Source: a virus
DNA length: 25,192 nucleotides
Direction: 5' to 3' (one strand)
IMG/VR virus record: IMGVR_UViG_3300046387_000236
Location: 1-25,192 of that record
The position numbers and the translations under genes are program-made. The notes beneath the pieces were generated by a model that was not told the origin of the DNA, did no database searches, and saw only the letters and a list, made by a program, of their open reading frames with translations. Below, one piece after another: positions 1-25,192 of the stretch; within the stretch, counting starts at the first letter, position 1, and every line of letters begins with the position of its first letter.

Positions 1-596
1 TTGATACCAACCCCACTTGCTTCCAAACGTTCCTTCTGTTGAGTAGTCAGCTTGTTCGCTTCCTTCTGTAAATAGTTCAGGATAGTTTGTATTAACTCGT
101 TGTTTAAATTCCAAAAAAAAACCATAGCAGCAAAGACAACATCTAAAGGCATATACTTTAATCTGTCGTTCATTCCGTTATAGGTTTCTATATTATACCT
201 GTGTCCTTTCTTAAATGTAATTGGTCTGTATAGAACGCTCATAGCTTTGTGCATACTTTGCCAATCTCCTAAGTTCTCATCAAGGTCTATATACTCTCCT
301 AAAGTCATATCATCTAATACAGGTATAAAACCGTATTCTACACCTGCTAATTCAAAAGTAGGAATCAATGTGTGCTTTGTATCAAATACTTTGTTTAGGT
401 GTACTGCTATCTCTTGTACTGACTTGTATTTAATCTCTGCTACATCCTTTAAATCAAGATTACAAAATATCTCAACCATCTTTTGAAGTAAGAATGTAGA
501 ACCTTGATTGTCCTCCGTATTCAGCTTCTCAAATCTTTGATACTGTTCTAAAGTAATCTCGTTAAGTGAATCAGGTACGTTTATTTGAACTTTCAT
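1..596 (-). CDS. Conserved phage protein in the tail-chaperone position, 3' end cut by window edge
   Basis: Manual translation from the ATG at 596 gives an open frame of 198 codons that runs off the left edge, so the C-terminus is missing. The N-terminus reads MKVQINVPDSLNEITLEQYQ, and the middle contains GVEYGFIPVLDDMTLGEY and a hydrophobic stretch around VVFAAMVFFWNLNN. I recognise this pattern as a conserved protein of Bacteroidetes siphophages that usually sits near the tape measure gene. A tail assembly chaperone role is therefore plausible, but it rests on position and is an inference. The gene starts just after a strong terminator (626-656) and a weak copy of the late promoter motif, so it appears to open a new late unit continuing beyond the window. 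Confidence 0.8.
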   Translation of the reverse strand, partial: MKVQINVPDSLNEITLEQYQRFEKLNTEDNQGSTFLLQKMVEIFCNLDLKDVAEIKYKSVQEIAVHLNKVFDTKHTLIPTFELAGVEYGFIPVLDDMTLGEYIDLDENLGDWQSMHKAMSVLYRPITFKKGHRYNIETYNGMNDRLKYMPLDVVFAAMVFFWNLNNELIQTILNYLQKEANKLTTQQKERLEASGVGI

Positions 597-600
597 ATAA

Positions 601-628
601 TTACAATAAATAAGTTACTAATATGTAT
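601..628 (-). promoter_or_regulatory. Weak copy of the late promoter motif
   Basis: On the minus strand TTATTGTAA (601-609) lies 4 bp before the ATG at 596. It matches the downstream box of five other sites in the window at 8 of 9 positions. Twelve bases upstream is ATACATA, which matches only 4 of the 7 positions of TAACAAA. The site lies between terminator 626-656 and a late gene, where a promoter would be expected. It is a probable but degenerate member of the set. Confidence 0.35.
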
Positions 629-656
629 AAAAAGGAAAAGGTAGCTAAATGCTACC
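626..656 (-). terminator. Intrinsic terminator ahead of the leftmost gene
   Basis: On the minus strand a perfect six-base stem GGTAGC/GCTACC (640-656) with loop ATTTA is followed by TTTTCCTTTTT. It separates the small-gene unit ending at 686 from the gene starting at 596. Confidence 0.8.
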
Positions 657-685
657 CAATCCCAAACAAAATCAAATGAAAAAAG

Positions 686-916
686 TTACTGTTTTATAAA
701 TCTTTTGTATGCATACCTGTATGCTGTTTCAATAGCGTCTTGTAATTGTATGCTGTTTTGTGTGTATGTTTCACTTCCTTCTACTTTGCCTTTGCCCTTA
801 TAATCTATATACAATGTAACATCTACATTTTTTTGGCTGCCTCTTTTAACTGGCTTTTGTACAACGTATATATCATTTTCCCAGCAAGCTTTTATAATTT
901 TAAAATAATCCAACAA
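686..916 (-). CDS. Hypothetical protein, 76 aa, TTG start
   Basis: The gene is not recognised. The frame begins at one of two consecutive TTG codons (914-916 is the first), contains no internal ATG, and overlaps the end of the preceding gene (stop at 900) by 17 bp. The protein is soluble in appearance and mixed alpha/beta, with a basic centre (KPVKRGSQKN), a possible beta stretch (VDVTLYIDYKGKGK) and a C-terminal helix rich in Tyr, Arg and Lys. It is the last gene of a four-gene small-protein unit and is followed by terminator 626-656. The TTG start and the overlap point to translational coupling. Confidence 0.6.
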   Translation of the reverse strand: MLDYFKIIKACWENDIYVVQKPVKRGSQKNVDVTLYIDYKGKGKVEGSETYTQNSIQLQDAIETAYRYAYKRFIKQ

Positions 917-1085
917 TTTTATCAGTTATATCGTTAGCCCATAGCATAAAATATAAAAAGCCATACATTGAAGCAAATGCCAATGCTACAAAAGCAAACG
1001 CTTGACTTATTACTTTTATTATATTCTTTCTGTTTTCTTTTGCAGTTAACTGCTTTATTAAAATATATTCTGTCTTGTTTTCCAT
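900..1085 (-). CDS. Small single-pass membrane protein, 61 aa
   Basis: A charged N-terminal part (KQLTAKENRKN) precedes a long hydrophobic helix at about residues 24-50 (VISQAFAFVALAFASMYGFL), so one or two membrane passes are likely. The start ATG at 1085 lies two bases after the stop of the 49-aa gene, and its end overlaps the next gene. No family is recognised. A role in membrane interaction or host takeover is only a guess from size and position. Confidence 0.65.
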   Translation of the reverse strand: MENKTEYILIKQLTAKENRKNIIKVISQAFAFVALAFASMYGFLYFMLWANDITDKIVGLF

Positions 1086-1087
1086 AA

Positions 1088-1237
1088 TTAAAATAAATTG
1101 GTTTTACCAAATGTAGGGTACATTTCTGCATCCCTTAGCCTATCTTGTTTTGTGGCTAGCCTTATTTCTCTGTGTAATTCCTGTTGGCGTTTTGCCTTTA
1201 TTAAGTTGTGTAAAAATTGTTCTTTTGATTTGCTCAT
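1088..1237 (-). CDS. Small basic helical protein, 49 aa
   Basis: Read manually in the gap: ATG at 1237, stop TAA at 1088-1090. The protein starts MSKSKEQFLHNLIKAKRQQE and ends in FGKTNLF. It is strongly charged, probably one amphipathic helix, and basic. Junctions of two bases to the genes on both sides (stop 1240, start 1085) make it a convincing member of the small-gene unit. The function is unknown. Confidence 0.6.
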   Translation of the reverse strand: MSKSKEQFLHNLIKAKRQQELHREIRLATKQDRLRDAEMYPTFGKTNLF

Positions 1238-1239
1238 CT

Positions 1240-1419
1240 TTATTGTATTTTAATTAAACCTAGCCCTAATTCGTTAGCTACATAGTTAATATGTTTTTGT
1301 GTGGTTTGTGACCAGTAACCTAATTGAATAAGTTGTGTTCCCTCTATTGTTGCAACGTGCGTATTATATGAAAATACTTTATCGTCTTCTAATCTTAAGT
1401 TTTGTTTGTACCTGTTCAT
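1240..1419 (-). CDS. Small conserved phage protein, 59 aa
   Basis: Read manually: ATG at 1419, stop TAA at 1240-1242. The sequence contains KVFSYNTHVATIEG and LGYWSQTTQKHINYVANELG. I recall this arrangement (a short beta hairpin followed by a GYWS..T.KHINYVA..LG segment) from small proteins of Bacteroidetes phages of unknown function. It is the first gene of a four-gene unit and is preceded by a host-type promoter candidate at 1441-1470. This suggests early expression from the host RNA polymerase, unlike the adjacent terminase genes. Confidence 0.65.
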   Translation of the reverse strand: MNRYKQNLRLEDDKVFSYNTHVATIEGTQLIQLGYWSQTTQKHINYVANELGLGLIKIQ

Positions 1420-1440
1420 CTATATAATTGTTTTACATTG

Positions 1441-1470
1441 TAAATATATAAACAATTTATTAACCACCAA
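1441..1470 (-). promoter_or_regulatory. Host-type (Bacteroidetes-like) promoter candidate
   Basis: On the minus strand TTG (1468-1470), a 19-bp spacer and TATATTTA (1441-1448) fit the Bacteroidetes vegetative pattern of TTG/TTTG at -33 and TAnnTTTG at -7, except for the last base. The same core, with one indel, recurs upstream of the gene at 7054. A short palindrome TTTACA-T-TGTAAA (1432-1444) overlaps the -7 region and could be an operator. Confidence 0.5.
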
Positions 1471-1487
1471 AATATTTTACAATTTTT

Positions 1488-2657
1488 TTAATAAATGTAA
1501 TATTCCCCCTTATTAGGGTTTTCTAATTGGTCTGTTAGTACATACCTTGCAGCATCAATACAATCAGGGTGCGAACCTGTAGGCTTTTGTAGTGTGTTAC
1601 CTTCTTTATCTTTTGCCCAAACGTAACCCTGTAATTCCCTTTTTAAGTTCTTACTTCTTGCTGTAACATATATTTCATTTTGGTTTATTAGGTTAATACC
1701 ATATACTACGCTATCCCTGCCTTTGCTTACAGGGTAAACAGTATGTCCATATCCGTTTAGTTCAGCAATACTTTTAGGTTCTGCTGAATCTGCTATAATA
1801 TTTTCTTTTATATCTAATTGTGATAGGTATCTACTAATATCCCTATTAAGCATACCCTTTTTATATAGCACCTCATCAAATATGTAGGCTTCATTCCATT
1901 TGTACAAACCGATTAAGGTTGTTGGATCTACACTATAGCCAAAGTCCATTCCGTATGCTAATAACCTTGCGGTTTCTGGTATTGTATCTATTTCTTTCCA
2001 GTCTGGTATGCAAACACCCTCAAGGCTACCTTGCTCACCGAGTCCATAGACTTTCCACCAGTTAGACCAATAGGTTGAAGTCTTAGCTTTTTCTTTAGCC
2101 TTTTCTATTTCCCTCACAATGCTTTCAGGTAGTGCATCATTGTCTTTATAGGTTAATGTAATGTAGTCTGTATCTGGCTTGCCTATTAGTTCTTTGTCCA
2201 CCCAAAACAGGTTACTGGGATTGTAGTCTAACCATATTACCCCACTTGTTCTTACTGCTAATTGTGTATAAGCATCAAAGGGAACATTGTTACACTCATT
2301 AATATATAGGTCAGTCCGCCTTGCTCCTCTTAATTTATCTGGTTGGTCTGTTGAAAAGAACTCTATATAACTACCATTAGTAAAATTGTATTTTAAAGTA
2401 CTTTTATTGAACTGGCTCTCATTATACCTTTGCTGCCCTTTAAGTATGCCTAAGAAGTCCTTTAAAGCACCTCTGCGCAGGTGAGGTATGCTTTCACTAA
2501 CTACGCTTATTTCTTTATTAGGGTTTTTTACTGCATAGTCTATTAGTATAGCTAATATAGATATAGTTTTACTTGCTGAGGTTCCACCCTTAACAATACG
2601 TATCCTGCTATCAAGCTTCCGCAGCTTTTTAGTTGCAATAGTTTGCTTTATTCGCAT
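1488..2657 (-). CDS. terL: Terminase large subunit
   Basis: This 389-aa packaging motor has an N-terminal ATPase and a C-terminal RNase-H-like nuclease. Walker A is GGTSASKT at residues 24-31. Walker B is DLYINE, with the catalytic Glu at about 118. The nuclease domain shows GMDFGYSVDPT with Asp 235, IADSAEP with Asp 287 and PDCIDAARY with Asp 362/365, the usual three-acid layout. The length is normal for the family. The start follows the small subunit stop by one base. The protein docks on the portal and cuts and pumps DNA into the prohead. The packaging strategy (cos or headful) cannot be decided from this sequence. Portal and capsid genes lie more than 13 kb away, which is an unusual distance. 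Confidence 0.95.
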   Translation of the reverse strand: MRIKQTIATKKLRKLDSRIRIVKGGTSASKTISILAILIDYAVKNPNKEISVVSESIPHLRRGALKDFLGILKGQQRYNESQFNKSTLKYNFTNGSYIEFFSTDQPDKLRGARRTDLYINECNNVPFDAYTQLAVRTSGVIWLDYNPSNLFWVDKELIGKPDTDYITLTYKDNDALPESIVREIEKAKEKAKTSTYWSNWWKVYGLGEQGSLEGVCIPDWKEIDTIPETARLLAYGMDFGYSVDPTTLIGLYKWNEAYIFDEVLYKKGMLNRDISRYLSQLDIKENIIADSAEPKSIAELNGYGHTVYPVSKGRDSVVYGINLINQNEIYVTARSKNLKRELQGYVWAKDKEGNTLQKPTGSHPDCIDAARYVLTDQLENPNKGEYYIY

Positions 2658-2658
2658 A

Positions 2659-2901
2659 CTAGTCTACAAACAACGGTAAGTCCTCGTTGATTGTAATATC
2701 CTTAGTTTCTTTTGGTTTGCCTATATAATATTCTAAATATAGTTTTATCCAACGTATATCGCCAGACTCTACACCTATTTTTAAGGCTTGTAGTGCATCA
2801 TCTTCTAAAGGGCTTAACCTTTCAACTAATTTCATTTCATCAGCCTTAGGTTTACGCCCTGCTCCTTCCCTTGCACCTCCGTTAAACTTCCTTTTATCCA
2901 T
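2659..2901 (-). CDS. terS: Probable terminase small subunit
   Basis: This 80-aa protein opens with MDKRKFNGGAREGAGRKPKA, a basic Gly/Arg-rich start typical of small terminase-type proteins in phages. The body is helical (LVERLSPLEDDALQALKIGV) and the tail acidic (INEDLPLFVD). It lies directly before the large subunit with one base between, the canonical position. It would recognise the packaging site and load the large subunit. It is shorter than many small terminases. It is preceded by a perfect copy of the late promoter motif (2926-2953), so packaging genes appear to have their own late start. Confidence 0.75.
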   Translation of the reverse strand: MDKRKFNGGAREGAGRKPKADEMKLVERLSPLEDDALQALKIGVESGDIRWIKLYLEYYIGKPKETKDITINEDLPLFVD

Positions 2902-2913
2902 TTGAAAAAGATT

Positions 2914-2936
2914 GTTTATTCAATTATACAATAAAC
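2914..2936. repeat. Inverted repeat overlapping the TerS promoter
   Basis: Arms GTTTATT (2914-2920) and AATAAAC (2930-2936) are perfectly complementary around a 9-bp centre. A-rich and T-rich flanks could extend the stem with a bulge. It overlaps the TTATTGTAT box of the promoter at 2926-2953 and lies 13 bp before the TerS ATG. It could be an operator or an mRNA hairpin; it is too AT-rich to be a strong terminator. Confidence 0.45.
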
Positions 2937-2953
2937 TTTTTAAGTATTTGTTA
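2926..2953 (-). promoter_or_regulatory. Late promoter motif before TerS
   Basis: Minus-strand TAACAAA (2947-2953), exactly 12 bp, then TTATTGTAT (2926-2934) followed by AATTG, so a TATAAT hexamer is present. It lies 24 bp before the ATG at 2901. This is one of five exact composite copies in the window, all upstream of late genes. Confidence 0.65.
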
Positions 2954-3398
2954 ATTCAAACTGCTCTGCTAAATCTGGATTAACCTTTTTTAATTGTGAT
3001 TGTAAATACTTATATCTTATTTCTAGTTCTTGAAGCTGTTCGTTTATTTTGGTGTATTGCCCCTCCCAAAATCCTTCTAATGTTTGTGACCTTTTAAAGG
3101 CATCAGGGTTTAATTCTTTTGCTTTAACAAGTCTATTGTTTAATGTAAGGTAATCATTCTCAAAGTCCTTATCATATAAAAGCCAATCTTTAGCCTTCCT
3201 TGTAAAGTATAATACTGTTGAATGGTCTTTTTGCATTGTTGCACCTATAGCGTGTAAAGAGTAATGAGTATGGTCTCTTAATAGTTTATAGTATATTGCT
3301 CTTGCTTCTATGTATGGTCGTTTCCTTGTGTTTATAGTAATATCTAACTTATAGTAATCTTCTACTAATGTTCTAACTATTTTTTGTGTGTTTGTCAT
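2940..3398 (-). CDS. Orphan DnaA domain-IV-like DNA-binding protein
   Basis: Residues 1-80 of this 152-aa protein resemble domain IV of the replication initiator DnaA. They include RKRPYIEARAIYYKLLRD, where DnaA has R.R....AR.ia.yL.r, and MQKDHSTVLYF (55-65), which matches the DnaA signature GxRDHSTVxHA that contacts DnaA boxes. No AAA+ domain is present. The rest is a charged region and a coiled coil (about 113-145) that could dimerise. It overlaps the gene before it by 26 bp and sits directly before the terminase genes. It may mark the phage origin, compete with host DnaA, or regulate transcription or packaging. The domain call is solid; the role is inferred. Confidence 0.85.
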   Translation of the reverse strand: MTNTQKIVRTLVEDYYKLDITINTRKRPYIEARAIYYKLLRDHTHYSLHAIGATMQKDHSTVLYFTRKAKDWLLYDKDFENDYLTLNNRLVKAKELNPDAFKRSQTLEGFWEGQYTKINEQLQELEIRYKYLQSQLKKVNPDLAEQFELTNT

Positions 3399-3594
3399 CT
3401 TCTATTTTATTTATTAATTCCTTGATTGTCATATATCCTGATTCGTGTATTGCTTTTAATATACCTGCACACGCCTCATACTCTTCTTCCTGTTCGTAAA
3501 TTTCAATTGCCTGTTCAAGTTCTTTTATATCTCTGCCACTTGATATATCTATTAAAGCCAAAAGGTAAAACTCTTCAATTAAATCTTTATTCAT
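3373..3594 (-). CDS. Small acidic helical protein, 73 aa
   Basis: Not recognised. The protein is highly acidic and helical (LEQAIEIYEQEEEYEACAGI), with the look of a short helical-repeat or adaptor protein. Its ATG at 3594 immediately follows the stop of the 155-aa protein, and its end overlaps the DnaA-like gene by 26 bp, so the three are translationally linked. It might be a partner of either neighbour; nothing in the sequence decides this. Confidence 0.65.
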   Translation of the reverse strand: MNKDLIEEFYLLALIDISSGRDIKELEQAIEIYEQEEEYEACAGILKAIHESGYMTIKELINKIEDDKHTKNS

Positions 3595-4062
3595 TTACAC
3601 GCAAAGAAGTTCTTTTTTGGCAGGTGCTCCAACGGTATGGTCTCCCACTATCCATCTACTAAATTGATTGTCTTTACTAATATATAACATTTTTGCTTTT
3701 TGTATATCTAAAAAATCCACAGCCTTTACCATATTATCTAAAAAAGGCCTAAAGGGAACAACTATTACATAGGGTTCTTTAACATATTTATGGTATTCAA
3801 ATAAATATGCTGTTTGTATTCTTCCTAAATTATCTTTCTGATTTACTGTGCTTGAATATTCACGAGCCTGATTAAATGTTAACCTTTTTCCCTCAAAAGT
3901 ATTATTATTTGAAATTGTTTTTATTTCAGCTGTCATATTTATAATCTGGTCTGCCCATATAAAATCCTTATCACCAAGGTATAAATTTTTATGACCATTA
4001 AAGTATTCGCTAACGGTGCCACCGAAAAATAAATCATACTGATTTTCTTGTATATTTGCCAT
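3595..4062 (-). CDS. Unknown protein in the DNA-modification cassette, possible PD-(D/E)xK nuclease
   Basis: This 155-aa protein starts MANIQENQYDLFFGGTVSEY at the ATG at 4062, one base after the glycosyltransferase stop. The longer frame from 4122 would overlap the previous gene by about 60 bp and is not needed. Residues 29-50 include GDKDFIWADQI and AEIKTIS: an acidic residue (Asp 31 or 33), then Glu 46-x-Lys 48, then a Gln (FNQAREY) about 15 residues later. This spacing resembles PD-(D/E)xK nucleases, but I cannot assign a family. Its position directly behind a dioxygenase and a glycosyltransferase suggests a third component, for example a nuclease for unmodified DNA or a further tailoring factor. 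That function is inferred. Confidence 0.75.
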   Translation of the reverse strand: MANIQENQYDLFFGGTVSEYFNGHKNLYLGDKDFIWADQIINMTAEIKTISNNNTFEGKRLTFNQAREYSSTVNQKDNLGRIQTAYLFEYHKYVKEPYVIVVPFRPFLDNMVKAVDFLDIQKAKMLYISKDNQFSRWIVGDHTVGAPAKKELLCV

Positions 4063-4063
4063 T

Positions 4064-4837
4064 TTAAAATAATTGTGTTTGTTGTTTGTTTTGTTTTTTG
4101 TCTCGTAATCTAAGCTCAGCATTGCCTGTGGATTTTCTTATATACATTGTACAATAATCTTGAAAGTTGTCTTGTATCCATTTTATTGAGTCATATACAT
4201 ATTTTTTTGTTCTTATCTCTTGTAATCCTCCTGGTTCTCTGTAATAATTGGATTTTACTGTAACATAGTCAATTCTAGTGACAGAACCATTTTTAATATA
4301 TTGCCTTATGCTGTATTCGTAATCCTCACCGTGATTTGTTTGCCTTTCTAAATATTTATCGTGCTGCACAATAACGCCAAACATAGATGCTATAATATAA
4401 CACAATTTAGTATAGATCCTGTCTTCCATAAAATAAGGGTTCGATGCTGCATAAATACCAAACACATTGTTTTTATTCTTTATACATTCATTAAAACCTA
4501 ATTGTATTACATCTGTCTCAAGATTTTTAATTTCCTCAAGATTATTATCTTTTTTTATCATTACTGAATCAATATCATCATCGAACATCATTAGATACGT
4601 TCCTTCAGAATAGTATTGTTCAATGAAATTTCTTTGTTTGCCTATCGTTGGTACACCTACTACTATTTTATATTCATCTCCTAATGATTTTTTATACAAA
4701 ATTTCCTCATCATTATCAGCAACAAATACAGTTATCCTGTTTCTATCTATATTGTAATTATCTAATAATTTTAATGTTTTTTCTTTAATTGTATTGTGTC
4801 TTTTGTACGATGGTATCGCTATCTTATAATCTATCAT
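4064..4837 (-). CDS. TET-associated-type DNA glycosyltransferase
   Basis: This 257-aa GT-A-type glycosyltransferase starts KIAIPSYKRHNTIKEKTLKL, the usual nucleotide-sugar-binding first strand. It has FVADNDEE (38-45), TIGKQRNFIEQYY (64-76) and MMFDDDID (83-90), whose DDD is the metal-binding DxD motif. The acceptor side contains NHGEDYEYSIRQY and a C-terminal WIQDNF region. Its architecture and its 4-bp ATGA overlap with the TET/JBP dioxygenase gene match the TET-associated glycosyltransferases (TAGT) described in phages with oxidised bases. The expected role is transfer of a sugar from a nucleotide donor to the hydroxymethyl base made by the dioxygenase, masking phage DNA from host nucleases. 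The sugar and base cannot be read from sequence. Confidence 0.85.
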   Translation of the reverse strand: MIDYKIAIPSYKRHNTIKEKTLKLLDNYNIDRNRITVFVADNDEEILYKKSLGDEYKIVVGVPTIGKQRNFIEQYYSEGTYLMMFDDDIDSVMIKKDNNLEEIKNLETDVIQLGFNECIKNKNNVFGIYAASNPYFMEDRIYTKLCYIIASMFGVIVQHDKYLERQTNHGEDYEYSIRQYIKNGSVTRIDYVTVKSNYYREPGGLQEIRTKKYVYDSIKWIQDNFQDYCTMYIRKSTGNAELRLRDKKQNKQQTQLF

Positions 4838-5712
4838 AATTTTAAATATCCTGTTTGATCCATTTTAATCCTTTTTAATTCTTCCTTTGGTGATTTACAC
4901 ATATACATATATTCCCTATAGTACATCACAAAAGTAATTCTTTTCCAATCATCACTGCAATTCTTGAATTCAGTATTACCGTGCCATTTATGAACATCAA
5001 CAAATAATATATCCGTATTTTTTAAATCTAAAGCAATGCCATACTCGGGCAGAACAAAATACCCACCATCATAGGAACCTTCTCGATATATAATTAAATT
5101 ACCAAACCCTTCAGGATAATCTCCTGCATCCTTGTGTACTGCCGTTTGAAAGTTTCTGTTTACCGTAACTGTAGTAAAACTTGTATTATCAATTATATAA
5201 TTTTGATTAGTTCCATCTGCTATAGACCTTTGTTTTTTATAATGTTCTGGGCATAATTCTTTATATTTGTTGTCTACATATTGAACAAATGGAATACCTG
5301 ATTTGTATTTATCAAAATAATCCTTTGCAAACGCAGTTTTTCTGCATACAGCTACTGTTCCACTACCTGGTCTTGCATCCATAAATCCCACATTCCCACT
5401 TTCTACCTTAGGCGAAACGTCAAATTTGCCAACTGTACCATCTTTTCTTATTTGTTTATGATAACCGCCAGCAGCTATGCCCCTGCCACCGTTTAAATTT
5501 ATTGAATCCTTAAATGCATCATATCCTGATTTTAATACATCAAAAGGTATTGCATTTTTTCTAAACCTAAATAATAATTGATTTGTATTAATATCGTATC
5601 CATCGCAATCATAATCTATTAATGTATTCCAATGCTTGTCTTTTAGAAATTTGCCTTTTAATTTTAATGCCTGCTTGTCGCTTAATATTTTTTTTACCTT
5701 AATTGTTTTCAT
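4834..5712 (-). CDS. TET/JBP-family 2-oxoglutarate/Fe(II) DNA base dioxygenase
   Basis: This 292-aa protein carries the signature of phage TET/JBP dioxygenases. FQTAVHKDAGDYPEGFGN (188-205) supplies the iron ligands His 193 and Asp 195. YDGGYFVLPEYGIALDL (214-230) is the typical double-stranded beta-helix core. VDVHKWHGNTEF (238-249) supplies the distal His, most likely His 244. WKRITFVMYYRE (256-267) contains Arg 258 for 2-oxoglutarate. The N-terminal half includes GGRGIAAGGYH (75-85) and MDARPGSGTVAVCR, also usual in this group. The reaction is hydroxylation of a pyrimidine methyl group (5-methylcytosine or thymine) in DNA. The start overlaps the 72-aa gene by 14 bp, and the stop overlaps the glycosyltransferase by ATGA, so the two enzymes are made together. 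All key residues are present, so it should be active. Confidence 0.9.
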   Translation of the reverse strand: MKTIKVKKILSDKQALKLKGKFLKDKHWNTLIDYDCDGYDINTNQLLFRFRKNAIPFDVLKSGYDAFKDSINLNGGRGIAAGGYHKQIRKDGTVGKFDVSPKVESGNVGFMDARPGSGTVAVCRKTAFAKDYFDKYKSGIPFVQYVDNKYKELCPEHYKKQRSIADGTNQNYIIDNTSFTTVTVNRNFQTAVHKDAGDYPEGFGNLIIYREGSYDGGYFVLPEYGIALDLKNTDILFVDVHKWHGNTEFKNCSDDWKRITFVMYYREYMYMCKSPKEELKRIKMDQTGYLKL

Positions 5713-5917
5713 ATTTATCCTTTAATATTTTTAATAAAAAATCACTAAGATTTCCCTTTTGTTGATAATCCTCATCGTACTCAAACCTTATGCCAAGCTT
5801 ACAAAGTCGTTTAAATTCCTTTAATTCTTCGGTACTAAAATAAAGTATTGTTGTGGTTATTTCAGTGTTATCTTCTGGACTATTGTCTATACCCCAGTTA
5901 TCTTCAAATAGTTTCAT
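5699..5917 (-). CDS. Small acidic protein upstream of the dioxygenase, 72 aa
   Basis: Starts with ATGA at the end of the exonuclease gene and overlaps the dioxygenase start by 14 bp. The central part TTTILYFSTEELKEFKRLCK, followed by KGNLSDFLLKILKDKY, looks like a beta strand plus two helices, the size and shape of ribbon-helix-helix-like or related small phage proteins. I recall similar short proteins in flavobacterial phages without assigned function. It could be a regulator or accessory factor of the modification cassette. Confidence 0.7.
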   Translation of the reverse strand: MKLFEDNWGIDNSPEDNTEITTTILYFSTEELKEFKRLCKLGIRFEYDEDYQQKGNLSDFLLKILKDKYENN

Positions 5918-6678
5918 AATATTCCTCGCATTACATATTGATCTAAATCATTCTCTTGTTCAAAAAAGTATTTGTAATTGTCTACAGCTTGTATAAACTT
6001 TTGCTCGCCACGCTTTAAAAAGTCATCGCTTACATCGTAAATGCCTATATCAGTACTGGCTTTGTCAACTATTAAAAATACAAATTTACTTTTATTAAAT
6101 AGCTTTAGGTATAGCCACGCTTGTAAGTCATACCCATACTTGTCAGCACTATATTTAAAAGTGTTGAGGTCGGCTGTGGTTTTAAGATCTATAATAGTAT
6201 CTTCCTGTATAATATCAGCCTTCCCCCTAAATGGTAAATCATTTATCATTTCTATAGCAGGTACTTCAAACTCTGATTTGTTTAGCAGCCTTATTGCTGC
6301 CTCATTCCTTAACACCGCATCAGCTAACCTTTCTGCTGCACTTCTTTCTTTTGTTAAAAACACCTCCCCATACTTTGATTTTGCATCTTTATACTTGTTG
6401 GTGTTTTTTGTAGAAGCGTCAACAAAATATAGCTTGTCAATTTTGTGTGGCTCAAGTACCATCCAATGTACTAACTTACCTGCTGCAAGTGCAGGGCTGT
6501 CAATATCATTACCATACTTTAATATATTCCTGTATGTTTTAGGGCTTTTTAAAATTGTTTTTAGGCTACTACTGCTTAAAGCGTATTTACCTAAATGCCC
6601 ATAGTAAAACTCGTCATCGTACATTTGGGTTAGTATTTCTTCTTTGCCCCAGTGGTCACCGTTTAATAGTGTTATCAT
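5914..6678 (-). CDS. RecE-like PD-(D/E)xK exonuclease
   Basis: This 254-aa protein matches the phage RecE/exodeoxyribonuclease-VIII-type PD-(D/E)xK family. SSSSLKTILKSPKTYRNIL (35-53) is the family start, and GKLVHWMVLEP (67-77) carries the conserved His. Active-site residues appear as FRGKADII (Asp 155) and IIDLKTTAD (Asp 164-x-Lys 166), followed by YGYDLQAWLY with Gln 186. It would degrade one strand of duplex DNA ends to expose single strands for annealing, working with the ERF protein (10874-11383) and the SSB. Unusually, it is about 4 kb from ERF. It lies directly upstream of the modification cassette and overlaps both neighbours by 4 bp. Confidence 0.88.
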   Translation of the reverse strand: MITLLNGDHWGKEEILTQMYDDEFYYGHLGKYALSSSSLKTILKSPKTYRNILKYGNDIDSPALAAGKLVHWMVLEPHKIDKLYFVDASTKNTNKYKDAKSKYGEVFLTKERSAAERLADAVLRNEAAIRLLNKSEFEVPAIEMINDLPFRGKADIIQEDTIIDLKTTADLNTFKYSADKYGYDLQAWLYLKLFNKSKFVFLIVDKASTDIGIYDVSDDFLKRGEQKFIQAVDNYKYFFEQENDLDQYVMRGIL

Positions 6679-6830
6679 AATTCTAAAAATTTAGTTTGTT
6701 CCTGTGTACGCCTATCAAGTTCCTGTTGAGCTCGTAGCTGTTCACTGCTCAACCTATTATCCTTTGTAATAGCTATAAGTTCTTGTTCTGTAAGTTCAGA
6801 CCAATACCAGTTATTATAATTAAAATACAT
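6675..6830 (-). CDS. Small helical protein, 51 aa
   Basis: Read manually: ATG at 6830 two bases after the previous stop, TGA overlapping the exonuclease start (ATGA). It begins MYFNYNNWYW, an aromatic patch, then an amphipathic helix rich in Gln and Glu (SSEQLRAQQELDRRTQEQ). Both junctions are typical of this genome, which supports real translation. The role is unknown; it may be an accessory to the exonuclease. Confidence 0.6.
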   Translation of the reverse strand: MYFNYNNWYWSELTEQELIAITKDNRLSSEQLRAQQELDRRTQEQTKFLEL

Positions 6831-6832
6831 AT

Positions 6833-7054
6833 TTATATTTTTTTACCACACAGGGGATACATTCTTGTATAGTATTTAGTACCCTGTTTTATAATCTTTT
6901 TTGATTGTAAGACAATGTTTTGTTCAGCAACACTATCAATTTTACTATAATATCCTATTTCCTGTCTGTCTGGTTCGTCAATTAATTTAGTACCTATAAA
7001 CTTACCATTAACATAGTATTCTAAAAAATAGCCATCGTCTTTAAATATGCTCAT
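6833..7054 (-). CDS. Hypothetical protein, 73 aa, first gene of the exonuclease/modification unit
   Basis: Not recognised. It starts MSIFKDDGYFLEYYVNGKFI, probably a beta hairpin, and ends in a basic stretch with a single Cys (YPLCGKKI). It is the first gene after a host-type promoter candidate at 7074-7104, so it likely heads an early unit running through the exonuclease, dioxygenase and glycosyltransferase to the DnaA-like gene. Confidence 0.65.
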   Translation of the reverse strand: MSIFKDDGYFLEYYVNGKFIGTKLIDEPDRQEIGYYSKIDSVAEQNIVLQSKKIIKQGTKYYTRMYPLCGKKI

Positions 7055-7073
7055 TGTTATTTGTTTTATAATG

Positions 7074-7104
7074 TAAATGTAATAAACATTTTTTTAACAT
7101 ACAA
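7074..7104 (-). promoter_or_regulatory. Host-type promoter candidate before the exonuclease/modification unit
   Basis: On the minus strand TTG (7102-7104), a 20-bp spacer and TACATTTA (7074-7081) match the Bacteroidetes promoter layout. The block from TGTTTAT through TTTACA to TAAAACAA (7061-7088) is nearly repeated at 1428-1454 with one indel. That makes a shared regulatory element likely. Confidence 0.5.
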
Positions 7105-7109
7105 CAATA

Positions 7110-7229
7110 TTATTCTTTTTTTTCAAAAACCCTTTTTTCTAGCTGTTCTATTTTATGTAATGCAACTGCTAAAGCTTGTTGAGCAATCTTTAAATCGTAT
7201 TGCATTTTTATTAAAACACTTTCCTTCAT
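7110..7229 (-). CDS. Small coiled-coil protein, 39 aa
   Basis: Read manually: the ATG at 7229 overlaps the stop of the MazG-like gene (ATGA); TAA at 7110-7112. The sequence MKESVLIKMQYDLKIAQQAL continues as one amphipathic helix ending in a basic and acidic tail (EKRVFEKKE). It is the last gene of the replication-region unit before the promoter at 7074-7104. Function unknown. Confidence 0.55.
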   Translation of the reverse strand: MKESVLIKMQYDLKIAQQALAVALHKIEQLEKRVFEKKE

Positions 7230-7483
7230 TTCTGTTGTTTTAGTTTTTGTATGTATAAAGCAGCATCTAATAGCTCTTCCTGCAAATGGTTAAGGAACTT
7301 ATAAAACCCATCAGGGCTATCGTATAGGGTGGTATTATATTTATTAATTCCATCAGCACTACGTTCACGCATCTTACTTACCACCATTTCAACTATAGGG
7401 TCTTTAGGTTTGTGGTTATATGATGAATCCATTGTCCATCTATCCTCTTGCATATCTATCCACTTTCTTAAACTATCACTCAT
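7226..7483 (-). CDS. MazG-like/phage nucleotide pyrophosphohydrolase-like protein
   Basis: This 85-aa protein contains DPIVEMVVSKMRERSADGIN, then KYNTTLYDSP, then LNHLQEELLDAALYIQKL. The EExxDA helix is the core metal-binding motif of all-alpha NTP pyrophosphatases (MazG/dUTPase-2-like). The order with the IxKYxTTL segment is common in small phage proteins of this type. It might hydrolyse non-canonical or signalling nucleotides, or adjust dNTP pools during replication. With only one full EExxD motif visible, activity is uncertain. It overlaps both neighbours by 4 bp. Confidence 0.7.
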   Translation of the reverse strand: MSDSLRKWIDMQEDRWTMDSSYNHKPKDPIVEMVVSKMRERSADGINKYNTTLYDSPDGFYKFLNHLQEELLDAALYIQKLKQQK

Positions 7484-7566
7484 AATCTATCTTTATATGT
7501 TTTCACTATCATAGCCTCCATCAACCTCAACACACCGTATCCAAGTATAATTTTAAATACCAACAT
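7480..7566 (-). CDS. Possible micro-protein, 28 aa, hydrophobic
   Basis: An ATG at 7566 lies inside the end of the preceding gene. The frame starts MLVFKIILGYGVLRLMEAMI and ends with TGA overlapping the next ATG (ATGA), the junction type used throughout this genome. It would be a small amphipathic or membrane peptide with a basic end. Another frame of the same stretch, continuous with the preceding gene past its TAA, also reads like protein (see findings), so the assignment is tentative. Confidence 0.4.
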   Translation of the reverse strand: MLVFKIILGYGVLRLMEAMIVKTYKDRL

Positions 7567-7867
7567 CTAATTTAGTTTGAAGTTTCTTTATTTCTTGCTC
7601 TAACTCTTCTATTTTTTTATCAGCAATTCTTGCTCTTTCTACTGCACGTATCTTATCACTACGATATTCACTTAAAGACTGTTCGTATAACCTTTCATTA
7701 GTTATAAGGTTGTGTACATAGAATCCTACTTCCTGCCACGAAAAATACATTTCGTTTAATGGTTTGTTGTCTGGTTTTGCTCTACGTGATTTTACAATAT
7801 ACTCACCTACAAAATTAAAGTTAGCATAGTATTCCCCTTCCTTAATGTTATTTAGTTTCTTGTTCAT
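7553..7867 (-). CDS. Hypothetical protein with C-terminal coiled coil, 104 aa
   Basis: Not recognised. The N-terminal 55 residues look like a small beta-rich domain (EGEYYANFNFVGEYIVKSRR and EMYFSWQEVGFYV). Residues about 60-100 form a charged coiled coil (KIEELEQEIKKLQTKL). The start at 7867 overlaps the previous gene by 20 bp. The context is the replication/nucleotide-metabolism block. Confidence 0.65.
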   Translation of the reverse strand: MNKKLNNIKEGEYYANFNFVGEYIVKSRRAKPDNKPLNEMYFSWQEVGFYVHNLITNERLYEQSLSEYRSDKIRAVERARIADKKIEELEQEIKKLQTKLDVGI

Positions 7868-8255
7868 TGTTAATTTTTATTACTTCTGCATCTACTACTG
7901 GTAGCATCGCAATTTCCTTAGGTATTTTGTTTTTATTTCCGAACTCTGTTGTTTTGTTATGGTATTGTATTTCCCAAACTGGTTTAACAATATACAAATT
8001 AAATCTATATATACCTTTTGGTGTTGAATTTATGTACATTGGTACATCTAAATTATCATCACATTTTTTTATCATAGCATCATACTTTTTCTTCTCAATA
8101 AGTAAAGTGTCGTAATGTTTACCCCTACACTTTAATTCAATCCTATGATAGGTTTCAGGACTGTAACAATCCCAACGACTCATTTGACTTTTTGCCCAAA
8201 CTAAATCAGGATAACAACAATTTATAAGATACTCAAAAAGTTGTTTTTCTTTCAC
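7848..8255 (-). CDS. Putative PD-(D/E)xK-type nuclease-like protein, 135 aa, GTG start
   Basis: The start is GTG at 8255, overlapping the previous TGA (GTGA). The segment SRWDCYSPETYHRIELKCRG (26-45), followed by YDTLLIEKKKYDAMI, shows Asp 29, Glu 39-x-Lys 41 and a downstream Lys/Tyr helix. That is the usual core of PD-(D/E)xK nucleases such as Holliday-junction or very-short-patch types. The second half contains a strand-rich stretch (IYRFNLYIVKPVWEIQY). I infer a nuclease of the recombination block; no family name can be given safely. Confidence 0.65.
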   Translation of the reverse strand: MKEKQLFEYLINCCYPDLVWAKSQMSRWDCYSPETYHRIELKCRGKHYDTLLIEKKKYDAMIKKCDDNLDVPMYINSTPKGIYRFNLYIVKPVWEIQYHNKTTEFGNKNKIPKEIAMLPVVDAEVIKINNEQETK

Positions 8256-8668
8256 AAATACTGATTATATACAGCCTGTAAATCTTTCCACACTACCTTA
8301 CCAAAACTACAAGGAGTACATTCAACTTTAGTATTAAATATTCTTTCGTAAATGTTTTTATATGTTTCTTGTTCTTCAGGTGTCCACTTATTCTTTTTAG
8401 TGTCTACTGCCATCTTGATTAAATCAAACTCCTGCTCTGTTAAACATTCAGGTTTTTTGTATCTAAATTGTTCATTCCATTTGGACTTACGTTCGTTGCA
8501 GCCACAATCTTTTCCCAAAGCATCAAATACAGTATCAACTGCTTTCTTTATTCCTGTAGCTTTTGTTATCTTCTCAACCGTATCTCCAAGTCCTTCACTT
8601 GCTTGTGCGTGTTTAGCTTTCCATTCCTTGTACGCTTTAGTGCGTTTGTCTCCTTTAAATTCTGTCAT
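8252..8668 (-). CDS. Conserved Bacteroidetes-phage protein with Cys motifs, 138 aa
   Basis: Contains GLGDTVEKITKATGIKKAVD (27-46), DCGCNERK (54-61), KPECLTEQEFDL and VECTPCSFGKVV near the end. I recall this order in Bacteroidetes phage proteins of unknown function; the paired cysteines could bind a metal. The ATG at 8668 overlaps the sigma factor end by 14 bp, so the two are co-translated. It might act with the sigma factor or in DNA metabolism; no function is established. Confidence 0.7.
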   Translation of the reverse strand: MTEFKGDKRTKAYKEWKAKHAQASEGLGDTVEKITKATGIKKAVDTVFDALGKDCGCNERKSKWNEQFRYKKPECLTEQEFDLIKMAVDTKKNKWTPEEQETYKNIYERIFNTKVECTPCSFGKVVWKDLQAVYNQYL

Positions 8669-9203
8669 AATCTTTATTTTTATAATCCAAAAAATCTTCT
8701 TTAAATGTATCCTTAATTTCTTGTTTAGCGTGTTTTAAAGTATTGAATATACTTACCCAACTAATATTAGTTTCTGCTGCTATACCTCTTATGCTTAAAT
8801 CTGTATCCCTATAAAGAGTGAACAGTTTCTTTTCGTACCATCTCCATCCCTCTATATGGTCATCTATCATTGTGCAGATTTTATGAAATGCTACTTGCTC
8901 ATCCATTTGCGAATCGTTTGGAATTTGGATGGTAAACTCTTCATCATCAAGAGAAACTTTACTAATCTTTCTTTTAGAGTTGTGATACTGATAGTAAAGA
9001 GAACGACAACAAAAGTAAATATAACCCCTGCTAACGACACCATTTCTAATAACTTTGTTTTCATCTGCATACTTATAAATAGTCAAGTACATCTCCTGCA
9101 CTATATCTTCTGCATAATCGTACTCTCCAAAACTTTTAACAATGGCAATCCACTCTTTGTGCCTTTCAGCTACTTTTGCGAGCCATTCAGTTGGTTTATC
9201 CAT
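8655..9203 (-). CDS. Sigma-70-family (ECF-like) RNA polymerase sigma factor
   Basis: This 182-aa protein has a region-2-like part (about 26-85) with EYDYAEDIVQEMYLTIYKYA, close to the DAEDIVQExFL motif of ECF sigma factors. Further on is a region-4-like helix-turn-helix (about 118-165) with LSIRGIAAETNISWVSIFNT followed by a basic helix. The length is normal for ECF factors. It would redirect the host RNA polymerase to phage promoters. The five TAACAAA-N12-TTATTGTAT sites in front of late genes are obvious candidate targets; this link is an inference. It sits mid-operon in the replication block, so late genes would switch on after early expression. Confidence 0.82.
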   Translation of the reverse strand: MDKPTEWLAKVAERHKEWIAIVKSFGEYDYAEDIVQEMYLTIYKYADENKVIRNGVVSRGYIYFCCRSLYYQYHNSKRKISKVSLDDEEFTIQIPNDSQMDEQVAFHKICTMIDDHIEGWRWYEKKLFTLYRDTDLSIRGIAAETNISWVSIFNTLKHAKQEIKDTFKEDFLDYKNKDYDRI

Positions 9204-9394
9204 ATCACATTAATACTAATTATACCCAACAAACATTGTAAGGTAATTTCATCTTCTTGTTCGTATTGTTCTTTGTGATATAAAAAGCCAAACATTACAC
9301 CTTTAATAGGGCTTATTATAATTTCTGCACTCTTAAATTGACCAATAATCAAAAAAGTAAATGCCACTATTAATAAAAGCCCTATGAATATCAT
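9170..9394 (-). CDS. Small membrane protein, 74 aa
   Basis: A hydrophobic N-terminal helix (about 2-20, GLLLIVAFTFLIIG) and a second one (about 53-68, LLGIISINVIWI) flank a segment with KGVMFGFLYHKEQYEQEDE. I recall similar small proteins in flavobacterial phages. The start overlaps the helicase stop (ATGA) and the end overlaps the sigma factor start by 34 bp, a long overlap but with a credible sequence in both frames. Function unknown. Confidence 0.62.
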   Translation of the reverse strand: MIFIGLLLIVAFTFLIIGQFKSAEIIISPIKGVMFGFLYHKEQYEQEDEITLQCLLGIISINVIWINQLNGSQK

Positions 9395-10302
9395 ACGTTT
9401 AGTTTTTGTATTTTGTTTTCATTATGTATTAAATCTTTTCCCATATATTCAAATCCTACATTATTTACTTTCATTCTTAATTGTATAGGTTGTTCAAACG
9501 TGGTAGGTCTTGAACCTGTTTCGTTCTCCTTAATTTTAAGCACGTGAATATGGCTATACATCCAATCAGTAGGATGTTGTACGTATCTGTGAATACACCA
9601 AATATCATCAGCACGTGAACTTATTTTAGAACCACCCTCTGCATCACTCATAGCTAATGGTCTTGTTAATCCTTCGTATTCGTGTCCTGAATGATGTACT
9701 TGACGAAGTGCAGAGGTAACACCGTGAGCATTAACACATACCTGTACATTATTCTTTTTAGTAAATATCCTTAACTCTGTCAATACTTGATAATCGTATT
9801 CGTGTGCATTACCTACCATCTTTAATATAGAAGCATCCTTTGCTAACGAGTTATAAGGGTCTATAAGTAAACCATCAAAGTTCCAAGCATCTTTGATTTG
9901 TTGTGCTTCTTTTAATAAACTTTTATAGGTGTACATATCTTCTACATCTATTATCTTAAAATGTTCGTTAGACCACTCTACTGCTTTACTAATTAACTCA
10001 TCAGTTGCTTCCTGTATTGGTTTACCCATTCTAAACTCTATGATCTTTCTTAATATAGATTCAGGACTGTTTTCGCTCGACCATATAACAAACTTTAAAC
10101 CGTGCAGCTTTGCCCATAATACGTAAAAGTATATAAGGGTTGTTGTCTTTCCAACATTTGCGTGTCCTATTGCAATCAACAAATTCTTTTTAAATCTAAT
10201 GTGTTCATCAATTTCAGGTACACCAATTTTTAAACCTTCCTTAACTCTTCCGTACTTTATATCTAATATCCTGTCCTGTAATTTCTTTGCTTGTGCTATC
10301 AT
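9391..10302 (-). CDS. DnaB/RecA-type ATPase, probable replicative helicase
   Basis: This 303-aa protein has Walker A GHANVGKTT (46-54), IWSSENSPESIL as a RecA-fold signature, and Walker B FDGLLIDPYNSL (about 143-154). Its sensor-like region is VQVCVNAHGV, and the loop SDAEGGSKISSRADDIWCIH (219-238) is typical of DnaB-type ATPases. It corresponds to the C-terminal motor of DnaB without an N-terminal primase-binding domain, as in many phage helicases. It would unwind DNA at the fork. It is preceded by a 48-aa gene with ATGA overlap and followed by the small membrane protein. Confidence 0.85.
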   Translation of the reverse strand: MIAQAKKLQDRILDIKYGRVKEGLKIGVPEIDEHIRFKKNLLIAIGHANVGKTTTLIYFYVLWAKLHGLKFVIWSSENSPESILRKIIEFRMGKPIQEATDELISKAVEWSNEHFKIIDVEDMYTYKSLLKEAQQIKDAWNFDGLLIDPYNSLAKDASILKMVGNAHEYDYQVLTELRIFTKKNNVQVCVNAHGVTSALRQVHHSGHEYEGLTRPLAMSDAEGGSKISSRADDIWCIHRYVQHPTDWMYSHIHVLKIKENETGSRPTTFEQPIQLRMKVNNVGFEYMGKDLIHNENKIQKLNV

Positions 10303-10445
10303 ATACTTTGTGGTAATCTATTGTACTTTTTTTCCATTGTTATTGTTTGTGCTTCTTCTTTTTCTATATAATAACCTACTATCGGATTTACTTTATAGTT
10401 CCAAAAATCAATAGGCATTTCCTCTCCATCTTTTAACTTTCTCAT
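10299..10445 (-). CDS. Small protein upstream of the helicase, 48 aa
   Basis: Read manually: ATG at 10445, TGA overlapping the helicase ATG. It begins MRKLKDGEEMPIDFWNYKVN and ends KKYNRLPQSI; charged and soluble. It starts only 6 bp after the T-run of the terminator at 10451-10476, so its transcription must come from read-through of that terminator. It may be a helicase accessory factor, but only position suggests this. Confidence 0.6.
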   Translation of the reverse strand: MRKLKDGEEMPIDFWNYKVNPIVGYYIEKEEAQTITMEKKYNRLPQSI

Positions 10446-10450
10446 AAATA

Positions 10451-10476
10451 TAAAAAAAAAGGGGAAATTAATCCCC
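10451..10476 (-). terminator. Intrinsic terminator after the SSB gene
   Basis: On the minus strand GGGGA/TCCCC with a short AT loop (10461-10476) is followed by nine T (10452-10460). No promoter fits between it and the next ATG at 10445, so it is probably a partial terminator that lowers helicase-operon expression relative to SSB. Confidence 0.75.
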
Positions 10477-10483
10477 TCTTAAA

Positions 10484-10816
10484 TTAAAATGGTAAATCTG
10501 CTGTTTCTTCTCTTGCAGGGTTTTGGTCTGTGTTGTTAACGTTTCCTATTGTTGCTGCAATCTTCCAACCATTTATACTTGTGTAGTATTTACCGTTGTA
10601 CTCTTTGCCTCTTAAATTAATACTAACTGTAACAGGGTTTCCTACTTGAAAGTTGTTTATACCTTTAATAGATTCTCCCATAAAGTCAATAGCTAAATCT
10701 TGTGGATATTTTTCTGCAGTAGTTACAACGATAGTTCTTTTTGACCATTCGTTACCTGCTTTAGAAGTTCCTGACTCAACGTCTTGAATAAGTTTGATGT
10801 TTCCTGTAATTTCCAT
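10484..10816 (-). CDS. OB-fold single-stranded DNA-binding protein
   Basis: This 110-aa protein starts MEITGNIKLIQDVESGTSKA, has GNEWSKRTIVVTTAEKYPQD and a second sheet half with NPVTVSINLRGKEYNGKYYT. This is the compact DUF3127-type OB fold used as SSB in Bacteroidetes phages. The C-terminus ETADLPF mimics the acidic D-D-x-P-F tip through which SSB proteins recruit partners. It sits next to the ERF annealing protein and near the helicase, so it serves replication and recombination. A terminator follows its stop at once. Confidence 0.85.
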   Translation of the reverse strand: MEITGNIKLIQDVESGTSKAGNEWSKRTIVVTTAEKYPQDLAIDFMGESIKGINNFQVGNPVTVSINLRGKEYNGKYYTSINGWKIAATIGNVNNTDQNPAREETADLPF

Positions 10817-10873
10817 ATTTCTACTTTTATTGATTGATTATTATATTTAGTTGTGTAATATACTTTTTTAATT

Positions 10874-11383
10874 CTACAATTTTGCAAGTTCATCCTGTAC
10901 TTTTTTAGATACATCGTACTTGCTTTTAATAGCTTCTATGCTACCACCACCCTTTATGAACTCTATTGCTTTACTAAATTCAGGTGTGTTTTGATTTAAC
11001 CATTTCTTTTTTTCGGTTACACCACTCGCCACATTAGCATCATCATCTACAGCTTGTAAACCAAGAAGCGAAGCTAAAGTATATCTTCTATAATATGTAA
11101 TAGCAGAACCTAACTTCTGTGGATCGTTTATTTCAGGTAGTTTTAAAGCTGATATAACACCTCCTGTTCCATCAATACAAATAAGTTTGCTATATACGCA
11201 ATCCTCCTCTATTGGTTGCAATAAAAGTAACCTATACTTTTTTAGTAAAGGATTAAGTTGATTAATTAATGAATTAATATCAAAATACTTTGACTTGTAA
11301 AAAGGATTACTTGCATCCTTACTAATTGTACCTATCTCTTGTTGGAGATTAAATAACTTTTGATTAATATTTGTTTCTTTCAT
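10874..11383 (-). CDS. erf: ERF-family single-strand annealing recombinase
   Basis: This 169-aa protein shows the ERF hallmarks: NPFYKSKYFDINSLINQLNP (26-45), the core GSAITYYRRYTLASLLGL (92-109) and the acidic end QAVDDDAN. It would anneal complementary strands during phage recombination and replication together with the RecE-like nuclease and SSB. The C-terminal 50 residues (after VTEKKKW) are a helical extension. The start overlaps the end of the 36-aa coiled-coil gene by 20 bp. Confidence 0.9.
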   Translation of the reverse strand: MKETNINQKLFNLQQEIGTISKDASNPFYKSKYFDINSLINQLNPLLKKYRLLLLQPIEEDCVYSKLICIDGTGGVISALKLPEINDPQKLGSAITYYRRYTLASLLGLQAVDDDANVASGVTEKKKWLNQNTPEFSKAIEFIKGGGSIEAIKSKYDVSKKVQDELAKL

Positions 11384-11474
11384 AACTTAAAATTAATTGT
11401 TCTTTGAGTTTCTCGTTTTCGTATTGCAGTTCTAAAGTCTTACCATAGAGTTCTGCTTTTGTGTATTGTTCCAT
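11364..11474 (-). CDS. Small coiled-coil protein upstream of ERF, 36 aa
   Basis: Read manually: ATG at 11474, TAA at 11364-11366. It begins MEQYTKAELYGKTLELQYEN and is one acidic/basic coiled coil. It overlaps the ERF start by 20 bp, which suggests coupling. The 14-bp palindrome at 11476-11489 sits right before its start codon. Function unknown; it may serve only as a leader that tunes ERF translation. Confidence 0.5.
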   Translation of the reverse strand: MEQYTKAELYGKTLELQYENEKLKEQLILSYERNKY

Positions 11475-11475
11475 A

Positions 11476-11489
11476 TTGTAAATTTACAA
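11476..11489. repeat. Perfect 14-bp palindrome before the ERF unit
   Basis: TTGTAAATTTACAA reads the same on both strands, directly upstream of the ATG at 11474 and just after terminator 11500-11533. It includes TAAATTTAC, similar to the -7 boxes at 1441 and 7074, so it may be an operator over a promoter start. No clear -33 element accompanies it. Confidence 0.45.
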
Positions 11490-11499
11490 AAAAAATATT

Positions 11500-11533
11500 A
11501 ATAAAAAAAAAGGGTAAGAAATTAATCCTACCC
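11500..11533 (-). terminator. Intrinsic terminator after the NinG gene
   Basis: On the minus strand GGGTAGGA pairs with TTCTTACCC (about 11512-11533, one G-T wobble, AT loop) and is followed by nine T. It closes the unit with the 79-aa gene and NinG. Confidence 0.75.
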
Positions 11534-11566
11534 CCTTTTAACAAAGAACAATATATACAAGAATTA

Positions 11567-11959
11567 TCAAGTAAGTTTTTTCAGTCTTTCACTATAGTCA
11601 GCAATCATTTCTTCTAACTCGATATTTGTAAATTTACGCAACTCCCTACTTTCTTTAAGTAGCTTTTTAGACAAGTTATTACCAAGATATAAACTGTATT
11701 TATATTGTTCACCTGCTCTATAAACGTTACAAGCTACACATTGAGGTTTAACATTTCGTTCATCCCAACGTATAGAGTAATGTTTTCTACTCATAAAATG
11801 CCCCGCTTGGATTTCTTTCCAAAAGAACGTCTTATTGCAAGTAACACAAGTACAATATCCATTGTTGTCCGCATTTGATAATCTTATATACTGACTAAAT
11901 ACCGTATCAAGTTTTTTAACGAGTTTACTCCTTGTAGGTTTTTTAGCAGTTCTTGGCAT
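11567..11959 (-). CDS. ninG: NinG/Rap-like recombination nuclease
   Basis: This 130-aa protein from the ATG at 11959 starts MPRTAKKPTRSKLVKKLDTV. An upstream in-frame TTG at 11974 is possible but less likely, because ATG follows the previous stop by only 4 bp. It has zinc-binding pairs YCTCVTCNKT and PQCVACNVYRAGE around GHFMSRKHYSIRWDERN, the arrangement of lambda NinG (Rap), a structure-specific endonuclease for recombination intermediates. The C-terminal part KKLLKESRELRKF is helical. It belongs to the recombination set with ERF, SSB and the RecE-like nuclease. Confidence 0.9.
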   Translation of the reverse strand: MPRTAKKPTRSKLVKKLDTVFSQYIRLSNADNNGYCTCVTCNKTFFWKEIQAGHFMSRKHYSIRWDERNVKPQCVACNVYRAGEQYKYSLYLGNNLSKKLLKESRELRKFTNIELEEMIADYSERLKKLT

Positions 11960-11963
11960 TGTT

Positions 11964-12203
11964 TTACGAATCAAGATGATTCAATAACAACTTGCCATCT
12001 GTTTCATTGAACCCTTTTATAAGTTTATATAAATGTTTACTGTCTGATTTAACTTTATTTTTTTCTGTTTTAGTACTGTCAATACCCAAATTAGTATATG
12101 ATATTGCATCCATTTCTAATATAGCTTCTGTTCTATCTTTTACAGATAATTGAAAATCTTTAGCAATTTTTTCTGCTAATTTTCTAATAGTTAAATCTTC
12201 CAT
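11964..12203 (-). CDS. Hypothetical protein, 79 aa, first gene of the recombination unit
   Basis: Not recognised. The small helical protein starts MEDLTIRKLAEKIAKDFQLS, reminiscent of the first helices of a helix-turn-helix fold, and is Lys- and Asp-rich after that. It follows the longest non-coding gap of the region (119 bp, 12204-12322), which carries a Bacteroidetes-type promoter candidate. It could be an early regulator, but no DNA-binding motif is certain. Confidence 0.65.
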   Translation of the reverse strand: MEDLTIRKLAEKIAKDFQLSVKDRTEAILEMDAISYTNLGIDSTKTEKNKVKSDSKHLYKLIKGFNETDGKLLLNHLDS

Positions 12204-12263
12204 TTATTTATATATATATTAAAGTTAGTAAATAATTATTTTAATTTATTTCCCACTACCCAC

Positions 12264-12295
12264 CAAAATTACAATCTTTTTTTTTAAGATGTAAA
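12264..12295 (-). promoter_or_regulatory. Host-type promoter candidate for the recombination/replication unit
   Basis: On the minus strand TTTA (12292-12295), a 20-bp spacer and TAATTTTG (12264-12271), an exact match to the Bacteroidetes -7 consensus TAnnTTTG. It lies about 60 bp before the ATG at 12203. The block TTACAT, poly-A, TTGTAA, TTTTGGTGG around it is also found, with small indels, at about 1462-1500. Confidence 0.55.
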
Positions 12296-12322
12296 CTTTT
12301 TTAATGGTAAGTTTTTAACAAT

Positions 12323-12748
12323 TTATTTATGTAGTTTGTTTCCAAACACTTTTTCTACTCCACGACTACCGAAGTAACCCCCTATCACTACTGACAAAAG
12401 TCCTGTAATACTTGTTAGTTCTAAACCGTAAAACCAACCTACAACATAAGCTATAGAAAAGAACGCTAAAGTTAATGGTCTTACATTACTTGCTAACCAA
12501 CTACCTGAACGAGCATCTGCAACCCATCTACGAGTTACTCCATCTATCTCTGCTCTCTCTAATTCAAGTTTCTTTAATGCTACGGACTTATCCTCTTCCG
12601 TCATATCAGAACCCCCTATAATGGCTTGTATAACGTTTCCTGCTAAAGTATCTCCTGCAACAGCTTCTACTACATTAGGTATCTTGTTTAATAGGAACTG
12701 TCCTACTTGGGTATCTTTAAACTTCTTTTTAGTTGTTGTATTTCCCAT
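12323..12748 (-). CDS. Holin of the three-transmembrane (3TM) type
   Basis: This 141-aa protein has an N-terminal amphipathic part, a charged middle (DMTEEDKSVALKKLELERAE, then TRRWVADARSGSWL) and two clear membrane helices at about 90-108 (RPLTLAFFSIAYVVGWFYG) and 113-130 (SITGLLSVVIGGYFGSRG). The order of ARSGSWLASNVRP and the final GSRGVEKV is typical of 3TM holins in diverse phages. It would permeabilise the inner membrane at lysis and release the M15 peptidase encoded just upstream. It is the last late gene before the early block. Confidence 0.82.
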   Translation of the reverse strand: MGNTTTKKKFKDTQVGQFLLNKIPNVVEAVAGDTLAGNVIQAIIGGSDMTEEDKSVALKKLELERAEIDGVTRRWVADARSGSWLASNVRPLTLAFFSIAYVVGWFYGLELTSITGLLSVVIGGYFGSRGVEKVFGNKLHK

Positions 12749-12802
12749 TCAAATATAGCTTAATTGACCCTTTTTGTATGGTTTATCGTACTACCTACAG
12801 TA

Positions 12803-13159
12803 TTAGTAAGTCCAAACGCTGTTAGGTTTAGAGTCATCTGTATCACAGTGGATAAAGGTTTTTGCAACTCCAATCCTACGGAATCCTGCTTTAATAAGGG
12901 CAGATAGTATAATGTATCTTTCGTTACCGCTACCGACTGCAATATCTGCTGCGACTCCAATAAGGTGTGAGGAATTTGGTACTCCACCGACTTCGGCATT
13001 ATGCTCCTTTGTTCTGTAACCACTTGTGATTTTAAAGGATATTCCTGCAATATCTCTTGCGTGGTCAAGTTTATAAAGAAAGTTACTATCCATATTCTTA
13101 CCTGAATCAGGAAGAGAAGGACAGTCAAATTCCGAGAGAGTAAAGTAATTAAGATTCAT
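12803..13159 (-). CDS. Peptidase M15-type endolysin (D-Ala-D-Ala carboxypeptidase-like)
   Basis: This 118-aa protein from the ATG at 13159 overlaps the previous stop by ATGA; a longer frame from 13186 would add nine residues and a 31-bp overlap. It contains ITSGYRTKEHNAEVGG, then SSHLIGVAADI with the zinc ligands His and Asp (HxxxxxxD), and FIHCDTDD with the third His (HxD). This is the compact M15_3 layout that cuts peptidoglycan cross-bridges. No signal peptide or wall-binding domain is present, so export depends on the holin. It is a normal length for phage M15 enzymes. Confidence 0.9.
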   Translation of the reverse strand: MNLNYFTLSEFDCPSLPDSGKNMDSNFLYKLDHARDIAGISFKITSGYRTKEHNAEVGGVPNSSHLIGVAADIAVGSGNERYIILSALIKAGFRRIGVAKTFIHCDTDDSKPNSVWTY

Positions 13160-13314
13160 ACAAATATATCGTATAATATTTTCCAAATAAGAAAGAAAGC
13201 TACAATACCTACAAAGATTACTTTGCCTTTGTCAAATATATATTTGCTTTCCCAATTAGAAACCACCCAATCTTTAGCAGCTTCTTTTATTATTGACCAA
13301 TATTTTTTTATCAT
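13156..13314 (-). CDS. Small lysis-region membrane protein, 52 aa
   Basis: Read manually between two ATGA overlaps: ATG at 13314, TGA at 13156-13158. A soluble start MIKKYWSIIKEAAKDWVVSN is followed by a C-terminal membrane helix (VIFVGIVAFFLIWKILYDIF). Its place between a coiled-coil membrane protein and the M15 endolysin suggests a role in lysis (holin partner or antiholin), by inference. Confidence 0.68.
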   Translation of the reverse strand: MIKKYWSIIKEAAKDWVVSNWESKYIFDKGKVIFVGIVAFFLIWKILYDIFV

Positions 13315-13595
13315 CTTCTTTTGTCTTTTTGTAAATACTCAAGGTCTTTCATAAAGTCCCTCATCTCTAAAGTAATCTCTCTTACTTCAGCTTCTAATTG
13401 CCTTTGATTTTTCCAAGTATATTCCTTTTCGTTATATTTAAGTTTAGCTACGTCAGAAGCATTAGTTTCTATCTTGGCACTTAAAGTATAATAAGAACCT
13501 ATAATAGAAGCAAACATTGCAGCTATAGTTATAATCTGTGTTATACTGATTGAAACATCAGCTTTGCCATCTCCATCCAAGTCAATTTTTGCCAT
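13311..13595 (-). CDS. Membrane-anchored coiled-coil protein with a DxDxDG motif, 94 aa
   Basis: The N-terminus MAKIDLDGDGKADVSISITQ contains DLDGDGKAD, an EF-hand or dockerin-like calcium loop. Next come a membrane helix (about 19-42, IITIAAMFASIIGSYYTL) and a charged coiled coil to the end. I recall this layout from marine phages near lysis genes. It could be a spanin-like or holin-accessory protein, but no family function is known. It overlaps its neighbours by 4 and 14 bp. Confidence 0.72.
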   Translation of the reverse strand: MAKIDLDGDGKADVSISITQIITIAAMFASIIGSYYTLSAKIETNASDVAKLKYNEKEYTWKNQRQLEAEVREITLEMRDFMKDLEYLQKDKRR

Positions 13596-13731
13596 TTAGT
13601 TTCTTTGTTATTTGAATTATTGTATATCCTATTGCTAACAGTAGAGATACTGTCTGAAGATAAGGATTAATCTCTGTTATTGATATTGCTAATGCTATTG
13701 CGTTGAATCCGTATATCTTCAATTGTTCCAT
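13582..13731 (-). CDS. Small two-helix membrane protein, holin-like, 49 aa
   Basis: Read manually: ATG at 13731, four bases after the adhesin stop; TGA at 13582-13584, overlapping the next gene by 14 bp. It begins MEQLKIYGFNAIALAISITE and has a second hydrophobic helix (TVSLLLAIGYTIIQI) with a basic end (TKKLNGKN). Similar tiny proteins occur next to lysis genes in flavobacterial phages. A holin or antiholin role is plausible. Confidence 0.65.
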   Translation of the reverse strand: MEQLKIYGFNAIALAISITEINPYLQTVSLLLAIGYTIIQITKKLNGKN

Positions 13732-13735
13732 TGTT

Positions 13736-14791
13736 TTATGCTATTGCTAAATAGATGTAGGTATTACCATTTGTATTTAATTCACTTGAACCCGCTTCTA
13801 TATCAAACCCTGTGGAAGTAAAATTTAATACATTACCTGCTGAAGTACTTTCTGCTGAACTATCATTAGCAAATAATATTTTGTCATTTTGTGTTACAGG
13901 GTCTGAAGGTCTTACATTATCATACATTAACCAACTTCCCGTATCAGTCGTTTCTTTTATCATAACAAACCTTGGGCTAAATCCTAAATTTACACTTGGT
14001 AATGTAGAAGTATTCCCCGTATAACTCCCTATCTTCTGATACCCATCTACAGAGTGGAAGCAGTAGGCGATTACATCCCCTGCACCTCCGAGTGCTGAAT
14101 TCCAATTATTATCAAATGTAGTTGATGTAGGAAGTGCCATCACTCCATCCGATGCACTAAACTGCGCCAAAGCACCTGTATCAAACTCTAAATAATCATA
14201 AGGATTATTGTTTAAAGAGAAAGGTCTAATTCTCCAAGAACCTGTTGAATCAATTCTTTTTGATATAATTAATTCAGGTGCTTGTGAAAGTCCGTGACCA
14301 ACTGAAACATTTCCTGCACTATTTAAAGTACCTGTGTATTTCACAATACTAAACCCTGCATCTTGATTAGCACTTACTTGACTTGTAATAGTTCCCTCTG
14401 TGTTTGATACTGCAGCACCTCCTGCTTTCCAACACCAAGCAACTAAATCATTCGGTGCAGTTCCATCATTAGAATGTGTGTGATTACCTAAACTAAATCC
14501 ATTTGAATCAAAAGAAGTTAATCCATTTGTTCTATCAAATTCTTGAAGTGTATCATTTGAAAATATAACTTTAGTAGCACCTCTTACACTATCATATATT
14601 TGATGATATGTTCCTGTGACACCCCTATGCTTTATCCACACCAAATCAGGTTGGAAATCAAGAGAAGAAATTGATTGAGTACCTCCGTTTCCTGTATAAG
14701 TAACAATATCAAAATTGTCTGTACCTGTTGTACCGCTTGGCGAAGAGGCTACTATACCTCCTGTTGTAAAAAACTTTTTATTGAAACTCAT
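13736..14791 (-). CDS. Tail fibre/adhesin with three related repeats
   Basis: This 351-aa protein has a short leader (MSFNKKFFTTGGIVASSPSG) and three copies of a beta-rich unit. The first, about 28-120, reads VTYTGNGGTQSISSLDFQPD, VWIK, IYDSVRGAT, LTSFDSNGF, VAWCWKAGG. The second spans about 147-246 (SIVKYTGTLNSA, GLSQAPELIISKR, VIAYCFH). The third spans about 254-351 (IGSYTGNTSTLPSVNLGFSP, RFVMIKE, YIYLAIA). This is the repeat often labelled DUF7483 in marine phages. It likely binds the host surface. The start overlaps the preceding gene by ATGA. Divergence among the copies fits diversifying adhesins. Confidence 0.78.
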   Translation of the reverse strand: MSFNKKFFTTGGIVASSPSGTTGTDNFDIVTYTGNGGTQSISSLDFQPDLVWIKHRGVTGTYHQIYDSVRGATKVIFSNDTLQEFDRTNGLTSFDSNGFSLGNHTHSNDGTAPNDLVAWCWKAGGAAVSNTEGTITSQVSANQDAGFSIVKYTGTLNSAGNVSVGHGLSQAPELIISKRIDSTGSWRIRPFSLNNNPYDYLEFDTGALAQFSASDGVMALPTSTTFDNNWNSALGGAGDVIAYCFHSVDGYQKIGSYTGNTSTLPSVNLGFSPRFVMIKETTDTGSWLMYDNVRPSDPVTQNDKILFANDSSAESTSAGNVLNFTSTGFDIEAGSSELNTNGNTYIYLAIA

Positions 14792-15258
14792 ATATCAAGA
14801 CTTGGTAAAGAATAAGAGGCTACCGCTTTCTTTGTTGTAAGTGCGTTAATCTCTCCTTCTTTGGTTGCACATTCCGTTCTCAAAGCTGCTCTTGCATCCA
14901 ACACATCTTGTGGTGCTGAAGTACCTTCTTGGCTTCTGATAATGTACCAATCCGTTTCTGATAGTTTTCTGTTGTATAAATATTTTAAGTTTGCAATCTT
15001 TGACTCTTTAAGTTCAGCTACTGTTTGTGTCCAAGTTTTATTAATTACAGGGTAAGTGAAAGTACTACTATCTGCATCCCACTCAAGGTCTCCTAACTTT
15101 TGAGTTGCTGAATCGTAATCAGGTGTTACTACATCGTAGAATCCTGCTTCCTCCCAAGTATCCGAACCTAATAAATCAAACCCACAGATTACATTACCCC
15201 AAGATTTAGGGATTGTAGTGTATCTTTTTATTGCTCCTCCTATTTGTATTGCTTTCAT
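14788..15258 (-). CDS. Tail fibre-associated / fibre assembly-like protein, 156 aa
   Basis: The C-terminal half has LKYLYNRKLSETDWYIIRSQ, then SAPQDVLDARAALRTEC, the pattern (L..TDW...R....G...P..V...R.ALR) of proteins encoded beside phage tail fibres and often called fibre assembly chaperones. The N-terminal half (MKAIQIGGAIKRYTTIPKSW) is a small beta domain, perhaps a virion anchor. It lies between the two fibre-like genes, which supports the call; whether it is a chaperone or a virion part is open. Confidence 0.65.
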   Translation of the reverse strand: MKAIQIGGAIKRYTTIPKSWGNVICGFDLLGSDTWEEAGFYDVVTPDYDSATQKLGDLEWDADSSTFTYPVINKTWTQTVAELKESKIANLKYLYNRKLSETDWYIIRSQEGTSAPQDVLDARAALRTECATKEGEINALTTKKAVASYSLPSLDI

Positions 15259-15268
15259 ATTTTATTTT

Positions 15269-15838
15269 TTATACTGTTGCTCCTGATGCATAAGATGCTA
15301 CTGCCCAATGTAATATTGCTCCTGCATCGTCATCGTCTGTACATAGAACTTGTAAAATGTTTGTCGTTGATGTATCTAAACTACTCGTGCCTACTTTATT
15401 AATTGTAGATGAAGTAAAGTTATCAGTTAAAGTAATAGCAGCACTTGACAAACTACCTGAAAGGATAATATCAATAACTTGACCTTTCTTAATATTTTGA
15501 ATGTTTAAATCTACAGTTCCTAATGCTCCTGTTAAATTAAACCCTGAATATGAAGATGCATCTAAATTTATTGGACTTGTCGTAGAACTTATATCTTGTA
15601 CTTCTGTATATCTTGCAGCTAATTGGTCGTGTCCTACTCCGTTATCTGAAATACTAACTGTTACATCTCCTGTTGTAGTATCAACTTCTAATCCTGTTCC
15701 TCCATCTACACTACCTACATCTCCTGCATCATCTGTATACAGTTCTGTAAAGTTAGCTTGTACTTTAGTAAACGCTGCAAATAGAGTATCCCCATCACCT
15801 TGGTCTTGTACTCCTATTTCTATGTTTTGTTGTGCCAT
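15269..15838 (-). CDS. Tail fibre-like structural protein, 189 aa
   Basis: The N-terminus contains IEIGVQDQGDGDTLFAAFTK and VQANFTELYTD, close to the GDGDTLRxAFxKVNxNFxELY motif found at the start of marine phage tail fibres. The rest is a Thr/Ser/Asp-rich beta segment (VGSVDGGTGLEVDTTTGDV, then LDASSYSGFNLTGALGTVDL), probably a trimeric fibre head. It is short, so the receptor-binding parts may be spread over this and the two following genes. Confidence 0.72.
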   Translation of the reverse strand: MAQQNIEIGVQDQGDGDTLFAAFTKVQANFTELYTDDAGDVGSVDGGTGLEVDTTTGDVTVSISDNGVGHDQLAARYTEVQDISSTTSPINLDASSYSGFNLTGALGTVDLNIQNIKKGQVIDIILSGSLSSAAITLTDNFTSSTINKVGTSSLDTSTTNILQVLCTDDDDAGAILHWAVASYASGATV

Positions 15839-15841
15839 ATC

Positions 15842-16057
15842 TTAAATTTGTGTTTGGTCTGTTCTATAAGTTGTGGTATCTGTTGTTAAAGGTGTACCTG
15901 AAATATTTGTTAAATCAACTGTTAAAGCAAATGTTCCCCAACAAGCAGGTGCAGATATATCAGGAACAGCATTAGTAGACCAAGCAGTATCTGCTCCCCA
16001 TCCACTATTGTCTATCATATCACAATATATCTTACCCCAATTTATGTTATTTGCCAT
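15842..16057 (-). CDS. Small conserved protein of the fibre region, 71 aa
   Basis: Starts MANNINWGKIYCDMIDNSGW and continues with a Thr-rich beta part (TFALTVDLTNISGTPLTTDT). I recall small proteins starting MANNINWGKIYC in Bacteroidetes phages, always near structural genes, with no known role. It has its own late promoter motif (16063-16090) with the box only 5 bp before the ATG. It begins the fibre cluster, so it may head that late sub-unit. Confidence 0.72.
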   Translation of the reverse strand: MANNINWGKIYCDMIDNSGWGADTAWSTNAVPDISAPACWGTFALTVDLTNISGTPLTTDTTTYRTDQTQI

Positions 16058-16157
16058 ATTTAATACAATTACTTTTTTTGGTTTTTGTTATATAAGCTAA
16101 ATACTGTTTTAACTTATTTACATTCTCTTGTTTAGGTTTATATCTTACAGTACCCAT
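16047..16157 (-). CDS. Possible micro-protein, 36 aa, Lys-rich
   Basis: Read manually: an ATG at 16157 within the end of the adaptor gene, TAA at 16047-16049 within the next gene. It starts MGTVRYKPKQENVNKLKQYL and is strongly basic. Overlaps on both sides fit this genome, but the frame runs through the late promoter motif at 16063-16090, so part of it may be non-coding. Tentative. Confidence 0.35.
   Translation of the reverse strand: MGTVRYKPKQENVNKLKQYLAYITKTKKSNCIKYGK
16063..16090 (-). promoter_or_regulatory. Late promoter motif before the fibre cluster
   Basis: Minus-strand TAACAAA (16084-16090), 12 bp, then TAATTGTAT (16063-16071), one base different from the TTATTGTAT box. It lies 5 bp before the ATG at 16057, so the transcript would be nearly leaderless. 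Confidence 0.55.
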
Positions 16158-16648
16158 CCTTCAAAACTTGCATCTTTATCAGGATATACATCATCATTAC
16201 TATTTGTGTAGTATTCAGGAAACTTTGAACTTGCCTCAAAACTCATATAGTCTACGAATCTATCAGTATAATACTGTGCTACGTTTCTTTCTTTTTCTAT
16301 TAAGAAATCTATTTCATTCTTTTCTACATTTGTAGCATTTTCTGAACTGTGCTTAAATACGCCCTTATTAGCTATTGTATATGCTGCAAAGGGTAAGTAC
16401 TCAACTAATGCCCAATGTATCAGCATCGGCTTTATATGGTCGTTTACAAGGTTTAAATAATCTCCTGTTAAACTACTTGCTACAATATCAGCTTGAATCT
16501 TGTTATAAAGGTCAGTTCCTAAATAGTTTTGAATGTGTATATCTTGTGCTATTTTTATATACTGTATAAATTTGTCACTATCTACCCCACCGTTGACAGA
16601 ACTAAACTTTACTAAATCTTTTCTTGTTATGAATAGTGCATCTGCCAT
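16145..16648 (-). CDS. Probable head-tail adaptor/connector protein, 167 aa
   Basis: Located directly after the portal (2 bp gap). Mainly helical: LFITRKDLVKFSSVNGGVDS, FIQYIKIAQDIHIQNYLGTD, then HWALVEYLPFAAYTIANKGV and KERNVAQYYTDRFVDYM. Helical proteins of this size and this start (ITxxDLxxFTxIxGNxD, then IxxAQxxxxxxxLGxxLY) in Bacteroidetes phages sit after the portal and are thought to form the gp6/gp15-like ring. Family and role are inferred from pattern and position. Confidence 0.72.
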   Translation of the reverse strand: MADALFITRKDLVKFSSVNGGVDSDKFIQYIKIAQDIHIQNYLGTDLYNKIQADIVASSLTGDYLNLVNDHIKPMLIHWALVEYLPFAAYTIANKGVFKHSSENATNVEKNEIDFLIEKERNVAQYYTDRFVDYMSFEASSKFPEYYTNSNDDVYPDKDASFEGWVL

Positions 16649-16650
16649 TT

Positions 16651-18390
16651 TTATCTATTTTTAAATCCTTTATTAGGCATATCCTTTGGTTTAGTAGAAA
16701 CTAAATTAGGTTCTTCACTCTTGCTTGGTGCTTTAATGCCCTCTTTTTCTCTTTCATTTTTATATACAGGTTTGGTCTTTGGACTATTAACATCAGGTTT
16801 AACTCCCTCTTTTGCCATATAGGTTTTTCTCAACCAAAAATGATGACAAGCACCTCCACCTTTGTAAAGCCATATATCGTAGGTATCTGCTCCATTCAGT
16901 CCCCATCCTGCATTTACTGCCTTTGTACTCATTTGTACTATATCTTCTTTACGATATATCTTTTTAGCAGCCACCATCTTTCTACAAAATTCTCTTGAAT
17001 TGTTACTTACTGCTAAAGGTGCATATTGATAGCGAACAATAAATTTCTTTTGAGATTCCGTTTCTCCATCTAAATCACTTTTTGCATTAGGTCTTGCAGT
17101 TCCTGTTGAAGCCAATCCAATCATTTTGTCTAACGCTTCTTCTTGGTCATAGTCAACTTCTCTTTCGTCTACTAATACCCAATTCTCTAAATCTTCTTCT
17201 TCTCCAAATTCGTCAAGTAAGTCAAACATCTTATTGTCATCAAATTCTGCAGACAATTTAACTCCTGTTTCTTCTTCTCTTGCTTCGTCTGTAATAGCGT
17301 TGTCTGTTTCTATGAACGCTAAAGGTTGAAGTGTCTTAAAATATAGTTTAAGAGAAATACCATTAACCGCTAAAATATCGTCCATACAGTCCGTTAATAG
17401 GTCTTGGTAGGGTTTTATAGTAATGTTGTCAAAAAGTAGTGCAGCGGTCTTTATTTCATCTGCATTAGACCCTAAACCGTTGTTTTCTGTACGGATTCCT
17501 AAAAGTAACGGACTTGTTACCCTGTGTGCTACAATTAGTTTGTTAGAACACTCATTAGATAAATACTCATAGTGTTGAGGTGCATCATTTAATGGTATAT
17601 CATCTACTGTTGTTTTACTTTCAGCGTTGTTGTTAAATGCAATTACTACTTTTTCACCTCTTGCTCCTGTTAGTTTACGCATTACATCAGATTTAATCTG
17701 CATTTGCTTTTCTCTATCAGGAACACCGTTGTTAAAGTTTACTACTTTAGTTCCGCTAAAACCGTTTTGTACATCGTTAATTAAGTAATCTGCTACCTCT
17801 GATTCTAATTCAGCATAAGCTAAACCACCTTGATAATCTACAGGACAATAATAGTCATATCCTGAAACGTATTTCTTTACTATTTTAATTTCAGGTTCGT
17901 TACCGTTACCAAATCCAAAAGCAGCAATACGTTGAGGTTTATCACTACGCTTTACATCTTTCCATTTAGGATGATAGTAATATGCTTCTATTTGTCCATC
18001 TTCGTTACATTTCTCTGCACGTAAAGTTTGTCTTGGGAAGTGTTCGGCTCTTACTACTTGACCTTTTTTGTAAAGTACTTGAAAAGAACCCTCACCTAAT
18101 AGTTTTAGGTCTAAAGCTACTTTGCGTAAACAACTATCGTGAAAGATAGAACGCATAGCAGCATACTCATCAGGTTTTGAACTATTATCCAAAGCATCAA
18201 GACCTTTACCGTAAATCATATTTGTAATACCGTTTATAATGGCATTATTTGTTGTGGATTCGGTATAAAGTTCTATTAGGTAAGAATAATAATCGTTATC
18301 TTCTCCGTACTCAACCCAATCACGATTCTTGTCCTCGCTGATTTTAGGTCTATTGTAAGAAGCTAAATTAACTATGTGTAAATTATCCAT
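16651..18390 (-). CDS. Portal protein with C-terminal extension
   Basis: This 579-aa protein begins with RDWVEYGEDNDYYSYLIELY and TTNNAIINGITNMIYGKGLD (50-69), a usual portal entrance. A core follows with LKLLGEGSFQVLYKKGQVVR, the beta-barrel region HFPRQTLRAEKC and YYYHPKWKDVK, and a stem/wing region (HRVTSPLLLGIRTENNGLGS). It forms the dodecameric DNA gate. After about residue 450 is an added module (SQKKFIVRYQYAPLAVSNNS, then FCRKMVAAKKIYRKEDIV and GGGACHHFWLRKTY), then a basic, Pro-rich tail. The module contains two His and a Cys and resembles segments seen in phage minor head proteins. Being downstream of the capsid gene is unusual. The TAATG junction couples it to the previous gene. Confidence 0.9.
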   Translation of the reverse strand: MDNLHIVNLASYNRPKISEDKNRDWVEYGEDNDYYSYLIELYTESTTNNAIINGITNMIYGKGLDALDNSSKPDEYAAMRSIFHDSCLRKVALDLKLLGEGSFQVLYKKGQVVRAEHFPRQTLRAEKCNEDGQIEAYYYHPKWKDVKRSDKPQRIAAFGFGNGNEPEIKIVKKYVSGYDYYCPVDYQGGLAYAELESEVADYLINDVQNGFSGTKVVNFNNGVPDREKQMQIKSDVMRKLTGARGEKVVIAFNNNAESKTTVDDIPLNDAPQHYEYLSNECSNKLIVAHRVTSPLLLGIRTENNGLGSNADEIKTAALLFDNITIKPYQDLLTDCMDDILAVNGISLKLYFKTLQPLAFIETDNAITDEAREEETGVKLSAEFDDNKMFDLLDEFGEEEDLENWVLVDEREVDYDQEEALDKMIGLASTGTARPNAKSDLDGETESQKKFIVRYQYAPLAVSNNSREFCRKMVAAKKIYRKEDIVQMSTKAVNAGWGLNGADTYDIWLYKGGGACHHFWLRKTYMAKEGVKPDVNSPKTKPVYKNEREKEGIKAPSKSEEPNLVSTKPKDMPNKGFKNR

Positions 18391-18734
18391 TAGAATGTAA
18401 TAAATTCGTTATCTGTATCGTTAGAAATAAAAGCACCACTATTGATAGTGTAATCTGTAAGGTCTGCTTGATTAGTACAAAAGATTTTGTCTTTGTGTAT
18501 TACCTCACTACCTTCTTTAATCGTTAACGTATAAGTTTCGTCTTGTTTTAAATTAAACACCGCATTGTAAGTATTGTAATATAGTTGTTCTGCTATAGAT
18601 GTAGTATCTACGTTGTGTACTTCTGTATTTGTGGTTTCATTCACAACAGTTACGTTGTAAGTATTCCCACTTGTAAACTTACGTGGTATTAAATTAATAG
18701 TTTGTGCTGATGCACTTTCTTCTAATACAATCAT
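18390..18734 (-). CDS. Small conserved structural-region protein, 114 aa
   Basis: Starts at the ATG at 18734 (MIVLEESASAQTINLIPRKF). The longer frame from 18806 would read through a terminator and the late promoter. The protein is beta-rich (TYNVTVVNETTNTEVHNVDT, then YTLTIKEGSEVIHKDKIFCT) and ends DYTINSGAFISNDTDNEFIT. I recall this pattern in Bacteroidetes phages next to portal or tail tube genes; it might be a small virion or tail protein. It is controlled by the late motif at 18739-18766, whose box lies 4 bp before the ATG. Confidence 0.78.
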   Translation of the reverse strand: MIVLEESASAQTINLIPRKFTSGNTYNVTVVNETTNTEVHNVDTTSIAEQLYYNTYNAVFNLKQDETYTLTIKEGSEVIHKDKIFCTNQADLTDYTINSGAFISNDTDNEFITF

Positions 18735-18738
18735 ATTT

Positions 18739-18766
18739 ATACAATAAAAAAACTTTGAATTTGTTA
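18739..18766 (-). promoter_or_regulatory. Late promoter motif before the portal unit
   Basis: Minus-strand TAACAAA (18760-18766), exactly 12 bp, TTATTGTAT (18739-18747), then AAAT and the ATG at 18734. It follows terminator 18771-18795 immediately, giving a terminator-promoter pair that separates the portal unit from the tail tube gene. Confidence 0.65.
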
Positions 18767-18770
18767 TAAT

Positions 18771-18795
18771 AAAAAAGGGCAGCATATAGCCACCC
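18771..18795 (-). terminator. Intrinsic terminator after the tail tube gene
   Basis: On the minus strand GGGTGGC/GCTGCCC (two G-T pairs, loop TATAT) is followed by six T (18771-18776) and then TATTATAA. Confidence 0.75.
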
Positions 18796-18818
18796 TTCTC
18801 AATCAAATGAAACTCGGT

Positions 18819-19367
18819 TTAAGAGTTTGTTCCTTCTGTAACTGTTACAGTAGAAGTAAGTCCTGCAAATGGGTCTGCTGATGTAGCACCCTCTAAAAAG
18901 TTAGCAGGTTGTAATTCAGATGCTGCAAGAGTCAAAGTGTAACCACTTAAATCTCCCATAGCTGCTCCTGTAGAAATTGTGCCTCCTGTTACTTCAGCAC
19001 CGTGTTCTGCTCCCATAACAAAAGCATTACCGTTATAATCTTCTACAACTACGTGTGGTCTACCAAATGCTAATAGCTTTAATTCTTTGTTATCTTCTTT
19101 AGTCAGCTTTTTAAGCGTAAGGTTTAAAGTTTGCTCAAAGAAAGTCGTTCCGTTTTCACGGCTTGAAGTAATAGCTTGTTCAAAGCTACTATTTCCTTTT
19201 AGTTCATATTTGTATGCGGTAACTGCACCCAAGTCATCAATTACATCAGTATCAGTTGTATCATAAGCAATAGTTATATCTCCAAAATCAATGAAGTAGA
19301 CTGCCTTAATACCACCTACTACATCTTTGCAGGGTTCCTTTCTACCGCGTGTTAAATCACAAGCCAT
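18819..19367 (-). CDS. Probable major tail tube protein, 182 aa
   Basis: Starts MACDLTRGRKEPCKDVVGGI, with VYFIDFGDITIAYDTTDTDV, then SSFEQAITSSRENGTTFFEQ and LNLTLKKLTKEDNKELKLLA, and ends in Ala/Thr-rich strands (MGDLSGYTLTLAASELQPAN). This pattern is widespread in Bacteroidetes phages and prophages. The beta-rich build, abundance signals (terminators on both sides) and a position following the capsid gene fit a tail tube or other major virion protein. It is flanked by terminators 19382-19416 and 18771-18795. Confidence 0.72.
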   Translation of the reverse strand: MACDLTRGRKEPCKDVVGGIKAVYFIDFGDITIAYDTTDTDVIDDLGAVTAYKYELKGNSSFEQAITSSRENGTTFFEQTLNLTLKKLTKEDNKELKLLAFGRPHVVVEDYNGNAFVMGAEHGAEVTGGTISTGAAMGDLSGYTLTLAASELQPANFLEGATSADPFAGLTSTVTVTEGTNS

Positions 19368-19381
19368 AAGTTTTATATATT

Positions 19382-19416
19382 AAAAAAGGGTGAGCAGGAA
19401 TATACCTTACCCACCC
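19382..19416 (-). terminator. Intrinsic terminator after the major capsid gene
   Basis: On the minus strand an 11-pair stem with one bulge and two G-T pairs (19388-19416, loop TATATT) is followed by six T (19382-19387). Only about 15 bp separate it from the next ATG at 19367 and no promoter is visible there, so partial read-through must feed the tail tube gene. Confidence 0.75.
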
Positions 19417-19439
19417 TCTTTAGTTAGTTATTCTTTTTA

Positions 19440-20402
19440 TTAGTCGTTAGCAGAGTTAGTGATACCGTAAGTTACGATGTCATCAACAATACCATACTGT
19501 ACACCTGCGGTAAATCTCATTACAACTCTTACGTTTTGAGAACCATCAATGTCAGCCATATCAATAACTTTTACTTCGTTGTGGTCAGATAATAGACCTG
19601 TACCGAAGTAGATGTTTGATTTTTCAGCAGCAATAGCTTGGTTAGAACCTAATCCGTTAGCAACAAAGATTTTGATACCATCAAAAGTCAAGGCTCCGTT
19701 GTTAAACCATTGTGTTCCCATAGAGTTTGTACCTGCAGCACCTACTCCATCAGCAGCAAATCCGCCTAATGCTCTTACGTATGCTCTTGCTACGTTTTGA
19801 GAAATATAGATTGATAAATCTTCACTTCCGTATAGAGTAGAAGGAACTGCATCAGCAATTTTCCCTAACTCTGTGATTACGTTAGAGGCAGTTACTGTTG
19901 TTCCTGCAACTTCGTTTCCTGTTGGTAGGTTAGCATCAGCAGTTAATAAAGTCATTAGACCATCAAATTGTCCGCTTGTTGCAGTTGAACCTGCCCAAAT
20001 AGAAGTTTCTGTTCTCTGTGCTACTTTAGCAGCTACGTGAGAAATTAAGAAATCACTAAAAGATGAAGGTAGTGTATCGTGTGCTGAATATCCCATAGAG
20101 ATAGCTTCCCAATCATCTTGGAAATCTTTCTTACATAATTGTAAGTTCACTTGTTGAAATTCAGGAGTCAAAGTTCTCTCATCTAATGTTAAAGTACTTG
20201 TAGCTGTGAAATCACAAGAAGCATCTTTTACGATGTCATCAGTAGAGATAGTTTTGATTACCTCTTGGAATTTAATGTTAGGTTTAACAGTAATCCCTCC
20301 GTTTTCGATAGTGTTTGCACTCAATAAAGCAGCAGAAATATACTGTCCTGCAAATTCTCCATTATAAGCAACACTTGCGTTTTGAGTTGTTGTTGTTGGC
20401 AT
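19440..20402 (-). CDS. Major capsid protein
   Basis: This 320-aa protein has the feel of an HK97-fold capsid protein: an N-terminal arm (SVAYNGEFAGQYISAALLSA), FQEVIKTISTDDIVKDASCD, a spine-like helix (FSDFLISHVAAKVAQRTETS), the A-domain part GSEDLSIYISQNVARAYVRA, and a final strand pair (VRVVMRFTAGVQYGIVDDIV). It follows the scaffold gene with 18 bp, the normal order, and has no promoter of its own. A strong terminator follows. The preceding sequence (AATAAACAAATAAATAATTA) is purely A/T-rich, the usual efficient start context in Bacteroidetes. Confidence 0.9.
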   Translation of the reverse strand: MPTTTTQNASVAYNGEFAGQYISAALLSANTIENGGITVKPNIKFQEVIKTISTDDIVKDASCDFTATSTLTLDERTLTPEFQQVNLQLCKKDFQDDWEAISMGYSAHDTLPSSFSDFLISHVAAKVAQRTETSIWAGSTATSGQFDGLMTLLTADANLPTGNEVAGTTVTASNVITELGKIADAVPSTLYGSEDLSIYISQNVARAYVRALGGFAADGVGAAGTNSMGTQWFNNGALTFDGIKIFVANGLGSNQAIAAEKSNIYFGTGLLSDHNEVKVIDMADIDGSQNVRVVMRFTAGVQYGIVDDIVTYGITNSAND

Positions 20403-20420
20403 TTTTAATTATTTATTTGT

Positions 20421-21032
20421 TTATTTTTTAATGTTTGCAATTCTTTGCATTACTCTATCTGCAGTAGATGTTGCTCTCTTTTGTGCAAATAGGTTTAAAT
20501 TCTTTTTAGTTTCAGTTTCAGGATTGTGAGTAACCTTTTCAACAGGTTCTTCTGCTGATAGTTCAACCTCTTCGTTAAGTTCTTCCTTAACCTCTTCCTT
20601 AACTTCTTCTTCAGAAACTTCTTCGCTCATTTCTTCTTTAGGTTCAATCATAGATTTGATTTCTTCAATCATTTCTTTAACCTCTGCTAAATCTTGTTTT
20701 GTTGCGTATCCCATTTCTTCTTCTTCTGCAGCTTCTACTTCTTCAGATGCTTCCGCTTCCTCAATTTCTTCTGCTGCTCCTATAGATGCAATAATACCTT
20801 CTTCTTCTACTTTTAGCATTTCGCCATCTTCCAAAGAGTATTCGCCTACAGGTAGTGCTACTTTTTCGTCATCTGTTACTATGAACACTTCACTTCCTGC
20901 AGCGAAATTTTCACTTTCAATAACAGTTCCGTTTTCCAAAGTAGCTTGTGCTAATTTTACTTCTTGAGTTTCTTCATTTAGTTCCACTCCAAGAACTTCT
21001 TTTACTTTGTTTAACATATCTGTCGCTTTCAT
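20421..21032 (-). CDS. Capsid scaffold-like acidic protein
   Basis: This 203-aa protein starts MKATDMLNKVKEVLGVELNE and has a small beta domain (SENFAAGSEVFIVTDDEKVA, LPVGEYSLEDGEMLKVEEEG). Then comes an extremely Glu-rich coiled part (about 87-165) with MGYATKQDLAEVKEMIEEIK, and a basic C-terminal helix (FAQKRATSTADRVMQRIANI) of the sort that binds capsid subunits. Its position directly before the major capsid gene is diagnostic. It should guide prohead assembly and be degraded by the XkdF-like protease. It carries a late promoter motif (21050-21077). Confidence 0.82.
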   Translation of the reverse strand: MKATDMLNKVKEVLGVELNEETQEVKLAQATLENGTVIESENFAAGSEVFIVTDDEKVALPVGEYSLEDGEMLKVEEEGIIASIGAAEEIEEAEASEEVEAAEEEEMGYATKQDLAEVKEMIEEIKSMIEPKEEMSEEVSEEEVKEEVKEELNEEVELSAEEPVEKVTHNPETETKKNLNLFAQKRATSTADRVMQRIANIKK

Positions 21033-21049
21033 ATAAATTGAATATAATT

Positions 21050-21077
21050 ATACAATAAGTTATTAATTACTTTGTTA
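21050..21077 (-). promoter_or_regulatory. Late promoter motif before scaffold and capsid
   Basis: Minus-strand TAACAAA (21071-21077), exactly 12 bp, TTATTGTAT (21050-21058) continuing to give TATAAT. It lies 17 bp before the ATG at 21032, in a 50-bp gene-free gap. It is likely the main start for scaffold and capsid mRNA. Confidence 0.65.
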
Positions 21078-21082
21078 TATTT

Positions 21083-21229
21083 TTACTGTGTCCCTGTAAT
21101 GTTTCCTATGCCTTGTGCTTGAAAGCTACCATCACAGCATTTTCTTGAATAGGTTTTACCATCTTTACACAAACAACCTCTTCTGTCGTTTTGTGGACTT
21201 GGGTTTCTATCTTTGTTTTCTCTTCTCAT
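21083..21229 (-). CDS. Cys-rich small conserved phage protein, 48 aa
   Basis: Starts at the ATG at 21229 (TAATG junction); the longer frame from 21280 overlaps the previous gene. MRRENKDRNPSPQNDRRGCL is followed by CKDGKTYSRKCCDGSFQAQG and a Gly/Thr end. Four Cys in C-x-C...CC spacing may bind zinc or form disulphides. I recall this CLCKDG.TYSRKCCDGS..AQGIG pattern in marine Bacteroidetes phages. The function is unknown; it sits among head genes. Confidence 0.7.
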   Translation of the reverse strand: MRRENKDRNPSPQNDRRGCLCKDGKTYSRKCCDGSFQAQGIGNITGTQ

Positions 21230-21855
21230 TAACTTAAAGATGCGTTTTGTGTTCGTTGTATAAAATATATTACATCCCAAATTTCAGCAGTTCCACCGTG
21301 TGCTTGTATTCTAATCTCAACACCATTTTGCACAAAGTTTGCATCAGTATAGTATTGGAATATTTCGTGTTCGTTTTGAATAGTATCGTTTCCTTTATAA
21401 AATGGAATTACCTTATTTATTCTTTCTATCTCTCCATCCCCTACAAATCTTAAATCTAAATGAGTTTGATTTGCGTTAGGCGCTCTCATTTTAAAAACAA
21501 CGGTAGTAATGTAAGTGTCGTTAGCATTTAATCCAAGTATCTTTTTGGTTACACCATTGTAGAAATCATTAGTACCACTCTTAATTACATTTCCTGCGTT
21601 GTTTGGCATTACAACCTCAACTCCATCTGCTAAATCTAACGTATCATCTTCTCCTACATATTCGGTATCATCATATCTTGCCCAACCTAAACTGTTTACA
21701 CCTCCTTGTGGATATACAATTACGTTTTGCCCATTATGACCCATATATAAGGCATCAGAAGTACGCAACATCGCACCATTCTCTATATTGACGTTATCAA
21801 CTACAGGTTGGTTTACATCTTCAACGTGAACTCTATAAGCTGTGTTTTTACTCAT
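21229..21855 (-). CDS. Structural protein, possible head decoration or fibre, 208 aa
   Basis: Starts MSKNTAYRVHVEDVNQPVVD at the ATG at 21855, which overlaps the protease stop (ATGA); five more codons upstream are possible but unneeded. The protein is beta-rich: GHNGQNVIVYPQGGVNSLGW, TYITTVVFKMRAPNANQTHL, DLRFVGDGEIERINKVIPFY and GTAEIWDVIYFIQRTQ. A jelly-roll-like fold is suggested. I recall similar proteins in head-gene clusters of Bacteroidetes phages. Decoration or head fibre function is inferred from position. Confidence 0.68.
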   Translation of the reverse strand: MSKNTAYRVHVEDVNQPVVDNVNIENGAMLRTSDALYMGHNGQNVIVYPQGGVNSLGWARYDDTEYVGEDDTLDLADGVEVVMPNNAGNVIKSGTNDFYNGVTKKILGLNANDTYITTVVFKMRAPNANQTHLDLRFVGDGEIERINKVIPFYKGNDTIQNEHEIFQYYTDANFVQNGVEIRIQAHGGTAEIWDVIYFIQRTQNASLS

Positions 21856-22850
21856 TTGATTGGAACGCAATTAGGTACTCTTCTACCGTTTTTTATTTTA
21901 AACCCTATCATCTCATATCCTTCATAACAGGGCTCTTTAAGAGATGCTTCTAATAAGTCAAGTTCTTTTAGTTTTGAACCTGCCCAGCGTAAACCTGCTT
22001 TACCTCCCCACAATAAGTAAGATATAGTTCCACACGCTTCTGAATTACCTTCATCATAATACTCTTCTGCACGTGATAGGTAAGAAAACATTCTTTTGAT
22101 TGTCTCAACAGTAACCGCTTCTTTCTTTGCTAATTGTTGCGCTCTTACTTTACCTACTTGAGTTGCACACTTGTTATTGACTTTTTCGTTTAGTTCAATA
22201 CCTCTTTTAGCGTTGTTAGAAACTGCATCAGGATAGTCAGCATAAGATTCAAGTTGTTCGCCCTTTAACATTTGTCTCAACTCTTCTACTAACTCTTGTG
22301 CTTCCTCTTCTAAATCGTCTTTTATTGTTTTGTCTTTAGGTCTTTCTGCTTTGTCAGCAAAGTAACCTTCTATAGAGAACCCTTTTACTTTTCCTGTTTT
22401 AACGTAGTCATTCCAAACCTCATCATTTAAAACTTTCATAGATACCATCCAAGTACCAACAGGAACTTCCATATCGTAGTGTCTTGTCTTATCCTTTTCG
22501 CTTTCTACAATCCAAGATTCAACAACACTTAATCCTGTTAATGGAACTTGATGCTCTAATGTTGAGTTGTTTTGGTTTCCGTTTATAAAGAATAATTCAC
22601 TTGCTTTGCGAACTGTATCACGTGAGAAGTAAATGTAATATTCGTTGTCATCGTTTCTACGATAGATAGGCTTATTAGGTATTAAAGCTGCACCCATTAA
22701 GATACGCTTTTCTTTGTCTACCTCTGCAAGTTTAAACTCTTGGTTTTTAAGTGCTATAAAATCTTCCTCTATTGCAGGAGATTCAACAACTGAAATAGCT
22801 TCAATTCCAATAGCATCTTCTTCATCTATAAATAGTTCTACTATATCCAT
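21852..22850 (-). CDS. XkdF-like prohead protease fused to a C-terminal phage module
   Basis: Of the 332 residues, 1-165 match the XkdF-type serine protease: RILMGAALIPNKPIYRRNDD (49-68), YYIYFSRDTVRKASELFF, NSTLEH with catalytic His 100, VGTWMVSMKV and GKVKGFSIEGYF (153-164) with catalytic Ser 159. It would mature the prohead by cutting scaffold. Residues about 206-305 are a separate helical module (YPDAVSNNAKRGIELNEKVN, then CATQVGKVRAQQLAKKEAVT, then YLLWGGKAGLRWAGSKL) also found in other phage head proteins. The end CYEGYEMIGFKIKNGRRVPN is a recurrent phage tail sequence. A late motif (22855-22882) lies 4 bp before the ATG. Confidence 0.85.
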   Translation of the reverse strand: MDIVELFIDEEDAIGIEAISVVESPAIEEDFIALKNQEFKLAEVDKEKRILMGAALIPNKPIYRRNDDNEYYIYFSRDTVRKASELFFINGNQNNSTLEHQVPLTGLSVVESWIVESEKDKTRHYDMEVPVGTWMVSMKVLNDEVWNDYVKTGKVKGFSIEGYFADKAERPKDKTIKDDLEEEAQELVEELRQMLKGEQLESYADYPDAVSNNAKRGIELNEKVNNKCATQVGKVRAQQLAKKEAVTVETIKRMFSYLSRAEEYYDEGNSEACGTISYLLWGGKAGLRWAGSKLKELDLLEASLKEPCYEGYEMIGFKIKNGRRVPNCVPIK

Positions 22851-22854
22851 ATTA

Positions 22855-22882
22855 ATACAATAATATTTTTTAAAATTTGTTA
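22855..22882 (-). promoter_or_regulatory. Late promoter motif before the protease
   Basis: Minus-strand TAACAAA (22876-22882, overlapping the stop of the tape-measure gene), exactly 12 bp, TTATTGTAT (22855-22863), then TAAT and the ATG at 22850. The transcript would be near-leaderless. Confidence 0.65.
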
Positions 22883-24388
22883 CCCTATTGAAGCACCTTC
22901 TGTTATTTTTCTATCAAGTGCTTGTTGGTTTGTTACATCGTCTCCTACAACGTATGCTTTAACAGGTCTTTCTTCTCTTTCTCCTAATGTTTGCGCTAAT
23001 TGGTTTTCAGGTGCTGCTCCTACTATATTAAAACTTGGAGGTTGTGCGCCTCTGCCTCCACTTGGTATTGATGGAGCAGGTACAGGTTCTCCTGTAGCTT
23101 GTATTGCTTTTATATTTGCTAAACCTGCTGCAACTGCTGCTGCTGCTGCAACACCTCCCAAGGCAGGACCAACTATAGGAATACCTGCTAATGATGCATA
23201 GGCTGATGTAGCACCTTTATATGTTTCTATTGTTGTTTGACCTATAGCTGCCGCTTTTCCTGCTTTACTTTCTTCACCAAATATACTTGCTAAATTACCT
23301 AAAGTATTAGATGCTAAATCTACTTTTGCCTCGTTAGATAATTTTGTTATTTCTTCATCTTCTTTTGCAAGTTGATTTCTATTTGTTAATAATTCTCCTG
23401 TTATTTTTTTATCTGTTTCTAATTCTTTTACACCAACAGCTTCAATTTCATTTACAGTTTCTACTTTTTCCCTTTTTACATCATTAACCTTTGATTCTCT
23501 AATTCTTTTTTGTTCGGCTGCCTCTAAAGCAAGTAATTCTGTTTCTTTTGCAAAAATAGCTTCTTTGTCATCATTTGCTAATCTTAATAATCTTAATTCT
23601 TCCTCTAATAACCTTTTCTTTAAATCAAATATTTTTTTAGCAGATTTACCACTTGCTTCAGCTATTGCTATCTCTCTTTGTATTTCAGATATTACGCCTT
23701 CTGTTGTTTCTTTTGTTTTAATAGCTGCACGTTCTGCTTCATCAGGTAATATTCCTAAAAACTCCAATACAGGTCTTGCAGCATCAAATAAATTATTAAA
23801 TGTATCTTTAACAAAATTTATAGCATCACCAACAAAAGGAACATTTTTAGCAAATCTTTTTACAGCTACAGTTATTTTATCCCAATTTGTTACAATAGCT
23901 GTTAATGCTATAACAAACGCACCTACGCCTGTTGCAACTATAGCAGTTCTTGTTGTAGAGCCAAATAATTTAGCTGCTATACCACTCTTTTTAGCAGCTT
24001 GCGCTACCTGACTAAATCCTTCTGAAACATCTTTAATTCCTAAACCAACTGCTATGGCTGATGCTGCCTTTTCTTCAAATTCTCCAAATGCTTCAGATTC
24101 AACACCTAAAGTTCCAAGTGTGCCTACTGCAGAAGCAAGAGAACCTGCAAATATTTTAGCTGCTCCATCTGCAGCTGTAAGTTTGTCATCTAAATTAAAA
24201 CCCTCAATCTCATTATTAATTTTTTCTATTTCCTTATTTAGTATTTGAGATTTTGCAGCAGCTTCCTTAAAAGCATCTGAATTTCTATCAAGTGTTTTTA
24301 GTTCTTGATTTACATCTTCAAGTTGTTGCTCTAATTGACCAAGTGATTGTGAATTAACATCAATGTCTATTACCTTCTTTATTGCCAT
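22880..24388 (-). CDS. Tail tape measure-like protein, 502 aa
   Basis: An N-terminal coiled coil (about 10-65, QSLGQLEQQLEDVNQELKTL) precedes an Ala/Gly-rich helical part (KIFAGSLASAVGTLGTLGVE) and a hydrophobic segment (TRTAIVATGVGAFVIALTAI, about 146-165). A long charged coiled coil (about 225-350) follows, then a second Ala/Gly-rich stretch (GIPIVGPALGGVAAAAAVAA). The end VKAYVVGDDVTNQQALDRKI is common in Bacteroidetes tape measures. It sets tail length; at 502 aa the tail would be short for a siphovirus. It directly precedes the prohead protease, where a portal is usual, so the gene order is odd. Confidence 0.78.
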   Translation of the reverse strand: MAIKKVIDIDVNSQSLGQLEQQLEDVNQELKTLDRNSDAFKEAAAKSQILNKEIEKINNEIEGFNLDDKLTAADGAAKIFAGSLASAVGTLGTLGVESEAFGEFEEKAASAIAVGLGIKDVSEGFSQVAQAAKKSGIAAKLFGSTTRTAIVATGVGAFVIALTAIVTNWDKITVAVKRFAKNVPFVGDAINFVKDTFNNLFDAARPVLEFLGILPDEAERAAIKTKETTEGVISEIQREIAIAEASGKSAKKIFDLKKRLLEEELRLLRLANDDKEAIFAKETELLALEAAEQKRIRESKVNDVKREKVETVNEIEAVGVKELETDKKITGELLTNRNQLAKEDEEITKLSNEAKVDLASNTLGNLASIFGEESKAGKAAAIGQTTIETYKGATSAYASLAGIPIVGPALGGVAAAAAVAAGLANIKAIQATGEPVPAPSIPSGGRGAQPPSFNIVGAAPENQLAQTLGEREERPVKAYVVGDDVTNQQALDRKITEGASIG

Positions 24389-24519
24389 TGTCTAAATTGT
24401 TTGTATGCTTCCTTAATTGATTCAGGATATTTGTTTTTACCTATAGCTATATCTATGTATTGACCTTTCCATTTCTCGTCTCTTGCGAACTCCAATAAGT
24501 CTAATATATTTTGTATCAT
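24379..24519 (-). CDS. Small protein upstream of the tape measure, 46 aa
   Basis: Read manually: the ATG at 24519 overlaps the previous stop (ATGA); TAA at 24379-24381 lies inside the tape measure start (10-bp overlap). MIQNILDLLEFARDEKWKGQ, then IDIAIGKNKYPESIKEAYKQ, ending FRQWQ. Helical and soluble. The position directly before the tape measure is where the product of a tail chaperone frameshift often lies. It may be a tiny chaperone, but that is only a positional guess. Confidence 0.65.
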   Translation of the reverse strand: MIQNILDLLEFARDEKWKGQYIDIAIGKNKYPESIKEAYKQFRQWQ

Positions 24520-25192
24520 CCTGATGTGCTTTTAAAATCTCCTGAATTTCCAAAAACCCCTTGTATGTATGGACTTTGTTCTGCAAATAATCCACCTACT
24601 ATAAATATTGTTAATTGATTAAATCCATTTACAGCGTACATTATTTCTGCATCACTAACATCTACCATTTGATATATCATTGTATCTGTGGAGTCGTAAT
24701 ATTCAAAAGTGTGTGATATTGGGTAAAATGTTTCTATTTGTGGGTCAGTTACGCTTGTAAACCATTCTACAATCTTTTTAGCATCTTGTAAAGTATAGGC
24801 TTCTGCTGTAAGTTGTGGTCGGATTTCTTGTCCTGTTTTACCTGCCACAAGGGGATGGTCAGAATTAGTTGAGAAACTTTGGTTTTGTAAGAAGTACGCC
24901 CAATTATCAATAGTATAATAATCAGAGAAGTATTCCCCTGTAGTGTTTCTGAATTGACTAACAGGTGCTGCTACCGTTGATGCTGTAAACACTTCTGATA
25001 TTGCAGTAGCCTCTGCGTGTGCAGGGTCTGTATTTGTTCTTGCATAGAATCTCCAATAGTATGTTTGAGGATGTGTCAATCCTGTCTTTTCGTAGTTTAC
25101 TATTTTAGGTACTGCAAAGTTTGGATTAAGTGGTGTGTAAGGTATAAAACTTACGTTGCCTGTGTTAAATAATTCCAATACATCATCTGATG
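24516..25192 (-). CDS. Tail protein with fibronectin-III-like N-terminal part, 5' end cut by window edge
   Basis: The frame is open to the right edge (no in-frame ATG seen; the first in-frame TTG at 25178 is not a convincing start), so the N-terminus is missing. The visible first part, THPQTYYWRFYARTNTDPAH with AISEVFTAST, looks like the last strands of a fibronectin type III domain. After it come DYYTIDNWAYFLQNQSFSTN, LQDAKKIVEWFTSVTDPQIE and YQMVDVSDAEIMYAVNGFNQ, a beta-rich tail domain. Fn3 domains are common on siphophage tails. It is coupled to the 46-aa gene and the tape measure. Confidence 0.72.
   Translation of the reverse strand, partial: SDDVLELFNTGNVSFIPYTPLNPNFAVPKIVNYEKTGLTHPQTYYWRFYARTNTDPAHAEATAISEVFTASTVAAPVSQFRNTTGEYFSDYYTIDNWAYFLQNQSFSTNSDHPLVAGKTGQEIRPQLTAEAYTLQDAKKIVEWFTSVTDPQIETFYPISHTFEYYDSTDTMIYQMVDVSDAEIMYAVNGFNQLTIFIVGGLFAEQSPYIQGVFGNSGDFKSTSG

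Follow-up and report, generated by a model that had tools for sequence, protein, structure and literature searches.

The DNA analyzed here (the window, 25,192 nt) comes from the IMG/VR virus record IMGVR_UViG_3300046387_000236 and belongs to a marine phage. Its minus strand carries a run of five overlapping or abutting genes, which encode a RecE-like nuclease, a small acidic protein (small72), a TET/JBP-family dioxygenase, a glycosyltransferase (GT), and an ExK protein, p175 (Table 1). Beyond p175 lie the genes of a 73-aa protein (p73) and a DnaA C-domain protein, followed by the terminase genes. The DnaA-like protein (positions 2940-3398), which has a C-terminal (domain IV) helix-turn-helix, is conserved across the family in this place, with the cassette on one side and the terminase genes on the other. 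The overlaps amount to 4 bases between RecE and small72 (5914-5917), 14 bases between small72 and TET (5699-5712), and 4 bases between TET and GT (4834-4837), the last being the ATGA noted in an earlier, sequence-only reading of this DNA. The small acidic protein that it saw upstream of TET is present, and the RecE-like nuclease, directly behind which it placed the pair, is confirmed by a DUF3799 match. The downstream ExK protein is also there, but not with the 175-aa frame first assigned to it (3595-4122): the true start is almost certainly the internal ATG at 4062, because homologues begin there and the overlap with GT disappears.

Table 1 Features of the cassette and its upstream neighbor (window coordinates)
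Feature	Position	Strand	Remarks
RecE-like nuclease	5914-6678	-	DUF3799, PD-(D/E)XK-like
small72, acidic, 72 aa	5699-5917	-	N-terminus M-x-L-F-(E/D); constant upstream partner of the TET family
TET/JBP-family 2OG-Fe(II) dioxygenase, 292 aa	4834-5712	-	PF12851; H193, D195, H244, R258
TET-associated glycosyltransferase (TAGT), 257 aa	4064-4837	-	PF20691; D86-D88, D172
GT C-terminal QTQLF, aa 253-257	4067-4081	-	predicted to dock on the host beta sliding clamp
p175 (true length almost certainly 155 aa), ExK protein	3595-4062	-	candidate PD-(D/E)XK-like nuclease
p175 N-terminal QYDLF, aa 8-12	4027-4041	-	predicted clamp-docking motif
Exchangeable cassette	3595-5917	-	identity drop versus the relative L067

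The profile searches that the sequence-only reading had suggested as a check place both enzymes above Pfam's own cut-offs. TET matches Tet_JBP (4e-28, 98.2 bits; cut-off 34.9), and its four catalytic residues, all present as claimed, do not vary across 39 aligned sequences, some of them from distant phages, with identity down to 24%. GT matches TAGT (2.9e-16, 60.4 bits; cut-off 27.5), and the DDD metal motif claimed for it corresponds to D86-D88, of which D87 and D88, together with D172, are found in every one of 34 homologues. In PDB sequence searches with TET, GT, p175, and c10 (the counterpart of p175 in many related loci), the only match was from the TET profile to TET2, through which the window TET can be aligned with TET2; the alignment assigns D198, Y264, and R266 to its base pocket. 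With the gene neighborhood constant in more than 100 loci, these families and catalytic residues support well the DNA hypermodification operon that had been proposed, which is a system of an already known kind: pairs of TET and TAGT-type enzymes protect phage DNA. TET/JBP-TAGT clusters were reportedly predicted by Iyer and Aravind, and phage TET-glycosyltransferase clusters are said to have been described by Burke in 2021 and Pyle in 2024. As no DNA glycosyltransferase other than the TAGT was found here, GT probably adds the first sugar.

Deposited records and PHROGs label the phage TETs of Cr30, DLP6, S-CBWM1, and Acadian as "SNF2 DNA repair protein" or "queuine tRNA-ribosyltransferase." The latter, a PHROG label for a TET relative, was rejected, as Acadian gp2 matches Tet_JBP (at a score below the cut-off).

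The most constant partner of TET is small72, a point missed by the sequence-only reading. It lies upstream of TET in 41 of the 46 loci first collected and in nearly all later ones, and its L3 and F4 are invariant among homologues. It has no match in Pfam or NCBIfam and no convincing one in PHROG. Divergent members (L037-L040, L131) start with MTQGALF, MTQGFLF, or MNEQAELF and thus hold a full QxxLF, whereas the main group has M-x-LF only.

The comparison covered 44 IMG/VR loci, the Nonlabens phage P12024L, and 80 further loci found later via c10; many or most of the contigs are fragments, and homologue counts are to be read as counts of non-independent events. Most loci share a fixed order of RecE, small72, TET, a variable block, the 73-aa protein, the DnaA-like protein, and terminase. 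The variable block consists of TAGT and p175 in the window and elsewhere of c10 with TAGT, c10 with a kinase, c10 with an amino-acid:DNA transferase (ADDT; PF18724, 1.3e-21) and a kinase, or other combinations. The name "kinase" is our own reading of this P-loop protein, for which no family scored above its cut-off. Separately, L042 (10001-14011) carries a TET-ADDT-PALP-kinase cluster in which the TET frame is split and a 233-aa protein of no known identity ends in QLALF.

Sister contigs of the window phage carry a kinase (L065, L066) or ADDT (L077) in the same slot. The closest comparison is offered by the 33.2-kb contig G046 (locus L067), which is nearly complete because its two ends adjoin one another in the window. 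With the window it shares 94-99% identity in RecE, helicase, ERF, capsid, and protease (RecE 98%, capsid 94%), and its slot holds a TET (66% identical to the window TET), c10, and GT15, a TAGT. In a sliding comparison with L067, identity is 93-99% upstream of about position 5934 and 52-76% across most of small72-TET; no homology is found from 4835 to 3595, and homology is back at 3593. Nucleotide alignments stop exactly at the TET stop codon and restart at the start of p73, and in a comparison with L066 the next gene past the cassette again shows 95% identity. It follows from this profile that the span 3595-5917 is itself a cassette exchanged as a unit, which the sequence-only reading had missed. 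In a tree of 66 TETs, the ten linked to p175 form one clade (98/94). Over 49 rows of this tree there is a single switch between p175 and c10, as against nine or more switches of decorating chemistry among the 38 c10 rows; thus TET and its ExK partner move together, and the decoration does not move with them.

The invariant residues of p175 in 15 sequences, namely D31, D33, E46-I-K48, and Q65xxxY69, give the D...ExK plus QxxxY pattern (D-x12-E-I-K with QxxxY) of PD-(D/E)XK nucleases. In four loci (L055, L058, L060, L061), p175 stands behind an ABC-ATPase-GNAT protein and a small protein in place of TET-GT. The small protein is of the ASCH/DUF3850 type in L055 and L058, and we read the fusion as a putative Mom-like acetyltransferase. 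Likewise, in L134 c10 is located behind an MT-A70 methyltransferase. The c10 model is confident (pLDDT 91.6) and weakly resembles RecU (E about 0.5, TM about 0.3) as well as a phage NO VEIN C-terminal protein (TM 0.64). Pairing of p175 and c10 with modification enzymes of differing chemistry suggests an enzyme, for instance a nuclease, whose action the mark blocks, and p175 may be a candidate nuclease that spares modified DNA. There is an even chance, however, that p175 is a regulator, a mark reader, or an inhibitor of host defense instead: it has no family match, its AlphaFold2 model is poor (pLDDT 46.8) and finds no structural match with Foldseek, and it is missing from the TET-GT operons of L158, L161, L164, L191, and L193. 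The nuclease-like invariant residues, the pairing with Mom-like and ASCH proteins, and the weak resemblance of its positional counterpart to RecU and to a NO VEIN protein argue against these roles. We detected no relation between p175 and c10 with hhalign, and a sequence search found no relatives of either in bacterial genomes or named phages.

As to which base is modified, the choice between 5mC and thymine is nearly even. In the first case, for which the chance is close to one in two, TET would make 5hmC from 5mC placed by a host (or unrecognized phage) methyltransferase, in the manner of characterized phage TETs, which reportedly travel with C5-methyltransferases (Burke 2021). By alignment, residues D198, Y264, and R266 provide an Asp to N4, an aromatic stack, and an Arg to O2/N3, as in a 5mC-type pocket, and match the 5mC-contacting residues of CMD1, NgTet1, TET2, and CcTet; D198 and R266 correspond to Asp350 and Arg418 of CMD1, Asp234 of NgTet1, and Arg393 of CcTet, all of them 5mC enzymes (PMC7854593, PMC11040006). 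Relatives that encode a C5-methyltransferase (L022, L026, L029) share this pocket. Against 5mC, the window itself encodes no C5-methyltransferase, and among the 16 records that reach 28 kb and have a small72-type TET, PF00145 is missing from 15, complete P12024L and near-complete G046 being two of these; G046 holds no methyltransferase of any Pfam family. A search of 32 records for thymidylate-synthase homologues gave none. Reliance on host 5mC would mean sparse and host-specific marking.

That no source of 5mC was found in these genomes favors thymine, to which we assign a probability somewhat under one-half; the pathway would then be a phage counterpart of that of base J, leading from T through 5hmU to glycosyl-5hmU. 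The swapped-in modules, P-loop kinase and ADDT, are enzymes of known 5hmU hypermodification, although both also adjoin a C5-methyltransferase in L022, and a ParB-TET-aGPT-PPlase2-5hmU kinase cluster has been annotated as thymidine hypermodification (PMC11955845). However, Asp at position 198 can serve as bond acceptor for cytosine's N4 amino group but not for thymine O4, and neither CMD1 nor its D350N mutant gave a thymine product (PMC7854593).

Beta-clamp binding peptides follow the consensus QLxLF and are usually C-terminal (PMC4549789). GT and p175 each carry a QLxLF-like peptide at a flexible terminus, QTQLF and QYDLF, respectively. The window proteome has three QxxLF matches, two of them in the cassette; the expectation is 1.8 anywhere and 0.025 at a C terminus. 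QxxLF forms the C-terminal end of 47 of 48 non-redundant GTs, with Q(-5) kept in 46, L(-2) in 45, and F(-1) in 46 and positions -4 and -3 variable; it is also found near the N terminus of all ten non-redundant p175 proteins and at the C terminus of 12 of 15 kinases. The ABC-GNAT protein ends in a motif of this type (QISMF and QISLF in L055 and L058). The strict motif is seen in only 13 of 31 c10 sequences and in none of the Gly_transf_sug proteins, and the RecE, DnaA-like, TerL, sigma-like, VRR, ERF, and helicase families have no QxxLF at their termini. The window TET has no clamp motif, and a full QxxLF in small72 is limited to the few divergent members. These predicted motifs in GT and p175 were missed by the sequence-only reading and appear to be new, within a literature search mostly of journals free of subscription. 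As no beta clamp gene was found in the small phages, the host clamp would serve.

GTs of the window type (62-73% identity) occur in three settings, which together form a natural control and give the clamp reading its strongest support. With small72-TET, nine of nine end in QxxLF. In T4-like phages with a DLP6-type TET, all 13 GTs and all 15 TETs have a TLExFF tail, matching [STN]L[DE]x[FL]F or nearly so, and in the ParB clusters none of 15 GTs has a tail. A DLP6-type (T4-type) sliding clamp is encoded in nine of ten T4-like records and in none of eight small-phage records, as determined by direct search with the DLP6 clamp; PF02916 (T4 clamp) was dropped because it was silent in controls. DNA polymerases of the T4-like phages end in TLDSFFA (DLP6) and TLEDFFG (Melnitz), the tails being taken from named phages because no DNA polymerase was recognized in the T4-like contig G084. 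These tails resemble the clamp epitopes of T4 gp43, gp55, and gp33, which are of a hydrophobic-acidic type (PMC2988020). At least one expected T4-like clamp client, the gp33-like late-promoter regulator of C48C1, lacks the tail. Among 1059 ORFs of the T4-like loci L183-L229, 64 of the 65 with a TLExFF-type tail are TET or GT.

A GT tree computed with the tails removed shows seven or more changes of tail type, and the L177 GT carries QxxLF within the ParB-type clade. The tails appear to have been rewritten to suit the replisome, since tail type follows clamp type through these repeated changes, and we infer that modification is coupled to the clamp. Where the GT tail is absent, ParB may act as the clamp adaptor; the ParB-like proteins of marine loci have no clamp motif. 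Acadian gp1 (L151:1-816), which is the ParB-like protein from the TET-TAGT cluster of a mycobacteriophage, has QLNLF at residue 17. In T4, the alpha-glucosyltransferase binds its own clamp, gp45, and this contact did not account for the dominant sugar linkage or the amount of each linkage (PMC13216743), so clamp contact may matter little. It is improbable that QxxLF and TLExFF bind some other partner or have a structural part in the GT, for although the motif is read from sequence alone and chance can yield short motifs, the same motif is terminal in several unrelated cassette families and in no other family of the loci, tail type tracks clamp type, and the alternative tail matches the C termini of clamp-using DNA polymerases.

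Like the known phage TET-glycosyltransferase clusters, the window has a phage operon beside the terminase genes in which TAGT comes after TET; it differs in having no C5-methyltransferase, a fixed small72, unit-wise exchange, and predicted clamp-docking tails. P12024L (gp25-gp28) shares small72 (75%), TET (63%), and a TAGT. Its GT ends in QLEIF, and the next gene, an N6/N4 methyltransferase, ends in QQTLF; however, this TAGT is of another clade and p175 is absent. The mycobacteriophage Acadian and the Arthrobacter phage Prairie (ParB-TET-TAGT-PIG-L) have a TET-TAGT pair with a related TAGT, which in Acadian is 34% identical to the window GT and located by the terminase genes, whereas they have a ParB-like protein for small72, a GT without the tail, and a sugar deacetylase gene. 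The TAGT of T6/T2 (beta-glucosyl-HMC alpha-glucosyltransferase, PF20691) belongs to the same GT family with a GT-A fold, but it puts a second glucose on glucosylated 5hmC. T4 alpha-glucosyltransferase likewise pairs a DNA glycosyltransferase with a replication clamp (gp45 bound there, docking predicted here); unlike the window GT, it has a GT-B fold, 5hmC from a dCMP-hydroxymethylase, and a phage-encoded clamp. The base J pathway (JBP1/2, JGT) also combines a TET/JBP hydroxylase with a glycosyltransferase on DNA, yet it is eukaryotic and its thymine substrate has been shown.

Our preferred reading, which we consider likely, is that of a horizontally exchanged hypermodification cassette in which a TET-TAGT pair decorates a pyrimidine, GT and the ExK protein dock on the clamp, and the latter acts as a nuclease on unmarked DNA. 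In phage DNA, TET would hydroxylate a pyrimidine at its 5-methyl group and the TAGT would add a sugar to the hydroxyl so made, which may protect the DNA. GT and the ExK protein, through QTQLF and QYDLF, would dock on host DnaN because the phage is without its own sliding clamp, and new DNA would be decorated behind the fork. The motif-less TET would probably be brought in by small72, which is translationally coupled to it, and the ExK protein would most likely be a nuclease on DNA without the mark, either the host's or a rival's. More tentatively, and with a probability nearer one-third than one-half, the whole may form a replication-coupled self-marking and self-sparing unit, with marks made at the host clamp, a clamp-docked nuclease, a decorator that is swapped, and a docking peptide rewritten for each clamp.

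If this is true, hypermodification would be delivered by the replication clamp and not by a free-floating post-replicative reaction, a short tail would reveal which clamp a phage uses, and the movement of these enzymes between phages with different replisomes would be accounted for. Moreover, such near relatives with differing DNA chemistry would allow the selective advantage that each modification gives against host defenses to be measured.
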